Assembly (NCBI RefSeq): GCF_008728195.1
Contig: NZ_CP031598.1
Coordinates: forward strand, 2,852,001 to 2,916,000
Direction of reading: 5' to 3'
DNA length: 64,000 nucleotides
DNA from: Roseovarius indicus
GTDB lineage: Bacteria > Pseudomonadota > Alphaproteobacteria > Rhodobacterales > Rhodobacteraceae
This document shows positions 1 through 64,000 of the stretch, piece after piece. The position numbers and the translations under genes are program-made. Position 1 is the stretch's first letter; every line of letters begins with the position of its first letter. Below the pieces are notes generated by a model. That model saw nothing but the letters and a program-made list of their open reading frames with translations, made no database searches and was not told where the DNA came from.

Positions 1-194
1 AGAACGGCATCGTCCGGCCCGCGCGTGGGGAGTGCCAGCTGGACGAGGCACAGTTTGGAATAGTAGCTGCGCTCGCGCAGGAACTCGGTATCGACGGTCA
101 CGTAATCGCACTCGGCCGCGCGGGCGCAGAACGCCGCGAGATCTTCGGTCGTGGTGATGGTCGTGATCCGCGAAAGGGTTTTTTCGTTTGCCAT
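1..194 (-). CDS. rnd: Ribonuclease D, N-terminal part (gene runs off the window)
   Basis: The reverse strand from the ATG at 194 reads through the window edge with 64 codons visible. The protein opens [19 protein letters not shown] and then shows [14 protein letters not shown], the first exonuclease motif (DxE) of the DEDD family; the D and E are the metal-binding residues of 3'-5' exoribonucleases such as RNase D, which trims tRNA 3' ends. Only this first motif can be seen, so the C-terminal HRDC domain expected of RNase D is outside the window. Product assignment rests on the motif and its spacing from the start. No gene lies between its start and purN. Confidence 0.85.
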
Positions 195-331
195 ACTGCC
201 TCTTCGCCCTCCGTCGGTCCGGTATATGACAGCAGATCGGCAATGAAAAGGCGATGGTTGAAATCATCTCGGGCCTGTCCGCCCCCGGCGCCTGCCGCTT
301 TTTCGGGCAGGCTGTGAAGGGCGCCGCCGGC

Positions 332-934
332 TCAGTCGCGGGTGTCGATCAACAGCGGGTCGCGGTCACCTGACGCGAAGCGGCGCAGGACGGCCGGGTA
401 GAGGATATGTTCCTGTTTCAGCACCCGTGCGGCCAGCGTGTCGGGGGTGTCACCGGGGAGGATCGGCACCGTCGCCTGCCCCAGCAAGGGCCCGGCATCG
501 AGGTCGGGAATGACCTCGTGCACGGTGCAGCCGGCCTCGGTATCGCCGGCGTCAAGGGCGCGGGCATGGGTGTTGAGGCCGGGATATTTCGGCAAGAGAG
601 AGGGGTGGATATTGAGCATGCGCCCCTGCCACGGGCGGACGAAGCCTTCGGTCAGGATGCGCATGAAGCCGGCAAGGCAGAGGATCTCGGCATCAGCCTT
701 TTCCAGTTCCGCCTGCAGCGCCGCCTCGAAGGCCGGGCGGTCGCCCTTGAAGGGGCGGTGATCGACCACGGCGGTTGGCACGCCGCGCGCCTCGGCCTTG
801 GCAAGCCCCCCGGCCTCGGCCGAGTTCGCCAGCACGAGACAGGGTCGCGCCGGGTGGTCGCCGGTCATGCTGTCGAGCAGCGCCACCATGTTCGAGCCGC
901 CGCCGGAAATCAGGATGGCGACGCGTTTGGTCAA
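332..934 (-). CDS. purN: Phosphoribosylglycinamide formyltransferase (GAR transformylase)
   Basis: Folate-dependent enzyme of purine synthesis that formylates GAR to FGAR. The 200-residue protein opens [16 protein letters not shown], typical of PurN, and carries [12 protein letters not shown] (catalytic N and H region) and [11 protein letters not shown] with the conserved aspartate. Length is normal (about 200-215 aa). The reading frame stays open far upstream inside purM, but homology begins at a TTG whose last two bases are the first two of the purM TGA, so I place the start at that TTG (932-934). There is no clear Shine-Dalgarno sequence, which suggests translation by coupling to purM. The pair forms one operon. 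Confidence 0.93.
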
Positions 935-1977
935 AGGAGCGCGCCGGTGTAGCGGATGCCCTGCCCTTCGCTCACCTGGCCGAGCGTGTGAACGGTTTCG
1001 CCGGCCTCTTCCAGCAGCGACGTCAGCGCCCCGGCCCGGTCGGCCTCGACCACGAGGATCATGCCGATGCCGCAGTTGAAGGTCTTCAGCATCTCGGCTT
1101 CCGCCATACCGCCGGTCTCGGACAACCATTTGAAAACGCCGGGCAATTCCCATGCGTCCAGATCGATTTCGGCTCCCAGGTCGTCGGGGAGGACGCGGGG
1201 CAGGTTCTCGGTCAGACCGCCGCCGGTGATGTGGGCGAGCGCGTGGACGCCGCCCGCGCGGACCGCTTCGAGGGCCTGGCGGACATAGAGGCGCGTGGGG
1301 GCCAGAAGGGCCGCACCGAGAGTGCCGTCGGACCAGGGGCAATCGGATTCCCAGCCGAGGCCCGAGATCTCGACCAGCTTGCGCACGAGGCTGTAGCCGT
1401 TGGAATGAACGCCGCTGCTGCCGAGGCCCAGCAGCACGTCACCCGCCTGCACACCCGCCGGCAGGTCGGCGCCACGTTCCATCGCGCCCACGGCGAACCC
1501 GGCGAGGTCGAAATCGCCCGCCTCGTACATGCCCGGCATCTCGGCCGTCTCGCCGCCGATCAGGGCACAGCCCGATTGCGCGCAGCCCTCGGCGATGCCT
1601 TCGATGATCCGCGCGGCGGTTTCGGTCTCGAGCTTACCGGTGGCGAAATAATCGAGGAAAAACAGGGGCTCGGCGCCCTGGCAGACAAGGTCGTTCACGC
1701 ACATGGCGACAAGGTCGATGCCGATGGTCTCGACATTCCCGGTGTCGATGGCGATGCGCAGCTTGGTGCCGACGCCGTCGGTGGCGGCCACGAGAATGGG
1801 GTCGTCGTACCCTGCCCCCTTGAGGTCGAAAAGCGCGCCGAACCCGCCCAATCCGGCCATCACGCCGGGGCGCGCGGTGCGCTTGGCGGCGGGCTTGATC
1901 CGCTCGACGAGGGCATTGCCCGCGTCGATATCCACGCCTGCCTCGGCATAGGTGATGCCGTTCTTGCCCTTGCTCAT
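931..1977 (-). CDS. purM: Phosphoribosylformylglycinamidine cyclo-ligase (AIR synthetase)
   Basis: Catalyses the ATP-dependent closure of FGAM to AIR in purine biosynthesis, in the cytoplasm. The 348-residue protein has [20 protein letters not shown] at its N-terminus, the [14 protein letters not shown] phosphate-binding segment and [13 protein letters not shown] near residue 250, all PurM hallmarks. The open frame extends to 2091, but [14 protein letters not shown] at 1977 is preceded by GAGAGG at good spacing and matches family length. It overlaps purN by four bases. The intergenic region upstream (1978-2260) holds the GTCGGTAT repeat element, which could bear on its expression. Confidence 0.96.
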
Positions 1978-2078
1978 CGTCAGACCTCTCGCCGCTTGGT
2001 GGCGCCGGGTTAGCTTAAACGAAACACGGAGGGAAGTGCCTTGCGGGGCCTCGGGGGGAGAATCGGGCTTAACCTGAT

Positions 2079-2150
2079 GAAATGGAGGCAAAACCGGGTG
2101 TCGGTATCACGTCGGTATAACGTCGGTATTACGTCGGTGCATTTTTCGGT
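2079..2150. repeat. Helically phased 11-bp repeat element, copy A
   Basis: Four consecutive units start at 2100, 2111, 2122 and 2133: GTCGGTATCAC, GTCGGTATAAC, GTCGGTATTAC and the degenerate GTCGGTGCATT. The period is exactly 11 bp, so all units face the same side of the helix. The element sits between purM (minus, start 1977) and the tRNA (plus, 2261), upstream of both. A second copy in inverted orientation lies at 62131-62197, and the similarity continues into the flank (GAAATGG..G..AAA just before the repeats). This looks like a protein-binding array; the binding protein is unknown to me. Confidence 0.85.
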
Positions 2151-2219
2151 GGGATGGCAGGGTTAACGCGGCGTGCGGTGGGTGGCACCTGCCAAAGCCG
2201 GACCGCCCCCTGCTTAGTC

Positions 2220-2248
2220 TTGACGCCCTCCCCGCCCTTGCCTACGAG
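2220..2248 (+). promoter_or_regulatory. Probable sigma-70 promoter of the CAU tRNA
   Basis: TTGACG at 2220-2225, 17-bp spacer and TACGAG at 2243-2248, with the tRNA beginning 12 bases further on. The -35 is good and the -10 weak; position relative to the tRNA is the main support. Confidence 0.4.
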
Positions 2249-2260
2249 GGAGAACAGGTC

Positions 2261-2337
2261 GGGCCTGTAGCTCAATTGGTTAGAGCAGAGCGCTCATAAC
2301 GCTTTGGTTGGGGGTTCGAGTCCCTCCGGGCCTACCA
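2261..2337 (+). tRNA. tRNA with CAU anticodon, probably tRNA-Ile2 (lysidine-modified)
   Basis: A complete 77-nt cloverleaf with encoded CCA. Acceptor GGGCCTG pairs with CGGGCCT (G-U at the first pair), D-arm GCTCAATTGGTTAGAGC, anticodon loop CTCATAA (anticodon CAU), T-arm GGGGG-TTCGAGT-CCCTC. A CAU anticodon fits elongator Met, initiator Met or Ile2. Base pairs C4-G69 and C5-G68 match the TilS determinants known from E. coli tRNA-Ile2, whereas elongator Met has U-A/A-U there, so I favour Ile2 reading AUA after lysidine modification. The initiator-type GGG/CCC anticodon stem is absent. Confidence 0.9.
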
Positions 2338-2426
2338 AATCCGATCCGTTTCAGGCTGGCCCAGCAGACCACGCGTCAGCGCCGGTGCCGTGGGCCGGAG
2401 TTGACCGGAAGTTTCGTCGACATATC

Positions 2427-2455
2427 TTCACGTTGGACGAAACACAGGCTAGTAT
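2427..2455 (+). promoter_or_regulatory. Possible promoter of the 131-aa secreted protein gene
   Basis: TTCACG at 2427-2432, 17-bp spacer and TAGTAT at 2450-2455, about 75 bases before the ATG at 2529. Found by eye only. Confidence 0.28.
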
Positions 2456-2528
2456 TTCAACCTATAAGTGTTGCCCGCCCTCGCGACAGCGGCGCGCGAC
2501 GCCCTGTTTGTACGAAGTGGACTTGATC

Positions 2529-2924
2529 ATGAAACAGCTTGCCCGCCCCCTGATCCTGGCCTGCGCCGCCGCGCTGACCGCACAGCCGGCCCTTGCCGAC
2601 CTGCCCCAGCGCAAGGGGTACATCCCCGCGACCGAGCAGCACCAGGCGATCATCGACTGCCAGTACGAGCGCGGCCTGCGCGGGGCGCCGAAGATCCAGG
2701 CGACCTACGTGGCCTACCCCTGGGGCGGGGACAGCGTGCTTCGGATCCTGCCGCATGGCAGCGTGGGCGCCGCGGATGCCGCGTGGATCAATGCCTGTGC
2801 CGACGCGCGGCTTGGCCGGGCCAGCGCGCCCGTGCAGGTCAGGCGCGTAAAGAAGAGCAAAGGGGTCTGCCCGAGCTATGCGTCGGTGCTTTACGGTGGG
2901 ACCGCCTATTGCGTGGGCAAGTGA
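2529..2924 (+). CDS. Small secreted protein of unknown function
   Basis: 131 residues. The open frame begins further upstream inside the tRNA, but the ATG at 2529 gives a clean signal peptide (MKQLARPLILACAAALTAQPALA, cleavage after ALA) and codon usage turns chromosomal only there. The mature part is about 108 residues with four cysteines (IIDCQY, NACAD, GVCPSY, AYCVGK), which would allow two disulfides in the periplasm. I recognise no catalytic motif and do not assign a family. It stands alone between the tRNA and the acyltransferase gene. Confidence 0.7.
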   Translation: MKQLARPLILACAAALTAQPALADLPQRKGYIPATEQHQAIIDCQYERGLRGAPKIQATYVAYPWGGDSVLRILPHGSVGAADAAWINACADARLGRASAPVQVRRVKKSKGVCPSYASVLYGGTAYCVGK

Positions 2925-3061
2925 GGCCGGCAATCCCCACCCGCACATCACAGGTACGCTAGCGCACGGCTCTTTACTGGACGCCCCCCACCCTTTCCGC
3001 TATCGCAACCGGCACAATCTCCGCGCCAGCCGGGCGTTTTTTCAGCAAGCGGATTACAGGG

Positions 3062-5086
3062 GTGAAATACAGGTCTGAGATCGACGGCTTGCGGGCCGTG
3101 GCCGTGGTGCCGGTCATCCTGTTTCATGCCGGTTTCCAGGCGCTGCCGGGCGGGTTCGTGGGCGTCGACGTGTTCTTCGTCATCTCCGGCTACCTGATCA
3201 CCACCATCCTGCTCGAGGACCGGCGCAAGGGGACCTATTCGCTGGCCAAGTTCTACGAGCGGCGGGCAAGGCGCATTCTGCCGGCGCTGTTCCTCGTGAT
3301 GGTCGCCTGCATTCCCTTCGCGCTGTTGTGGATGCCGCCCTACGAGTTGCAGACCTTCGCCCGCAGCATGGCGTTCGCGTCGTTCTTCGTGTCGAACTTT
3401 CATTTCCTCGAGAACGTGCGGGGGTATTTCACCGCCGCGAACGAGTATCAGCCGTTGCTGCACACCTGGAGCCTGGGGGTGGAGGAGCAGTTCTACCTGG
3501 TATTCCCGCTGCTTCTGGGGCTGGTGCTCAAGGGCGGAAAACGGGTGGCGTTCGGCGCCATCGTGGTGCTGGCGGTGCTGTCGCTGATCACGGCGGAATG
3601 GGGGTGGCGGAACCATCCGGCGGCGAATTTCTATTTCACGCCTTCGAGGTTCTGGGAACTGATGGCGGGGGCGCTCTGCGCGCTGTGGCTGATCGACCGG
3701 GAGGTGACGGGGCGCAACATGCCCGCGGCGCTGGGCCTGCTGATGATCGCGACGGCGGCGGTTGTCTACGGGCCGGGCACGCCGTTTCCCTCGGCCTACA
3801 CGTTGTTGCCGGTCATGGGCACGGTGCTGGTGATCCTCTTTGCCGCGCCGGGCACGGCTGCGGGGCGCGCGCTGTCGCTGGGGCCGGTGGTGGGGATCGG
3901 GCTGGTGAGCTATTCCGCCTATCTCTGGCACCAGCCGCTTTTCGCCTTTGCCCGCATTCACAGCCTCGAGCCGCCCTCGGACGGGGTGATGATGGCGCTG
4001 ACGGGGCTGAGCTTCGTGCTGGCGGCGCTGACGTGGCGCTTTGTCGAGCGGCCGTTCCGGACCCGGCCGCCGCGGATCCTGCCGGTGCGCAAGCGGCTTT
4101 TGTGGGTGAGCGGCGGGGCGACGGTGCTGTTCTTCGCCATCGGCATGGCCGGGTTCATGGGCGAAGGCTTTCCGGCGCGGCTGGACCTGCGGGGCGACTC
4201 GCCCCTGAGGGCGGCACTCGATTCGCTTGACGAGCGGCCGCGCTACGAGACCTGTTCGGAGCTGGCGCAGACGACCCGCGCGGGCGACGTGTTCTGCACC
4301 GCCTTTGCGCCGGAGGGGGCTGAGGAGAGCATCGCGGTGATCGGCGACAGCTATGCGATCTCCCTGCTGCCGGCCCTCGAGACGGTGGCGGGCGAGCGGC
4401 CCGTGCGGGTGCTGGCGGGCACGCATCCGGGCTGTCCGCCGATCCTCGGCGTCTATACCTCGCGCAGCCGCAAGGACGAGCTGGCCTGTCACGGCTACAC
4501 GGAAAAGCTGGCCCAGGCGCTGAAGGCCGAGGGGGTTTCGGCGGTGTTCCTGGTGGGGCGGTGGACGCTTTACACCGGCCCCGTCTATGCCGGGGCGAAC
4601 CCGCGCTATTTCCTGGCCGAGGAGTTGAACGGAAACCGGGGCGACATGGCACAATCGCGCGCGGTGTTCGAGGCGGCGGTCGACCGGACGGTGGCGTTCT
4701 ACCGCGAATTCGGGGCGGAGGTGTTCCTTGTCACCGAGGTGCCCGAGCAGAAGGTGACGCCCAAGCTGCTGCTGGAAAAGCTGATCCTGACGGGGCATGG
4801 CGCCGATGCCGAGGTGGATACGCTGATCGCCAACACTTTCGTCAATGCGCGCGACAACGATGCCATCCAGCGCTACGTGCTCGACGTGTTCCGTGCGCGC
4901 GAGGCCGAGGGCGTGCACGTGGTGGACCTGCCCCTGCCCTTCATGATCGAAGGGCGGTATGTCTGGTTCCTCGACGGGCGGCCGCTGTATCATGACAGCG
5001 GGCATATCTCGCTTGAGGGCGCGCGCGGGTTGCGGGGGTATATCCGCGATATCGTACAGTCGGAACTCGCGCCGACGGGCGGTTAA
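3062..5086 (+). CDS. OafA/YrhL-type membrane acyltransferase fused to an SGNH domain
   Basis: 674 residues. Residues 1 to about 365 form the acyltransferase-3 membrane domain with roughly ten to eleven helices; hallmarks are RSEIDGLRAVAVVPVILFHAG at the N-terminus, the HTWSLGVEEQFY motif near 134-145 and RFVERPFR near 326. Residues about 395-674 form a periplasmic SGNH domain with GDSYA at 428-432 (nucleophile Ser430) and the closing DSGHIS near 648. Fusions of this layout O-acetylate extracellular glycans such as LPS O-antigen or peptidoglycan; the acceptor cannot be told here. The start is GTG at 3062, set by the family N-terminus. Monocistronic. Confidence 0.9.
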   Translation: MKYRSEIDGLRAVAVVPVILFHAGFQALPGGFVGVDVFFVISGYLITTILLEDRRKGTYSLAKFYERRARRILPALFLVMVACIPFALLWMPPYELQTFARSMAFASFFVSNFHFLENVRGYFTAANEYQPLLHTWSLGVEEQFYLVFPLLLGLVLKGGKRVAFGAIVVLAVLSLITAEWGWRNHPAANFYFTPSRFWELMAGALCALWLIDREVTGRNMPAALGLLMIATAAVVYGPGTPFPSAYTLLPVMGTVLVILFAAPGTAAGRALSLGPVVGIGLVSYSAYLWHQPLFAFARIHSLEPPSDGVMMALTGLSFVLAALTWRFVERPFRTRPPRILPVRKRLLWVSGGATVLFFAIGMAGFMGEGFPARLDLRGDSPLRAALDSLDERPRYETCSELAQTTRAGDVFCTAFAPEGAEESIAVIGDSYAISLLPALETVAGERPVRVLAGTHPGCPPILGVYTSRSRKDELACHGYTEKLAQALKAEGVSAVFLVGRWTLYTGPVYAGANPRYFLAEELNGNRGDMAQSRAVFEAAVDRTVAFYREFGAEVFLVTEVPEQKVTPKLLLEKLILTGHGADAEVDTLIANTFVNARDNDAIQRYVLDVFRAREAEGVHVVDLPLPFMIEGRYVWFLDGRPLYHDSGHISLEGARGLRGYIRDIVQSELAPTGG

Positions 5087-5122
5087 GCCGGCCGGATCAC
5101 GCGGTTTTTTCGGGGTCGGCGG

Positions 5123-5151
5123 TTGATCGAACGGGGCCTCCCCTGTTATCC
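5123..5151 (+). promoter_or_regulatory. Probable promoter of the Sel1-repeat gene pair
   Basis: TTGATC at 5123-5128, 17-bp spacer and TTATCC at 5146-5151, about 50 bases before the ATG at 5203. Consistent with the two downstream genes being one transcript. Confidence 0.38.
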
Positions 5152-5202
5152 TGAGTCTCCATTAGACATTTTTTAACGCATTTTCAGAATAAGGTATGTG
5201 TC

Positions 5203-6633
5203 ATGAGTAAGAGCTTGATCACGGGGGCAATCTGCCTTCTTTTCGCAGGTGTTTTCGGCGTGTCGCCGGCGGTGGCCGACCCGCTGCCCTCCGAATGGCA
5301 GGCCGAGCGGAACGCCGGCAATCACCTTACCGACAAGGTCTGCAAGGGCAGCAACGCCGCCACGCGGGAGTTCTGGACGAAGGTCTCGGAAGGCGACCCG
5401 GTGCTGATGAACAACGTCAATTGGCTGCGCAGCAACTGCGGGCTTTCGGAGGTGATCGCGGGCGAAGACGCGTGGGAGTATATGCGCAAGTCGGCCGATC
5501 TGGGCTATCCGATCGCGCAGAAGAACCTCGGGCTGGAGATGCTGACAAGTGGCAAATATGGCGTCGGGAAGAACCCGGAGCGCGGGGCCGAGCTGATGGA
5601 GGCCGCCGCGCGGGGCGGCTACGGGGTGGCCGCCGTGGAACTGGCGGAATTCTACATCGACGGCGACGTGCTGCCGCGCGATATTGCCAAGGCACGAGAG
5701 CTCTTCGAGATCGCGCAGCGCGAGAACATGAAGGGCGACCAGTTCCGGATCGTGAGGGCCAAGCTCAACCGCATTGCCAAGAAGGAGGCGGAGAGCGGCG
5801 CCACGGTGACCCAGGCGTCAGCGAGTGCCGGAACGGGGCGCGATGAGGCGGCGGCGGAGAAGGTCTTTGCCGAGTTGAAGGAGCAGTTCGGCGAGGGGTT
5901 CGGGGCCGGGACCGGATACCTGGAAAAGGCCGGGGTGTATTACTTCCACCATTGCAGCGCGACCTCCTTCGGCAAGCTGGCGGTCTTCCGGCTGCAGGGC
6001 AATGGCGAGGCGCAGGTCTGGAGCGACGAGAAGGCCTGTGTCAACGGCGTCGACGAGACCGACCTGAACGGCGATGGCGAGCCCGAAATCCGGTATTACA
6101 CGCAGGGCGGCGGATCGGGCACCTATACCGCGATGGTGAACTTCCTGCACTGGCCGGAGGGCGAGACGGAGCCGAAGAAGGGGCTGGAATACAAAACCTA
6201 TTCCTATTCGTGGTGGGACGGGCTTTATTCGAAATACGGTTATGACGACGGGGTGGCGAGCCTTTTGGTCACCACCACCGGCGAGCTGGTCGAGGGGCCG
6301 AGCTGCAAGTGGGGCGAATACTGCCCGAGCTGGCCCACGGACGCGGAGTGCCGCGCGGCGATCCGCTGCCCGATGGTGGTGGAGAAATCGCTCTACGTGG
6401 GCGGCGAGGACGAGCCCTACCCCGATGAGCTGCGCGGCGACCGGGCGTGGGAGCGGTTCGTGCAGGATGTCTATGAAGGCACCGGCTACCGGCTGGCCAA
6501 CAAGGGCGCGCCCGAGGGGATCGTGAGCGCCTCGCTCAGCCCGCTGGAGAAGGTGCTGGACGCCGCCGAGGGCGAAATGCCCGGCGAGGTGTCGGAGGCG
6601 CGCAAGGACCTGATCAGCGACTGGCTGAACTGA
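5203..6633 (+). CDS. Secreted protein with Sel1-like repeats and a C-terminal domain of unknown function
   Basis: 476 residues. A signal peptide (MSKSLITGAICLLFAG..AVADP) sends it to the periplasm. Residues about 85-185 carry two Sel1/TPR-like repeats (AWEYMRKSADLGYPIAQKNL and GAELMEAAARGGYGVAAVEL, ending in KARELFEIAQ). The C-terminal half includes a calcium-site-like DLNGDGEPEI loop followed by a YYTQGGGSGTYTAM segment, as seen in FG-GAP-like proteins, and several cysteines. Sel1 repeats usually bind partner proteins. AAGG precedes the ATG at good distance. The stop overlaps the start of the next gene by one base (TGATG), so the two are probably co-translated. No enzyme function is assigned. 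Confidence 0.75.
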   Translation: MSKSLITGAICLLFAGVFGVSPAVADPLPSEWQAERNAGNHLTDKVCKGSNAATREFWTKVSEGDPVLMNNVNWLRSNCGLSEVIAGEDAWEYMRKSADLGYPIAQKNLGLEMLTSGKYGVGKNPERGAELMEAAARGGYGVAAVELAEFYIDGDVLPRDIAKARELFEIAQRENMKGDQFRIVRAKLNRIAKKEAESGATVTQASASAGTGRDEAAAEKVFAELKEQFGEGFGAGTGYLEKAGVYYFHHCSATSFGKLAVFRLQGNGEAQVWSDEKACVNGVDETDLNGDGEPEIRYYTQGGGSGTYTAMVNFLHWPEGETEPKKGLEYKTYSYSWWDGLYSKYGYDDGVASLLVTTTGELVEGPSCKWGEYCPSWPTDAECRAAIRCPMVVEKSLYVGGEDEPYPDELRGDRAWERFVQDVYEGTGYRLANKGAPEGIVSASLSPLEKVLDAAEGEMPGEVSEARKDLISDWLN

Positions 6634-8237
6634 TGGGCGCGGCGGTGATACGGGCGGCCCTCTATGCGCTGATGGTGCTTGTCACGGGCCCCGCCCCTGC
6701 CGAGACCTACAAGATCGAGAATATCGGCTCGGGCGACCCGCGCGGCGCGACCGACGGGTTGAGTTTCACCTACGATGTGCATCTGCGGCTGGAGCTGCTG
6801 CTGGGCGAGCCGGTGGTGGGCACGCGATTCCGCTGGCAGCTCAACCCCAATTTCAGCGAGGTCGAGGTCTCGGAGCTGGTGACGGATAAGCGACGGCGGG
6901 TGAAATTGCTGAACCTGCCGCGCGAGTCGCAGCTGAAGGCGCGGATCTACGACGTGGATATCGAGTTCGAGATGTCGGGGGCGACGGGCGTCTATTACCT
7001 GCTGGCCGATGGCGGCGACCCCGGCCCCGGCGATGGCAAGACGTGGAGCTTCAACGTGCCCGGCTCGCCCGACTGGAGCGAGATGTTCTACCGCACCCCG
7101 CTCGACGGGCCGGACGACCGGGCCGATTACGTCTCGGAGAAGGAGGCGAAACGGATCTGGAAGGAGGGGCTGCGCCTGCATACCGCGCGGCTGGTGGATG
7201 TGAAGGTCTCGACCCATGACCTCGTGCGCTGGTACGTGCAGCAGAGCAAGGCGCCGGAGGTGGCGGTGACGCAGAAGGCAATCCGCAACCTGGCCGAGGG
7301 GATCAGGGAAGGGTTCGGCTACGATCTCGACGCGGAAGAGTTCGCCGAGGTCACGCCGGAGGACCGCTGGGATACCGAGGGGATGAGCGGCCTGCCCGAG
7401 GAGGAGGGGCTGCGCGCGGCCGAGATCGACTACCAGATCCTGAGCGAGCGGCTGGGCAAGCTGCTGGCGATGCCGAAGAAGTTCGAACCGACGGGCGAGC
7501 TGATCCTGTTCGATGCGGCGGTGGCCGAGTTGCGCTCGGACATCGCGGCGCTGGCGGATAAGCGCACCGAGCGGGGGTTGCGGGACTATCCGCTCAAGCT
7601 TGGGCTGTCGCCGCGGGAGTTCGAGGAGGGGCATGATATCGAGGTTCAGCCACAGTATCGGATGATCAATACCGAGGGCGAGATCCGCCAACAAATCGTC
7701 TGGGACTCCGACTTGGGCATTGAGTACGATACCAGTTATGACCAGGCGGTCTTCGACGCAGAAGGAAACCAGGTCACGCCATTCGCCACAGGATACCGCA
7801 GCCAGTTGATTTTCAACCGCTACGTTGCCTTTGGCGGGTGCCTCTTTGAACTGCCGTCCGGCGATATGGTGACAGAAGAGCACACGTATGAAGGACGCCG
7901 GTACACAGGCGGTTTCGGATGGCATTGCGGTGGGAAGGAGCTCAAGGAGTATCCGAACATCCTTCTGAGCGAGTTGGGGCCGGACACACCGGAGTACGTT
8001 TTCGACGAGCGCAGGTTTAGATACACGTCCGACCTTGACGAAGACGTGAAGTGGGCGGGATTCGATGGTCCGGACGGGCCCGTCATCTACATGCTGAAAT
8101 GCAATGGCTGGTGGTTCGAGGGTGCGGTGGTGTTCGACACCGATCTTCAAGAAATCGGAAAGATCGGGGAGTTCGAGTTTGGCTCGCACGATGACACCGA
8201 GGGCTATTTCAGCAGGCTCGGCGCCAGCTGCGGATGA
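6633..8237 (+). CDS. Secreted protein of unknown function, coupled to the Sel1-repeat protein
   Basis: 534 residues with a short signal peptide (ending GPAPAE). The start ATG overlaps the upstream stop by one base. No family is recognised. Residues 1-330 are rich in charged residues with several Trp/Tyr-rich strands; the last 200 residues hold four cysteines (GGCLFEL, WHCGGKE, LKCNGWW and the terminal SCG). Base composition changes near 7640: upstream is strongly G/C at third positions, while 7640-8237 is visibly lower in GC with freer codon use, as if the 3' third had been replaced by recombination. The pair may form a periplasmic complex, but that is inferred from coupling only. Confidence 0.7.
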   Translation: MGAAVIRAALYALMVLVTGPAPAETYKIENIGSGDPRGATDGLSFTYDVHLRLELLLGEPVVGTRFRWQLNPNFSEVEVSELVTDKRRRVKLLNLPRESQLKARIYDVDIEFEMSGATGVYYLLADGGDPGPGDGKTWSFNVPGSPDWSEMFYRTPLDGPDDRADYVSEKEAKRIWKEGLRLHTARLVDVKVSTHDLVRWYVQQSKAPEVAVTQKAIRNLAEGIREGFGYDLDAEEFAEVTPEDRWDTEGMSGLPEEEGLRAAEIDYQILSERLGKLLAMPKKFEPTGELILFDAAVAELRSDIAALADKRTERGLRDYPLKLGLSPREFEEGHDIEVQPQYRMINTEGEIRQQIVWDSDLGIEYDTSYDQAVFDAEGNQVTPFATGYRSQLIFNRYVAFGGCLFELPSGDMVTEEHTYEGRRYTGGFGWHCGGKELKEYPNILLSELGPDTPEYVFDERRFRYTSDLDEDVKWAGFDGPDGPVIYMLKCNGWWFEGAVVFDTDLQEIGKIGEFEFGSHDDTEGYFSRLGASCG

Positions 8238-8379
8238 ACATGAAAGGCAACGATCAAGTGTGCGCGTTACGCGGGACCCTGCTCTCGCCACGGATTTCGC
8301 ATCGCTTGTGAAACCGACCGGGGCGCAATCCGGGAAAACCTTGATCATATGCTGCGCCTAGGTCAGCCCCCTGCCCGCC

Positions 8380-9684
<1,305 letters not shown>

Positions 9685-9723
9685 GCTTGAACCTAGCCAA
9701 TGAACCGTGTGTAAGAAAGAACC

Positions 9724-10632
9724 ATGAGCGAGACGGATTTCAACCCGGTGACGGGCGTGGCCGAGGATCTGGGCGGCGGGGTCAGGCGTATTCTGGCGCC
9801 GAACCCCTCGCCGATGACGTATATGGGCACGAACACCTACCTGCTGGGCGACCGGCAGGTTGCGGTGATCGACCCGGGGCCGGACCGGGAGGCGCATCTG
9901 AAGGCGATCCTGGGCGCGCTGGGGCCCGGTCAGCAGGTGACGCATGTCTTCGTGACGCATTCCCATGTCGACCACTCGCCCCTCGCGGGCCGGCTGGCGC
10001 GCGAGACCGGGGCCAAGGTGCTGGGCTTCGGGCCGTCGGGTGCCGGGCGCAGCGCCGTGATGCAGGAGATGGCGGCGCAGGGGCTGGAGGAGGCCGGCGA
10101 GGGCATCGACCCCGGCTTCGCGCCCGACGTGGAGCTGGCCGATGGCGAGAGGGTCGCGGGCGAGGATTGGGCGCTTACCGCGCATTGGACGCCGGGGCAC
10201 CTGGGCAACCACCTGTGTTTCTCGCGAGGGCAGACGGTGTTCACCGGCGACCTCGTGATGGGCTGGGCCAGCTCGCTTGTCTCGCCTCCCGATGGCGACC
10301 TGACCGATTTCATGGCCTCCTGCCGCCGGTTGCGAGAGATGGGGGCGGAGGTTTTCCATTCCGGCCACGGCGCGCCGATGACGGCGCCGATGGACCGGCT
10401 CGACTGGCTGATCGGCCACCGCGAGGGGCGCGAGGCGTCGATCCTTAAGGGGTTGCAGGCCGGCCCGGCCGACGCCGCGACGCTCACGGCCGCGATCTAC
10501 ACGGATATCCCGCCGCAAATGCTGCCCGCGGCCGAACGCAACGTGCTGGCCCACCTCATTGACCTTTATAAGAAAAACCGCGTGGAACCCGTCGGCGGCC
10601 TGTCACAGCACGCCCGCTTCCGCCTGCTGTGA
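9724..10632 (+). CDS. Metallo-beta-lactamase-fold hydrolase, LACTB2-like
   Basis: 302 residues. The zinc motif THSHVDHS at residues 78-85 supplies the HxHxDH ligands; further ligands are in WTPGHLGNH, FTGDLVMG and HSGHG. Residues about 225-302 form a small winged-helix tail ending in HLIDLYKKNRVEP, the arrangement of the LACTB2/YycJ-type branch, which includes nucleases and thioester hydrolases. It is divergent from the histidine kinase with 39 bases between starts. Substrate not predictable from sequence. Confidence 0.9.
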   Translation: MSETDFNPVTGVAEDLGGGVRRILAPNPSPMTYMGTNTYLLGDRQVAVIDPGPDREAHLKAILGALGPGQQVTHVFVTHSHVDHSPLAGRLARETGAKVLGFGPSGAGRSAVMQEMAAQGLEEAGEGIDPGFAPDVELADGERVAGEDWALTAHWTPGHLGNHLCFSRGQTVFTGDLVMGWASSLVSPPDGDLTDFMASCRRLREMGAEVFHSGHGAPMTAPMDRLDWLIGHREGREASILKGLQAGPADAATLTAAIYTDIPPQMLPAAERNVLAHLIDLYKKNRVEPVGGLSQHARFRLL

Positions 10633-10673
10633 CCCGCCCTGCCCGATCGGGTGAAATTTTTGTCACAAACCCA

Positions 10674-10702
10674 CTGGACGCCACCTGAGCCTGTTGCTAT
10701 AT
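10674..10702 (+). promoter_or_regulatory. Probable promoter of tRNA-Asn
   Basis: CTGGAC at 10674-10679, 17-bp spacer and CTATAT at 10697-10702, 12 bases before the tRNA start at 10715. Confidence 0.45.
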
Positions 10703-10714
10703 CGCGCCTCGTGT

Positions 10715-10789
10715 TCCGGCGTAGCTCAGCGGTAGAGCAGTTGACTGTTAATCAATTGGTCGTAGGTTCGATCCCTACCGCCGGAGCCA
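10715..10789 (+). tRNA. tRNA-Asn (GTT), integration site of the island
   Basis: 75-nt cloverleaf with encoded CCA: acceptor TCCGGCG/CGCCGGA with discriminator G, anticodon loop CTGTTAA (anticodon GTT), T-arm GTAGG-TTCGATC-CCTAC. The 3' part from 10743 on is repeated exactly at 20800, so the gene is intact here and its tail was duplicated by the island's insertion. Confidence 0.97.
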
Positions 10790-10798
10790 AAATCCTCA
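10743..10798 (+). repeat. att site, left (part of intact tRNA-Asn)
   Basis: 56 bp identical to 20800-20855. Begins GACTGTTAATC in the anticodon arm, runs through the tRNA end and nine bases past CCA (..AAAATCCTCA). Defines the left border of the island. Confidence 0.95.
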
Positions 10799-10854
10799 AG
10801 TAAATCAGAGATTTGGCGGAAAGCCGTGCTCGGGGCCTTCTTCATTTTCGTTCT

Positions 10855-10874
10855 GGGGTAACGTTTAGGGTAAC
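10855..10874 (+). repeat. Integrase arm-type sites, left
   Basis: GGGGTAAC at 10855-10862 and AGGGTAAC at 10867-10874, 12 bp apart. The same octamer occurs twice, 11 bp apart, at the right end beside the integrase gene (20649, 20660) and once inverted (20688). This is the expected layout of arm-type binding sites for the N-terminal domain of a tyrosine integrase. Confidence 0.6.
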
Positions 10875-10899
10875 AAAAAACCGGGGCAAATGGCCCCGG
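10875..10899 (-). terminator. Rho-independent terminator closing the left minus-strand operon
   Basis: Stem CCGGGGC / GCCCCGG (10881-10899) with a short loop; on the minus strand it is followed by TTTTTT (the AAAAAA at 10875-10880). It lies 27 bases beyond the stop of the 79-aa gene. Confidence 0.7.
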
Positions 10900-10925
10900 C
10901 TTCGTGGTTGGATTCGCGCCGTGCT

Positions 10926-11165
10926 TTAGGCGTCTTGCTCGGAGTTATTCCTCGACATCTTCCCCTCGGCTTCATGCAGCTGCATCGCAGTGCGAGCCTT
11001 TTCTCGGGCGACCTCCAATATCGCCATCATTTCTATCGCCTCCTGATCAGAATGGTCTATCGCTCGGCATTCCATTGCCATGTCATACGCCGCGTCGATC
11101 AGGCTGGTGGTCAGGTGCAGTTGATGATTGGTTTCGTTGAAAGCTTCTGTCTGAAGGCAAGTCAT
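10926..11165 (-). CDS. Small phage-type protein of unknown function
   Basis: 79 residues, mostly helical and acidic (MTCLQTEAFNETNHQLHLTT...). The start ATG overlaps the stop of the upstream 74-aa gene by four bases (ATGA), and a terminator follows, so both form a two-gene operon divergent from the XRE regulator. No motif is recognised. The composition is similar to the small helical proteins at 16861-17321 in the same island. Confidence 0.6.
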   Translation of the reverse strand: MTCLQTEAFNETNHQLHLTTSLIDAAYDMAMECRAIDHSDQEAIEMMAILEVAREKARTAMQLHEAEGKMSRNNSEQDA

Positions 11166-11386
11166 GCCTCACCGCCTTTCTTGTCCATGGTTTCGAGGTC
11201 ATTCGCCAGTTCGGTCGCGCGTCGGCGCATATCGGCAAAGATCGCGGGAAGAGAATTCCGTGCTTGCTGAAACTCAGGGTCATTAGAGTCGCCGCACGTG
11301 GCTCTATCAGCCAGCAGGTCAGCACCGTCGATAAGCGCGGCTAGGTAAACCGCCTCAGTCTGTATGTCGGAAATTGTTTTGGGCAT
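11162..11386 (-). CDS. Small phage-type protein of unknown function
   Basis: 74 residues starting MPKTISDIQTEAVYLAALIDGADLLAD. The ATG at 11386 has GGAGG nine bases upstream, which decides the start over the longer open frame to 11536 (that frame is antisense to the XRE gene). Helical with no catalytic motif. First gene of the leftmost minus-strand operon; its upstream region shares the TGGTAA/TTACCA palindrome with the divergent regulator. Confidence 0.62.
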   Translation of the reverse strand: MPKTISDIQTEAVYLAALIDGADLLADRATCGDSNDPEFQQARNSLPAIFADMRRRATELANDLETMDKKGGEA

Positions 11387-11404
11387 TGTCTCAGTCCTCC
11401 ATCG

Positions 11405-11418
11405 TGGTAATGTTACCA
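11405..11418. promoter_or_regulatory. Candidate operator of the XRE regulator
   Basis: Near-perfect palindrome TGGTAATGTTACCA in the 58-bp gap between two divergent genes. A second dyad-like pair follows (GGAAC at 11422, GTTCT at 11437). Position suggests autoregulation and control of the leftward small-gene operon. Confidence 0.5.
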
Positions 11419-11444
11419 AAAGGAACAATACGGAATGTTCTGAA

Positions 11445-11696
11445 ATGGAACAAGCGAAAATTTCGCAAGGACAGTTAAGAGCTGCACGTGGCTTGCTTGG
11501 CTGGTCACAGGCGACACTGGCAGATCGAGCGGGCATATCTTCGATGACGGTTAAACGTGCCGAAGGGTCTGGGTCGCCCTACCCTGCACAAGGAGCGCTC
11601 AGTGCCATTCGCGCGGCCCTGGAGGATGGAGGCGTACAGTTCATCGAGGAAAATGGGGGCGGTGCGGGTGTTCGCTTGAGAAGAAGAGAGCCATGA
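11445..11696 (+). CDS. XRE-family helix-turn-helix regulator
   Basis: 83 residues, essentially one HTH domain: LRAARGLLGWSQATLADRAGISSMTVKRAEGS is the helix-turn-helix of the Cro/C1 type, followed by a strand-rich tail (GVQFIEENGGGAGVRLRRR) typical of short phage-associated XRE proteins. The start is the ATG at 11445; earlier codons lie in the operator region. Its stop overlaps the ATG of the membrane-protein gene by four bases. It probably controls the cargo genes and its own promoter through the adjacent palindrome. Confidence 0.85.
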   Translation: MEQAKISQGQLRAARGLLGWSQATLADRAGISSMTVKRAEGSGSPYPAQGALSAIRAALEDGGVQFIEENGGGAGVRLRRREP

Positions 11697-12292
11697 ATCC
11701 CATACTTGAGTACGACGACTTAAGAAAGGCGGGGCGCGCGGTCGTCATCACGTCATTTCTGGTGATCTTGACCTCGGAATGCACGGCTCCATTCAAGGAG
11801 ATTAACTTTCTTGGAATTAATGTAGGCTTTGGGCTGGGCGAACTCATTGTAATCCTTTGGTTCCTTTTGGTTATATATACGATAAATTTTCTGTTCTTTT
11901 TGTTTTCGGAAAACCCTCTCTACGCCACAGACAAATTGCGAATTCAAAGAGATAATCGGGTGCAGCAGCGCCATGAAGATATCCGTCATCTGAGCGCAGA
12001 ATTGGATGCATCACTCAAAACTCAGCGAGACCAAGTTAGAAGGAACAGAAAAATCGATGTCTTCGAACGTGACAATAAGGAGAACGCTATTGTTGAAAGA
12101 CAGGGGCAACTTAGCAAGAAAAACAACCAAAAGAAAAAAAGAGCGTCACAATACTTCGGATGGGTTTTTCGCTTTGAAGCCGCGAGGTTTTGGCTCTTTC
12201 AAGTCGCTGCACCAGTCCTCCTGTTAGCTGTCGCTCTAACCCCGCTGTCTAACTTCTTCGGTGAGCAAGTTTGTCCAAATTTCACTCCATAG
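11693..12292 (+). CDS. Membrane protein with cytoplasmic coiled coil, unknown function (island cargo)
   Basis: 199 residues. Hydrophobic segments at about 16-35, 47-72 and 165-190; between the second and third lies a charged helical stretch of about 90 residues (DKLRIQRDNRVQQRHEDIRH...) likely to be a cytoplasmic coiled coil. Overlaps the XRE gene by four bases (ATGA). GC content is clearly below the chromosome and codon use is mixed, signs of foreign cargo. Together with the next gene it resembles two-component membrane cargo seen in immunity or exclusion loci, but no known family is recognised. Confidence 0.7.
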   Translation: MNPILEYDDLRKAGRAVVITSFLVILTSECTAPFKEINFLGINVGFGLGELIVILWFLLVIYTINFLFFLFSENPLYATDKLRIQRDNRVQQRHEDIRHLSAELDASLKTQRDQVRRNRKIDVFERDNKENAIVERQGQLSKKNNQKKKRASQYFGWVFRFEAARFWLFQVAAPVLLLAVALTPLSNFFGEQVCPNFTP

Positions 12293-12372
12293 TGTGATGA
12301 AGGCATAAGATGCGCTAAATTAGACCCGTCAGGTTGGCGGCATTCAATTCAAAGAGGGAACGGCACCGGGCT

Positions 12373-13017
12373 ATGGGTCAAGCGGACTTGAAAGAAAGCG
12401 TTTGGCAGAGAGCGCGAAGAACAACTGGCGACGTGGTCTTTGCCCGACACCCGAACAAATGGCTATCACTCGGGTTTTGGAGTTTTGAAGTTATCGGAGG
12501 CGCCTTGATGGGTGCGCTCAACGGATGGCTGAGCCTATTTTGGGTTGTTGGGATTCTCTTGTTGGTCTGGCTTGGTGCTGTTGGCACCGCGCCGATGATA
12601 CAAAGAAACGAAGCGAGGAATGAGTGCCGAGATTTACGTCAGCGGCTTGCGCCGAATGAAGCTCAATGGGTTTCTGTGGAAATGGCGCTGCAGTATTTAT
12701 ACGATGAGTTAACCTCGGGGCGCTTCCGAGACCAAGGCCAGATTCTACAGGCGACAAAATCCCTTGGGGGTCAAAGCGAAAACCTATGGGATCACGTTGG
12801 AGCTTGGCTCGTTGATGGCATTAAGTCAGGAAAGATTGTCGCTAGAGGCATAAGGGAGATGCGCAGTCGCTTAGAAAGAGTCCCTCGATCTATAAGTGAC
12901 AATCCCTGGGATGGTGATCTCGCGCATAAAGCGGTACTCGATGACGATGGGATAAAGTGGTCACTGAAAGAGATAAATCAGCCGTCCGTAAGGGAATACC
13001 TAGTAGGTTTGTCTTGA
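12373..13017 (+). CDS. Membrane protein of unknown function (island cargo)
   Basis: 214 residues from the ATG at 12373; a TTG at 12334 would add 13 residues. A two-helix hairpin at about 32-72 (LGFWSFEVIGGALMGALNGW... ILLLVWLGAVGT) is followed by a soluble domain of about 140 residues with a winged-helix-like stretch (VSVEMALQYLYDELTSGRFRDQGQILQATKSL). Low GC like its neighbour. It follows by 80 bases and probably shares the XRE promoter. It ends 47 bases before the convergent tape-measure gene. Function unknown. Confidence 0.68.
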   Translation: MGQADLKESVWQRARRTTGDVVFARHPNKWLSLGFWSFEVIGGALMGALNGWLSLFWVVGILLLVWLGAVGTAPMIQRNEARNECRDLRQRLAPNEAQWVSVEMALQYLYDELTSGRFRDQGQILQATKSLGGQSENLWDHVGAWLVDGIKSGKIVARGIREMRSRLERVPRSISDNPWDGDLAHKAVLDDDGIKWSLKEINQPSVREYLVGLS

Positions 13018-13064
13018 CACTAGCCCGAATAGGCCAGCGAGAAAGACAAGTTTACGCTAGGCCA

Positions 13065-14840
13065 TCAGACCACCCGGATATTGCCGCCGTCTTCGACGTA
13101 CTCGTTAAGCTCGGTCAAAAACTCCGCCACTTGCTCGCGCGTGAACATCGGGCCTCCGGTAAGTTGCACCACGACGTCGCGGGAAACCTGCGGGGTTTGT
13201 GCCGCCCCGCCTGCTGCCGCTGCTCCACCGCCGCCAACGGCGCCGGCACCTCCGCCCCCGCCACCACCATACTGAGTGGATGCAATCTGAGAAATGAGCA
13301 TCCCGGTCTTTGCCACAGAAGCTGCCGCGAAGGCCGCAGCCAAATGAGGCCCACCGCCGGGCGTTGACATACCCTTTTCCCAAGCCGCAACCGCTGCCTG
13401 ATACCCCTTGATCGTTGCGTCCGCGATTGCCGCCGCCTTGCCGATCTGAAAAGCCTTCTTGTTCTCCGACTGCATTAGGCTGGCAACATCGCCCAATGCG
13501 CCCGAAATGGCGTTTAGGGTTGCCGCGCGGCGCGCCTTTTCCAAGGCGAGCATCTTGTCCTGGTGGTCCTTGTGGATGCGCTTCTCAAGCTCGTTGTATT
13601 CTTCCTCAGTCGCCAGCTTGCGGTTACGGAACTCCTCAAGCTGCTCAAGCTGCCGCTCGTAGTTCTCCTGAATGATTTCCTGCTCTGTCGCGAACTGATC
13701 GCGTAGGCGCTCGAAATCTTCTTCGGTCGGCCCCGAGCTTGACCCGCCACGACGACTTGAGCCCCTGCCCGTGTTAAGATCTTCTGGGCGAGCGCGGGGG
13801 CGCCTCATCGACGGGCTGTTAGGTCTTCCTTGGCCGTTCAGGCCTTGGGAAAAGAACGGGTCTGTATAGTCGTATGTTCCGGTGTTTGAGTTCGGTTCGT
13901 TGCCGGGCGTACGCTCATTATCAGGAATGGGGTATTCACGATTGGGGTCTGCCGGCGTCATGCCGTCCAGATCGTTCATAACCCTCATAGCCGAAGCAAC
14001 AATGTTGACACCTTCCGCCGCTGCCGATGCCCATTCCACCAATTTCTTGAAGGCAGGAACACCATAGTCAGCCACGAAATCTGCAAGCGCGACCAGCTCA
14101 TCCTCTAGATCGACCATCGCATCAATCAGGTGCGCGTCGATCTCGTTGCGCATCCCGCGCAACTTCTCTTGCAGATCCGCTGCACCCTTCACGGCTTCGT
14201 TGGAAATGATCGCGCCGGCGTCTCGGGCTTCCTTGCCAAGCCGGTTCATTTCCCGCCCGTTGTCCCGCAGCAGCGGCAGCATTGCCGTCAGGTCGGACGA
14301 CATGGCCTCAAGATAGAAGGTCATCTCGTTCTGCGTCAGGTTCGCCCGCTCAAGCGAACTGACATAGAGTTGCAGCGCTTCCGGCCCGCTCAGCTTGGCG
14401 AATTGTTCGGCGGTCACACCAACTTTAGGTGCGATGTTCTCGAAAAAATCCGCCATCGGCCCGCCGCCGGTTTGCAGGAAGTCACCAACACGGTCTTGAA
14501 CGTCCTTCAGAATGTCGGCCAGCTTTTCCTGCTCGACACCAACCGAACGGGTCGCAACCGCCATTTCCTGAAACTTTTCAGGCGTCGTGCCTGCTACTCG
14601 GGATAGGTTGGTAAGGCTCTCACCCACCTCCCCTACTCGGTTGGCAAGCGCCACGCCTGCCGCTGATGCGGCGACAAACGCCCCGGTAATTACCGCACTC
14701 ATCCGCGCGGCTCGTCGGGCCATCTGTTCGACATTGCGGCCAAAGCGGTTCACATCGCCCCGCGCTTGCCTCATGCCGCGCTGCAGCGGGGCAATGTCTG
14801 CGGATACCTCGACGGCGATATCGCCCACAATCTTGCTCAT
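13065..14840 (-). CDS. Phage tape-measure-like tail protein
   Basis: 591 residues. The N-terminus (VGDIAVEVSADIAPLQRGMRQARGDVNRFGRNVEQMARRAARMS) is typical of tail tape-measure proteins; a hydrophobic stretch follows (AVITGAFVAASAAGVALANR). Residues about 380-470 are coiled coil, and the C-terminal part has a glycine-rich run near 530. It is short for a tape measure of a full tail (often over 700 aa). No other tail gene is nearby, which is odd. Four bases after it comes the small terminase start, so they are co-transcribed. Confidence 0.8.
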   Translation of the reverse strand: MSKIVGDIAVEVSADIAPLQRGMRQARGDVNRFGRNVEQMARRAARMSAVITGAFVAASAAGVALANRVGEVGESLTNLSRVAGTTPEKFQEMAVATRSVGVEQEKLADILKDVQDRVGDFLQTGGGPMADFFENIAPKVGVTAEQFAKLSGPEALQLYVSSLERANLTQNEMTFYLEAMSSDLTAMLPLLRDNGREMNRLGKEARDAGAIISNEAVKGAADLQEKLRGMRNEIDAHLIDAMVDLEDELVALADFVADYGVPAFKKLVEWASAAAEGVNIVASAMRVMNDLDGMTPADPNREYPIPDNERTPGNEPNSNTGTYDYTDPFFSQGLNGQGRPNSPSMRRPRARPEDLNTGRGSSRRGGSSSGPTEEDFERLRDQFATEQEIIQENYERQLEQLEEFRNRKLATEEEYNELEKRIHKDHQDKMLALEKARRAATLNAISGALGDVASLMQSENKKAFQIGKAAAIADATIKGYQAAVAAWEKGMSTPGGGPHLAAAFAAASVAKTGMLISQIASTQYGGGGGGGAGAVGGGGAAAAGGAAQTPQVSRDVVVQLTGGPMFTREQVAEFLTELNEYVEDGGNIRVV

Positions 14841-14844
14841 TTGA

Positions 14845-15294
14845 TTAATCCAGTGCTGCGAATGGGTTCTTCTCGGCGGGCTTGTTCGCCGTAACTTTGT
14901 TTCGTGTCGCCGGGCTTAGGCCAAACTCGCTCAGAAGGGCGTGACAGTGGCGCATGGCCTCGTTGCGCTGCGAGACCTCGGGGCGCGCTTTCCAGAGGCC
15001 GCTTTCGCCTTTGTACGTCCGGCCCTGGTCTTCAATCGTCGCGGTCAGTACCTCGATTTCCTCGAGCCGGCTGGCCAGCATGGCGATCATGCATTCATCA
15101 GCCGGGCTGACGATGTTCAGGTTATCCAGAACCGCGCAAAGGCTCGCAAATAGCTCTGACGCGCGCTCAGAGAGCCATGCAGGGGCTTCGGGAATGCCAG
15201 ATGGTACAGAAGGCGCGTTCGGGTTGCTGCGATCCTTGCGGAACGTGCCCGTGATGACCTTCATTTCGTCGGGGATCTGCTTACCGCCCTTCAT
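14845..15294 (-). CDS. Phage terminase small subunit, P27 family
   Basis: 149 residues. MKVITGTFRKDR at the start, PSGIPEAPAWLSERASELF, and the C-terminal LLSEFGLSPATRNKV motif are marks of the P27 small terminase, which recognises packaging sites on DNA. The matching large subunit is not in the window. In satellite islands a lone small terminase redirects helper-phage packaging, which is the likely role here (inference). The ATG at 15294 is internal to nothing else and is close to the family N-terminus. Confidence 0.88.
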   Translation of the reverse strand: MKGGKQIPDEMKVITGTFRKDRSNPNAPSVPSGIPEAPAWLSERASELFASLCAVLDNLNIVSPADECMIAMLASRLEEIEVLTATIEDQGRTYKGESGLWKARPEVSQRNEAMRHCHALLSEFGLSPATRNKVTANKPAEKNPFAALD

Positions 15295-15507
15295 GGAAAT
15301 TTACCTCAATGCTGACCCTGTGAAAAAAAGACGCCCGCCGCCGGTCCCGTGACAACGCGCCCAGAGATTTGCCCACCCCCTACCCTTCGGGAATTGGCGC
15401 CACCGCACCCGACCGCATGAAGCGGCAGGACGCGGGCGCGGTGGCTGTCGGCCAGTCTGAACTGCTGGCCTAGACCGCAACGGTAGGGAAAACCGAGCGG
15501 CATTCTC

Positions 15508-16617
15508 TTAGTTCGCGAACTTGATCAGCTTGATCGCGTTGCTATCTGCAACGGTGCCGCCCGTGCGGCGCGCTGCGTACAGCTTGATGAAGCCCGGTTG
15601 CGTCACCTCATCCCGGATCATGGTCATGCCTGCCCGGTCAGCGATGATGTAGCCTCGTTGGAAGTTGCCGAAGGCGATGCTGAGGGAGTCAGCCGCAATG
15701 TCCGGCATGTCCTCTGCAATCTCCACCGGATAGCCCAGAAGGCGCGAGGGTTGCGCCTCGGTCAGACCGTCCACCCAAAGGCTGCGACCGTCAGTGTCCT
15801 TCAGCTTGCGCACCGCCGCTGACGTGGTGCTGTTCATCATCCAGACAGCGCCGGCGCGATAGCCCGGCTTCAGCGCGGCCACAGTGTCAAAGAACACGTT
15901 GTCAGGGTCCGAAGCCGCGAAGTCACCGCTGGCGCCCGTGGCAATGAATTGCAGGGTTCCGAAGTCCCGCGTATCGTCGCCGGTTGAAACCGGCGCATCA
16001 CCCGCGAGGAAACCAACCGGCTTGTTGACGCCATCGCCGGAAACAAAGGCCGCGCCTTCCTGCACCGCGAATTCGGTGACGATGTTCTCGATCAACCATG
16101 CCTCGATATCAAAGGCCGCGTCTTCCAGCAGGTGCCGCGTCACTGTGCCGTAGGTGTAGAGTTCACCCATGCTCGGTTTGACCTGCGCCAGGTTCGGCGT
16201 GTCCTGCGATGTGCGCGTGCCGGTTTCAGAGGTCCAGCCCGATCCGGTGCCGCGCCGGCCGATCAGCTTCGCATAATCCGGCGAGGTTGTTTTGACCACT
16301 TGGGCCACACGACGCACCGGCGTGATATCTACCAGCTGGTCGAGCACCATTCGGTCGATCTGCTCGGGAACGGCAAAGCCGCCTTGCGCGCCGACATTAC
16401 CTTGAAGCTGTTTTGCTTCGAGGCCCTGGCCCGTGCGCAGAAAGTCGATCATCTGCGCTTTGGCGCCGTCGCGCAGATCCCGCGCTTTGGCGAACGGTGC
16501 GCCCGGTCGGTTTGCGTTGGTTTCAAGTTCTGCGAGGCGGTCAGCGAGTTGCTGCACCTCGGCTTGGGTATTCGAAAAGAGGTTTTTCACCTCAACAAGG
16601 GTGTTGCCATCAGCCAT
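15508..16617 (-). CDS. HK97-type major capsid protein
   Basis: 369 residues from MADGNTLVEVKNLFSN at 16617, preceded by GGAGAAG. Residues 1-50 form the coiled-coil delta region (VKNLFSNTQAEVQQLADRLAELETNA), followed by GNVGAQGGFAVPEQIDRMVL and the HK97-fold core (ITPVRRVAQVVKT, SGWTSETGTR, EAWLIENIVTEFAVQEGAAFVSGDGVNKPVGF). The protein is complete. Normally protease and portal genes lie next to it; here there are none, and the gaps on both sides (213 and 243 bases) hold no convincing gene. A capsid gene in a small island could alter capsid size of a helper phage or build an own capsid. Confidence 0.92.
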   Translation of the reverse strand: MADGNTLVEVKNLFSNTQAEVQQLADRLAELETNANRPGAPFAKARDLRDGAKAQMIDFLRTGQGLEAKQLQGNVGAQGGFAVPEQIDRMVLDQLVDITPVRRVAQVVKTTSPDYAKLIGRRGTGSGWTSETGTRTSQDTPNLAQVKPSMGELYTYGTVTRHLLEDAAFDIEAWLIENIVTEFAVQEGAAFVSGDGVNKPVGFLAGDAPVSTGDDTRDFGTLQFIATGASGDFAASDPDNVFFDTVAALKPGYRAGAVWMMNSTTSAAVRKLKDTDGRSLWVDGLTEAQPSRLLGYPVEIAEDMPDIAADSLSIAFGNFQRGYIIADRAGMTMIRDEVTQPGFIKLYAARRTGGTVADSNAIKLIKFAN

Positions 16618-16684
16618 TGGGCTTCTCCATGCAATTCGGAGCGGCGAAAGCCGCAATATGTAAGGGGGTTGTCGCCGTCATCGC

Positions 16685-16763
16685 GCCAGCGTCGTGCATG
16701 GCGGTATGTCGGTTGGACCAGCGCCCGGCATGGCCCGAAGTGATCGCGCGGCCAGCGTCGTGC
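16685..16763. repeat. Short direct repeat upstream of the capsid gene
   Basis: GCCAGCGTCGTGC at 16685-16697 and again at 16751-16763, 66 bp apart, in a 243-bp gene-free gap in front of the capsid gene. Could be a small-terminase recognition (pac-like) or operator site. Confidence 0.4.
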
Positions 16764-16860
16764 TTGGAAACGCGATAATTAAATCCTATCACAATGAGCA
16801 GATAGTCGCAAATATAAGTTATGGTCAATTCCACTGTTCTCGATGTTCCTTGCCAGTCCA

Positions 16861-17124
16861 TTACGCCCGCCCTGCCGGTCCACAGTGCGGCGAACTGGGG
16901 TCTTGCGCCGCGCGTTCCGCCTCACGGGCCGCAATCCGGGCCAGCATGGCAGTCAGTCCGTTGGCGTCGCTGTCGCCATGAACGAGGCGATAGAGCGCGC
17001 AAGACTGGCCCAGAAGGCAGTTAGCGAATTCGCCAATGTCGCCGTCCTCGCTGATCTCGTTGAGTGCTTGGTCGATCAGGCTGCGGGCGCGGCTGTATTC
17101 GGGGTGGGTATTGGGGTTGCTCAT
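16861..17124 (-). CDS. Small phage-type protein of unknown function
   Basis: 87 residues starting MSNPNTHPEYSRARSLIDQAL at 17124, with GGAG at proper distance. Helical; contains NCLLGQSCALYRLVHG and an alanine-rich C-terminal part. The start overlaps the stop of the 66-aa gene by four bases. No motif is recognised. Length and context are usual for early accessory proteins of islands. Confidence 0.6.
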   Translation of the reverse strand: MSNPNTHPEYSRARSLIDQALNEISEDGDIGEFANCLLGQSCALYRLVHGDSDANGLTAMLARIAAREAERAAQDPSSPHCGPAGRA

Positions 17125-17321
17125 TTTTGGCGCTCCTTCTGGATTTGCTCTTTCGCTTCTTCGGCCACTGCGATGCATTCCCGCGCGGTCATAATTAGAC
17201 CATCCAGGGAAGCGATGGGGTCATGTCCAAGCTCTTTCGCTTTAGCCAATGCGTGGTCCACGCTTTGCGCGGCTACGGCTGTTATGCTGGCCTTGATGTT
17301 GTCGTCGAAGCTGTCGTTCAT
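17121..17321 (-). CDS. Small phage-type protein of unknown function
   Basis: 66 residues (MNDSFDDNIKASITAVAAQSVDHALAKAKELGHDP...), all-helical prediction by eye. GGAG lies nine bases before the ATG. It starts 40 bases beyond the iteron array and overlaps the next gene by four bases, so the array could double as its control region. No family is recognised. Confidence 0.6.
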   Translation of the reverse strand: MNDSFDDNIKASITAVAAQSVDHALAKAKELGHDPIASLDGLIMTARECIAVAEEAKEQIQKERQK

Positions 17322-17360
17322 GGATCTTGCTCCTATGGGGTATGGTAGATTAAGGATTTG

Positions 17361-17496
17361 CCCATTTTGGGCATGGTCACTTTGCGAAAACGGGCGAAAC
17401 CAACCCCATTTTGGGCATAGGGCTTCCCCATTTTGGGCATGGTGTTTTCAGAACCTTCCCCTTTTTGGGGTTGCTCCTTCCCCATTTTGGGCATGG
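17361..17496. repeat. Iteron array (CCCATTTTGGGCATRG)
   Basis: Four copies of the 16-mer CCCATTTTGGGCATGG (third-last base varies) start at 17361, 17405, 17427 and 17481; a degenerate copy (CCCCTTTTTGGGG) lies at 17458-17470. Intervals are 44, 22, about 32 and about 22 bp, that is near multiples of 11, so copies are on one helix face. Each contains the palindrome GCCCAAAATGGG. The array straddles the 3' end of the winged-helix gene: the last two copies are inside it, the others beyond its stop. This is the look of a replication-origin or partition iteron set. Confidence 0.8.
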
Positions 17497-17960
17497 GGTT
17501 TTGTTTTTCGATTGATGCCGCGCGGGTTGTTTGCGGGCGCTCGATAAACGGGAAAATCTTTTCCGGGCCTCCAATCGTTGAACAGTTTCCGCCCCACCAC
17601 CGGCTTGACGCCTGGAAGTGCGATTTCTGTGAGTTCGTAGGCCGGCGCGGTGCCTGAACCTTCAGAGCCGAGGTGCGCGCCCTCTGTGACCACAAGAAAG
17701 CCTTTGGCCTGTAGGTCGTGGAATGCGCGCCCAGCAGTCTTGATGTTGACGCCCATGCGCTCGGCAAGCTGAGACAATGAAAGGCGCAATTGGCCGTTCC
17801 GGTTCGCTTTCGGCCCTTTCCATTCCATGCGAAGCCACGGGTATGCGGCCTGCGCGGACGGAGACAGGGCGCGCCATGCAGGCGTTTCCAGCGTTGCGCG
17901 AAGTATCTGTGTTCCCCAATGCTGCCCTTTGCCTGCTTCATTCTTCTTCTCACGCCCCAT
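17448..17960 (-). CDS. Winged-helix protein, putative replication initiator or regulator of the island
   Basis: 170 residues from MGREKKNEAGKGQHWG at 17960, preceded by AAAGGG; an ATG at 17978 would add six residues and lacks such a site. Residues 50-100 hold a helix-turn-helix core (LSLSQLAERMGVNIKTAGRAFHDLQAKGFLVVTE) like the N-terminal winged helix of replication initiators and MarR-like proteins. The basic C-terminal tail (RGINRKTKPHAQNGEGATPKRGRF) is encoded by iteron copies. It overlaps the HNH gene by eleven bases. Replication role is inferred from the iterons beside it; a transcription regulator is the alternative. Confidence 0.72.
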   Translation of the reverse strand: MGREKKNEAGKGQHWGTQILRATLETPAWRALSPSAQAAYPWLRMEWKGPKANRNGQLRLSLSQLAERMGVNIKTAGRAFHDLQAKGFLVVTEGAHLGSEGSGTAPAYELTEIALPGVKPVVGRKLFNDWRPGKDFPVYRAPANNPRGINRKTKPHAQNGEGATPKRGRF

Positions 17961-18195
17961 CCTTCGGCCCTTTGGCATGGTGTTGCTTGTGATGGCGTCG
18001 GCAGAGAAAGCGCACATCGAAGGGCCGCGAATAATCGTCGTGATGCATGTCCGCCTTTTCGCCGCCACACACCTCGCAGGGTTGACGCTTGATCACGCCG
18101 AGGCGTAGGGCGTTCTGCGCTGCAAGGTGGCAGGCGTATTTCTTCGGATTGCGCTTCCGCCATATCTGCTGGCGTGTGGGCTTCTCCTTGCTCAT
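17950..18195 (-). CDS. Small HNH-endonuclease-like protein
   Basis: 81 residues. QPCEVCGG gives one CxxC zinc knuckle; KADMHHDDYSRPFDVRFLCRRHHKQHH supplies the HH...H...C..HH pattern of small HNH proteins found in phages and capsid-encoding islands, where HNH proteins assist DNA packaging. A second CxxC is replaced by C..HH. The start overlaps the stop of the 31-aa ORF by one base. Nuclease activity is inferred from motif only. Confidence 0.8.
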   Translation of the reverse strand: MSKEKPTRQQIWRKRNPKKYACHLAAQNALRLGVIKRQPCEVCGGEKADMHHDDYSRPFDVRFLCRRHHKQHHAKGPKDGA

Positions 18196-18290
18196 TAGGA
18201 AGCCCCCCAGATCAGGAAGGCGAGGGCCTGTGCCTGTGCTTCGGTCACGCTATGCAAGCGCATCAGGTATTTGACTTGTAACTTCTTCAT
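18195..18290 (-). CDS. Very small ORF, 31 aa
   Basis: MKKLQVKYLMRLHSVTEAQAQALAFLIWGAS. A strong GAGGTGAG sits just before the ATG at 18290, and the stop overlaps the HNH start by one base (TAATG), so it is probably translated and coupled. Amphipathic helix, no family. The longer in-frame extension to 18440 lacks a ribosome site and overlaps AlpA. Confidence 0.5.
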   Translation of the reverse strand: MKKLQVKYLMRLHSVTEAQAQALAFLIWGAS

Positions 18291-18402
18291 TTGCTCACCT
18301 CGTTGTTGCCCGAGGTGGCGCGGCATGGTATCTTTCCCGTCGAACCCGCTAAAATTCGCACTAATGGAAAGCCCCCGCCGTGCCATCGGTCGGGGGGTTT
18401 TC

Positions 18403-18600
18403 TTATGCGGCTTCCGTGTTCTGGGATTCGAGCCATTCAATCACGTCGGCTTCACGCCAGTAACGGCGATTTCCGATGTAGACTGGCTTAGGAAAGTTCA
18501 GCGCGGGATCGCGCATCCAGCGCCAAAGCGTCATTTGGGAAATGTCACCACACAGGGCCAAGACCTTCGCGGCCTGAATGCGTTTTTCGTTCTCAGTCAC
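18403..18600 (-). CDS. alpA: AlpA-family excisionase/regulator
   Basis: 65 residues, MerR-like winged helix: AAKVLALCGDISQMTLWRWMRDPALNFPKPVYIGNRRYWREADVIEWLES has the fold and the wing tryptophan of AlpA, which activates excision genes in P4-like and phage-inducible islands. The start is GTG at 18600 with a near-perfect GGAGGTAA upstream. It follows the 232-aa gene after 83 bases containing an inverted repeat. The recognition helix is intact. Confidence 0.88.
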   Translation of the reverse strand: MTENEKRIQAAKVLALCGDISQMTLWRWMRDPALNFPKPVYIGNRRYWREADVIEWLESQNTEAA

Positions 18601-18650
18601 TGGCTTACCTCCTTCGCGTTAAACCATGTGCGAAAGAGGTAACGTGTCGA

Positions 18651-18680
18651 GTTGACGGCACACGATCATGCCTCGTCAAC
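18651..18680. promoter_or_regulatory. Inverted repeat upstream of alpA
   Basis: GTTGACG (18651-18657) and CGTCAAC (18674-18680) separated by 16 bp, in the 83-bp gap ahead of alpA. On the minus strand the right arm contains TTGACG, a -35-like hexamer, so a repressor bound here could cover an alpA promoter. Confidence 0.4.
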
Positions 18681-18683
18681 TTT

Positions 18684-19382
18684 CTAAATGGCTTGTCGGA
18701 TTGTGTTTGTCGCCGGGCGTAATACCCCGGCATCTTCGGGCCAATTGCGGCTGATCCAAATGGCGATACTGGACTTGGAAGCCTGTGGGTTCCTTTCCTT
18801 GTATTCGTTCGCCATTCTGATGGCGATCATCTTCCATTGCTTGGCCTTCGCCGCTTTCTCGGCGTTGGCCGCAGCGCGCCCTTCCGAGACTTCTCGAAGA
18901 CCTCGCTCTGATTTCTTGCGGATCGTTATTCTTTTTAGGTGCCGCCGCCGTGCGTTAAAGCGGTTGATCCCAACCCCAAGTTGAAAGGCGTTAAAAAAAA
19001 CTTTCTCCATATCCCCATGAGCCAAAGCGCTTTCCAGGAAAATGATACCCATGTAGATGCTTGCCGCCTCATGCACAGGCGTAAGCGGTTCAGATTGACT
19101 TCTCGCGAAAGCCCAACCTGGCGATACCGCCTTGCCAGTGGGGCGCTCGCCTTCTTGAACATCACACCAGAACCTGCCCTTGTGGAAAATGCTTTTACCA
19201 GGATCTGAAAACCCCGCATCCGTCAAAACCTCCGCAATCTCACGCTTTACTGCAGATAAAAGGTTCTTGGAACTGATGTTCCCAGCTTTTGACAGCTCTG
19301 CCAGCGCATCAAAATCTTCATCTGAGTCAGAAAACGTTTCACTTTCAACGCGATGCATCGCGTCTTCCCAAACGCACTTCAC
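18684..19382 (-). CDS. Island protein of unknown function next to the integrase
   Basis: 232 residues. The GTG at 19382 overlaps the integrase stop and has GGGGC eight bases upstream; an ATG at 19358 is the alternative. Middle part is helical (ASIYMGIIFLESALAHGDMEKVFFNAFQLGVGINRFNARRRHLKRI), the last 80 residues are basic with an alanine/lysine helix and a segment (KSSIAIWISRNWPEDAGVLRPATNTIRQAI) that looks like a helix-turn-helix. Similar basic proteins downstream of integrases are often DNA-binding, but no family is assigned. Confidence 0.65.
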   Translation of the reverse strand: MKCVWEDAMHRVESETFSDSDEDFDALAELSKAGNISSKNLLSAVKREIAEVLTDAGFSDPGKSIFHKGRFWCDVQEGERPTGKAVSPGWAFARSQSEPLTPVHEAASIYMGIIFLESALAHGDMEKVFFNAFQLGVGINRFNARRRHLKRITIRKKSERGLREVSEGRAAANAEKAAKAKQWKMIAIRMANEYKERNPQASKSSIAIWISRNWPEDAGVLRPATNTIRQAI

Positions 19383-20632
19383 CGTTTTGCCCCCTCAATC
19401 TGAACCACGTTATCCGACCTGCCCTCTACCAGATCGGCCACCAGCCTCGCCCATGCGTCCAGCGCGGCCCGCTTTTCGTCGGCATAGTCATGTCGCTGAT
19501 AAACGGCCACAATGCCGCCGCCCGTGCCGCTGACGTGGTTTAGAACCGCCTCTGTCACACGCACAGGTATGCCAAGCCGCGCCATGCCAGTAGCGGCAGT
19601 GCGGCGCAGATCATGAAATGTCCAATGCGGGATTTCCACCGGCTCCCCGGCTTCTTCGCTGGCAATCTCGGCCATGCGTTCGGCAATGTGATTTCGGCCT
19701 TTGTGAAAGCCGCTGAGTGGGCTTGCGCCGGTTGTGGTATAGATTAGGCGGGGGCGGCTCTCTACCCGCTCCACGCCCGCCAGAACAGCCCGCACGGCCT
19801 CAGAGAGCGGCACCGTATGCGAGCGTCCGTTTTTGGTGCGTTCGGTAGACAGATACCAAACACCGCCTTCTATTTCGGCGTCGGAAATCCCGGCAACTTC
19901 TCCAAGCCGCTGGCCGGTCAAAAGCAAGGTTTTGCCAAACGGCCCCCAAGGAAAGCCCAGATCGTCGCAGGCGCGCCAGAACCATCGGATCTCGTCATCA
20001 CTCAGAACGCGGTCGCGGCTCTTTTCCTTGACAACCGGCTTGACGCCCTGCGCCGGTGACATGGCGATGATGTCACGATCCACGCACCAACCGAAGAACG
20101 TTCCGAGATAGGATCGGACGCGATTTGCGCTCACAACGCGACCGCTATCAGCTATCCCGTCTAGAAGGTCGATCACATCACGGCGGGCAATGTCGTGAAT
20201 GTCGCGATCCCCCCAGACGGTCCTAACGTGACGGTCCAATTCGCGCTTCACTGTCGCGCCGGATTTCAAAGTGCTGAGATGCCTTTTAGCGTATTGTTCT
20301 AGTAGCGTCTTGATCTTGTCGCGCTCGGATAAGTGCGCCTCGATGCGCGCCGCCTTGGCCTTCCTTTTCGCGGCGCCAGGATCGTTACCTAGTTCCAGCG
20401 CCTCGATTGCCTCCGATGCAGCGGCCCGTGCATCTGCCACTCCCATAATCGGCCATTTGCCTAGCGTGAGTTTGCGAGGCTTGCCGGAATACCGATATCG
20501 GAGCGCCCAGCTTTTGACGCCGCTCGGTTGGATCACAAGGTACAGGCCAGAAAGTGCCGGATCTGGAATTTCACGACGTTTTGGCCCCGGCTTAAAAGCC
20601 TCCACCGCCTTGGTTGTCATCGCCTTTGCCAT
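19379..20632 (-). CDS. int: Tyrosine-type site-specific integrase, P4-like
   Basis: 417 residues from ATG at 20632. Residues 1-90 are the arm-binding domain (TTKAVEAFKPGPKRREIPDPALSGLYLVIQPSG), 95-190 the core-binding domain, 200-417 the catalytic domain with Arg242 (TGQRLGE), His340-x-x-Arg343 (FHDLRRTA), His365 (LNHVSG) and the nucleophile Tyr378 (VYQRHDY). All catalytic residues are present, so it should be active. It lies 168 bases from the right att repeat, and GGGGTAAC arm sites occupy its upstream region. It inserts the island into the tRNA-Asn 3' end. Confidence 0.95.
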   Translation of the reverse strand: MAKAMTTKAVEAFKPGPKRREIPDPALSGLYLVIQPSGVKSWALRYRYSGKPRKLTLGKWPIMGVADARAAASEAIEALELGNDPGAAKRKAKAARIEAHLSERDKIKTLLEQYAKRHLSTLKSGATVKRELDRHVRTVWGDRDIHDIARRDVIDLLDGIADSGRVVSANRVRSYLGTFFGWCVDRDIIAMSPAQGVKPVVKEKSRDRVLSDDEIRWFWRACDDLGFPWGPFGKTLLLTGQRLGEVAGISDAEIEGGVWYLSTERTKNGRSHTVPLSEAVRAVLAGVERVESRPRLIYTTTGASPLSGFHKGRNHIAERMAEIASEEAGEPVEIPHWTFHDLRRTAATGMARLGIPVRVTEAVLNHVSGTGGGIVAVYQRHDYADEKRAALDAWARLVADLVEGRSDNVVQIEGAKR

Positions 20633-20648
20633 AATCAATTTGTCCCTT

Positions 20649-20695
20649 GGGGTAACGATGGGGTAACAGTTTTGCGTGTTTTCGACTGTTACCCC
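20649..20695. repeat. Integrase arm-type sites, right
   Basis: GGGGTAAC at 20649-20656 and 20660-20667 (11 bp apart) and inverted GTTACCCC at 20688-20695, directly upstream of int. The octamer matches the pair at the left end (10855, 10867). Binding here could also repress int. Confidence 0.62.
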
Positions 20696-20799
20696 AAGTT
20701 AGGAACATTGCATAACAATGCAATAAAATACTTGTTTTACAGGGTATTTTTCTGACCCGATAGTTTTACATGGTTATGATCTGTTAGGCCAAGAATTTC

Positions 20800-20855
20800 G
20801 ACTGTTAATCAATTGGTCGTAGGTTCGATCCCTACCGCCGGAGCCAAAATCCTCA
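20800..20855 (+). repeat. att site, right (tRNA-Asn 3' fragment)
   Basis: Exact 56-bp copy of 10743-10798 without the tRNA 5' half. Marks the right border of the island. Confidence 0.95.
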
Positions 20856-20977
20856 CAACCTCCTGATTTCATTGGAAATCCGTCTCGGCGGGGTGGTGGG
20901 GTGTGTTCTGGCCCAGGACGCAGGGGCAAGGCAGCGGGGGCGAGTCCCCTCGCAGGAGCCCCGCCCGTCTCGCCAAA

Positions 20978-21883
20978 TCAGATCTGTTTCGGCCGTTGGT
21001 CGTCCGGCAAAGCGCCGGTGTAATACGGCAGGTCGACCGCGCGCGGGGTGTAGCTGCCGTCGGCGATGCAGGCGTTGATGTGGGTGGCGATCTCTTCCAG
21101 CGTCGCGAACCAGACGTCGACCTTGTCCATGATGTAGCGGATCATCTGCGAGATCGCCTGTGCCCGGGGCCCGCGCGCCGACACCCAGGGGTGCCAGATC
21201 GCCAGCCACAGACCGCCATGCTCGTAGGCGAAGTCGAATTCCGACAGGTACACCGCCTTGGCCTCGTCGGGGGTGCGGATGCTCATCATGTATTGCAGTT
21301 CGATATTGTGGACGTAATGCGGCCAGTCATCCATGGCCCAGTGCGTCGGCAGTTCGATCAGGTTGCCCGAGCCGGTGCGGATGAGGTTGGGCACGTCGTC
21401 GGTCATCAGGCTGGAATCGTAGAGGAACCCCTCCTGCGCCAGAAGATCGGCGGTGTCGCGCGAGAAATTGTAGACCGGGGCGCGGTAGCCGCGGGGTTTC
21501 TGGCCGGTCATCCGCACGATCGTCTCGGTCGAGCGTTGCAGCCAGTGCAGCTCGTCTTCGCGGGTCAGGCGGTTGGGGCTTTCGTGCAGGTAGCCGTGAT
21601 GGCCGATCTCGTGCCCGCCCTCGAGGATCATCTCGACAAGCCTGGGGTGCTGTTCCATGCACCAGGCCGGGTAGAAGAAGGTCTGGCGCAGGTCGTATTC
21701 GCGGAAGATCTTCAGAAGGCGCGGCACCGCGATCTCGTCATAGCGCAGCCACGAGGTGGAGGAGACCATGTCGGGCACGCGATCGCCGTACTCGAGATGC
21801 AGGAAGCTGTCGGTGTCGATGTCGAAGGTGATGGCCGCCGCGCATTTCGCGCCGTTGGGCCAGGGGACGGGGTTCTCGATCAT
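20978..21883 (-). CDS. Polysaccharide-deacetylase-fold hydrolase
   Basis: 301 residues, carbohydrate esterase 4 fold. AAITFDIDTDSF gives the catalytic and metal-binding aspartates (the second D of the DxD pattern), EIGHHGYLHESP the two metal histidines, GYRAPVYNFS the RxPY motif, and LAIWHPWVS the late histidine. This cytosolic branch (no signal peptide) includes PuuE-type allantoinases and amide hydrolases, so the substrate is probably a small amide or amidine rather than a polymer. AGGAG precedes the ATG. Last gene of the ADI-ABC-SDR operon; 30 bases follow the SDR gene. First chromosomal gene after the island. Confidence 0.88.
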   Translation of the reverse strand: MIENPVPWPNGAKCAAAITFDIDTDSFLHLEYGDRVPDMVSSTSWLRYDEIAVPRLLKIFREYDLRQTFFYPAWCMEQHPRLVEMILEGGHEIGHHGYLHESPNRLTREDELHWLQRSTETIVRMTGQKPRGYRAPVYNFSRDTADLLAQEGFLYDSSLMTDDVPNLIRTGSGNLIELPTHWAMDDWPHYVHNIELQYMMSIRTPDEAKAVYLSEFDFAYEHGGLWLAIWHPWVSARGPRAQAISQMIRYIMDKVDVWFATLEEIATHINACIADGSYTPRAVDLPYYTGALPDDQRPKQI

Positions 21884-21913
21884 GGGAGGCTCCTTTCGCG
21901 GGTCGGGGGGCGG

Positions 21914-22699
21914 TCAGGTCAGCAGGTGGCCGCCGTCGATGGCCAGTTCGGTTCCGGTGACATAGGCGGCCTCGTCCGACAACAGGTAGACGGCGCCATG
22001 GGCGATATCGGCAGGCTGGCCGATGCCCAGCGGGCAGAGCCGGTGCCATTCGGCGCGGACCTCGGCGTCGGAGGACAGGCCGCGTTCGCGGGTGACGTCG
22101 GCGATCTCGCGTTCGACCATCGGGGTGGCGATCACGCCGGGATGGATGGTGTTGACGCGGATGCGGGCCTCGGACGTGGCGCCTTCCAGCGCCGCGACCT
22201 TGCTGAGCTGGGTCACCGCCGCCTTGCTGGCGCAATAGGCGGCGTTCAAGGCAAGCGGGTGGGAGGCGAGCGTGGAGGACATGTTGACGATGGCCCCCTG
22301 CCCGGCCGCGCGCATCACCCGCATCGCGGCCTGCGTGCCGAGGAACGTGCCCTCGAGATTGACGGCGAAGACCCGGCGAAGATCGTCGAGCGTGGTGTCG
22401 AGAAGCGGGCGGGAGAGCTGGATGCCGGCGTTGTTGACGAGGCCGTCGAGGCGGCCGTGGGTGGCGGCGATCCCGTCGGTTACTTCTGTCCAGCGGAACG
22501 GGTCGGTGACGTCGAGCGGTTGGGCCTGTGCGGCGTGGCCCTGGCCGGTGATCTCGGCGGCGACGGCCGCGCAGGCGGAGGCGTCGATATCGGCGACGGT
22601 CACGAGCGCGCCCTCCGTGGCCGCCTGGATCGCGATGGCCCGGCCGATCCCGGCGCCCGCGCCGGTGACGAGGATCACCTTGCCTGTCAGTCTGCCCAT
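21914..22699 (-). CDS. SDR-family NAD(P)-dependent oxidoreductase
   Basis: 261 residues. Classical short-chain dehydrogenase: TGAGAGIG cofactor motif near residue 12, NNAG at about 88, catalytic Ser in VNMSST, and YCASK (Tyr-x-x-x-Lys). The C-terminus ends VTGTELAIDGGHLLT as usual. Asp in VADID after the second strand favours NAD. Located 22 bases after the second SDR in the same operon; two consecutive SDRs suggest successive oxidation or epimerisation of a hydroxyl in the imported substrate. Confidence 0.92.
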   Translation of the reverse strand: MGRLTGKVILVTGAGAGIGRAIAIQAATEGALVTVADIDASACAAVAAEITGQGHAAQAQPLDVTDPFRWTEVTDGIAATHGRLDGLVNNAGIQLSRPLLDTTLDDLRRVFAVNLEGTFLGTQAAMRVMRAAGQGAIVNMSSTLASHPLALNAAYCASKAAVTQLSKVAALEGATSEARIRVNTIHPGVIATPMVEREIADVTRERGLSSDAEVRAEWHRLCPLGIGQPADIAHGAVYLLSDEAAYVTGTELAIDGGHLLT

Positions 22700-22721
22700 C
22701 GGTTGGCCTTCCTTGTCCGTC

Positions 22722-23513
22722 TCATATCACCCCTGCGCCCCGGTCGACATTGATCGCCTGCCCGGTCATGTCGCGGGCGAGGTCGGAGGCGAGGAAAAGG
22801 TAGATCGCCTGCATGTCCTGCGGTTGCATCATGCCGGGCATGGGGAAGCTGTCGGCGATCTGCTGCACGATCTCGGCGACAGGAATGCCCTGTTCGGCCG
22901 CCTGCTCGCGCACCGTCCACATGGCGCCCTCGGTTTCGACCCAGCCGGGACAGACCGCGTTGACATTGATCCCCTTCGGCCCGAGATCGGCGGCGAGCGC
23001 CCGGGTCAGGCCGATGACGGCGTGTTTTGAGGTCACGTAGCCCGCGTATTCCGGCACCGCCGTCTTGCCCCAGATCGAGGAGGTCAGGACGATCTTGCCG
23101 CCCTGCCCCATCTTGCCAAGCGCGGCGCGGGTGACATGCCACATGCCGGTGACGTTGATGGCCATGCAGCGCTCGAACTCGGCGTCGATCAACGGGTCGG
23201 GGTTATCCACCGGCGTGCGCGGCTGGTAGCCCGCGACCTGGATCAGCGCGTCGATGGGCGGCAGCGGGTCGAGCGCGGCGCGCACCTGCCCGGCATCCGA
23301 TACGTCGCAGTGCAGGACATGCTCGGGCGCGGTGCCGGTGGCGGCGATCCCGGCCGCCGCCTCGTGGATCAGGTCGTTCTCGGCCAGCACCGACAGGCGC
23401 GCGCCCGCCTGCGCCAGCCCCAAAGCCACGGATCGGCCAATGCCGCTGCTGGCGCCTGTCACCAGCACGTGCCGCCCCTCGTAGAGTGCGCGATAGGCGG
23501 CCGCCGCGCTCAT
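22722..23513 (-). CDS. SDR-family oxidoreductase
   Basis: 263 residues from ATG 23513, overlapping the permease stop by four bases. TGASSGIG near 20, SSIWG catalytic Ser, YVTSK catalytic Tyr/Lys, C-terminal GQAINVDRGAGVI. The usual NNAG is replaced by QVAG (IDALIQVAGYQ), a tolerated variant. The insert MWTVREQAAEQGIPVAEIVQQIADSFPM resembles 3-hydroxybutyrate dehydrogenases, which is the closest type I can name, but its place in an uptake operon argues for another substrate. Confidence 0.9.
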   Translation of the reverse strand: MSAAAAYRALYEGRHVLVTGASSGIGRSVALGLAQAGARLSVLAENDLIHEAAAGIAATGTAPEHVLHCDVSDAGQVRAALDPLPPIDALIQVAGYQPRTPVDNPDPLIDAEFERCMAINVTGMWHVTRAALGKMGQGGKIVLTSSIWGKTAVPEYAGYVTSKHAVIGLTRALAADLGPKGINVNAVCPGWVETEGAMWTVREQAAEQGIPVAEIVQQIADSFPMPGMMQPQDMQAIYLFLASDLARDMTGQAINVDRGAGVI

Positions 23514-24286
23514 CCGCGGTACCGGGTGATGCGCAGGGCCACGATGCTGGCGCTGATCGTCGCCACCAGAACCAGCGTGCCGAGCGCGTTGATGCTGGGG
23601 TCGAGCGAGGTGCGCAGCATGCCCCAGATCAGCGTCGGCAGGGTCATGCCGCTGCCGATGGTGAAGAAGGTGATGATGAAATCGTCGAGCGAGACGGCCA
23701 TGGCGATCAGCGTTGCACCGATAAGGGTGGGCCGGATGATCGGCAGGATGATGGTGAAGAAGATCCGCAGCGGCGAGGCGCCAAGGTCGCGGGCGCTGTC
23801 GACCACGGCATAGTTGAAGTTCGACATCTGCGCATAGACGATCAGGATGACGAAAGGCTGGGTGAAGACGAGGTGGCTGGGGATGACCGTATGCAGCCCC
23901 ATCGGAATGCCAAGCCCCGCGTAGGAGGTGACGAGCGACAGCGCCAGCACCAAGGGCGGCATCATGATCGGGAAGGACAGCACCGTTATCAGCCTTCCGG
24001 CCCGCGCCGGCCTGAGCCGCGCAAGGCCCAGAGCGGCCAGCGTGCCCACCACGGTCGAGGACAGACCCACCGCGCCGGTGACGATGATCGAATTCTGCAA
24101 GCCGCGCCAGAAATTGTCGTTGTCGAAAAGCGCCCGGTACCAGTCGAGCGTCAGCCCGCCGATGGGCAGCGTTGCCTGCGCGTTCTCTCCGAAGGAGAAG
24201 AGCACCACCAGCACCAGCGGCGACAGCATGAAGAAGATGCTCACGGCACCGAAGAGCGGCCAGAAGAGGTTGTTGGATCCCTGCAT
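23510..24286 (-). CDS. potC: ABC transporter permease, PotC-like
   Basis: 258 residues with six membrane helices. The EAA loop reads VDSARDLGASPLRIFFTIILPII, the ATPase contact of binding-protein-dependent importers of the spermidine/putrescine type. Follows the PotB-like gene by nine bases and overlaps the SDR gene. Acts in the inner membrane as half of the channel. The gene symbol indicates family position, not proven polyamine transport. Confidence 0.92.
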   Translation of the reverse strand: MQGSNNLFWPLFGAVSIFFMLSPLVLVVLFSFGENAQATLPIGGLTLDWYRALFDNDNFWRGLQNSIIVTGAVGLSSTVVGTLAALGLARLRPARAGRLITVLSFPIMMPPLVLALSLVTSYAGLGIPMGLHTVIPSHLVFTQPFVILIVYAQMSNFNYAVVDSARDLGASPLRIFFTIILPIIRPTLIGATLIAMAVSLDDFIITFFTIGSGMTLPTLIWGMLRTSLDPSINALGTLVLVATISASIVALRITRYRG

Positions 24287-24295
24287 CGCCGCCCC

Positions 24296-25138
24296 CTATC
24301 GCCGTCTCAGAAGCCGCGACAGCGCCACCCGGAAGGCGACCAGCGTGGCGAGGCAGACCAGGAGAACCGAATAGGACAGCGCCGATCCCATGGGCGTGTT
24401 GAGCCGGTTCACGAACTGGCTTTCGATGAAGTTGCCCACCATGAAGGTATGCGGCCCGCCCACCAGTCGGGGCGTCACGTAATCGCCGGCCGACATCAGG
24501 AACGACAGCGCAAAGGCCGCGAAGATCCCCGCCTGGCATTGCGGCAGCACCACGTCGAGCACGGTGCGGGCCTTCGAGGCGCCAAGGTCGCGCGCGCATT
24601 CGACCGGCGTGTCGTCGATGCTGCTGAGCGAGCCGACAATGGGCAGGATGGCGAAGGGCAGCAGGAAATGCACCAGCGTCAGCACCACGGCGGGCGGGCT
24701 GTAGAGCAGCCACGAAATGGGCTCCGACACGAGCCCGAGCCCGACAAGCGTCTGGTTGAGGATGCCGTTGGTGCCGAGGATCGTCTTCCAGGCGTAGATC
24801 TTGACGAGGTAGCCGCCGAAGAGCGTCACCAGCGCGATGAACAGCACCAGCGGGCCGAAGCGGCCGGCATGAAACCGGATCATGTAGGCGATCATGAAGG
24901 CAAGGAAGGTGGTGATCGTGGCAATCAGCAGCGCGATGCCGAGGGTGAACAGCCCGGCATGGAAATACTGCTCGTAGACCTCGACATAGTTCTCGAAGGT
25001 CGCGTCGGGCACAAGCTGGTACATCTTCAGCTGCCAGAAGCTGACCACGAAGAAATAGCTCATCGGCAGCACGAAGAAGCACAGCAGCACCAGAAGCGCC
25101 GGCGTGGTCATCAGAAGCGGTTTGCGGTCGGCTGACAT
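24296..25138 (-). CDS. potB: ABC transporter permease, PotB-like
   Basis: 280 residues with six membrane helices (first at about 9-31, MTTPALLVLLCFFVLPMSYFFVVSF). The EAA loop is VECARDLGASKARTVLDVVLPQC. Sits three bases from the ATPase gene. Its N-terminus and the TFENYVEVY segment are typical for the polyamine/opine-type importer family. Confidence 0.92.
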   Translation of the reverse strand: MSADRKPLLMTTPALLVLLCFFVLPMSYFFVVSFWQLKMYQLVPDATFENYVEVYEQYFHAGLFTLGIALLIATITTFLAFMIAYMIRFHAGRFGPLVLFIALVTLFGGYLVKIYAWKTILGTNGILNQTLVGLGLVSEPISWLLYSPPAVVLTLVHFLLPFAILPIVGSLSSIDDTPVECARDLGASKARTVLDVVLPQCQAGIFAAFALSFLMSAGDYVTPRLVGGPHTFMVGNFIESQFVNRLNTPMGSALSYSVLLVCLATLVAFRVALSRLLRRR

Positions 25139-25141
25139 GGG

Positions 25142-26230
25142 CTACTCCGGCGCGACGGCGTTGCAGCGGTCACGGTGCCAGCCCAGCCGCACGGCCGCGC
25201 CCTCTTCGGGCAGGTCGGGGCCACCGGGGGTGGGCTGCGTCACCATCATCTCTTCACCGTTGGCCAGCCGGGCGGTGAAGGTGACATGGGTGCCGTAATA
25301 GACCTGGCTGGTCAGGGTGCCCGTCACCTCGAATTCCCGGGTTTCGCCGCCGGTCAGAAGGTCGACCGCATCCGGCCGCACGACGATGGATACGTCGCCA
25401 TCGGGCCCGTCGACATGGCCAAGCTTGGACAGACCCGGCACGATCACCTCGCCGCTGCGGCGGGTGCCGCGCAGGATGTTGGCGTCGCCGATGAAGTCGG
25501 CCACGAATTCGTTGGCGGGCTGTTCGTATACTTCGCGCGGCGTGCCATGCTGCACGATCCGCCCGTCCTTCATAATGGCAATCCGGGTCGCCAGCGCCAT
25601 CGCCTCGGCCTGGTCGTGGGTCACGAACACGAACGTGCCGCCGATGGCGCGGTGAATCTCGCGCAGCTCGTTCTGCAGCGACTTGCGCAGCTTGAGGTCG
25701 AGCGCGCCCAGCGACTCGTCGAGCAGCAGCACGGCGGGGTTCATGATCAGCGCGCGCGCCAGCGCCACGCGCTGGGCCTGCCCGCCCGACAGCGCCGCCG
25801 GCATCCGGTCTTCGAACCCTTCGAGCCGCACCAGCGACAGCATCCGCGCCACCTTCTCGTCGATCTCGGCGCGGGGGCGCTTCATCAGTTGCAGCCCGTA
25901 GGCGATGTTGGCCCGCACGCTCATATGCGGGAAAAGCCCGTAGCCCTGGAAGACCATGTTGGTGCGCCGCTTCTCGGGGCCGAGGCGGGTGACATCCTCG
26001 CCGTCGATCTCGATCCGGCCGGTGGTCGGCGCGAGAAACCCGCCGATCATCCGCAGCACGGTCGTCTTGCCACAGCCCGACGGGCCCAGCAGTGCCAGGA
26101 ACTCGCCCTCGGCAATGTCGAAATCGAGAGGCGGCACCGCCGTGACGGTGCCGTAATCCTTCGAGACACCGCCAAGGCGCACGAGCGGTCGGGGGCTTTC
26201 GCCCCCGGTTGGTTCAGTCTTGTCGCTCAT
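25142..26230 (-). CDS. potA: ABC transporter ATP-binding protein, PotA-like
   Basis: 362 residues from ATG 26230, which overlaps the binding-protein stop by four bases. Walker A GPSGCGKTT near 54, Q-loop VFQGYGLFPHM, signature LSGGQAQR, Walker B VLLLDESLGALD and switch FVTHDQAEAM. The C-terminal TOBE domain (about 280-362) is present as in importers of the CUT1/POPT type. The signature has A in place of the common Q (LSGGQAQR), which is frequent. Confidence 0.94.
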   Translation of the reverse strand: MSDKTEPTGGESPRPLVRLGGVSKDYGTVTAVPPLDFDIAEGEFLALLGPSGCGKTTVLRMIGGFLAPTTGRIEIDGEDVTRLGPEKRRTNMVFQGYGLFPHMSVRANIAYGLQLMKRPRAEIDEKVARMLSLVRLEGFEDRMPAALSGGQAQRVALARALIMNPAVLLLDESLGALDLKLRKSLQNELREIHRAIGGTFVFVTHDQAEAMALATRIAIMKDGRIVQHGTPREVYEQPANEFVADFIGDANILRGTRRSGEVIVPGLSKLGHVDGPDGDVSIVVRPDAVDLLTGGETREFEVTGTLTSQVYYGTHVTFTARLANGEEMMVTQPTPGGPDLPEEGAAVRLGWHRDRCNAVAPE

Positions 26231-27372
26231 CCCTTCAGTACACGCTCCCAGGCTTCCTGGTACTCGTCCCAGGTGGCCAGCTCGCCATCGGATTCCAGCG
26301 GGTACATCGGCACCACGTCGGTTTCCTCGGTGAAGTAGCTCTCGATATTGGCGTAATCGTAGAGCGCGTCGTTGAGATCGCTGACCTGGCTCATGGCGTC
26401 GGCATTGACCACCGGCATGGTGTTCCACTCCGCCCCCGCAAGCTGCCCCTCGACCGAGATGGCGTGGTCGATATAGGCATGTGCCGCGTCGATGTTGGAC
26501 GAGCCCTTGCCGATCGAGTAGCCCTCGATGAAGCCCATGCATTTCTCCTTCGGGTAGGCCGGGCGGATATCCACGCTGTCGCCCACCCAGGTCGAGACCG
26601 GCTCCCAGCCCTGGCACATCACGATTTCCTCGTTGGCCAGCAGGTTGATCAGCTCGCCATAGCTCGAGGCGATGGTGCGCAGGTGGTTCTTTTTCAGGTT
26701 GATCAGCATGTCGGTGACCTTCGACAGTTCATCCCGGGTCATGCGGTTGGGGTTCTCGACACCGGCCACGCGGGCCCAGGCATAGAAGTTGCCGGGATAG
26801 TCGCTGGTGATGGCCACCTTGCCCTTGTACTCGTCCTTCAGCATGTCGGTCCACGAGGTCGGCTTTTCGGCCAGGTCGGCATTGTACATCATGCAGATCG
26901 AGCCATAGGTCACCGGCACCGAGTACCACGAACCGTTCTCGCTCATGTTCTCTTCGCAATATTGCCGGATCACCGGATGCAGCTTCTCGAAGTTCGGCAC
27001 TTTCGCCAGGTCAATCGGTTCGAGCAGGTCCTGCGAGACGAGGAAGTCGTCATGGATGAAATAGGGCGTGCAAAGATCGACCTGCGACGACCCGAGGCGC
27101 AGCTTGGTGATGACCTCGTCGGCGGTGGAGATGAAGGTCTTTTCCAGCGTCGCGCCCACCGTCTCGGCAATGTCGCCGGCTTCGAGGAAGGTGTCGTAGC
27201 CTTCCCAGCCCACGTAGTTCAGGCTACCCGCGGCAAAGGCGCGGCTGGCGGTGGCACCCATCGCGCCGACACCGGCGGTGGCGGCCATCCCGGCCAGCAT
27301 CTGCCGGCGGGTGGGCGTGATGTAGGTTCTCGTGCGGGTGACGTTTGCAGGCTTGGCTTTCTTGTCGGTCAT
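26227..27372 (-). CDS. potD: Periplasmic binding protein of PotD type, Tat-exported
   Basis: 381 residues. The leader has TPTRRQMLAGMAATAGVGAMG...AFA, a twin-arginine signal with long n-region, so it is exported folded. The mature part (SLNYVGWEGYD, VDLCTPYFIHDDF, SWTDMLKDEYKGKVAITSDYPG, ANEEIVMCQGWEP) is the spermidine/putrescine-binding family. The ligand is probably cationic; the adjacent deiminase suggests a guanidino compound. 47 bases separate it from the deiminase gene. Confidence 0.92.
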   Translation of the reverse strand: MTDKKAKPANVTRTRTYITPTRRQMLAGMAATAGVGAMGATASRAFAAGSLNYVGWEGYDTFLEAGDIAETVGATLEKTFISTADEVITKLRLGSSQVDLCTPYFIHDDFLVSQDLLEPIDLAKVPNFEKLHPVIRQYCEENMSENGSWYSVPVTYGSICMMYNADLAEKPTSWTDMLKDEYKGKVAITSDYPGNFYAWARVAGVENPNRMTRDELSKVTDMLINLKKNHLRTIASSYGELINLLANEEIVMCQGWEPVSTWVGDSVDIRPAYPKEKCMGFIEGYSIGKGSSNIDAAHAYIDHAISVEGQLAGAEWNTMPVVNADAMSQVSDLNDALYDYANIESYFTEETDVVPMYPLESDGELATWDEYQEAWERVLKG

Positions 27373-27419
27373 GTCTTGGTTCCCCTGTTGGCTGAGTTTC
27401 TGGTCTTCCTCCCGGTGCG

Positions 27420-28334
27420 TTATTCTTCCGGTACGCGCTTGAGTTCGTGGCACGAGCAGTGCACGCCGCCACCGCCGAGGGCGAACATGTCGTAATCGAC
27501 CGCCGTCACCTCGAAACCGGCCTCGGTCAGAACCCGGTTGACGTTCACGTTGTGGGACATCGACAGGACCCGCTTGTTGCCCAGCGAGACGATGTTGCCG
27601 CCAAGCTTCACGCAGTCGGCATAGGGCACCACGATGCGCTCGATGCCCTGGTCGTCGAGCCAGTCGATGGCGTAGCTGGGCAGCGCATCCTCGCAGACCA
27701 GCGCGAGGCCCTTCTCGAGCATCACCACGACCGCATCCATATGCACGAATTGCGGCGGGATCGGCACGATGAACGCCTCCCAGCCCTTGTCGCGCATCCA
27801 GCCGGCGACCTGTTCGGCGCCCGCCTTGGTCGAGCGGTCCCCGGACCAGCCAAGAAGCGTGACGCCGGGCTTGATGATGACGAAATCGCCGCCTTCGAAA
27901 TGGTCCGCCGTGACCCATTTCCAGATCGGGATGCCGGCGTTGCGGTAGAAATCGCTGACCACCGAGTAATCCTGCCGCCGCACCGGCGTCTGGACGCTGG
28001 TCACCACGGCGCCCCAGGGCGTCATGAAGCTGGAATCGCGGGTGAACACGCTGCTGGGCAGGCCCTCGTCGGCCTCGACGAAGTGACAGCGCACGCCGTT
28101 CGTCTCGTAGACCTCGACCATGCGCTGGTGTTGCTGCATGGCCTTCTGCGCGTCGAAGCGATAGCCGAACTGCTCGGCATTGGCCTGGTTGACCGCCGAG
28201 ATCGAGTTGAGCGGCACCCAGCGGAAGTGGTCGGGTTTCCCCAGCAGAACATCGGTTAGAACCCCGGTCTGGGCGTTGACGCCCCAGGGGGTGGTCTCGG
28301 GGGTCGTCTTTTCGGCAATCGTGTTGGTTGTCAT
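27420..28334 (-). CDS. Arginine-deiminase/amidinotransferase-fold hydrolase
   Basis: 304 residues, pentein fold. FTRDSSFMTPWGA, HFEGGDFVI (Glu-Gly-Gly-Asp), FVHMDAVVVMLEKG (catalytic His) and the C-terminal GGGGVHCSCHEL (catalytic Cys after His) match the guanidine-modifying superfamily that includes arginine deiminase, dimethylargininase and agmatine deiminase. It hydrolyses or transfers the amidino group. The length of about 300 is nearer to dimethylargininase and ADI-like short forms than to 400-aa ADI. First gene of the operon, divergent from the LysR regulator. Exact substrate is unknown. Confidence 0.88.
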   Translation of the reverse strand: MTTNTIAEKTTPETTPWGVNAQTGVLTDVLLGKPDHFRWVPLNSISAVNQANAEQFGYRFDAQKAMQQHQRMVEVYETNGVRCHFVEADEGLPSSVFTRDSSFMTPWGAVVTSVQTPVRRQDYSVVSDFYRNAGIPIWKWVTADHFEGGDFVIIKPGVTLLGWSGDRSTKAGAEQVAGWMRDKGWEAFIVPIPPQFVHMDAVVVMLEKGLALVCEDALPSYAIDWLDDQGIERIVVPYADCVKLGGNIVSLGNKRVLSMSHNVNVNRVLTEAGFEVTAVDYDMFALGGGGVHCSCHELKRVPEE

Positions 28335-28493
28335 GGGAGTTGTCCGTTGATCGAAGCGTTAACTCACGGTAATTCAGAATCTGACTCAAACATAACGAGT
28401 ATTTCTCCGTTTTATCTTGAACTGGATTCAAATCATGATCAGAAATGCGGCAGATTTCGCGCGCGTCGCTCAGGCAATCACCGGGGTGCGAAC
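28335..28493. promoter_or_regulatory. Divergent control region between deiminase operon and lysR
   Basis: 159 bp, noticeably AT-richer than the genes around it (GTTAACTCACGGTAATTCAG and following). Expected to hold both promoters and the LysR sites; I could not single out a T-N11-A site with confidence. Confidence 0.4.
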
Positions 28494-29372
28494 ATGATCA
28501 AGCGCCGCGACCTTCCGCTTTACGCTTTGCGCAGTTTCGAGGCCGCCGCGCGACTTCAAAGCTTGACGGCCGCCGCCGAGGAGCTCGGGGTCACCTATAG
28601 CGCGATCAGCCACCAGATTCGCAAGCTCGAACAGCTGGTCGCGCTCGACCTGTTCGACCGCCGCCACAAGCCGCTGATGCTGACCGCGCGGGGCGAGGCT
28701 CTGTTCGCCAGCGTCCGCGACTCCTTCGATCAGCTGGCGCAGGCGACCGAGGGGTTGGAACGGGCCGAGCCCGGTGGCGAGCTGACCATTTCCAGCGTGC
28801 CGGGGCTGGGCACCAACTGGCTGATCCCCGAGCTGGGCGAGTTCATCCGCACCTTCCGCAGTGTCGACATCCACATCACCACGCATTTCTGGCACCGCGA
28901 GGCGCAGAACACCGATGCCGACCTGTCGATCGTCTATGGCTCGGCCGAGCATCCGGGCAAGAAGGTCACCCGGCTGGGACAGTCGCAGTTCTTCCCCGTC
29001 TGCAGCCCCCGCATCGTCGATGCGCTGGCCAAGCCCAAGACACTGGCGGGCATGGTGCTGCTGCACGATCACACGGAAGAGACGTGGTCGCGCTGGCTGC
29101 TCGAGGCCGGGTTCGACAGCATTCAGCGGCACCAGAACATGTATTTCGACAATGCCAACATGTCGCTGGAGGCCGCGCGCCGCGGGCTGGGCGTGGCGAT
29201 GGGCGACCGGGTGACGGTCAAGAGCGACCTTGCCGAGGGCCGGCTGATCCGGCTCTTCGACAAGTCGGTGCCGGCCATCCACCCCTATTACATCGTCACC
29301 AAGGCCGAGGATAAGGCCCTGCCGGTGGCCCGCGCGCTCGAGGCGTGGCTGATCGATCGGTTCAGCGACTGA
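28494..29372 (+). CDS. LysR-family regulator, GcvA-like
   Basis: 292 residues from ATG 28494. N-terminal HTH: LPLYALRSFEAAARLQSLTAAAEELGVTYSAISHQIRKLEQLVALDLFDR, the GcvA/AmpR-type variant with LPxLxALRxFEAAAR. The effector domain follows from about 95. Divergent from the deiminase-ABC operon across 159 bp, so it most likely controls that operon in response to its substrate. Ends seven bases before the convergent GMC gene. Confidence 0.93.
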   Translation: MIKRRDLPLYALRSFEAAARLQSLTAAAEELGVTYSAISHQIRKLEQLVALDLFDRRHKPLMLTARGEALFASVRDSFDQLAQATEGLERAEPGGELTISSVPGLGTNWLIPELGEFIRTFRSVDIHITTHFWHREAQNTDADLSIVYGSAEHPGKKVTRLGQSQFFPVCSPRIVDALAKPKTLAGMVLLHDHTEETWSRWLLEAGFDSIQRHQNMYFDNANMSLEAARRGLGVAMGDRVTVKSDLAEGRLIRLFDKSVPAIHPYYIVTKAEDKALPVARALEAWLIDRFSD

Positions 29373-29378
29373 CGCGGC

Positions 29379-31082
29379 TCAGCCTCGGCCGAGAATGGCG
29401 TCAGATAGCTTCTCGGCGATCATGATGGTGGTGATGTTGATATTGGCGCAAGGGATGCGCGGCATGACCGAGGCATCCGCCACGCGCAGCCCCTCGACCC
29501 CGATGACCCGGCCATCCGGGTCGACCCCCGCGGCCGGGTCTGTCGCGCCGCCCATGGCAACCGTGCCGCAGGCATGCCAGTTGCCAAGCACCGTGTCGCG
29601 GATGAAGCGCTCCAGCTCGGCGTCATCGTCGCGCATGCTCGTGATGTCATAGCCCCGTACCGCCATGCCGATCATCGCCTTGCGCAGCGTCGGGTGCAGG
29701 TCGAGCAGCTTCGCCCCGATGGCGTTCACCGTCCTCGACAGCGGGTCCTTCTGCCCCAGCCGGCGGATCCAGGTCGTGTAGGCCCCCGCGAAGGCGCCCT
29801 GCCCCACGGCGGCCAGCTCGGGCGCGTGCAAAAGGTCGATGGCAAAGCGGACGCCGAGTTTCATCCGCTCCATGTCGCGCGGGTCGGACAGCAGGTTGAA
29901 GGCCACGAAGGGTTCGTCAGCCGGGTCAGCCGAGCGCAGCTCGACAAAGCCCGTGGAATGCGCCTGATCGGGGCCGACGCGCAGCACGCCCAGCTGGTGG
30001 CCGATGGGGGTCTGGTCGAACCGGGCGCTGAGCGACATTTTCATGTCGCCGGGCGCGCAGCCGTCGAGGCCGGAAGAGAAGCGCGTGTAGACGAGGAAGG
30101 CATTGGCCATCGTGCCGGGCATCCGCGCCTCGGGGCGCAGGTGCAGGCCAAGGCCCACCAGCGGGTGATCCTGCAGGTTCCGACCGATGCCGCGCCGGTC
30201 GGCCAGTACGGGAATGCCGTGCTCGGCGAGATGCGCGGCAGGGCCAATGCCGTGGCGCATCAGGATTGCGGGTGTATGCAGGGCCCCGGCGCAGAGGATC
30301 ACCTCGCCCGCGTCGACGCGTTCGGTCGTGCCATCGGGCCGCGCGAGGGTCACGCCGGTGGCGCGGTGCCCGTCGAAGATGATCCGCTCCAGCGTGGTCT
30401 CGGCCATGATCCGCAGGTTCGCCCTGCGGCGCGTCACCTGGTCGAGATAGGCCACAGCCGCCGACACCCGGCGGCCATAGACGTTGTTCTTGGGAAAGGG
30501 GAAGCAGCCGGTCCCGGCCACGTCGTGGCAGTCGTCGTGATAGTCCAGCCCCTGCCCCGCCAGCGAGTCACGGAAGGCCAGCGCGAAGCCCGACCAGTTA
30601 TCCGGGAAGGTACGTTGCAACGGCACCGGCCCGTCGCGGCCATGTTTCGGCCCGTCGAAATCCATATCCCGCTCCAGCCGCCGGAAATAGGGCAGACAGT
30701 CGTCGTAGCTCCAACCCGTGGCGCCCAACCCCTCCCACCGGTCATAATCCGACGGGATGCCGCGCAGGGCCACCTGCCCGTTCACGCTCGACCCGCCGCC
30801 CATCACGCGGGCCTGTTCGTAGCGGTGTTCTTCGAGGCTCCTGCCGCCGGTATTGCCCACCGGGTCGCGGGTGACGGTCAGCTTGGTCCAGTAGCGGTTG
30901 TCCTTGAAGTAATCCGGCAAATAGCCGTCGGCGTAGATCGACGCCGGCACCTCGTAGGGCGGCGTGTCCGGCCCCGCCTCGACCAGCAGCACGCGCGAGC
31001 GCCCGTCCGCCGACAGCCGGTTCGCCAGCACGCAGCCAGACGAGCCCCCACCAATCACGATGTAGTCGTACCGTTCCGTCAT
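29379..31082 (-). CDS. GMC-family flavoprotein oxidoreductase (choline dehydrogenase-like)
   Basis: 567 residues. FAD-binding YDYIVIGGGSSGCVLANRL at the N-terminus, GMC signature 1 (YEQARVMGGGSSVNGQVALRG), signature 2 (GALHTPAILMRHGIGP), and C-terminal catalytic region NWHACGTVAMGG..(His) and IPCANINITTIMIAEKLSD. Oxidises an alcohol on a polyol, sugar or choline-like substrate, passing electrons to the respiratory chain. Last gene of the TRAP operon, three bases after dctM. Similar enzymes are annotated as choline dehydrogenase, but the betaine genes are not here. Confidence 0.93.
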   Translation of the reverse strand: MTERYDYIVIGGGSSGCVLANRLSADGRSRVLLVEAGPDTPPYEVPASIYADGYLPDYFKDNRYWTKLTVTRDPVGNTGGRSLEEHRYEQARVMGGGSSVNGQVALRGIPSDYDRWEGLGATGWSYDDCLPYFRRLERDMDFDGPKHGRDGPVPLQRTFPDNWSGFALAFRDSLAGQGLDYHDDCHDVAGTGCFPFPKNNVYGRRVSAAVAYLDQVTRRRANLRIMAETTLERIIFDGHRATGVTLARPDGTTERVDAGEVILCAGALHTPAILMRHGIGPAAHLAEHGIPVLADRRGIGRNLQDHPLVGLGLHLRPEARMPGTMANAFLVYTRFSSGLDGCAPGDMKMSLSARFDQTPIGHQLGVLRVGPDQAHSTGFVELRSADPADEPFVAFNLLSDPRDMERMKLGVRFAIDLLHAPELAAVGQGAFAGAYTTWIRRLGQKDPLSRTVNAIGAKLLDLHPTLRKAMIGMAVRGYDITSMRDDDAELERFIRDTVLGNWHACGTVAMGGATDPAAGVDPDGRVIGVEGLRVADASVMPRIPCANINITTIMIAEKLSDAILGRG

Positions 31083-31085
31083 CGC

Positions 31086-32363
31086 TCAGCCGCCGTAGAG
31101 ATCGGGCAGGACCATCACCAGCGCCGGCACGAAGGTGATGAGCAGCAGCACGGCAATCGATACCAGCAGGAAGGGCATGTTCGCCAGCGCCAGCCGTTCC
31201 GGCGATATCCGGGCGATGGTGGCGCCGATGAAGAGGCTGATGCCCACCGGCGGGGTGATCATCCCGATGGTCAGGTTGATCGCCACGATGATACCGAAAT
31301 GCACCGGGTCGAGCCCGATGCCGGTGACCACCGGCAGCAGGATCGGCACGAGGATGATCAGCGCCGCGATCATCTCCATGAAGGCGCCCAGGACCAGCAG
31401 CATCAGGTTGATCAGCAGCAGAACCACGATCGGGTTGTCCGAGACCGACTGGATCGCCGCCGTCACCGTGGCGGGCACTTGCTCCTTGGTCAGGATCCAG
31501 CTCAGCGGCGCGGCGATGGCGACGATGATAAGCGCGCTGCCGGTCGTACGCGCGCTCTGGATCACGATGCCCGGCAGGTCGCGCCAGCTGATCTCGCGGT
31601 AGATCAGCATCCCCACGACCAGCGCGTAGAGACAGGCCACCGCCGCCGCCTCGGTCGGGGTGAAGAAGCCCGAGAAGATGCCGCCCAAGATGATGATCGG
31701 CATACCCAGCGGCAGAAGCCCGTCGAGAAACGCCTTGAGGAAGGCCACGATCGAGAACCGCCCCTTCTCGCCGAAGCCGTAGCGCCACGCATAAACCGAA
31801 ACCAGCAGCATCTGCGCCACTCCCAAAAGGATGCCCGGCACGATCCCGGCAAGGAACAGCGCGTTGACCGATACGCCCGCCACAACGGCATAGACGATCA
31901 GGATGATGCTCGGCGGGATGATCGGCCCGATCAGCGAGGACGAGATCGTGACCGAGGTGGCGAACTCCGTCGGGTAGCCCCGCTCGCGCATCGACTTGAT
32001 CATGATGCTGCCGACCGCGGCGGTATCCGCCGCCGCCGAGCCCGAGATACCGGCAAAGAGCATCGAGACCACGATATTCACATGCGCCAGCCCCCCGCGC
32101 ACCCAACCGACCATCGACTCGGCCAGCGCCACCAGCCGCCGCGTGGTGCCGCCCGCGTTCATCAGGTTGCCCGCCAGCATGAAGAACGGCACCGCCATCA
32201 GCACGAAGACATCGATCCCGGCAAAGGCGCGGTGCGGAATGGTCACCGGGTTCACCCCGGAAAAGATGAAATAGACCACCACCGACATGCCCATCACCGC
32301 ATAGATCGGCAGGCCGATCAGCAGCGTCAGGAAAAAGGTGGCGGCAAGGGCTGTCAGTTCCAC
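31086..32363 (-). CDS. dctM: TRAP transporter large permease, DctM type
   Basis: 425 residues with about twelve membrane helices. VPFFMLAGNLMNAGGTTRRLV, FAGISGSAAADTAAVGSIMIKSM and GMITPPVGISLFIGATIA are signature segments of the DctM ion-coupled permease. GTG start at 32363 overlaps dctQ by ten bases. Sodium-driven uptake in the inner membrane with DctQ and DctP. Confidence 0.95.
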   Translation of the reverse strand: MELTALAATFFLTLLIGLPIYAVMGMSVVVYFIFSGVNPVTIPHRAFAGIDVFVLMAVPFFMLAGNLMNAGGTTRRLVALAESMVGWVRGGLAHVNIVVSMLFAGISGSAAADTAAVGSIMIKSMRERGYPTEFATSVTISSSLIGPIIPPSIILIVYAVVAGVSVNALFLAGIVPGILLGVAQMLLVSVYAWRYGFGEKGRFSIVAFLKAFLDGLLPLGMPIIILGGIFSGFFTPTEAAAVACLYALVVGMLIYREISWRDLPGIVIQSARTTGSALIIVAIAAPLSWILTKEQVPATVTAAIQSVSDNPIVVLLLINLMLLVLGAFMEMIAALIILVPILLPVVTGIGLDPVHFGIIVAINLTIGMITPPVGISLFIGATIARISPERLALANMPFLLVSIAVLLLITFVPALVMVLPDLYGG

Positions 32364-32878
32364 AGTCGGTTCCCCGCGTCGGCGTCAGGCGGTGTCAGGA
32401 TATCGCCGGTCACGACCCGGTGCAGGGCGTCGACCAGTAGCGAAAGCAGCATCAGCAGCGTGCCCACGAAAAGCGGCGCATAGACCAGCCACAGCGGGAT
32501 ATGCAGGTTGGCCGACGACCGCCCCGTCTTGATCATCAGCTGCACCAGCCCCAGCGCGTACCAGCTGAAGAAGGCGAGAAAGGCCAGCAGGATCAGGCGT
32601 CGCAGCACCCAGAGCACGGCCTGCACCTTCGGGCCGCACATCTTCGAGAGCGACTCCATCCCGATCAGGTCGCCATACCGCGCGCCCGCGGCGGTGGCGA
32701 GAAAGACGATCCAGACCAGCGAGTACCGCGCCAGCTCGTCCAGCCCGCGCACCCGCAGCGACGAGTTGCGCACCAGCACGTCGAGCAGCACGGCCCCCAG
32801 CATGAACAGCATCACCGCCACCACGAGGATGCGGATCAGGCGTTCGATGACGAGGCTGGTGCGATGTATCCGCTCCAA
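32354..32878 (-). CDS. dctQ: TRAP transporter small permease, DctQ type
   Basis: 174 residues, four membrane helices (about 12-35, 48-68, 90-110, 135-155) with the typical GLDELARYSLVWIVFLATAAGARYGDLIGMESL segment. I choose TTG at 32878, which has AGGAG at good spacing; a GTG at 32914 would add 12 residues but has no ribosome site. 61 bases follow dctP. Confidence 0.9.
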   Translation of the reverse strand: MERIHRTSLVIERLIRILVVAVMLFMLGAVLLDVLVRNSSLRVRGLDELARYSLVWIVFLATAAGARYGDLIGMESLSKMCGPKVQAVLWVLRRLILLAFLAFFSWYALGLVQLMIKTGRSSANLHIPLWLVYAPLFVGTLLMLLSLLVDALHRVVTGDILTPPDADAGNRLWN

Positions 32879-32939
32879 GGCGAGGCTCCTGTCAGGGGTC
32901 AGGGCCCGGCGCACGCCACCGCGCGCCGGGCCATCGGGT

Positions 32940-33944
32940 TTACTTGGCCGAGGGCAGTTCCTGGATTTCGGCCATCAGGTCACGCACCCACGGCTCGAGA
33001 TCCTGCGAGTATTTCTCGCGCACCGGGGCCGTGGCCTCGACGAAGCTCGACAGGTCGTCGATCTCGTTGACCTTGAGGCCCTCCTGCTTCATCGCCTCCA
33101 GCGCCTCTGCATCCATCGAGGCATAGTCGCTGTTGTTCTTCTCGACGGTCTGCTTGCCGATCTCGTCGACCAGGGCCTGCTCTTCCGCCGACATCGCGTC
33201 GTAGGTCGACTTGCTCATCACCAGCACGGCGATGTTGGCGACGGTGGGCAGCAGGGTCAGGTATTCCTGCACCTCGTTGAAGCGCATGGCGTTGAGCGCC
33301 GACAGGGCGTTTTCGTTGCCGTCCACGGTGCCGGTCTGCAGCGCGCCGTAAAGCTCGGCGAAGGAGGTCGAGGCGACCTGCGAGCCAAGCGCCTCGTAGG
33401 TGTCGATATGCGCCGAGACGCCCATCGTCCGCATCTTGATATCCTCGAAATCCGCCGCGGTCTCGATCGGCCGGATATTGTTCATCGGATAGCGGAAGGC
33501 CGGCGAGCCGATGCCGATCAGCTTGAAGCCCGCCGCGTCGGCCTCCTCGTAGAATTTCGAGAAGTCGAGCGTGCTCAGCGCCTCCTCGATATGCTCGGGG
33601 CTGTGGAACACGAAAGGCATGTTGAAAAGCTCGAAAGACGGCACGAAGCTCGCCATCGCGGCGGTGTGCACCCAGGTGAAATCCATCGTGCCCAGCAACA
33701 GCGCGTCAAGCGCGTCGCGCTCGCCGCCCATGGCGCCGCTCGGATGCACCTCGAGCGTCCACTTGCCGTCGGTCTCCTCCGCCATCTTCTCTTTCATGAA
33801 CATCGCCGAGGTGTGGTACGGGAACTGCTCGGCCACCACGTGGCCAAGCGTCATGGTGCGTTCCTGAACCTCCTGTGCCGCGGCGCCCGCGACCCCCGCC
33901 AGTGACATCGCGGCGCCAAGCGCCACGCTCCTGAAGTAACTCAT
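32940..33944 (-). CDS. dctP: TRAP transporter substrate-binding protein, DctP type
   Basis: 334 residues with signal peptide (MSYFRSVALGAAMSLAGVAGAAAQ). Mature part: TLGHVVAEQFPYHTSAMFMKEKM, IKMRTMGVSAHIDTYEALGSQV with the conserved arginine that holds a carboxylate, and FAELYGALQTGTVDGNENAL. The arginine implies an acidic ligand such as a sugar acid. GGGAGGA precedes the ATG. It lies 58 bases after the aldehyde dehydrogenase in the same operon. Confidence 0.94.
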   Translation of the reverse strand: MSYFRSVALGAAMSLAGVAGAAAQEVQERTMTLGHVVAEQFPYHTSAMFMKEKMAEETDGKWTLEVHPSGAMGGERDALDALLLGTMDFTWVHTAAMASFVPSFELFNMPFVFHSPEHIEEALSTLDFSKFYEEADAAGFKLIGIGSPAFRYPMNNIRPIETAADFEDIKMRTMGVSAHIDTYEALGSQVASTSFAELYGALQTGTVDGNENALSALNAMRFNEVQEYLTLLPTVANIAVLVMSKSTYDAMSAEEQALVDEIGKQTVEKNNSDYASMDAEALEAMKQEGLKVNEIDDLSSFVEATAPVREKYSQDLEPWVRDLMAEIQELPSAK

Positions 33945-34002
33945 TTTATCCTCCCATTCAGGTTTCTTGGTTCAAACATCCCGCCCGCGCCAGGCTTTTC
34001 CC

Positions 34003-35469
34003 TCAGTCCAGCGCATAGCGAACGTTCTTCAACTGGGTGTCGTCCAGAAGCGCGTCCTTCCCGCGCTCCTTGCCGAACCCGCTCATCCGGAAGCCGCCGA
34101 ACGGGGCGTCTACCGAAACCTTGCGGCCCGCGTTGATGCAGACCGTGCCGGCGCGTATCTGGCGTACCGCGCGCATGGCCCGGCCGCTGTCGCGGGTGAA
34201 GACCGCGGCGGCGAGGCCGTATTCCGTGTCATTGGCGAGGGCGATACCCTCATCCTCGGTGTCGAAGGTCAGCACGCTCTGGACCGGGCCGAAGAGTTCC
34301 TCCCGCGTGGTCGCCATGTCGCTGCGGGCGTTGAGGATCAGGGCGGGCGGCAGGTAATAGCCCGCGCCAAGGTCGTCTCGGCCCTCCAGCTCGACATAGC
34401 GGCGCACCTCGGCGCCCTCCTCTTCCGCCTTTGCAAGACAGCCCGCGATCCGGTCGCGCTGGGCGGCGCTGACCACCGGGCCCATCTGCGTGTCTTTCTC
34501 GTTGGCCGGACCCACATGCACGCCGCGCAACCGCTCTTCCAGCCGCGCGACGAAGGCGTCATGCAACTCGCGATGCACGATCAGCCGTGTACAGGCCGCA
34601 CAGACCTGGCCGGAATTGCGCACGTTGTCGGTGAAGGCCGCCTCGACCGCGGCCTCCAGATCGGCATCCTCCATCACCAGAAGGGGCGACTTGCCGCCCA
34701 GTTCCAGCGTCAGCCGTTTCATGCCGTGGCCCGCCGCCTGGAAAATCCGCCGCCCCGTGACGGTGCCCCCGGTGAAGGAGATCTTGCCCACGTCCGGGTG
34801 CGTGACCAGCCGCATTCCCGGCTCGGCGCCCCCATGGATCACGTTCAGCGTCCCGGGCGGCAGATCGGCCTCCCGCGCGCATTCGGCCAGCAGCGCCGAC
34901 GACAGCGGCGTCACCTCCGAGGGCTTCAGCACGGCGGTATTCCCCGCCGCCAGCGCCGGCGCGATCTTCAGCACCGCCAGAAGCGCCGGGTAGTTCCACG
35001 GCGTGATCAGCCCGCAGATGCCGATGGGCTCGCGCAGGGTGAAATCCGCCAGCGTCGGGTCCGAGACGTTGAGCGTCTCGCCCGACAGCCCCAGCAGGAT
35101 GCCGGCATAATACTCCACCGAGTCCGCCAGCCCCTCCATCTCGGTCGAGGTGATCGAGATGGGCCGCCCCACATCCATCGTCTCGGCCAGCGCAAAATCC
35201 TCGGCCCGCGCCCGTATCGCATCGGCAAAGCGCATCAGGTACCGCGAACGGGCCTTGGGCGTCAGCGTGCCCCAGGTCGTCTCGAAAGCCTTGCGCGCCG
35301 CCGCGACCGCCCGGTCGGCATCCGCTTCGCCCGCCTCGGCAAACCGCGCCAGCACCGCGCCGGTCGAGGGGTTCATCGCCTCGAATGTCTGCCCGCTCTC
35401 GGCCGCGACGGCCTCGCCGCCGATCAGCAGCGGCCAGGGCGTGTCGGTCATGGTGAAATGGGTGGTCAT
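34003..35469 (-). CDS. NAD(P)-dependent aldehyde dehydrogenase
   Basis: 488 residues from ATG 35469, overlapping the dehydratase stop by four bases. ITPWNYPALLAVLKIAPALAAGNTAVLKPSE cofactor segment, Glu256 in LTLELGGKS and the nucleophile Cys290 in NSGQVCAACTR. General ALDH family; in this operon it probably oxidises a semialdehyde or a 2-keto-acid semialdehyde formed after dehydration of the sugar acid. The frame is open upstream to 35826 but that part is antisense-like and lacks homology. Confidence 0.93.
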   Translation of the reverse strand: MTTHFTMTDTPWPLLIGGEAVAAESGQTFEAMNPSTGAVLARFAEAGEADADRAVAAARKAFETTWGTLTPKARSRYLMRFADAIRARAEDFALAETMDVGRPISITSTEMEGLADSVEYYAGILLGLSGETLNVSDPTLADFTLREPIGICGLITPWNYPALLAVLKIAPALAAGNTAVLKPSEVTPLSSALLAECAREADLPPGTLNVIHGGAEPGMRLVTHPDVGKISFTGGTVTGRRIFQAAGHGMKRLTLELGGKSPLLVMEDADLEAAVEAAFTDNVRNSGQVCAACTRLIVHRELHDAFVARLEERLRGVHVGPANEKDTQMGPVVSAAQRDRIAGCLAKAEEEGAEVRRYVELEGRDDLGAGYYLPPALILNARSDMATTREELFGPVQSVLTFDTEDEGIALANDTEYGLAAAVFTRDSGRAMRAVRQIRAGTVCINAGRKVSVDAPFGGFRMSGFGKERGKDALLDDTQLKNVRYALD

Positions 35470-37163
35470 CGTTTGCGATCCTCCGAAACCTCGCGCCCGG
35501 GGCGCAGAACGCCGCCGCGGCTGAGCGGTGTGACAAGCTGCTGGTAAAAGCCGAGCCAGCCGTCGCGCATCTTGAAAGCCGGGCCGGTGGCCGCCTTCTG
35601 CCGTGCGGCAAGCGTGTCCTCCGCGACCAGCAGGTCGACAGCCCGCGCCGCCAGTTCGATCCGGATCGCGTCGCCATCCCGCACCAGCGCCAGCGGCCCG
35701 CCGCTGGCGGCCTCGGGCATGACCTGCCCCACGACGATGCCGCGATTGAGCCCCGACAGCTGGCCATCGGTGACAAGGGCCACGCTGCCCGCCAGCCGGC
35801 TGCCCGCCAGCGCGGCGGCAAACCAAGAGGCCGAGGCGACACCCGGCCCGCCAAGCGCGCCGAGCCCGCGCAGGACAACCACGTCGCCCTCGACGATCTC
35901 GCCAGCTTCCAACGCATCGAGCGCCGCCTTCTGCGTCTCGTAAACCCGTGCCGGACCTTCGAAAACGAGATCGGCATAAGCCCCCGTGCCCAGCTTCATG
36001 ATCGCCCCTTCGGGCGCCAGGCTTCCCTTCAGCACCATCAGCGAGGGCCCGGCCGAAACCGGCGCCGCCATCGTGGCCACGTCACCGCTCTCCACCGCCT
36101 CGAACGCATCCAGCCGCGCGCCCAGCGTCTGCCCGTCGACGCCCATCGCGCCCTCGTGCAGCACGCCGCGCAGCCGGCTCATGATCGCCTGCGTGCCGCC
36201 CGCCGCGTCGAGCTGTTCTATCCGTCCCTCGCCGTTGGGCTTGATCGCGCAAAGCACCGGCACCTTGCCGTCGAGCCCCGCGAAGACGTCGTAGATATCG
36301 ACCGGCACCTGCCCCTCTTCGGCCACGGCCTGCATGTGGCGCATGACGTTGATCGAGGTGCTGAGCGCCATCGCCACGGCGGCGGCGTTCTCGAACGCTT
36401 CCGGCGTCAGGATCTTGGAAGGCCGCAGATCCTCCCACACCATCTCGACAATCCGCGCCCCGGCGGCGCGGGCGCGCTCATACATCCGTTCGCTTTCGGC
36501 GGCCACCGGCGCGCTGCCCGGCAGGGCCATGCCAAGCGCCTCGGTCATGATATGCATCGAATTGGCCGTGCCCATCCCGGCACAGACCCCCGGCCCCGCC
36601 ACGGCCACCCGCGACATGCAGGCGATGTCGGAGATATCGAGCTCCCCCGACCCCAGCTTGCCGACGCTTTCAAAGACATCCTCGATATCCACCGTCTCGC
36701 CGTTGAGCGCGCCACAGGCCTGGTAGCCGCCGATCACCAGCAGCGTCGGAATATCCAGCCGCGCCGCTGCCATCAGCTGCGCCGGCGCCGTCTTGTCGCA
36801 GGAGGCCAGGCACACCATCGCGTCCAACTGCGGGCCTTCGACCGACACCTCGATATCGTTCACCACGAGGTCGCGCGACGGCAGGATGTAACTGCCCGAC
36901 GAGCCTGCGCAGTGGATGAAATCGCTGGGCGCGGTGGTCTTCACGACAAAGGGCAACGCCCCTGCCGCCCGCACCGCCTCGCTCACCGCCTCGGCCACCC
37001 GGTCGAGATGCGAGAAACAGCTCGACAGCTCCGACGAAGTGTTGATGATGGCGATCTTGGGCTTGTCCATGTCGGCCTCGTCGATGCCGAGCGCAATCCA
37101 CTGCGCGCGGCGCAGGGCCCAGATCGTGCTGCCTTCCTCGAAATTGCTCCTGAGCTTTCTCAT
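35466..37163 (-). CDS. IlvD/Edd-family sugar-acid dehydratase
   Basis: 565 residues. The Fe-S ligands appear at Cys49 (SSCFSH), Cys122 (SCDKTAPAQ) and Cys194 (GVCAGMGTANSMH); GYQACGALNGE and DGQLSGLNRGIVVGQVMPEAASGGP close the active site. The family dehydrates 2,3-dihydroxy acids. Length and context (TRAP importer, ALDH, GMC) favour a sugar-acid dehydratase such as for aldonates over the valine pathway enzyme. Overlaps both neighbours by four bases, so tightly coupled. Confidence 0.93.
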   Translation of the reverse strand: MRKLRSNFEEGSTIWALRRAQWIALGIDEADMDKPKIAIINTSSELSSCFSHLDRVAEAVSEAVRAAGALPFVVKTTAPSDFIHCAGSSGSYILPSRDLVVNDIEVSVEGPQLDAMVCLASCDKTAPAQLMAAARLDIPTLLVIGGYQACGALNGETVDIEDVFESVGKLGSGELDISDIACMSRVAVAGPGVCAGMGTANSMHIMTEALGMALPGSAPVAAESERMYERARAAGARIVEMVWEDLRPSKILTPEAFENAAAVAMALSTSINVMRHMQAVAEEGQVPVDIYDVFAGLDGKVPVLCAIKPNGEGRIEQLDAAGGTQAIMSRLRGVLHEGAMGVDGQTLGARLDAFEAVESGDVATMAAPVSAGPSLMVLKGSLAPEGAIMKLGTGAYADLVFEGPARVYETQKAALDALEAGEIVEGDVVVLRGLGALGGPGVASASWFAAALAGSRLAGSVALVTDGQLSGLNRGIVVGQVMPEAASGGPLALVRDGDAIRIELAARAVDLLVAEDTLAARQKAATGPAFKMRDGWLGFYQQLVTPLSRGGVLRPGREVSEDRKR

Positions 37164-38527
37164 CGCGCGGCCTCCAGTTCGGCCCCGGCGGGCTGGAATG
37201 TCTCGGGCTGGCCGTCACCGAGGAAGGCGCCCCGCTTCGCCAACTCTGCCCGCAACGCCGGCACATCAAGCGCCCGAAGGTCGCCGCCATGCCGCGCCGC
37301 CGCCATCGCCGCACCAATCCCCGCCGCCTCGCCCATGGCGAAACACGTCCCCGCCACCCGTAGCGACGCCTGCGCCACGTGGGTGGCGGAGACACAGCGC
37401 CCCGCCATCACCAGCCCGCCGATCCCCTTCGGCAGAAGGCAGCGCCACGGGATCTGGTAGAACGTCCCATCCGGCAGCCAGACCCAGCGGGTCGCCCGAT
37501 CGGCGCCGTGCTCCTCGACCGGCCAGGCACAGGCGGCGATGCCGTCCTCGTACCGCGCCCCCGACAGCACTTCGTCCTCGTCGATCGTGTAATCGCCCGC
37601 GATCCGGCGGCTTTCCCGCACACCGATCTGCGCGCCGGTGTCCAGCAGCCAGGCATTGGCATAGCCCGGCACGTGCTGGCGAAAGGCCTCGAGATACAGC
37701 TCGGCCATCCGCCGGCCCTTGGCCTCGGCCTCGCTCATCTCGCGCACCGAAAGCGGGTTGGGCGGGCGCCCGTCCACGTCGACGCGGGTGATGTTGAGAT
37801 GCACGACCTCGGCGTTGAAGGCAAAGATGCCGCCCGCCGTGCGCGGCAGATCGAACCCCGCGGCCACGGCGGCCTCGAGATGCCGGTGCAATGCCGCGCG
37901 GTCGGTCTTCTCGACCGCCTTGGTATCGACACCGCCAAAGCGGATCATCGTCGTCGGGAATTGCAGGTCTTCGACGTCACAGCGCCACTCGGCCCCGGCC
38001 AGCGCGGCGATCTGGCCGTCGCCGGTCGTGTCGACCACGACACCGGCCTCGACGCCCCAGCGCCCATCGATCGACTCGAAGATCACACCGCCCACGCGCC
38101 CCTCGCGCCGGATCACCTCGACCGCCAGCGAATGGAAGCGCACGGCAACGCCGGCCTCCTCCATCAGGTCATCGGCCACCCGCTTCATCGGCTCGGGGTG
38201 ATAGGGCAGCGACGCGGTCTGAAGCCAGACCTTGGGCGCATTGGCCCCGCCGCGCCGTGCCAGCCTGTCGATGATCTCGTCCGCGAGCCCCCGCACCAGC
38301 CGCTGCACCCGGCCGCCATCCAGTCCGTAAAGCCCGCATATGCTGCCAAGCGTGACCGAGGTCAGCGTACCGCCCAGGAACCCCATCCGCTCGACCAGCA
38401 TGACGCTGGCGCCGGTCCGCGCCGCCGCAACCGCCGCCGCGATCCCGGCCGAGCCGCCGCCCACCACCAGCACATCGACGCGCTCGCGGATTTCGGTCTG
38501 CCGTTCGGCCTCGGTGATATTCGTCAT
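37160..38527 (-). CDS. FAD-dependent oxidoreductase (FAD_oxidored family)
   Basis: 455 residues from ATG 38527, overlapping the lacI stop. N-terminal Rossmann motif VDVLVVGGGSAGIAAAVAAARTG, ERMGFLGGTLTSVTLGSICGLYG, VVDTTGDGQIAALAGAEW and the C-terminal IPWRCLLPKGIGGLVMAGRCVSATHVAQASLRV are typical of the FAD_oxidored group found in carbohydrate operons. It probably oxidises a hydroxyl of the substrate; the exact step is unknown. Confidence 0.9.
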   Translation of the reverse strand: MTNITEAERQTEIRERVDVLVVGGGSAGIAAAVAAARTGASVMLVERMGFLGGTLTSVTLGSICGLYGLDGGRVQRLVRGLADEIIDRLARRGGANAPKVWLQTASLPYHPEPMKRVADDLMEEAGVAVRFHSLAVEVIRREGRVGGVIFESIDGRWGVEAGVVVDTTGDGQIAALAGAEWRCDVEDLQFPTTMIRFGGVDTKAVEKTDRAALHRHLEAAVAAGFDLPRTAGGIFAFNAEVVHLNITRVDVDGRPPNPLSVREMSEAEAKGRRMAELYLEAFRQHVPGYANAWLLDTGAQIGVRESRRIAGDYTIDEDEVLSGARYEDGIAACAWPVEEHGADRATRWVWLPDGTFYQIPWRCLLPKGIGGLVMAGRCVSATHVAQASLRVAGTCFAMGEAAGIGAAMAAARHGGDLRALDVPALRAELAKRGAFLGDGQPETFQPAGAELEAAR

Positions 38528-39561
38528 TCCGCCTTGTCCTTCTGCCCGCCCTTGCGGGCCCGCGCCGTGCTGCGCCGGATCATCATGTCGACCGGGTGCA
38601 CGATGCGCCTTGGTTCCAGTTCCGGCTGGGCCAGCCGTTCGAGCAGCAGCGCCACGCCATCCTCGACGATCTTGCGCACCGGCTGGCGCACCGTTGTCAG
38701 CGACAGGGTCGACCACGACGCCTGTTCCACATCGTCGAACCCCACGACCCAGCACTCCTCGGGCACCCGGACGCCCGCCTCGAACGCCCCGTCGAGCGCG
38801 CCGAGCGCCAGCAGGTCGTTGGCGCAGAACACCGCGTCGGGCGGGTCGGCCAGGTCGAGCAGCGACTGCATCGCCGTCCGTCCGCTTTCATGCGAGAACG
38901 GCACCCGGCGGGTGAGCGAGCTTTCCAGCGTCACGCCGCGCCGCTCCAGTTCCTCGAGGAACCCCGCCTCGCGGTCGCGCACCGTGCTCACCTCCAGCGA
39001 GCCGCTGATGAACCCGATCCGCCTGCGCCCGTGGTCGAGCAGGTAGCTCGCCACCGCCGCCCCGCCCGCGCGGTTGTCGCTCGACACCTGGTCACAGCTC
39101 AGGTCGTCGATCGTCCGGTTGATCAGCACCAGCGGCGCGGCCGAGCGGATCGCCTCTTCCAGAACCGGAGAGCTGCGCGTCACGGCGGCAAAGATCACCC
39201 CGTCGACCAGCGACTGGCTGATCGAGTCGATGGCGGCGGTCTCGCCCGTGCCTTCCGTGTCCCACAGGACAACCTTCAGCTCCTTGTCGGCCAGCACCTC
39301 GTTCAGGGCACACAGGATCTCGGTGTAAAGCGGGTTGCTGAGGCGGGCGACGACCACGCCGATCACCCCAAGGCGGCTGGTGCGCATGGCCCGCGCCAGC
39401 ACGTTGGGCCGGTAATCGATCTGCCTTGCCGCTTCGAGAACGCGCTCGCGGGTGTCGGCATTGACGCTCGCCTCGCCCCGGAACACGCGCGACACGGTCG
39501 CCTGCGACACCCCGGCGGCGCGGGCAAGGTCTTTACTGGTGGCACCTGATTTCGATTTCAT
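38524..39561 (-). CDS. LacI-family transcriptional regulator
   Basis: 345 residues. HTH SKDLARAAGVSQATVSRVFRGEASVNADTRERVLEAARQIDYRPNVLARAM, followed by the periplasmic-binding-like effector domain (VIGVVVARLSNPLYTEIL, DAVFCANDLLALGALDGAFEAGVRVPEECWVVGFDDV). First gene of an eight-gene operon it likely controls, with sugar or sugar acid as effector. A perfect palindrome lies 39 bases before its ATG. Confidence 0.94.
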   Translation of the reverse strand: MKSKSGATSKDLARAAGVSQATVSRVFRGEASVNADTRERVLEAARQIDYRPNVLARAMRTSRLGVIGVVVARLSNPLYTEILCALNEVLADKELKVVLWDTEGTGETAAIDSISQSLVDGVIFAAVTRSSPVLEEAIRSAAPLVLINRTIDDLSCDQVSSDNRAGGAAVASYLLDHGRRRIGFISGSLEVSTVRDREAGFLEELERRGVTLESSLTRRVPFSHESGRTAMQSLLDLADPPDAVFCANDLLALGALDGAFEAGVRVPEECWVVGFDDVEQASWSTLSLTTVRQPVRKIVEDGVALLLERLAQPELEPRRIVHPVDMMIRRSTARARKGGQKDKAE

Positions 39562-39599
39562 TTTTCTTCTTTGGAATCATGTTTCCCTGTTGATACGGC

Positions 39600-39615
39600 A
39601 TGACTACGTAGTCAT
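39600..39615. promoter_or_regulatory. Candidate LacI-family operator
   Basis: Perfect 16-bp palindrome ATGACTACGTAGTCAT with central CG, the form expected for LacI-family operators. It is upstream of lacI in the 189-bp gap before the siderophore ABC operon end, so it would regulate the whole leftward sugar-acid operon. Confidence 0.6.
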
Positions 39616-39750
39616 TCAACTGAAATCTTCACCGCCCGTCGGGTCTCCATGACGCTGCAATGCGGAAATGAACGGCTCACACCCCGGCACCCGCCATGGC
39701 AGGCCCGGCGCTCTGAATGCTCAGATGTTCAGGAAAATCAGCCGCCGCGC

Positions 39751-40512
39751 TCAGCGCGCCACGACCACCGGCCGCCCGGCATGTTCCAGCACGTCGAACC
39801 GCGTTTCGTAGATCTCTTCCAGCACCCCGGGCGTCAGGATATCGGCACTCGGCCCGCTGGCGTGAATGCGCCCGTCCTTCATGGCGATCACCCGGTCGGC
39901 CCAGGTGGCCGCCGCGTTGATGTCATGCAGCACCACCACGACCGAGCGCGCCCCCGGCCCCGGCCGGGTCAGCTCGTGCAGCCGGTGCATCAGGTCGCGC
40001 GCATATTTCGGGTCGAGCGCATTGAGCGGCTCATCGAGCAGCAGCCACGGCGTCGACTGCGCCCAGACCATCGCCACCTGCGCCCGCTGCCTCTGCCCGC
40101 CCGAGAGCGTCTCGAGCGCCCGGTCGGCCAGCGGCAAAAGATCGAACGTCTCCAGCGCCGCCTCCGTCAGCCGCGCATCCTCGGCCCCCGGCCGGCCCTG
40201 GTGATGCGGCCAGCGCCCGAAGGCCACCAGCTCCCGCACCGACAGGCGGTTCACGATGGTCTGCGACTGCTGCAACAGCGCCACCGCCCGCGCGCGGTCC
40301 CGGTCCGGCAGCGACAAGACCGGCGCCCCCTCCACATGCACCTCGCCCGCAGCCGGGGTGTTGAGCCCCGCCAGGCAGTGCAACAGGGTCGACTTCCCCG
40401 CCCCGTTCGGCCCGATCAGCGCGGTGATGCCGCCCGCCGGGATCTCCGAAGACACATCCGACAGGATGCACGCCCCGCCCGCCTCGAAGCTCAGGTTGGA
40501 AAAGGAAATCAC
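39751..40512 (-). CDS. Iron-siderophore ABC transporter ATP-binding protein
   Basis: 253 residues. Walker A GPNGAGKST at about 35-43, LSGGQRQRAQVAM signature, LLLDEPLNALD Walker B, and VLHDINAAATWADRVIAMKDG. Belongs to the FepC/FhuC/FatE branch. GTG start at 40512 overlaps the permease stop. Last gene of the four-gene uptake operon. Confidence 0.93.
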   Translation of the reverse strand: MISFSNLSFEAGGACILSDVSSEIPAGGITALIGPNGAGKSTLLHCLAGLNTPAAGEVHVEGAPVLSLPDRDRARAVALLQQSQTIVNRLSVRELVAFGRWPHHQGRPGAEDARLTEAALETFDLLPLADRALETLSGGQRQRAQVAMVWAQSTPWLLLDEPLNALDPKYARDLMHRLHELTRPGPGARSVVVVLHDINAAATWADRVIAMKDGRIHASGPSADILTPGVLEEIYETRFDVLEHAGRPVVVAR

Positions 40513-41453
40513 AGGCGCCTCCGGCCAAGAACGAGAGCAAGGAACAGAAGCCCGCCAAGGAACTCCACGATGACGCCAAGCGCCGATTGCTGACCCATCA
40601 GCCGCTCGAACAGGAACTGCCCGGCGACGAGGATGATCGCCCCGGTCACCGCCGCCGCGGGCAACAGCAACGCATGGCGGCTTTCCGGCACCACCTCGCG
40701 CGCTAGACTGGCGGCAATCAGGCCCAGAAACGTCATCGGCCCCACCAGCGCGGTCGCCGCCGCCACCAGCACCGCCACCAGCGCCAGCGCCTGCATGACC
40801 ACCCTGTCATAGCCAAGCCCCAGCCCCCGCGCCACGGGTCGCCCCAGCGCCGCCACGTCGAGCGCCGGCGCCAGCCGCAAGGCCGCGAGGATCGCCAGCG
40901 CAATCACCACGCCCGCCAGCCCCAGGTTCGCCGTCTCGACGCTGTTGAAACTGGCAAAGGTGGCATATTGCACGATCGAGAACTGCGACGGCTCCAGCAG
41001 CCTCTGCGCGAACTCCGCCAGCCCCCGGAACAGAAGCCCCAGCACGATCCCCGTCAACACCATCCGCGCGATATCCTGCGCCCCGCGCCTGAGCAGCAGG
41101 TGAAACAGCACCAGCGCCGCCCCGGTCATCAGCGCCGCCTCTCCCAGGAAGCTCAGGTTCGGATGCAGCTGCGAAAACCCGATGCCGCCCAGCACAAGAA
41201 CCAGCATCGTCTGCAGGAAGATGAAAAGCGCGTCGAACCCCACGATCCCCGGCGTCAGCAACCGGTTCCCGATCACCGTCTGAAACAGCACCGTCGCCGC
41301 GCCCGTGGCCGCGCCCACCAATATCAGCGCCACCAGCTTCCCCGCCCTGAGCGACAGGATGAACCCCACGGGCTCCCGCAACTGCCATGTCAGGAACACC
41401 AGCGCCGCCACCAGAAGCGCGCCCGTCAGCATCAGCACCCGCCTGTCAGCCAT
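40509..41453 (-). CDS. Iron-siderophore ABC transporter permease (FecCD family)
   Basis: 314 residues from ATG 41453, overlapping the first permease by eight bases. FecCD-type: GAATGAATVLFQTVIGNRLLTPGIVGFDALF, GPMTFLGLIAASLAREVVPESRHALLLPAAAVTGAIILV. About nine to ten membrane helices. Pairs with the next permease as a heterodimer, as in FatCD/VctDG systems. Confidence 0.92.
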   Translation of the reverse strand: MADRRVLMLTGALLVAALVFLTWQLREPVGFILSLRAGKLVALILVGAATGAATVLFQTVIGNRLLTPGIVGFDALFIFLQTMLVLVLGGIGFSQLHPNLSFLGEAALMTGAALVLFHLLLRRGAQDIARMVLTGIVLGLLFRGLAEFAQRLLEPSQFSIVQYATFASFNSVETANLGLAGVVIALAILAALRLAPALDVAALGRPVARGLGLGYDRVVMQALALVAVLVAAATALVGPMTFLGLIAASLAREVVPESRHALLLPAAAVTGAIILVAGQFLFERLMGQQSALGVIVEFLGGLLFLALVLGRRRL

Positions 41454-42393
41454 TGGCCCGCCGCCCCGGCCCGGCATTGAGCATCCACAGGAAGACGCAG
41501 GCGCCGAAGACGGCAAAGATCGTCCCCGCCGGGATCTCGTAGGGCGGGCGCACGACCCGCCCGAGGATATCCGCCGCCAGCACCGAGGCCGCTCCCAAAG
41601 CCGCCACCACCGGCAGGTTGGCCCGCAGGTTATCCCCCCGCCAGCGCGACACGATATTGGGCGCCAGCAACCCGACGAATGGCAGATAGCCCACCGTCAC
41701 CACGATCACCGCCGTGATCAGCGCCACCGCCCCCAGCCCGATCACCCGCGTCTGCGCATAGTTGAGCCCGAGGCTCCGCGCCTGCGCCTCGCCAAAACCC
41801 AGCAATGTGATCCGGTCGGCAATGGCGTAAAGCAGCACGGCCACCGCCGCCACCACCCACAACAGCTCGTACCGCCCCTGCATGACGCCCGAGAACTCGC
41901 CCAGCCGCCAGGTGCCCAGGTATTGCATCAGGTCCGTCGTCCACGCGATCCAGACCGCCGAGGCATACAGGATCCCTGCATAGATCAGCCCGACAATCGG
42001 CAGCAGCATCGGGTCCTGCCGGGGAATGGCGCGGGCGAGCATCAGGAACACCCCCATCCCCGCCATCGCCGCGGTCCCGGCCACCGACATCTTGGTCACG
42101 ATGGCCGCGCCGGGCGCCAGTAGCGTGACCGCCAGCAGCCCCAGCATCGCCGATTCCGGCGTGCCGATCAGCGACGGCTCGACCATGCGGTTCTGCACCG
42201 ATTGCTGTACCACCACGCCCGACAGCGCCAGCCCCACCCCCGTCAGCAGCGCCGCGGCCGTGCGGGGAAACCGGCTGATCATCAACAGCCAGCCGGCATC
42301 GAGCTCTCCGGAAAAAAGCGACGTGGCGCCAATCGACAGGCTGACCGCCGACAGCCCGCCCAGCAGCAGCGCCCAGGCAACCCATGGCTTCAA
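41446..42393 (-). CDS. Iron-siderophore ABC transporter permease (FecCD family)
   Basis: 315 residues; FRTAAALLTGVGLALSGVVVQQSVQNRMVEPSLIGTPESAMLG and GYLPFVGLLAPNIVSRWRGDNLRANLPVVAALGAASVL are FecCD motifs. The start is TTG at 42393, which overlaps the TGA of the binding-protein gene (TTGA), as at purM-purN. Inner membrane. Confidence 0.92.
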   Translation of the reverse strand: MKPWVAWALLLGGLSAVSLSIGATSLFSGELDAGWLLMISRFPRTAAALLTGVGLALSGVVVQQSVQNRMVEPSLIGTPESAMLGLLAVTLLAPGAAIVTKMSVAGTAAMAGMGVFLMLARAIPRQDPMLLPIVGLIYAGILYASAVWIAWTTDLMQYLGTWRLGEFSGVMQGRYELLWVVAAVAVLLYAIADRITLLGFGEAQARSLGLNYAQTRVIGLGAVALITAVIVVTVGYLPFVGLLAPNIVSRWRGDNLRANLPVVAALGAASVLAADILGRVVRPPYEIPAGTIFAVFGACVFLWMLNAGPGRRANG

Positions 42394-43304
42394 TTATCGG
42401 ACCTCACCTCGCCGAAGGCGGCGATCAACTCGTCCAGCGTGCCCAGCATCGACTGAATGCCACCGCTCGCGATATAGACCGGACCGGCGTCGAGATAGAC
42501 GATCTGGCCGTTCCGCGCGGCGCTGGTCCCGTTCACCAGGGGGTTGTCGAGCGTCGCCGCCGCCGCATTACCCCCAGCCCCGATCGCCGCGCCCCGGTCG
42601 ACCACCAGAAGCCAGTCGGGGTCGATCTCGGCCAGGAACTCGAACGACACCGCCTCGCCATGGGTGTGGGCCGTCACGGTCGGATAGGCTTCGGGCAGCC
42701 CCAGCGCCGTGTGCAGCCAGCCATAACGGCTGTCATCGCCATAGGCCGAAATCTTGCCGCCATTGGTGAGGATGATCAACCCGTCGCCCTTGCCCTGCAC
42801 CACCTTGCGGGCATCCTCGAGCTTCGCGTCAAGCGCCGCGCGAAGCTCTGCCGCCTCGGCCTGCCGCCCGAAAATCTCGCCATAGGCAGAAAGCCTGTCG
42901 CGCGCCTGTCCGACCATGTCGGCGCCCCAGATCGTCATGTCGATGGTGGGCGCGATGCGCTCCAGCGCGGCTTTCTGCGGCGACGACCGGCCGCCGATGA
43001 TGATGAGATCGGGGCCCAACACCGCCAGCGCCTCGAAATCCGGCTCGAACAGGGTGCCGACCTGCGTGGCGCCCTCGGTCGCGGCTTCGAGATATGGCAG
43101 GTAGACAGGGCTCGGCGCCCCGTCCACGGCAACCCCGAGCGCCGCCAGCGTGTCGAGCGCGGCCATGTCGAACACCGCCACGGTCTCGGGATCGGATTGC
43201 ACATCGACGGGCCCGCCCGCCGTGTCCACCGTCACCTGCTCGGCCAACGCCCCGGCGGGGGCGAGAAGACATGCGGCCAGCCCGGCCGCCAGAAGGGATT
43301 TCAT
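42390..43304 (-). CDS. Siderophore-binding periplasmic protein, CeuE/FatB-like
   Basis: 304 residues with signal peptide (MKSLLAAGLAACLLAPAGALAEQ). The mature protein opens VTVDTAGGPVDVQSDPETVAVFDMAALDTLAALGV, the FatB/CeuE/VctP group that binds catechol-type ferric siderophores, with a long backbone helix between lobes. No lipobox, so it is soluble in the periplasm. First gene of the operon; divergent from DUF2218 gene across 133 bp. Confidence 0.92.
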   Translation of the reverse strand: MKSLLAAGLAACLLAPAGALAEQVTVDTAGGPVDVQSDPETVAVFDMAALDTLAALGVAVDGAPSPVYLPYLEAATEGATQVGTLFEPDFEALAVLGPDLIIIGGRSSPQKAALERIAPTIDMTIWGADMVGQARDRLSAYGEIFGRQAEAAELRAALDAKLEDARKVVQGKGDGLIILTNGGKISAYGDDSRYGWLHTALGLPEAYPTVTAHTHGEAVSFEFLAEIDPDWLLVVDRGAAIGAGGNAAAATLDNPLVNGTSAARNGQIVYLDAGPVYIASGGIQSMLGTLDELIAAFGEVRSDN

Positions 43305-43382
43305 CGCAGGGCGCTCCTGAAAACTCTGGGTGCGCTTGGCTTGCGGAAGGCTGGCGGCGCGTGTCGGCCACTGGATACGCCC

Positions 43383-43410
43383 TTGTCAGCGAGACGCGCA
43401 AGGCTTAATT
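43383..43410 (+). promoter_or_regulatory. Probable promoter of the DUF2218 gene
   Basis: TTGTCA at 43383-43388, 16-bp spacer and TTAATT at 43405-43410, 28 bases before the ATG. Confidence 0.4.
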
Positions 43411-43437
43411 CTTTCCAAAACAGTCAGGATTTCCAGA

Positions 43438-43737
43438 ATGACCGAGACCCTCAAGGCCGAAACCGGCACCTTCCAGACGGAACATGCCAGAAAGTACCTC
43501 CAGCAACTGTGCAAGCACTTCGCCCACAAGATCGAGGTCGAATATGACGCCGAGAAAGGCGCCGCCGCCCTGCCCCCGGGCCCGGCCGAACTGCACGCCA
43601 CCGACAGCGACCTGACGGTGCGGATCACCGGCAAGGATGACGAGGCGCTGAAAGTCGCCCGCTACATCATCGACTCCCACCTCGAACGCTTCGCCTTCCG
43701 CGAGAATTTCGAGACGATGGACTGGCACGCGGCCTGA
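43438..43737 (+). CDS. DUF2218-family protein
   Basis: 99 residues (MTETLKAETGTFQTEHARKYLQQLCKHFAHKIEVEYDAEKGAA). The family is small and cytosolic and tends to occur beside siderophore utilisation genes; a role in iron release has been supposed, not shown to my knowledge. The ATG at 43438 has AGGA upstream and begins the conserved part. His-rich helix LCKHFAHKIEVEY is notable. Faces the TrmH gene tail-to-tail with 24 bases between. Confidence 0.85.
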   Translation: MTETLKAETGTFQTEHARKYLQQLCKHFAHKIEVEYDAEKGAAALPPGPAELHATDSDLTVRITGKDDEALKVARYIIDSHLERFAFRENFETMDWHAA

Positions 43738-43761
43738 CGGGGACCACGGAAGGCGCACCGA

Positions 43762-44430
43762 TCAATCGTCGTCCGGCGCCGCTTCCTCTCTGGACAACAC
43801 TGTGGGCAGCGGCTCCGCCCGCTGCTCCCGTCGACCACTTCTGCGGTACTGGCTCTGGTACTGACGCCGTTGTTTGGTAACCTCGTAAAGGACGATACCT
43901 GTACTCGTTCCGAGGTTCAGGCTCTCGATCAATCCGAACATGGGAATGGCAACGCACATCTCGCTTCGTTCGATCGCAAGCGCGCTGATGCCATGATGCT
44001 CATTGCCGAACCAGACGGCGAGTTTGGCCTGCTCGGTATAATCGCCCTCTTGCAGGAAGACGTTGGTCTGTCCCTTGACGTGTGGTGACGTGACAATTGA
44101 ACGAAACCCCTGGCCCTCAAGATGGTCAAGGCAGTCTTCGGTGCTGTCGAACCGCTTCACGAAAGTCCATTTCACGGCCGAGGCCGAGGTCTTGTTCAAC
44201 GCCCGCCGTCCTCGCATGTCCTGCCAGTCCGCTGGCAGTGCCTGATCGGGGTCGACGACATAAACCTTCTCGACACCGAGTGCGTTCGCGTTTCGAATGA
44301 CCGTCCCGATATTGCCAATATCGGACGGGTTTTCGATCACTGCGATCAGGTGTTTGCAGCGAAACGGCTTGATCGCATTGGCGCGAGTCCGAACAGTCGA
44401 CCGGCCCTTTTTCGCTTCCGTGTCTTTCAT
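43762..44430 (-). CDS. TrmH/SpoU-family RNA 2'-O-methyltransferase
   Basis: 222 residues from MKDTEAKKGRSTVR at 44430. SPOUT motifs: NPSDIGNIGTVIRNANALGVEKVYVV (motif 1 with conserved Asn/Arg), VWFGNEHHGIS (motif 2) and IPMFGLIESLNLGTSTGIVLYEV (motif 3 knot). Methylates a ribose in tRNA or rRNA using SAM. GC content and codon use are clearly lower than on either side, which points to recent acquisition. The C-terminal tail is basic and Gln/Arg-rich. Target base is not predictable. Confidence 0.88.
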   Translation of the reverse strand: MKDTEAKKGRSTVRTRANAIKPFRCKHLIAVIENPSDIGNIGTVIRNANALGVEKVYVVDPDQALPADWQDMRGRRALNKTSASAVKWTFVKRFDSTEDCLDHLEGQGFRSIVTSPHVKGQTNVFLQEGDYTEQAKLAVWFGNEHHGISALAIERSEMCVAIPMFGLIESLNLGTSTGIVLYEVTKQRRQYQSQYRRSGRREQRAEPLPTVLSREEAAPDDD

Positions 44431-44562
44431 CCCGAATTCATACCATCCGACCAGCGCATGACAAGCATACCGACCTGCCGATTGCAGCGAGCGGTCATCC
44501 CCGGTCAAAGCTTGTACCGGCCAACAGCAGGCCAAGCAGGCACAACGACCCCTCTCACCCCA

Positions 44563-44592
44563 CAAAAAAGGGGCGCGAAACCCGCGCCCCTT
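44563..44592 (-). terminator. Rho-independent terminator of the TonB receptor gene
   Basis: Stem GGGGCGCG / CGCGCCCC (44570-44590) with loop AAACC, followed on the minus strand by TTTTTT. It lies 25 bases beyond the receptor stop. Confidence 0.8.
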
Positions 44593-44616
44593 TCCCGTTT
44601 CCGAAGCTGCAAAGCC

Positions 44617-46560
44617 TCAGAACTTGATCTTCGCCGTCAGCTCGAAGCTCTGGCCCGGCTCGTTGAGCGCCACCACGTTCGGCAGGCCGACCCCGTCGGA
44701 GCTGCGCGAGGCGTAAGTCTCGTCGAAGACGTTGCGCACATCCAGCCGGAACTCGACATTCTGCATCGATTTCGGCGTGTAGGCGGCATAGAGGTCGACC
44801 GCCTCGTAGCCCGACAGCTTGACCGGCGTGTCGTGGTTGTCGAGCGCGATCTCGGCGGTGCCGCCGATCCGCAGATGCGGGTTCAGGTCATATGCCGCTT
44901 CCAGCCCGATGATATGCCCCATCGGCCGGCCGAAGTAATAGGCGGTCGACCCGATGGCGGCATTGTTCAGCTCGACATCGGCATAGGTGTAGTTCGCCCG
45001 GAAGAACCCCTTGCTGCCATAGTACCCCAGCGAGCCGTCGAAACCCTGCGAGACGAGGTCGGATTGCGCCCCCCGCGCGCCCCCGGTGGGCAGCACGGCA
45101 TTGATGTCGTTCACCTCGGTGTAGAAGATCGCGCCGCTGGCTTCCCACGGGCCGCTTTCATAGCGCAGACCGATCCGCGCGGCATTGGCCCGCGAGGTGG
45201 TGAAGCCCGCGTAATTCCACGCGCCGCCGAAGTTGATCAGCGCCGCCTCGCCCAGCTCGTAGCCGCCGAAGCTCGACGCGACACCGGCGTTCAGCGTCCA
45301 GCGGTCGCTGAGGATCACGTCGACCGCGCCGTTCACGCTGACGCCGGTCTCCTCGAAGGTCTGGCCGGTCGCCGCCTTGAACTCCTGCGTGTCGACCCGC
45401 GCGCCGTAAGACACCGACACCCGGTCGGTGACGTCCTGCCGTGCCTGCGCGAAAAGCCCCAGGTTGGTCAGCTCTTCCTTGCCCGAGCTGCCGAACGGCC
45501 CCGGCCCGCGGCCGCGCCCCTTGGCGGTCTCGTGGAAGAAATCGAGCCCCGCGGTCAGCGTGCCGTTGCCGATCTGCCATTCGTTCTGAACGATCCCGCT
45601 CAGGCTTTCGTTCACGCCCCAGACGCCCGAGGCATCGATTTCCTGCTCGTTGTAGCTGAGCTGGATCATCGGGTCGAACCAGCCCTCGGGCTTTTCGTCC
45701 GTATAGGTCAGCGTATACGACATCCGCTTCGACAGCGCATCGACGAAGACACTGGGCCGGCCCACCACGGCGGCGAAGTCGGGCCGCGTGAACAGGATGC
45801 CGCCCGGGCCCGCCTGGGCCGAGCGCGTGCCGGTATCCTCGGTCTGCGAGGCCGAGAATTCCAGCCGGCTGCCGCTGTCGGCTTCATAGGCCAGCTTCAG
45901 GATATAGTCGGTCAGGTCCGCCTCGGTGCCGGGAACTCGCACACCCGCGCCGTCATCGTAATCGCTGCTCTTGTGCCGCGTGGCGCTCAGCAGGTACTCG
46001 AAGCCGCCCTGCCGGCCGAACAGCGTCAGGTTGCCCCGCGCGCTGTCGCCATTGGTGCCGACCGTGGTCGAGGTCATGCCGCCGAAAGTGTCGCCCTCTT
46101 CCAGCAGGTCGCCAGCATCCTTGGTCTCATAGGCAATCCGCCCCGCCAGCGCGCCGGGCCCCGCATCGGCGGGCGCGATCCCTTCGCTGACCTCGACACG
46201 CTTCAAAAGCGCGGGGTCGAGCAGCACGTTGCCGGTATGGTGGAACGCCGACTTGTTCTGCCGCGCGCCGTCGATGGTGATCGACAGCAGGCTTTCCTCG
46301 ATGCCGTTCACGTAAACCTTCTGGGCAATCGCCGCCCCGCCGCTCGCCGTGATCGAGGATTCCCCTGCAAAGACGTCCTTTGTGGTCGCCGCGTTGCGGT
46401 TGTCCAGGTCTTCCTCGTCGATCTCCTCGTTGCCCAGCAGCGCCTGTGCCGCGCTCGATTCGATTCGCAGCGTACCGAGGAAATACGGGTCTGCCTCCTG
46501 CGCCTGCGCCGCACCCGTGGCCGCAACCGCGCCGGTCAGAATCCATCCGTAAGTTTTCAT
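44617..46560 (-). CDS. TonB-dependent outer-membrane siderophore receptor
   Basis: 647 residues with signal peptide (MKTYGWILTGAVAATGAAQAQ). Plug domain at about 40-150 (NAATTKDVFAGESSITASGGAAIAQKVYVNGIEESLLSITIDGA, VLLDPALLKRVEVSEGIAPADAGPGALAG), then a 22-strand barrel ending in ..FELTAKIKF with terminal Phe for BAM insertion. Likely imports the ferric siderophore handed to the ABC system at 39.7-43.3 kb. Its promoter region carries an inverted repeat. Confidence 0.93.
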   Translation of the reverse strand: MKTYGWILTGAVAATGAAQAQEADPYFLGTLRIESSAAQALLGNEEIDEEDLDNRNAATTKDVFAGESSITASGGAAIAQKVYVNGIEESLLSITIDGARQNKSAFHHTGNVLLDPALLKRVEVSEGIAPADAGPGALAGRIAYETKDAGDLLEEGDTFGGMTSTTVGTNGDSARGNLTLFGRQGGFEYLLSATRHKSSDYDDGAGVRVPGTEADLTDYILKLAYEADSGSRLEFSASQTEDTGTRSAQAGPGGILFTRPDFAAVVGRPSVFVDALSKRMSYTLTYTDEKPEGWFDPMIQLSYNEQEIDASGVWGVNESLSGIVQNEWQIGNGTLTAGLDFFHETAKGRGRGPGPFGSSGKEELTNLGLFAQARQDVTDRVSVSYGARVDTQEFKAATGQTFEETGVSVNGAVDVILSDRWTLNAGVASSFGGYELGEAALINFGGAWNYAGFTTSRANAARIGLRYESGPWEASGAIFYTEVNDINAVLPTGGARGAQSDLVSQGFDGSLGYYGSKGFFRANYTYADVELNNAAIGSTAYYFGRPMGHIIGLEAAYDLNPHLRIGGTAEIALDNHDTPVKLSGYEAVDLYAAYTPKSMQNVEFRLDVRNVFDETYASRSSDGVGLPNVVALNEPGQSFELTAKIKF

Positions 46561-46576
46561 TGATGCCCTCTTCCGT

Positions 46577-46598
46577 GTTTCATTTTGTTGGCTGAAAC
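46577..46598. promoter_or_regulatory. Inverted repeat in the receptor 5' leader
   Basis: GTTTCA (46577-46582) and TGAAAC (46593-46598) with a 10-bp spacer, 17 bases before the receptor ATG. May be an operator or leader hairpin involved in iron control. Confidence 0.4.
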
Positions 46599-46655
46599 GC
46601 GCGGCAAGAGAGCGTCTTGGCTGAAGGAGTGATGCCTGTGTCGGCAGCTTCCCGC

Positions 46656-46683
46656 CTGATACCCGACTTTTTTACTTTGTCAA
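46656..46683 (-). promoter_or_regulatory. Probable promoter of the TonB receptor gene
   Basis: On the minus strand TTGACA (46683-46678), 16-bp spacer, TATCAG (46661-46656), about 95 bases before the ATG. The -35 is consensus. Confidence 0.5.
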
Positions 46684-46786
46684 TGCGACCCGCCCGCCTG
46701 ACGCAGGCCAATGCGCCGTCCCGGCGCCCGACCGTGGCGCGTTTGCCGCGGTTTTTCCCGGCGCCACCGGATCAAGCAATAAGAAA

Positions 46787-46811
46787 CGGGGCCCGCCAAA
46801 GGCAGGCCCCG
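46787..46811 (-). terminator. Terminator of the semialdehyde dehydrogenase gene
   Basis: Stem CGGGGCCCGCC / GGCAGGCCCCG with an AAA loop, one mismatch, followed on the minus strand by TTTCTTATT. Lies 40 bases past the gene. Confidence 0.7.
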
Positions 46812-46850
46812 CTGAAATTCCGCTTACGTCGCGGGCCGGGCTCTCGGCCC

Positions 46851-48224
46851 TCACGCCATGTAAAGCGACTTGGCGTTCACGAACTCCTTCATGCCGAAGC
46901 CGCCATGCTCGCGGCCATAGCCCGAATCCTTCACGCCGCCGAACGGCATGTTCGGAATGGCCACGTTGTACTTGTTGATGCAGACCATGCCGGTATCGAA
47001 ATGTTTCGACGCCAGTTCGCGGGCGCGTGTCTCGTCCTTCGAGAAAATACCGCCGCCCAGGCCATAGCGGCTGTCATTGGCGATCCGCATCGCGTCCTCG
47101 TCATCCTTGGCCTTGATGACCGAGGCGACCGGGCCGAACAGCTCGTCGTCATAGGCGGGCTGACCGGGCTTCACGTCGACCAGAACGGTCGAGGGGTAAT
47201 AGGCGCCCTTGCCCGCCGGCACCTCGCCGCCGCACAGCACGCGCGCACCCTTGGCGACGCTGTCCTCCACCTGCTTGGCCAGATCGTCGCGCAAGCTGGT
47301 CTTCGACATCGGCCCCAGCTTGGTGCTCTCGTCCGTGGGCTCGCCCATCGTCATCGTCTTCATCTGCTCGGTGAAGCGCTCGACAAAGGCGTCGTAATTC
47401 TTCTCGGTCACGATGAAGCGCTTGGCGGCGACACAGGTCTGGCCGTTGTTATAGATCCGGCCCGCCGCACAGGTCTCGACCGCCAGGTCGAGATCGGCAT
47501 CGTCGAGCACGATATAGGCGTCGTTCGAACCCAGCTCCAGCACGGTCTTCTTGAGATGCTTCGCGGCCTGTTCGGCCACGATCCGGCCCGCGCCGTCGCT
47601 GCCCGTCAGGGTGACGCCCCGCACGAGGTTATGCGCGATCACCTTGTCCGACTGGTCATGATCGATCAGCAGCACGGTGAACAGATGCTCGGGCAGGCCC
47701 GCCTTCTTCATCACGTCCCGCAGGAACAGCCCGCTGCCGGTGCAATTCTCGGCATGTTTCAGCATGACGCCATTGCCGGCCATCAGGTTGGCCACGGCAT
47801 AGCGCACCGCCTGGTAGCACGGGAAGTTCCACGGCTGGATGCCGTAGATCACGCCGACCGGCGCATAGGTGATCACCCCGGTGCCGTCGGGAATGTCGCG
47901 CTCCTCGTCGGCCAGCTCCTTCGGCCCGGTCTCGGCGGTGAAGTCGCAGATCGCCGCGCAAAGCTCGATCTCGTCGCGGCTGTCGCCGATCAGCTTGCCG
48001 ACCTCCTCGGTCATCAGCCGGGCGAACTCTTCCTTGTTGTCGCGCAGCGCCTGGCCGATGGCCTTGATCACCTTGGCCCGCTCCTCGAGCGATACCAGTT
48101 TCCATTCGTTGAACGCGCCGTGGCACAGCTCGATGGCGGCGCGCATCTCCTCGTCGCTCATCGTCTTGTAGGTGTCGATCGTCTCTTCCGTCGCCGGATT
48201 GACCGTCTTCAGCGTGCTGGTCAT
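46851..48224 (-). CDS. NAD-dependent succinate-semialdehyde dehydrogenase, Sad/YneI-like
   Basis: 457 residues, slightly short ALDH. MTSTLKTVNPATEETIDTYK at the start, YGIQPWNFPCYQAVRYAVANLMAGN, Glu230 in LELGSNDAYIVL and Cys264 in NNGQTCVAAKRF. The ELGSND variant and the missing long N-terminus are typical for the Sad branch. It oxidises succinate semialdehyde to succinate in GABA-type catabolism. Monocistronic with a clear terminator. Confidence 0.9.
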   Translation of the reverse strand: MTSTLKTVNPATEETIDTYKTMSDEEMRAAIELCHGAFNEWKLVSLEERAKVIKAIGQALRDNKEEFARLMTEEVGKLIGDSRDEIELCAAICDFTAETGPKELADEERDIPDGTGVITYAPVGVIYGIQPWNFPCYQAVRYAVANLMAGNGVMLKHAENCTGSGLFLRDVMKKAGLPEHLFTVLLIDHDQSDKVIAHNLVRGVTLTGSDGAGRIVAEQAAKHLKKTVLELGSNDAYIVLDDADLDLAVETCAAGRIYNNGQTCVAAKRFIVTEKNYDAFVERFTEQMKTMTMGEPTDESTKLGPMSKTSLRDDLAKQVEDSVAKGARVLCGGEVPAGKGAYYPSTVLVDVKPGQPAYDDELFGPVASVIKAKDDEDAMRIANDSRYGLGGGIFSKDETRARELASKHFDTGMVCINKYNVAIPNMPFGGVKDSGYGREHGGFGMKEFVNAKSLYMA

Positions 48225-48319
48225 GTCTATCTCCCAAACGTGTGCATCTGCATGTGTCTGGGATCACAACGCGCCCGGCGCCGCTTGTTTCCATCACCTC
48301 CCGGTGAGCCGACGCGACG

Positions 48320-49078
48320 TCAAAGACCGCGATCCATCCGGATCGGCTTGTCACGGTTGGCCGGAATGTAGACGAGGGTCTCCGCGTCCAGCTCCAGGAT
48401 GATCCAGCACAGCAGCGGCACATCCGGGTAATTCACCAGCATCACCGGCCCCGCGCCATCGGCCCCGTCACAGGTCTCGGCCAGTTCGAACATCGCCAGC
48501 CCGGCCTTGTACCCGGCATAGCTGTCCTCGATGACCGTCCCGCTGATGGTCATGACGAAATCGTCGTCGGAGACGTTGTACCACGTGCCCTGCAGCAACT
48601 GGGACACCGCGTCCAGGTCAACGCCCGCCTCGGCCGGCTGCGGCTCGGGCGCCGGTGCCGGCGCGGCCACCGGCTCTGACACCGCGGCGCCGGTCATCCG
48701 CACGGTCACGTCTGTCGCGCTGCCCACCACGATCTCGCTGAATGGCTCGCGGGTATAGCCCCGCACTTCGCAATTCGTGTCGCCCACGATGGTGAACACA
48801 TCGTCGCTCGAGCAGAAATAGTAATCCTCTGCCGGGAAATCCTCGTCTCCCGTGGTCGCGCGCCAGTAGTAATGCGTGAGCGGCAGGTCGCCCCCGAGGA
48901 CCGTGGTGCATTCGCCCGCCAGCACCTCCCACCAGCCTTCCGAGGTCCAGCCCTCATCACCCTTGTAGCCGATGGCCACGGTGGCCCGCATGGCGGTGTC
49001 GTTGCAGAAGGTCAGCCCGGCCCGCGCCGGGGCGGCGAACCAGAGGACGGCAAGGCAGGCAATCAGGAAAAGGCGCAT
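48320..49078 (-). CDS. Secreted DUF1036-domain protein
   Basis: 252 residues from MRLFLIACLAVLWFAAPARA at 49078; the signal peptide decides the start over the open frame to 49120. Residues 20-120 form a DUF1036 domain (LTFCNDTAMRATVAIGYKGDEGWTSEGWWEV, YYFCSSDDVFTIVGDTNC, GYTREPF). A Pro/Ala linker (PVAAPAPAPEPQPAEA) leads to a second domain of about 95 residues (LLQGTWYNVSDDDFVMTISG...) that looks lipocalin-like. Periplasmic; function unknown. Confidence 0.82.
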   Translation of the reverse strand: MRLFLIACLAVLWFAAPARAGLTFCNDTAMRATVAIGYKGDEGWTSEGWWEVLAGECTTVLGGDLPLTHYYWRATTGDEDFPAEDYYFCSSDDVFTIVGDTNCEVRGYTREPFSEIVVGSATDVTVRMTGAAVSEPVAAPAPAPEPQPAEAGVDLDAVSQLLQGTWYNVSDDDFVMTISGTVIEDSYAGYKAGLAMFELAETCDGADGAGPVMLVNYPDVPLLCWIILELDAETLVYIPANRDKPIRMDRGL

Positions 49079-49174
49079 GGTAATCACTCCAAAAGCAATC
49101 TCTGCCCGCCACCCTATCACAGTTTCCCGCCGTCAAAGCCGCCAAAATCGCCCCGGCCCCGCGCGCCCCGGCCC

Positions 49175-49212
49175 TTCATCTTGCCGAAAATACTCCCGCC
49201 GGAGGCATCCCG
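49175..49212 (+). repeat. Intergenic CCCGCCGGAGGC repeat, copy 1
   Basis: TTCATCTTGCCGAAAATACTCCCGCCGGAGGCATCC (written in parts: TTCATCTTGCCGAAAATA and CTCCCGCCGGAGGCATCC). Lies behind luxR on its minus strand. Other copies: 56203, 59916, 59994, 60073, 61228, 61312. Confidence 0.75.
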
Positions 49213-49242
49213 AACGCGCCACAAGCGCGGCCGCCCGAAAAC

Positions 49243-49899
49243 TCAGTAATTCCCCGCCACGTATTTCGCGATCGCCGCGCCACGCGAATTCACGTCCAGC
49301 TTCTGGTAGATCGCCTTGAGGTAATACTTCACCGTGTTCTCGCTCAGCCCCAGCCGGGCCGAGATCTGGAAGTTGGTCAGCCCGTCGACCAGCAGCGCCA
49401 GTATCTCGTGCTCCCGCCGCGACAGGCTGTCGGCATTCTCCGAGGTCAGCTTGCGCAGGATATCCGTCGGCACGATCGAATGCCCCTCCACCAGCTTGCC
49501 CAGGATCTTCGGCAGGCTGGTCAGGATCTGGCTCATCATGCAAACCGAATTCGCCCCCGACTTGATGGCGGTGCGGATGAAGGCGAACTCGGTATCCTCG
49601 GCCACCACCACGATCATCACCTGCGGATAGCTCTTGCGCACCACGTCGAGCACCGAGGTCAGGTCGCCATCCGACAGCCGCACTCCCAGGATCAGGATCG
49701 CCGGGCCTTCCGTCTTCGACAGCAGCTGTTTCAGCCCCGCCTTGTCGGTCGCGAACGGCCCCAGCCGCACCTCGGGGATCTGCGCCACGAGCGATCCGAT
49801 GCCCTGGCAGACGATCAGCTGGCGGTCGGCCACGATCACCTGCGGGCGGTCTGCAAGGGGTTCGGCGGTCATGTCGACCTGGGTCTGCGCGTCATTCAT
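49243..49899 (-). CDS. LuxR/FixJ-type regulator with degenerate receiver domain
   Basis: 218 residues from [10 protein letters not shown] at 49899. Residues 20-130 fold as a receiver ([21 protein letters not shown]), but the phospho-acceptor position is Gly72 ([12 protein letters not shown] where LLDLRLPD is expected) and the conserved Lys is replaced ([10 protein letters not shown]). The C-terminal HTH ([50 protein letters not shown]) is intact. It is therefore probably not phosphorylated and may sense a metabolite or act constitutively. Divergent from sgaA, with the GGGTRGG inverted repeat between them, so it is the prime candidate regulator of the serine-cycle genes. Confidence 0.88.
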
Positions 49900-50037
49900 C
49901 CGGCAAGCATACACCACAAGCGGCTTTCCCCTAGGGAATTGTTTGCGACACTTGGCCGCCGGAAACCGATGAAATTAAACGAAAAAACGGTATGCAAAGG
50001 CATGCATTGGTGTTCAATGCCCCCCGCTCACCCGAAA

Positions 50038-50060
50038 GGGTGGGCGCCGCCTACCCGTTC
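50038..50060. promoter_or_regulatory. Serine-cycle inverted repeat, sgaA site
   Basis: GGGTGGG-CGCCG-CCTACCC followed by GTTC. Nearly the same 23 bp occurs before mcl (52876). 107 bases from the sgaA start and 139 from the luxR start. Confidence 0.65.
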
Positions 50061-50166
50061 GTTGGCCCGCCTCCGCCACCGGCCTGCACGGGGTATCCCC
50101 TCGGGCGTTACGAACCGGCGCGCCCGCCCCGATAAGAGGCCCCAGACAAGCGGAGGAGACCATCCC

Positions 50167-51378
50167 ATGAACGGCTACCAGCACCTTTTCATCCCCGGCC
50201 CCACCAACGTGCCCGAGCCCGTGCGCCAGGCGATGAACCTGCCCATGGAAGACATGCGCGCCCCCGATTTCCCCGGTTTCGTGACCGGCCTTCTGACCGA
50301 TCTGAAGAAAGCCTACCGGATGGAAACCGGCCGCGTTTTCGTCTTCCCCTCCTCCGGCACCGGCGCCTGGGAAAGCGCGATCCAGAACACGCTGCAACCG
50401 GGCGACAAGGTGCTCATGTCGCGCTTCGGGCAGTTCTCGCTCCTCTGGGTCGACATGGCCGAACGCCTCGGCCTCGATGTCGAGCTCTGCGAAGTGGACT
50501 GGGGCAAGGGCGTGCCGCTCGACGACTACGCCCGCATCCTCGCCGCCGACACAGACCACAAGATCAAGGCGGTCTTCGCCACCCAGAACGAAACCGCGAC
50601 CGGCGTCACCTCCGACATCGCCGGCGTCCGCGCCGCGCTCGACGCCTGCGACCACCCGGCCATGCTCTTCGTCGACGGCGTCTCCTCCATCGCCTCGATC
50701 GAGTTCGAGATGGAGAAGTGGGGCGTCGACCTCGCCGTTTCCGGCTCCCAGAAAGGCTTCATGCTGCCCGCCGGCCTCGGCATCCTCGGCGTCTCGGAAA
50801 AGGCGCTCGAAGCCAACAAGGCCCTCGCCGGCTCTGGCATGGCCCGCTGCTATTTCAGCTTCGAGGACATGATCAAGCTCAACGACACCGGCTATTTCCC
50901 CTACACCCCCGCGACCCAGCTCCTCCGCGGCCTCCGCTGCTCGCTCGATATGCTGCTCGAAACCGGCATGGAATCGGTCTGGGCCCGCCACCACCGCCTT
51001 GCGGGCGGCGTGCGCGCGGCGGTCGCGGCCTGGGACGGTTGCGAGCTGGTGGCCCACGGCCCCGAATGGGCCTCCGACACCGTCTCGGCCATCTACGTGC
51101 CGCAAGGCGTCGACGCCCGCGACGTGATCTCCGGCGCCTATTACAAGTACCAGACCTCGCTCGGCACCGGCCTCAACAAGCTGATGGGCAAGGCCTTCCG
51201 CATCGGCCATCTCGGCTCGCTGAACCCGGTGATGCTCTGCGGCGCCATTTCCGCCGCCGAAATGGCGCTGGTGGATGCCGGCGCCCAGATCGTGCCCGGC
51301 TCGGGCGTCGCCGCCGCGCAGGCCCATTTCCGCGACACCACCCCCGCCACCGTCGCCGCCCCCGCGAAAGCCGCCTGA
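50167..51378 (+). CDS. sgaA: Serine-glyoxylate aminotransferase
   Basis: 403 residues from ATG 50167 (GGAGGAG upstream). PLP class V aminotransferase: HLFIPGPTNVPEPV substrate segment, PSSGTGAWESAIQN, VDGVSSIASIEFEMEKWGVDLAVSGSQKGFML with the PLP Lys196. Converts glyoxylate and serine to glycine and hydroxypyruvate in the serine cycle. Followed after three bases by the hydroxypyruvate reductase gene. The open frame extends to 49408 but only as antisense of luxR. Confidence 0.95.
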   Translation: MNGYQHLFIPGPTNVPEPVRQAMNLPMEDMRAPDFPGFVTGLLTDLKKAYRMETGRVFVFPSSGTGAWESAIQNTLQPGDKVLMSRFGQFSLLWVDMAERLGLDVELCEVDWGKGVPLDDYARILAADTDHKIKAVFATQNETATGVTSDIAGVRAALDACDHPAMLFVDGVSSIASIEFEMEKWGVDLAVSGSQKGFMLPAGLGILGVSEKALEANKALAGSGMARCYFSFEDMIKLNDTGYFPYTPATQLLRGLRCSLDMLLETGMESVWARHHRLAGGVRAAVAAWDGCELVAHGPEWASDTVSAIYVPQGVDARDVISGAYYKYQTSLGTGLNKLMGKAFRIGHLGSLNPVMLCGAISAAEMALVDAGAQIVPGSGVAAAQAHFRDTTPATVAAPAKAA

Positions 51379-51381
51379 CCC

Positions 51382-52362
51382 ATGGCCGACCGCACGATCC
51401 TCGTCACCCGCGCCTGGCCGAAAGAGGCCGAGGAACGGCTCGTCGCCGAACGCCTCGGCACCGTCACCCTGCGCCACCCCGACACGCCCATGAGCCGCGA
51501 CGAATGGATGGCCGCCGCGCAAAGCTACGACGTCATCATGCCCACCGTGTCGGACAAGATCCCGGCCGAATTCTATCCGGCCGCAAAGGGCAAGCTGCGC
51601 GTCATGGCCAATTACGGCGTGGGCTTCAACCACATCGACATCGACGCCGCCCGCGACAACGGGATTGCTGTCACCAACACGCCCGACGTGCTGACCGACT
51701 GCACCGCCGATCTGGCCATGGGCCTGCTGCTCTGCGCCGCCCGACGCATCGGCGAGGGTGAACGCGAGACGCGCGCCGGGCAATGGGCCGGCTGGCGCCC
51801 CACCCACATGATCGGCAAGAAGGTCTCCGGCGCCACCATCGGCATCATCGGCTTCGGCCGCATCGGCCAGGCCATGGCCCGCCGCGCCCATGGCGGCTTC
51901 GGCATGCGCGTGGTGTTCCAGGATGCCTGGGACGTGCCCGACGAGATCAAGGCGGCCAACGGACAGGCCGAACAGCTGGGCTCCATCACCGAGGTCGCGG
52001 CCGAGGCCGATTTCCTCTCCCTCCACTGCCCGGGCGGCGCCGACACCTACAAGCTGATCAATGCCGAGGTGTTCAACGCGCTGAAACCCGGCGCCATCCT
52101 CGTCAACTCCGCCCGCGGCGACGTGGTCGACGAAGACGCCCTCTTCGACGCGCTCGACAGCGGGCGGGTGGCGGCGGCCGGGCTCGATGTCTACCACAAT
52201 GAACCCGCCCTCGACCCGCGCTTCCTGACCTACGGGAACATCGTCCTCGCCCCGCATCTGGGCAGCGCCACCGACGGCACCCGCGCCGCCATGGGCCACC
52301 GCGCCATCGACAATCTCAAGGCGTTCCTTGCGGGCGAAACCCCGGGCGATCTCGTCACGTAA
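51382..52362 (+). CDS. hprA: D-2-hydroxyacid dehydrogenase, probable hydroxypyruvate/glyoxylate reductase
   Basis: 326 residues. NAD-binding GIIGFGRIGQA near 154-164, Arg in VNSARGDVVDE (about 243), Glu in DVYHNEPALD (about 272) and His in APHLGSATDG (about 291) form the catalytic set. The position after sgaA supports hydroxypyruvate reduction to glycerate, the next serine-cycle step. Glyoxylate reductase activity is likely too. Distinct from the shorter HPR-A of Methylobacterium only in details I cannot judge. Confidence 0.92.
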   Translation: MADRTILVTRAWPKEAEERLVAERLGTVTLRHPDTPMSRDEWMAAAQSYDVIMPTVSDKIPAEFYPAAKGKLRVMANYGVGFNHIDIDAARDNGIAVTNTPDVLTDCTADLAMGLLLCAARRIGEGERETRAGQWAGWRPTHMIGKKVSGATIGIIGFGRIGQAMARRAHGGFGMRVVFQDAWDVPDEIKAANGQAEQLGSITEVAAEADFLSLHCPGGADTYKLINAEVFNALKPGAILVNSARGDVVDEDALFDALDSGRVAAAGLDVYHNEPALDPRFLTYGNIVLAPHLGSATDGTRAAMGHRAIDNLKAFLAGETPGDLVT

Positions 52363-52397
52363 ACCGGCTGTTAACCAAGGTGGGAAAGGATCGGGCC

Positions 52398-52625
52398 ATG
52401 AGCGATCATGGCCCGATCACGCCCGAGCAATGGCTCGGCAAGCTGTTCTCCTCCCGCGCCGCCCGCGAGGGGCGCGTCATCCGGCGGCAACTCCGCGACA
52501 TCGACCGTTATATCGGCCGCGACCGGTTCGAGGCCGAGCTCGCCCGGCGCGGCTATCACGCGGTCGAAAACGCCGGACAGATGGTCATCTTCTGCAACCA
52601 GGAACCCGTCCGCGTGGTTCTCTAG
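52398..52625 (+). CDS. Small conserved protein, unknown function
   Basis: 75 residues from ATG 52398: MSDHGPITPEQWLGKLFSSRAAREGRVIRRQLRDIDRYIGRDRFEAELARRGYHAVENAGQMVIFCNQEPVRVVL (shown in full only by its features: PEQWLGKLF, RRQLRDID, RRGYHAV, CNQEP). I recall related small proteins in Rhodobacterales mislabelled as phosphoribosylanthranilate isomerase; it has no such fold. Basic N-half could bind nucleic acid. The last base of its TAG is the first base of the palindrome array. Confidence 0.7.
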   Translation: MSDHGPITPEQWLGKLFSSRAAREGRVIRRQLRDIDRYIGRDRFEAELARRGYHAVENAGQMVIFCNQEPVRVVL

Positions 52626-52773
52626 GTACTTTCCGCGCGGAAAGTACCCTCGGGAAATGCGCATTTCCCGAGCCCGGAATTTGCGCAAATTCCGGGACCC
52701 TGCCGCCACCGTCACGCTCGCGACTCGCCCGGAAAATTCGAATTTTCCGGCCCGGAATTTTCCAAAATTCCGG
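52625..52773. repeat. Array of five 22-24-bp palindromes
   Basis: Three perfect 24-bp palindromes abut each other without gap: 52625-52648 (arm GGTACTTTCCGC), 52649-52672 (arm CTCGGGAAATGC) and 52673-52696 (arm CCCGGAATTTGC), each centred on GC/GC. After 32 bp come 52729-52750 (arm CCGGAAAATTC, perfect 22 bp) and 52752-52773 (arm CCGGAATTTT with CC centre). Arms differ between units, so symmetry rather than sequence is kept. Located in the 393-bp gap between the 75-aa gene and mcl, which holds no gene otherwise. Confidence 0.95.
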
Positions 52774-52875
52774 CACCAAAGGGAACATAAGTTTCCGATC
52801 ATAAACACTTGTTTTCCCGCCCCTTTCTCTGCGCCGCAGCGAGTGCATCCCACCGCATCCCGCAACGCCTGCACC

Positions 52876-52898
52876 GGGTAGGCCCACCCTACCCGTTC
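52876..52898. promoter_or_regulatory. Serine-cycle inverted repeat, mcl site
   Basis: GGGTAGG-CCCAC-CCTACCC followed by GTTC: perfect 7-bp arms, 5-bp spacer. Twin of 50038-50060. It is 121 bases before the mcl start. Confidence 0.68.
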
Positions 52899-53018
52899 AG
52901 GCCCCATCCCCCTCCCCGCGCCGCCATTCTTACCCGCAGGGAAGTGTCGCGGCCGCCGCTTTCGGGCGACAACCGAAGACAACGGACACGCCCCGTCCGA
53001 ATGAGGAAGGACACCCAC

Positions 53019-53960
53019 ATGAGCTACACCCTCCACCCGCTCAAGAAACAGCGCCTGCAACGATCCGAACTGGCCGTGCCCGGCTCGAACCCGTCGATGA
53101 TCGACAAGGCCGCCGACTCGGGGGTCGATTACATCTTCCTCGACCTCGAAGATGCCGTCGCGCCCCCCGACAAGGTGCAGGCCCGCGCCAACATCATCCA
53201 GGCCTTGAACGACATCGACTGGAAGGCCAAGGGCAAGACCATGTCGATCCGCATCAACGGGCTCGACACCCATTACATGTACCGCGACGTGGTCGAAATC
53301 GTCGAACAGGCGGGCCAGCACCTCGACACCATCCTCGTGCCCAAGGTGGGCGTGCCGGCCGATCTCTACACCGTGGAAACCATGGTCAGCCAGATCGAAG
53401 AGGCGATGGGCTTCACCCACCAGATCGGCCTCGAAGCGCTCATCGAAACCTCCCTCGGCATGGCCAATGTCGAGGCCATCGCCGCCGCCCCCGGCCGGCT
53501 GGAAGCCCTGCATTTCGGCGTGGCCGACTACGCCGCCTCCACCCGCGCCCGCACCGTCGTCATCGGGGGCCTCAACCCCGATTACCCCGGCGACCAGTGG
53601 CACTTCGCCCTCTCCCGCATGACCGTCGCCTGCCGCGCCTATGGCCTCCGCGCCATCGACGGCCCCTTCGGCGACTTCTCGGATCCCGACGCCTATGTCG
53701 CCTCGGCCAAACGCGCCGCGGCGCTCGGGATCGAGGGCAAATGGGCCATCCACCCCAGCCAAATCGCGCTTGCCAACGACGTCTTCTCGCCGCCCGAGCC
53801 GGAAGTCACCAAGGCCCGCCGCATCATCGAGGAACTCAAGAAGGCCGCCGCCGAGGGCAAGGGCGCCGCCTCGCTCGACGGCAAGATGATCGACGCCGCC
53901 AGCGAGCGCATGGCCAACAACGTCATCACCGTCGCCGACGCCATCGCGGCCAAAGGGTAA
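53019..53960 (+). CDS. mcl1: L-malyl-CoA / beta-methylmalyl-CoA lyase
   Basis: 313 residues from MSYTLHPLKKQRLQRSELAVPGSNPSM at 53019 with GAGGAAGG upstream. CitE-like TIM barrel: YIFLDLEDAVAPPDK (metal and CoA site), GLEALIETSLGMANVEAIAAA, LHFGVADYAASTRA and WAIHPSQIALANDVF. Cleaves malyl-CoA to acetyl-CoA and glyoxylate in the serine cycle. 15 bases precede mtkA. In Rhodobacter the same enzyme serves the ethylmalonyl-CoA pathway, so a dual role is possible. Confidence 0.95.
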   Translation: MSYTLHPLKKQRLQRSELAVPGSNPSMIDKAADSGVDYIFLDLEDAVAPPDKVQARANIIQALNDIDWKAKGKTMSIRINGLDTHYMYRDVVEIVEQAGQHLDTILVPKVGVPADLYTVETMVSQIEEAMGFTHQIGLEALIETSLGMANVEAIAAAPGRLEALHFGVADYAASTRARTVVIGGLNPDYPGDQWHFALSRMTVACRAYGLRAIDGPFGDFSDPDAYVASAKRAAALGIEGKWAIHPSQIALANDVFSPPEPEVTKARRIIEELKKAAAEGKGAASLDGKMIDAASERMANNVITVADAIAAKG

Positions 53961-53975
53961 CAGGAGGTCACACCC

Positions 53976-55160
53976 ATGGACATTCACGAATACCAGGCCA
54001 AGGAGATGCTCAAGCGCTTCGGCGTCAGCACCCCCCGCGGCGGCATCGCCTATTCCCCCGAACAGGCCGTCTATCGCTGCTCGGAACTCTCCGGCGACAA
54101 ATGGGTCGTCAAGGCCCAGATCCACTCCGGCGCCCGCGGGAAAGCGGGCGGCGTCCGCATCTGCGCGACCGAGGAAGAGGTGGCCGACGCCGCCCAATGG
54201 ATGCTCGGCCGCCGCCTCGTCACCCACCAGACCGGGCCCCAGGGCAAGCTGGTCAACCGCCTCTATATCGAGGAAGCCACCAGCATCGCCCAGGAAATCT
54301 ACCTGGGCTTCGTGATGGACCGCAAGCTCGAGCGCGTCGTCGTCGTGGCCTCGGCCCAGGGCGGCATGGAGATCGAGGAGATCTCGGCCAACGAACCCGA
54401 CTCCCTCATCCGCAGCGTGGTCGACCCCGCCGTCGGCATGCAGAACTTCCAGGCGCGCGAGATCGCCTTCCAGCTGGGCCTCGACCCCACTCTCATCCCG
54501 GCGGCGGTGAAAACCATCATCGGCTGCTACCGCCTGATGAGCGAAACCGACGCCAACATGGTCGAGATCAACCCCCTCGTCGTCACCAAGAGCAACGAGA
54601 TCGTGGCCCTCGACGCCAAGCTCGCCTTCGACGACAACGCGCTCTTCCGCCACCCCGACATCTCGGAACTGCGCGACAAGAGCCAGGAAGACCCCCGCGA
54701 AACCTACGCGGGCGACCGCGGCCTCAACTATATCGGCCTCGACGGCAAGATCGGCTGCATCGTCAACGGCGCCGGCCTCGCCATGGCCACGCTCGACATG
54801 ATCAAGATGGCCGGCGGCGAGCCCGCGAACTTCCTCGACGTGGGCGGCGGCGCCAGCCCCGAACGGGTGCTCATGTCCTTCAAGGCCGTGCTCAACGACC
54901 GCAATGTCGAAGGCATCCTCGTCAACATCTTCGCCGGCATCAACCGCTGCGACTGGATCGCCGAGGGCGTCATCCGCGCGGTGAAGGAGCTCGACCTGCA
55001 AATGCCCCTCGTCGTCCGCCTCTCCGGCACCAATGTCGAGGAAGGGCGCAAACTCCTCGCCGATAGCGGCCTCAACATCACCACCGCCAGCTCCCTCGCC
55101 GAAGCCGCCGAGAAGGTCGTGGGCGAATGGAAGGCCGCGCAAATGAAGGAAGCCTCGTAA
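53976..55160 (+). CDS. mtkA: Malate-CoA ligase beta subunit (SucC-like)
   Basis: 394 residues. ATP-grasp: [54 protein letters not shown] and [34 protein letters not shown]. SucC family, but its place between mcl and mtkB indicates malate-CoA ligase (malate thiokinase) giving malyl-CoA. AGGAGG precedes the ATG. A second succinyl-CoA synthetase should lie with the TCA genes elsewhere. Confidence 0.93.
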
Positions 55161-56041
55161 TGGCCATTCTCATCGACAGCACCACCCGCGTTCTCGTCAC
55201 CGGCATCACCGGCCGCATCGGCAGCTTCCACGCCCAGGACATGATCAAGCACGGCACCAACGTCGTGGGCGGCGTGACCCCCGGCAAGGGTGGCTCCACC
55301 CATCTCGACCTGCCGGTCTTCAACACCGTCAAGGGCGCGGTGGCCGAAACCGGCGCCGACCTTGTGGTCAGCTTCGTGCCCCCGCCCTTCGCCGCCGATT
55401 CGATCATGGAAGCGGCCGATGCGGGCATCAAGACCTGCGTCTGCATCGCCGACGGCATCCCGGCCCAGGACATGATCCAGGTGAAACGCTACATGCGCCG
55501 CTACAAGGAAGACCGCCGGATGCGCCTGATCGGGCCCAACTGCGCCGGCATCATCACCCCGGGCCAGGCCTTCGCGGGCCTCATGCCGCCGCATATCTAC
55601 AAGCCCGGCCGCATCGGCATCGTCGGCCGCTCCGGCACGCTGGGCTACGAGGCCGCGAGCCAGATGTCCGAACGCGGCATCGGCGTCTCCTCCTCGATCG
55701 GCATCGGCGGCGATCCGATCAACGGGTCCAGCTTCAAGGACATCCTGGAACTCTTTGAAAACGATCCGGAAACCGACGCCGTCGTCCTCGTGGGCGAGAT
55801 CGGCGGCCCGCAGGAAGCCGAAGCCGCCGAATACATCCGCGACCACATGACCAAACCCGTGGCGGCCTATATCGCCGGCCTCTCGGCCCCCAAGGGCCGC
55901 CGCATGGGCCATGCCGGCGCCATCGTCTCGGCCTTCGGCGAATCCGCGCAAGAGAAAGTCGACATCCTCAAGGAAGCGGGCGTGACCATTGTCCCCACGC
56001 CCTCTTCCTTCGGCGAGGTTGTCGAGAAGATGGTCGCCTGA
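55160..56041 (+). CDS. mtkB: Malate-CoA ligase alpha subunit (SucD-like)
   Basis: 293 residues from ATG 55160, overlapping the mtkA stop by one base. CoA-binding Rossmann part VLVTGITGRIGSFHAQDMIKHGTNVVGG, GPNCAGIITPG, and the phospho-histidine His251 in GRRMGHAGAIVSAFG. Completes the malate thiokinase. The transcript may end beyond it; no strong hairpin with T-run seen up to 56366. Confidence 0.93.
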   Translation: MAILIDSTTRVLVTGITGRIGSFHAQDMIKHGTNVVGGVTPGKGGSTHLDLPVFNTVKGAVAETGADLVVSFVPPPFAADSIMEAADAGIKTCVCIADGIPAQDMIQVKRYMRRYKEDRRMRLIGPNCAGIITPGQAFAGLMPPHIYKPGRIGIVGRSGTLGYEAASQMSERGIGVSSSIGIGGDPINGSSFKDILELFENDPETDAVVLVGEIGGPQEAEAAEYIRDHMTKPVAAYIAGLSAPKGRRMGHAGAIVSAFGESAQEKVDILKEAGVTIVPTPSSFGEVVEKMVA

Positions 56042-56366
56042 TCACTCCCAAGCTCACGGCCACCATTCCGAGCCCCGGCGCCGACCCCGCGCCGGGGATT
56101 TTCACATCAAGAACGGCCTGCAAACGGATGATAACAAACAGAGGTCACAGAATCACACCGCCCAAAACGCCAAACACCCCCTGACAAAAATACCCAGCCC
56201 GCCGCTTCTTCTGGCCCAAAATATCCCGGGGGCTTGGGGGCTGGCCCCCAATCCAACCCTCGCCACACGCACCGAACCCACAGCTTCTTCTCGAACAAGA
56301 CATCCCGTGCGAGGCGCCCAGACCTGAAGTGATTTCAACGGTGGGGACAGAGCCCCCACACGCAGA
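56042..56366. other. Gene-free gap with a variant intergenic repeat
   Basis: 325 bp between mtkB and the convergent carboxypeptidase gene. At 56203-56230 it has CTTCTTCTGGCCCAAAATAT followed by CCCGGGGGC, a diverged member of the CCCGCCGGAGGC repeat family, and then a GGGGGC/GCCCCC dyad (56229-56249). No gene with credible start or codon bias was found. Confidence 0.6.
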
Positions 56367-57839
56367 TCATCCCGGATACAAGGCGCAAAACTTGTCCGCC
56401 AGATATCCCATCAGCGGCCCCGCCGACGGCTCCTCCCCGCCACAGGCAAGCGTGATCACCTCGCGTGGCTCGTACCGCCCGCCGTGCCGCTGCACGTTCT
56501 CGTGCAGCCATTCCACCGCCGGCCCCGGATCGCCCCGCTCTAGATGCGCATCCACATCCGGCACCGCCGCCCGCAGCGCCTTGTTCAGACACCCGGCATA
56601 GACATTGCCAAGGCTGTAGGTCGGGAAATACCCGAACAGCCCCACCGACCAATGCACATCCTGCAAAACCCCGTTCGAGGCCTTGTCGACCGGATATCCG
56701 AAATCCTTCAGAAACCGCTCGTTCCACGCCGCTTCGAGGTCGCGCACCGCGAGATCCCCGGCCACCAGCGCCTTTTCCAGGTCGAACCGCAGCATGATAT
56801 GCAGGTTATACTGCACCTCGTCGGCCTCGGTCCGGATATACCCCCGATGCACCCGGTTCACGGCGCGATAGAACGCCTCTTCGTCGGATACCCCGATATC
56901 CCCGAACCGCGCCCGCATCTCGCCATAAAGCCACCGGCAGAAGGCCGGCGACCGCCCCAGCTGGTTCTCGTAGATTCGGCTCTGGCTTTCATGCACCCCC
57001 ATCGACACGCCCTGCCCCAGCGGCGTCAGCCGATAGGCCGGGTCGATCCCCTGTTCGTAACAGGCATGGCCCGTCTCGTGGATCGTCGAATAGATGCAGT
57101 TGAACGGATCGTCCGCCGCCGTCCGCGTCGTGATCCGCACATCGTCGCCCGAGCCTGAGGAAAACGGATGCACCGCCAGGTCCAGCCGCCCACGCGTCCG
57201 GTCATAGCCGAACCGCCCAGCCAGCTCGCGCGCCAGCGACAGCTGCACCTCCGCCGGAAATTCGCCCGAGACCCCCTCGGCCGCAACCCCCTCCAGGGCC
57301 CGCTTGCGCAACTGCACCAGCCCGGGCCGCATATCCTCGAACAGCGCCTCCAGCATCGCCGCCGTCGCCCCCGGCTCGAAATCATCCAGCAAGGCGTCGT
57401 AAAGCGTCACGTTCTCCGCCAGCGCCGCCGCCTCCTCGCGCTTGAGCCGCACGACCTCCTCCAACGTCGGCGCAAAGGCCGCGAAATCGTCGTTGGCCCG
57501 CGCCTCGGCCCAGACGCCCTGCGACCGGCTCGTGAGCCTCGCCAAAGCCGTCGCCAGCTCCGCCGGCACCTTCCGCGCCCGGTCATGCGCCCGCCGGATC
57601 TGCCGCAACTGCGCGGCGCCAACCTCGTCGGGCGCCTCCGCCGCCGCCAGCCACTCACCGACCCGAGGATCGGTCCGCCGCGCATGCAGCACCGCCTCCA
57701 TCGCGCCCGACTCTTCCGACCGCTGCTCCGCCGCCCCGCGCGGCATCACCGTCTCCTGGTCCCAGGACAAACGCCCCGCCACCTGCGCCAGCGCCTGCGT
57801 CTCGCGCTCATGCGCCATCAACTCGTCATAGGCACTCAT
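56367..57839 (-). CDS. Carboxypeptidase Taq, peptidase family M32
   Basis: 490 residues. Zinc motif HETGH at 254-258 (IYSTIHETGHACYEQG), DPFNCIYSTI, QSRIYENQLGRSPAFCRWLY and LHIMLRFDLEKALVAGDL are M32 marks. A metallocarboxypeptidase of the cytosol for peptide turnover. Four bases follow COX15, so likely one transcript. Confidence 0.94.
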   Translation of the reverse strand: MSAYDELMAHERETQALAQVAGRLSWDQETVMPRGAAEQRSEESGAMEAVLHARRTDPRVGEWLAAAEAPDEVGAAQLRQIRRAHDRARKVPAELATALARLTSRSQGVWAEARANDDFAAFAPTLEEVVRLKREEAAALAENVTLYDALLDDFEPGATAAMLEALFEDMRPGLVQLRKRALEGVAAEGVSGEFPAEVQLSLARELAGRFGYDRTRGRLDLAVHPFSSGSGDDVRITTRTAADDPFNCIYSTIHETGHACYEQGIDPAYRLTPLGQGVSMGVHESQSRIYENQLGRSPAFCRWLYGEMRARFGDIGVSDEEAFYRAVNRVHRGYIRTEADEVQYNLHIMLRFDLEKALVAGDLAVRDLEAAWNERFLKDFGYPVDKASNGVLQDVHWSVGLFGYFPTYSLGNVYAGCLNKALRAAVPDVDAHLERGDPGPAVEWLHENVQRHGGRYEPREVITLACGGEEPSAGPLMGYLADKFCALYPG

Positions 57840-57843
57840 CGTC

Positions 57844-58983
57844 TTACCCCCTCACCGATTGCGCCAGCGGATACTGGCTGAGGAACCGCGCCCGGATGAT
57901 CAGCACCCAGACTACGACCGCCAGCACCTGGTGCACGATCGCCACCTGCCACGGCGCGGCATAAAGCACCGTGGTGATCCCCATCACCACCTGCGCACAA
58001 AGCGCGATGAACGCCCCCGTAAAGGCCGCCCGCGTCGCGCCATTGGCACTCCGCCGCCCCTTCAGCCACACCATCACGGCAAAGCCCAGCAGCAGATACC
58101 CCACCATCCGGTGCACGAACTGCACGAACCCTGGGTTCTCGAACAGGTTCCGCCACCCCAGCTCCGGCATCCAGAAATCCACCGGCAGGAACCCTCCCGC
58201 CATCAGCGGCCAGTCCGTAAAGGTCCGCCCCGCATCGATCCCCGCCACCAAGGCCCCGATCAAGATCTGCAGGAACGCGAAATGCATCCACCCCGTCGAC
58301 AGGCTGAACAGCTTCGCCTCCCGGCCCCGCCGCGCCTGCATCAGCTCCCGCTCCTCGCGACCGAGGCAGAACACGTACCACGCGATGAACCCGAGAATGA
58401 CGAAAGCCAGCCCCAGATGCACCGCCAGCCTGTAGCTCGCCACATCCAGCATCTGCCCCGTCAGGCCCGAGGATACCATCCACCAGCCAATCGCCCCCTG
58501 CGCGCCACCCAGCACACCAAGGCCCAGCAAGCGCCCGGTCCACCCCGGCGGCATCTTCCGTGTCAGCAGGAACCCGAAGAACCCCAGCGCCCAGACCAGC
58601 CCGATCACCCGGCCCAGCTGACGATGACCCCATTCCCACCAGTAGATCGTCTTGAACTCCTCAAGGCTCATGCCCTTGTTCTGCAACTGGTACTCGGGAA
58701 TGGCCTGATACTTCTCGAACTCCGCCTCCCAGGCGGCCTGGTCCGTCGGCGGCAACGCCCCCTTCACCACGTTCCATTCCGTGATCGACAGCCCGCTATC
58801 GGTCAGCCGGGTCAGCCCGCCCACGGCGATCATCACCACCACCAGCGCGAAAAGCACCATCAGCCACACCCGCACGGCCCCGCGCGCCCCGCGCCGGCCC
58901 TTGTCGATCATGCCGCCCTTCGGCGCCTCGCGCCGGGCCTCGCCCTCGCCAACCTCTTCGAAAATGCTGCGCTTGCCGCTCAT
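57844..58983 (-). CDS. ctaA: Heme A synthase
   Basis: 379 residues, COX15/CtaA type 2. Eight membrane helices with paired histidines: GGLTRLTDSGLSITEWNVVKGALPP, YWWEWGHRQLGRVIGLVWALGF, YRLAVHLGLAFVILG, FVQFVHRMVGYLLLGF and IVHQVLAVVVWVL. Oxidises heme O to heme A for cytochrome aa3 oxidase. N-terminal 35 residues are a charged cytosolic tail. Confidence 0.96.
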   Translation of the reverse strand: MSGKRSIFEEVGEGEARREAPKGGMIDKGRRGARGAVRVWLMVLFALVVVMIAVGGLTRLTDSGLSITEWNVVKGALPPTDQAAWEAEFEKYQAIPEYQLQNKGMSLEEFKTIYWWEWGHRQLGRVIGLVWALGFFGFLLTRKMPPGWTGRLLGLGVLGGAQGAIGWWMVSSGLTGQMLDVASYRLAVHLGLAFVILGFIAWYVFCLGREERELMQARRGREAKLFSLSTGWMHFAFLQILIGALVAGIDAGRTFTDWPLMAGGFLPVDFWMPELGWRNLFENPGFVQFVHRMVGYLLLGFAVMVWLKGRRSANGATRAAFTGAFIALCAQVVMGITTVLYAAPWQVAIVHQVLAVVVWVLIIRARFLSQYPLAQSVRG

Positions 58984-59041
58984 CCCCGGCCCTTTCCCTT
59001 GTTCAGGCGAAGGTTAGTGCCGCCACCCCCCCGCTTCAAGC

Positions 59042-59788
59042 TCACTCGCCCCGGTCTTTCCACCGCACCATCTGCCGCAGCACACCGTGCAGCATCCGCA
59101 CATCGGCGCCGGTCAGGGGCATCCGGCTCCACATGTTACGAAGATTGATCTTCATCCCCTCCCGCTTGTGCTCGGGGAAAAAGAACCCGGCCTCTTCCAT
59201 GCGCTCTTCGTAATGATCGGCGAGCTTCTCCACCTCCAGATGGCTGGCCCAGTCGGCGCCCCCCATGTCGGTGCGCTCCATCTCGACCTCGCCAGAGGCC
59301 CGCCGCCACTCATAGGCGGTCAGCAACACGCATTGCGCCAGGTTCAGGCTGGCAAATTCCGGGTTCACCGGCACGTTGATGATGGCATTGGCGCGCGCCA
59401 CGTCCTCGTTCTCGAGCCCGGCCCTCTCCGGCCCGAACAGCACCGCCACCTTCTCGCCGGCCGAAATCTTCTCGGCCGCCACCTGCATCGCCCGCTCCGG
59501 CGCATAGACGGGCTTCGTCAGCCCCCGCACGCGCGCGGTCGTCGCAAACACGTAGGTGCAATCCGCCAGCGCCCCCGGCAGATCATCCGCCAGCACCGCC
59601 TCATCGAGCAGCCGCCCGGCCCCGCTCGCCATCGCGGCGGCCTTGGAATTCGGCCAGCCATCCCGCGGCGCCACGATCCGCATCCGGTCGAGGCCGAAAT
59701 TCCACATGGCCCGCGCGGCGGCGCCGATATTCTCGCCCATCTGCGGGCGCACCAGCACGAAGGCCGGCTGGGGGGTCTCGGTCGGCAT
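59042..59788 (-). CDS. trmJ: tRNA (cytidine/uridine-32-2'-O-)-methyltransferase
   Basis: 248 residues. SPOUT fold: FVLVRPQMGENIGAAARAMWNFGLDRMRIVAP, VLFGPERAGLENEDVARANAIINVPVNPEFASLNLAQCVLLTAYEW. C-terminal helical extension as in TrmJ, which methylates position 32 in tRNA. Stands between ctaA and the repeat region. Confidence 0.92.
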   Translation of the reverse strand: MPTETPQPAFVLVRPQMGENIGAAARAMWNFGLDRMRIVAPRDGWPNSKAAAMASGAGRLLDEAVLADDLPGALADCTYVFATTARVRGLTKPVYAPERAMQVAAEKISAGEKVAVLFGPERAGLENEDVARANAIINVPVNPEFASLNLAQCVLLTAYEWRRASGEVEMERTDMGGADWASHLEVEKLADHYEERMEEAGFFFPEHKREGMKINLRNMWSRMPLTGADVRMLHGVLRQMVRWKDRGE

Positions 59789-59915
59789 GGGCTCTCTCCT
59801 TCACCGCCCGCCTCTTAAGACAGCCCCGGCCCGCTGAAAAGCCCCCGACCCGCCGCCACGCACGGAATCATCCCGCCCGCCACGCGCCACCCGCACATGG
59901 CGACGCGCCCGCCCC

Positions 59916-60120
59916 GTCTTCCTCGCCCGGTATACCCCCGCCGGAAGCGCCCACGCTCTCCCCCACGCCCGACCTCACCCCCTGGCGCCCCAAGCTTCTT
60001 CTTGGCCCAAATATCCCCGCCGGAGGCGTCCCACGCCCTCCCCCAACCCGGACGTCACCCCATGGCACCCGGGCTTCTTCTTGGCCCCAATATCCCCGCC
60101 GGAGGCATCCCTCCCGTCCG
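59916..60120 (+). repeat. Three tandem ~78-bp units of the intergenic repeat
   Basis: Units start at 59916, 59994 and 60073 (periods 78 and 79). Unit core: GCTTCTTCTTGGCCCAAATA then TCCCCGCCGGAGGCGTCCC, followed by C-rich spacer (CGCCCTCCCCCAACCCGGACG). Lies in the 372-bp gene-free gap between trmJ and the secreted-protein gene (59789-60160). First unit is diverged. Confidence 0.85.
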
Positions 60121-60160
60121 GCCGCCCCACCGGCCGAAGAAGACACGCCCGGGCCCGGGC

Positions 60161-61024
60161 TCACCGCGCCGCGCAGACCGTCGCGCGCGCGTTCGACCAG
60201 CACCCAGCCGAGCCCAGCCGGAAATCCTCGCCCAGGAAGCCCTGCGCATGGGTTGCCCCTGCGACCCCGTTCCACCAGGCCGAGGCCAGCCCCGACCCGT
60301 CCGGCCGCACTTCCGCGAACCAGTCGCCCAGGTAGCTGTCGCGGTCGGTGTTGATCCAGAACGACCCCGACCCGTCATTTTCCAGCCAGATCGGACAGCC
60401 CGACGCCATGTCGAGATAGACCCGACCGTCGACCGCCAGCTTGCAGCTCCCGTAAATCACCTTCGGCCCCGCAGTATCCGCCGCCGGCGCGCTGCCGGCG
60501 GTCTGCACACAGGCATAGGTCTCCTTCGAGGCCCGGCTCGACCCGGTCAGCGGAAAGCTCACCTGCGTCGGCCCGGTGCCGGTGTCATAGGCGAAATGCA
60601 CCGTGCCGGCACTGGCAAACAGGTCCAGCTCTCCCCACGGCTCGCTGTTGGGCATCACCAGCCCCCGCCAGGTGAACCCGTTATGGTCCTCGACCGGCTC
60701 CATGCCATAGACCTGCCCGGCGCCGCGGTCGCCGTCGAACCACATCTCCACGTCGATCGCGAAGGGCGAGGCCGCCGAGGCGAAGCTGCTGAACCCGATC
60801 ACGGTCTCGGCCGGGTCGTGGCGAAAGAACAGCCCCTCCTCCATGCCGGTGATCCGCATCGCCTCGCAGGCCGCAACCTGGCCGCCCTGGCGAAGCTGGC
60901 TGATATCCCAGCCATTGGGCGCGCTGTAGGGCACCGCCTCCTGCGCGGCCAAGGGCGCCGCCACGGAAAGGGAAAGACTACAGGACAGACCTGCCGCCGT
61001 GGCGGCCGAACGGATGAAACTCAT
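60161..61024 (-). CDS. Secreted protein of unknown function
   Basis: 287 residues with signal peptide (MSFIRSAATAAGLSCSLSLSVAAPLAAQ). GAGG precedes the ATG. The mature protein is strand-rich with six cysteines (AACEAM, YACVQT, GSCKLA, SGCPIW, AGCWSN, TVCAAR) and a repeated Trp pattern near the C-terminus. No catalytic motif or family recognised. Monocistronic, bordered by repeat clusters on both sides. Confidence 0.72.
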   Translation of the reverse strand: MSFIRSAATAAGLSCSLSLSVAAPLAAQEAVPYSAPNGWDISQLRQGGQVAACEAMRITGMEEGLFFRHDPAETVIGFSSFASAASPFAIDVEMWFDGDRGAGQVYGMEPVEDHNGFTWRGLVMPNSEPWGELDLFASAGTVHFAYDTGTGPTQVSFPLTGSSRASKETYACVQTAGSAPAADTAGPKVIYGSCKLAVDGRVYLDMASGCPIWLENDGSGSFWINTDRDSYLGDWFAEVRPDGSGLASAWWNGVAGATHAQGFLGEDFRLGSAGCWSNARATVCAAR

Positions 61025-61437
61025 CGGAAAACCTCATAGGATGCATCTGAATATCACGGCACCTGCAAACGCCCCGGCCGAAATTGCCGAAAGCCCCCCA
61101 CCGGCCCCTCAGAACCCTTGCCCGACCGCGCCGAAGGATCAAGCGTTTCAAGCGGCGCCCGGCCCCTGTGCCCAAAAAACCCGCCCTTTCCTTCCCGAAC
61201 CACCCTCCCGAAACCTCACCCGGAGTTTCATCTTTCCCCAAATACTCCCGCCGGAGGCACCCTTGCCTCTCCATCCAACCAACCGCCCGAACCCCGGCCA
61301 CACCCCGTGCTTTCATTGTTCCCGAAATACTCTCGCCGAAGGCGTCCCGCCCTCGAAACACGTCCCTCCAACCGCCATGGACGCACGCGTTTTTCCCAGC
61401 TATAGGAGCCCCGATAAGCAGAAGAGGAGCGCCCCGG
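61025..61437. other. Gene-free gap with two tandem intergenic repeats
   Basis: 413 bp before the ThiE-like gene. It holds two members of the CCCGCCGGAGGC family, 84 bp apart: 61228-61262 (TTCATCTTTCCCCAAATACT, then CCCGCCGGAGGCAC) and 61312-61348 (TTCATTGTTCCCGAAATACT, then CTCGCCGAAGGCGTCCC). Open frames here lack ribosome sites and homology. Confidence 0.7.
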
Positions 61438-62064
61438 ATGGCCGAGCCCGAGCAGCCGCAGATCTATCTCATCACGCCGCCCGAGATCGAACTCAGCCGG
61501 TTCCCCGACACGCTCGCCCGGGTGCTCGACGCCCATGACGTGGCCTGCATCCGCCTCGCCCTCTCGACCCATGACGAAACCGCGCTGTCGCACGCCGCCG
61601 ATGCCTGCCGCGAGGTGGCCCATGCCCGCGACATCGCCATCGTCATCAACACCCATTTCATCCTCGCCGAGCGGCTGGGCCTCGACGGCGTGCACCTGAC
61701 CGACGGCGCGCGCCAGATCCGCACCGCCCGCAAGACGCTCGGCGCCGATGCGGTCGTGGGCGCCTTCTGCGGCGCCTCGCGCCATGACGGGATGAGCGCG
61801 GGCGAAGCCGGCGCCGATTACGTCAGCTTCGGCCCTGTCGGCGACACGGCTCTCGGAGACGGCACAAAGGCCGAGCACGACGTCTTCGAATGGTGGTCGC
61901 AGATGATCGAGGTGCCGGTCGTGGCCGAAGGCGCGCTCGACGAAGATCTCATGCGCTCCCTCGCCCCGGTCACCGACTTCTTCGGCATCGGCACCGAGAT
62001 CTGGTCGGCCGACGATCCCGCCGCCGAACTCGGGCGCCTGATCGCCGCGATGGGCCACGGCTGA
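61438..62064 (+). CDS. ThiE-like thiamine-phosphate synthase family protein
   Basis: 208 residues from ATG 61438 with GAAGAGGAG upstream. TIM-barrel of the ThiE/TenI type: QIYLITPPEIEL, IAIVINTHFILAERLGLDGVHLTDGARQ, YVSFGPVGDTALGDG (the usual GPxxxT phosphate loop) and VPVVAEGALDEDLM. The catalytic Arg/Lys environment (ARDIAIVIN in place of a R..NDR motif) is altered, so it may be a paralog of ThiE with a changed role. No thiamine gene is adjacent. Confidence 0.82.
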   Translation: MAEPEQPQIYLITPPEIELSRFPDTLARVLDAHDVACIRLALSTHDETALSHAADACREVAHARDIAIVINTHFILAERLGLDGVHLTDGARQIRTARKTLGADAVVGAFCGASRHDGMSAGEAGADYVSFGPVGDTALGDGTKAEHDVFEWWSQMIEVPVVAEGALDEDLMRSLAPVTDFFGIGTEIWSADDPAAELGRLIAAMGHG

Positions 62065-62130
62065 TGTTGCGCAAACCGGCCCGGCCGCGCACGGTCGGTT
62101 AACCCCGCGCCCGGCGCGCGGGTCTCGGTC

Positions 62131-62197
62131 GAAAACACCGACAAAATACCGACGTTATACCGACGCGATACCGACATCGCCTTTTCCGGCCATTTCA
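62131..62197. repeat. Helically phased 11-bp repeat element, copy B (inverted)
   Basis: Reverse-oriented ATACCGAC units end at 62154, 62165 and 62176, with a degenerate ACACCGAC ending at 62143: spacing exactly 11. Read on the minus strand, the unit order and even the tri-nucleotide spacers (..CGC, AAC) follow copy A at 2100-2143, as does the leading GAAATGG..GGAAAA flank. It lies between convergent genes (ThiE-like and olsA). Confidence 0.88.
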
Positions 62198-62226
62198 ACG
62201 CGTTAACCCCGATTCGCCCCGGTTCC

Positions 62227-63063
62227 TCAACGAGACAGCCGCCGCGCCTCCGGCATCCCGCCCCTGACAACCTGCTCCACATGCGCCGCCAGCGCCTTGC
62301 GGGTCGCGAAATCTTCCACCTTTACAGGCACATGGTAGACGACCTTCACAGATCCGTTCCGCCGTGCCGCCAGCAGTTTCAGCGCATGCGACCCGAAATC
62401 CATATCGCCCCACCAGCCATAAAACCGCGGGTCTTCCCCCTCCGGCGCGGTATAGATCACGGTGACCGGCTGGATATGCATCTCATGCCGCAACGCCTCG
62501 TTGAAGAACGCCTGAAAGAGCGTTGATTTGAATGGCAAAACCCGGAACCCATCCGTCGAGGTGCCCTCGGGGAAAAACAACAGCTTGTGCCCCGCCAGCA
62601 GCCGGTCCTCGAACACCTCCTGCTGCGCCTTCGCCTCCCGCGGATCCCGCGCGATGAACACCGTCCCGGTGATCTTCGCCAGGAACCCGATCCCGGGCCA
62701 CCCCGCCACCTCGGCCTTCGAGACGAAATAGACCCGCTTGCGCGCATTGAGCGAGAAAATATCCAGCCAGGACGAATGGTTGGCCACCACGGCGCCCCGC
62801 GCCGTCATCCGCTCGCCCACCGCCTCATGCCGCATCCCAAGCACGAAAAAGGCAAGCCGGCACACCACTTGCGTGATGAAGGGCGTCCACGGCCGGTGCA
62901 TGCCGTGCAGCGGCCTCTCGACCAGCCGCAGCAGCATCATCGCCACCACGCCCGTCAGCAGGATCGCCACCAGCGTCAGCCCCCGCAGAACCACCCGAAA
63001 CCAGCCCCCCGCCGTGATTTTGAAAGGCGGTGCGGGCTCTTCGGGCGACCACGTGAAACTCAC
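62227..63063 (-). CDS. olsA: Lysophospholipid-type acyltransferase, ornithine-lipid O-acylation
   Basis: 278 residues. One or two N-terminal membrane helices (about 25-47), then NHSSWLD (HX4D catalytic motif), FIARDPR and FPEGTSTDG. PlsC family; overlapping olsB by four bases it most likely adds the second acyl chain to lyso-ornithine lipid. Membrane-bound, cytosolic face. Ends 30 bases from repeat copy B. Confidence 0.92.
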   Translation of the reverse strand: MSFTWSPEEPAPPFKITAGGWFRVVLRGLTLVAILLTGVVAMMLLRLVERPLHGMHRPWTPFITQVVCRLAFFVLGMRHEAVGERMTARGAVVANHSSWLDIFSLNARKRVYFVSKAEVAGWPGIGFLAKITGTVFIARDPREAKAQQEVFEDRLLAGHKLLFFPEGTSTDGFRVLPFKSTLFQAFFNEALRHEMHIQPVTVIYTAPEGEDPRFYGWWGDMDFGSHALKLLAARRNGSVKVVYHVPVKVEDFATRKALAAHVEQVVRGGMPEARRLSR

Positions 63064-63827
63064 GCCGTAATACCCTTGGAATATATGTTTTTCTGGGTTT
63101 CGCTCAATCGTTCGGTATCCATCACCAGGCAGATATCGGTGGTGTTGAACGCATGATCGATATACGCGCCGTCCCCCACATAGCCCCCCAGCCGCAGGTA
63201 GGCCTTGATCAGCGCCGGCACTTGCAGCATCGCCGCCCGCCGGTCGATGCGGTCCTCGGCCAGCAGGTCCATCCGCTGGTAATGCGCCGCCTGCGTGCGC
63301 ACCCGCAGCCCCTCGGGCGCAAGGTGCCGATGGTGCAGAAGCGACAGCGGCTGTGCCAGGGCCTCCACATCCGTGCCGTGGAAGCTTGCCACCCCGAACA
63401 GGATTTCTATCTCGTTTTCAATCACGTAGCGCGCGAGCCCGTTCCAGAGGTGGAACATCGCCGCCCCGCCCCTGTAGGACGGCGCAAGGCATGACCGCCC
63501 CAGCTCCATCAGCCGCCGGCCGCTCTGTTTCAGCGGCGTCAGGTCATACTCGTCCTCGGAATAGAACTGGCCCATCTGCCGTGCCTGGTCGTCGCGCAGC
63601 AGGCGGTACACCCCCACCACCGCGTCATCCTTCGCGCCGTCCGTCAGGATGAGATGGTCGAAGAACGGGTCGAACCGGTCCTGCTCCAGCCGCGCGTCAT
63701 GGTCGACCATCGGCCCGTCGCCGCCCAGTTCCTCGACGAAAACCTCGTATCGCAGGCGCTGCGCGGCCCGCAGATCGGCGTCCGAGCCTGCCAGCCTGAC
63801 ACTGAACTGATCCTGGCCCTTGCTCAT
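63060..63827 (-). CDS. olsB: L-ornithine N-alpha-acyltransferase
   Basis: 255 residues from MSKGQDQFSVRLAGSDADLRAAQRLRYEVFVEELGG at 63827. GNAT-like OlsB family: FDHLILTD, VGVYRLLRDDQA, LMELGRSCLAPSYRGGAAMFHLWNGLARYV and FGVASFHGTDVEALAQPLSLLHH. Uses 3-hydroxyacyl-ACP to acylate ornithine, first step of ornithine lipid synthesis, often induced under phosphate limitation. The frame is open to 63905, but family homology starts at 63827. Confidence 0.94.
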   Translation of the reverse strand: MSKGQDQFSVRLAGSDADLRAAQRLRYEVFVEELGGDGPMVDHDARLEQDRFDPFFDHLILTDGAKDDAVVGVYRLLRDDQARQMGQFYSEDEYDLTPLKQSGRRLMELGRSCLAPSYRGGAAMFHLWNGLARYVIENEIEILFGVASFHGTDVEALAQPLSLLHHRHLAPEGLRVRTQAAHYQRMDLLAEDRIDRRAAMLQVPALIKAYLRLGGYVGDGAYIDHAFNTTDICLVMDTERLSETQKNIYSKGITA

Positions 63828-64000
63828 CCCTGCCCTCGCGCCTCCGTTCGCCGCGGTTTTAGGGCGCGAAAGACACGAAAGCAACGGCACTTGACCGCGT
63901 TGCACCGATCATGCCTTTCGGGTGCCTTAACTTTTCCGTAACCTCCCTCATGTTTTGATCACCGGGATCAATTCAACACGGGAACCATCGATCACGACCT
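63828..64000. other. Intergenic end of window
   Basis: 173 bp upstream of olsB, AT-rich near its end (CTTAACTTTTCCGTAACC). It should hold the olsB promoter. No clear Pho box or other gene start found. Confidence 0.4.

Follow-up and report, generated by a model that had tools for sequence, protein, structure and literature searches.

A small gene of Rhodobacteraceae is accompanied by arrays of abutting palindromes whose arms covary

The window, the whole 64,000-nucleotide stretch of Roseovarius indicus DNA analysed here, carries on its plus strand a small ORF of 75 aa (52398–52625) that ends in TAG. A cluster of palindromes at 52625–52773 separates it from mcl, whose ATG lies at 53019. From our reading of the ORFs, the genes upstream of the small gene are presumably sgaA-like and hprA-like, and those downstream of the array are presumably mcl followed by mtkA/B-like genes. 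Five palindromes, to which no strand is assigned, had been claimed in the earlier note, and both their coordinates and a Markov control bore this out. Palindromes 1 (52625–52648), 2 (52649–52672) and 3 (52673–52696) are perfect over 24 bp, abut one another and belong to core types H1 (TTTCCGCGCGGAAA), H2 (GGAAATGCGCATTTCC) and H3 (GGAATTTGCGCAAATTCC), respectively. After a gap of 32 nt follows a second array, consisting of the perfect, H2-like 22-mer palindrome 4 (52729–52750) and the H3-like 22-mer palindrome 5 (52752–52773), which has one central mismatched pair; this second array is missing from the closest genome, G446. Palindrome 1 begins, as had also been claimed, on the last base of the stop codon, the G of TAG. 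In 100 order-2 Markov versions of the window, 11-bp arms occurred 0.02 times per window and longer ones never, versus four palindromes with such arms within 126 bp at this locus.

As RNA, the triad was predicted to fold into three separate 10-bp hairpins whichever strand was used, with energies of -44.2 and -44.1 kcal/mol and z-scores of -6.9 and -5.7 for the two strands. No T-tract follows the hairpins, and the sole terminator-like site in 52300–53100 lies at 52983–52999 on the minus strand; a canonical Rho-independent terminator was therefore rejected. At the Rfam gathering score only two tRNAs were matched in the window and nothing at the array, so a known RNA family was rejected as well. 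A further inverted repeat of 12 bp with a loop of 6 nt, GATCGGGCCATG-N6-CATGGCCCGATC (52389–52418, plus strand), spans the start codon of the small gene, and by eye the same-locus orthologs keep it in part, in varied form, as GGGCC-ATG..ATGGCCC.

A mechanical search for arrays, defined as two or more hairpins at most 6 nt apart, was run on 851 kb of the genome (the window plus 40 sample stretches, 8 kb of which overlap the window; about 14% of the genome). It returned 25 arrays, versus 1 in a shuffled control, and 23 of the 25 belong to the AT-core family of the window's array; 22 pass the family filter, and L037 16952, which fails only through its GC-rich third hairpin, was counted too. Two classes were distinguished. 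Class I arrays are ordered triads with the cores TTTC..GAAA, GAAAAT..ATTTTC and GGAATTT..AAATTCC, in that order or reversed, and class II arrays are doublets built around CTT-nnn-AAG. The three palindromes of the window are core types that recur elsewhere in the same or the reverse order. A strict H1-H2-H3 order counted from the stop codon was rejected for the dispersed copies, since L049 stands reversed behind its gene. Genome-wide, the palindrome 3 pattern CCCGGAATTT-N2-6-AAATTCCGG gave 36 strand hits at 23 places, and its reversed control gave none. The earlier note's statement that no repeat sequence is conserved consequently needs correction. The centre-to-centre pitch was 23 or 24 nt in 101 of 122 neighbour pairs, and exactly 24 nt in all 23 class II doublets collected (22–27 nt being allowed).

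Among the 12 arrays of the first 400 kb, the corresponding G446 site also has an array for five and none for three, and four could not be placed; one of the three array-less sites looks like an internal deletion. At own C1:334422 versus G446 C7, G446 seems to retain the two outer ends of the triad and to lack its middle, as if deleted between palindrome arms. Outside the genus, 20 stretches from other families of the class (one of them, 1 kb long, without readable letters) held 2 unlike arrays in 377 kb, and four other genera of the family held 2 unlike arrays in 320 kb, both being small samples; two of those four genomes do carry the small gene. A fixed-letter H1 palindrome followed by CCGGAA was present in 2 of 385 genomes of the class, namely our own genome and a second one from the same family.

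With the small gene as query (the best 30 matches per genome search), 131 loci were fetched, and removal of identical and too short ones left 110. An array was found behind 104 of these 110 distinct loci, and the linkage of array and small gene is near-constant: arrays stood at 74 of 80 loci of the window gene's own type (p1-type) and at all 30 loci of a second, paralogous type (p2-type). The subset of loci drawn at order level showed an array at 27 of 30. Among the array-less loci, inspection by eye shows imperfect hairpins at L081 and L085; L111, whose record bears the label Burkholderiaceae MAG, is apparently a fragment. Abutting palindromes, which the earlier note had proposed to seek in this and related genomes, were accordingly found in both. 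That note had held that the array would be a local accident if related strains lacked the symmetry here and nothing similar occurred elsewhere in the genome; because related genomes keep the symmetry at this locus, and arrays recur in the genome and are retained by orthologs, a local accident was rejected.

The 41 named loci (397 kb) contain 42 arrays. By fixed coordinates, 37 of these begin no more than 100 nt downstream of the small gene, and the 300 nt upstream of it contain no array start; by eye, the arrays at L108 and L110 adjoin the gene too, which leaves three at other places. Relative to the end of the conserved domain, 92 of the 104 arrays begin 1–16 nt downstream, and the remaining starts lie at 18–54 nt (11 p1-type loci) and at -14 nt (one p2-type locus). 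The stop codon was a poorer reference. Counted from the first in-frame stop, the array lay within 40 nt at only 49 of 66 loci, and a start within -25 to +15 of the stop was found at 51 of 84 loci, though 81 of the 84 have an array; an array start tied to the stop codon was thus rejected as a rule, and the end of the conserved domain replaced it. Of the 74 p1-type loci with an array, 68 have the stop codon in front of it. At 22 of 30 p2-type loci there is no stop before the array and the frame reads through it, so the position of the array is independent of the stop codon, and an array required to fold in a 3′ UTR is not expected there. In those printed, the in-frame p2-type doublets (L175, L296, L300 and 19 others) form a recurring C-terminal tail close to PISSKEIGPKSFQDFG.

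For comparison, we took hemF and rplT, two genes with an array in our own genome, and inspected the best 30 loci for each among 60 genomes searched. The finder returned an array at 5 of 30 hemF orthologs (a sixth, L215, by eye) and at 1 of 30 rplT orthologs. Set against the counts for the small gene, these numbers show that arrays at hemF and rplT come and go while that of the small gene stays. The earlier note had seen the small gene beside the array, and had called it serine-cycle-linked, but missed this link between the two. The serine-cycle setting appears to be incidental, because at other loci the homologs and their arrays have different neighbours; the downstream genes there presumably include mtkA, a P450, a fructose-bisphosphate aldolase and a thioesterase.

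Paired changes between the arms, another proposal of the earlier note, were found when arms were compared. In the class II set, 20 of the 23 doublets after three with another core were left out, 96% of cells were paired, and 9 pairs had changed on both sides, in 53 cells versus 19 in shuffles. The class I set comprised the 17 of 33 triads with an exact 23/23 pitch, which excludes the window triad (24/24); here 97.7% of cells were paired and 11 pairs had changed on both sides, in 54 cells versus 16 in shuffles, and additional pair types, 18 in number, were no more than in shuffles. Across p1-type loci, the first hairpin (53 distinct) was 97% Watson-Crick versus 49% when shuffled, with 169 versus 40 cells changed on both sides, and the second (58 distinct) was 98% versus 48%, with 193 versus 44 such cells; these percentages lean upward because the finder requires complementarity, yet 104 of 110 loci passed it. 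Several arm positions run through all four Watson-Crick pair types. Behind the second paralog, our own genome and G446 differ by a T-A pair changed to C-G in both arms, and at the window's locus Roseovarius sp. MMSF_3350 and R. atlanticus have three palindromes whose arms are quite different. Our own genome and G446 share all 72 nt of the triad unchanged, and its flanks are about 79–88% identical, which speaks for constraint. The earlier claim that symmetry and length, not a repeat sequence, are conserved was therefore half right: the dyad is kept while arm letters differ, but the palindromes also make up a family of dispersed repeats in which the cores, their order and a pitch of 23–24 nt are conserved.

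G-T pairs were rare. The p1-type loci had 4 G-T and 9 A-C among 1320 pairs, the p2-type loci 2 G-T and no A-C among 504; sense-strand G-U was not in excess among the mismatches, and at p1-type loci G-T was no more frequent than A-C. Such scarcity of G-T pairs fits a function of both strands, or one at the DNA level, rather than of one RNA only; together with the arrays inside reading frames, it counts against a purely one-strand RNA hairpin. Among 98 even-centred hairpins the innermost pair was Watson-Crick in 60, and among 83 odd-centred ones in 25, a relaxed position as in hairpin loops, and dimer sites may likewise have free centres.

Two paralog types of the small gene go with the two array classes. 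In our own genome, the window copy (p1) is followed by a class I triad, and p2, a paralog 51% identical to it at G000:C1:3253962, by a class II doublet; across loci, p1 occurs with class I-like triads or doublets and p2 with class II. Dispersed arrays within the genus were abundant in a class-matched manner. Among 84 genus genomes, with kinship ignored, at least 20 class I hits were found in 13 of the 18 that have p1 and in 1 of the 66 that lack it; more than 2 class II hits were found in 30 of the 31 that have p2 and in 17 of the 53 that lack it. A p1 call required a hit of at least 91 bits that was better to p1 (18 genomes), and a p2 call at least 69% identity (31 genomes; G432 and G410 hold fragments only). 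The counts are strand hits, each array often being counted twice, and come from the best 73 or 60 candidates per genome, so that high counts are to be read as at least the number given. Genomes with neither paralog had a median of 0 for both classes, those with only p1 a class II median of 10.5, and those with only p2 a class I median of 6; a plainer table of any p1 hit versus any class II hit read 45, 12, 9 and 18. In a hemF tree of 30 genomes, those with high class I counts occupied two parts. One genome, G394 (L205, L211), has 64 class II strand hits, about 32 arrays, and no detectable small gene; the tree placed it beside p2 carriers, as if the small gene had been lost and the arrays left.

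The 75-aa protein matched no family in Pfam or NCBIfam. It has 212 homologs, of which 120 were listed; the organism names given among these are Rhodobacteraceae, and the gene was matched in 97 of 196 genomes of the order. Several homologs carry the database name "N-(5′-phosphoribosyl)anthranilate isomerase", which looks like a mis-annotation at 75 aa; with that length and no family match, a function taken from this name was rejected. Of seven relatives scanned against Pfam, six had no match and one (P0063) scored above the cut-off of Calici_coat_C. A protein profile against norovirus VP1 structures gave a best E of 7e-4 over about residues 6–62, but this weak resemblance to the VP1 P domain was, like the P0063 match, rejected as chance; the fold-search matches listed contain no such entry. 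The structure model (pLDDT 76) has the element order H-H-E-H-H-E-E, and fold searches with it gave weak matches only; a fold assignment by structure was dropped, and the predicted order is compatible with a winged helix. In a phage family library, paralog 2 had one match at E 0.2 and the p1 protein none. Since no family matched and fold matches were weak, DNA or RNA binding by the protein is something we infer. Among open-licence papers, the titles and abstract openings listed yielded nothing on the 75-aa protein or its arrays.

Upstream of the small gene lies a CtrA-like box, TAAA-N7-TTAA (52360–52374, plus strand; 38 nt before the ATG), which overlaps the end of the upstream gene and is one letter off TTAA-N7-TTAA. 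The CtrA consensus is quoted as TTAA-N7-TTAA(C) in PMC4046655. Of 110 homolog upstream regions, 40 have the full box, placed at -38 to -41 or -53 to -55, versus 3 of 1755 control windows; the remaining 70 lack it. By this motif the small gene is a candidate for control by CtrA. The gene's annotated name does not occur in the main texts of PMC4046655 and PMC6473078.

For REP-type repeats, the best-known partner is the RAYT transposase. REP/BIME elements with RAYT are short, dispersed intergenic palindromes, often grouped, with complementary stem changes and an accompanying gene family that apparently coevolves with them, and the GTAG paper often observed GT pairing in REP (PMC2817692, PMC3733652). 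The palindromes described here are likewise dispersed, grouped, covarying and gene-accompanied, their type matches that of the associated gene (84 genomes, kinship ignored), and they occupy many places (23 family arrays in 851 kb), mostly between genes by rough calls. However, the partner here has 75 aa and is unrelated by family search, the array lies on its 3′ side only whereas REPs stand inverted on both sides, the palindromes abut at a 23–24 nt pitch, and G-T pairs are rare. By eye, no constant GTAG or CGTC tag stands beside the listed arrays, and GTAG occurs inside some H2 stems. A search of our own genome with Y1_Tnp (PF01797) gave no match, its control being positive in 5 of 14 known genomes, and RAYT was rejected for want of this match. 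With transposase and two-sided flanking absent, the system is not a REP/RAYT member and is best described as a family-wide array of REP-like palindromes linked to a new small gene of a non-RAYT kind.

Other known elements agree in part. Rickettsia palindromic elements place palindromic sequence within reading frames, and here too palindromes are translated in frame, but they form doublets or triads and stand at the 3′ end of a single gene family. Rho-independent terminators share stable hairpins at gene ends, but the arrays consist of two or three abutting hairpins without a T-tract, symmetric on both strands, and canonical-looking terminators exist in the same genus by eye. In Escherichia coli, REP hairpins within 15 nt of stop codons lower translation (PMC12306157); the arrays resemble these in standing a few nucleotides past a stop codon, but most p2-type arrays are in frame, the hairpins are multiple and regular, and the sequence is another.

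We put the probability at about 0.5 that gene and array form a module like REP/RAYT with a non-transposase partner, the small protein being the putative recogniser of the arrays. The array would be the cis half of this two-part module, whose order is often a CtrA-type box, the 75-aa protein and two or three abutting palindromes behind the coding domain. The protein would recognise palindromes of its own class, either by binding duplex DNA as a dimer or by binding hairpins formed on an exposed strand, and this recognition would regulate its own gene and let arrays of the same class spread or persist. Arms would stay equal since only the symmetric, foldable unit would be recognised, and changes would survive in pairs. 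The fuller proposal is more tentative: a new two-part system of Rhodobacterales, with a CtrA-linked 75-aa protein and cognate arrays, in which each paralog would recognise symmetry and pitch, not one set sequence, would control its own gene by way of the array that follows it, and would seed class-specific arrays across the genome without a known transposase. The arrays look like a counterpart of the known REP palindrome repeats, unrecognised so far.

Less likely than recognition by the small protein, though the strongest competitor, is that the arrays are two-strand 3′-end elements, rows of stable hairpins that block 3′ exonucleases or aid termination for flanking, often convergent genes. Equal function on both strands would explain why the arms are Watson-Crick on both, and the hairpins fold strongly on either strand, with an innermost position (60/98, 25/83) relaxed like a loop. 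The stop before the array at 68 of 74 p1-type loci suits this explanation, as does the placing of the 23 family arrays of our own sample: 8 lie no more than 15 nt from a called gene end, and 6 are flanked by called convergent genes. These gene calls are rough; the caller took the wrong strand at the window's array and again at L047 14422, and in both cases a stop codon stands directly before the array. However, the window array lacks a T-tract, rplT orthologs keep a canonical terminator beyond which our own rplT array lies (by eye), and 22 of 30 p2-type frames are translated through the array. A 3′-end role also leaves unexplained why an array is near-constant at one gene family and rare at hemF and rplT orthologs.

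It is improbable that a mutational process keeps the arms equal, one arm being copied from the other when strands switch during replication, so that paired changes need no selection. Few G-T intermediates and near-perfect pairing of changing arms would fit such copying, but it leaves the pitch (101/122), the tie to a single gene family, the ordering of the cores and the relaxed centre unexplained, and the 72 bases at the mcl locus are unchanged between two genomes amid flanks of about 79–88% identity. Least likely of all, the arrays might be binding sites of an unrelated host DNA-binding protein that the small gene merely adjoins, which dyad symmetry and regular pitch would suit and for which the lack of a Y1 transposase match, removing RAYT as an explanation, leaves room, but arm positions that vary through four Watson-Crick pairs are unusual for one recognition sequence, and the class of array follows which paralog of the small gene is present.

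The module with a non-transposase partner would be a gene-plus-palindrome pairing comparable to REP/RAYT, except that its partner is unrelated and tiny and that shape rather than sequence is conserved. It offers a clean case for asking what selects symmetry, whether duplex site, hairpin or repair, supplies ready covarying sets, and gives a hint of what a protein family that is probably mis-annotated may do.

Two further elements were observed. In front of mcl stands AAGTTTCCGATC-TAAAC-C-TGT (52789–52813), which G446 conserves and which may belong to the mcl promoter. A separate family of single palindromes, CGTTGAAACCC..GGGTTTCAACG, occurs at L035 7148, L040 8687 and L045 5545, which lie on C1 of our own genome within 80–100, 180–200 and 280–300 kb, respectively.
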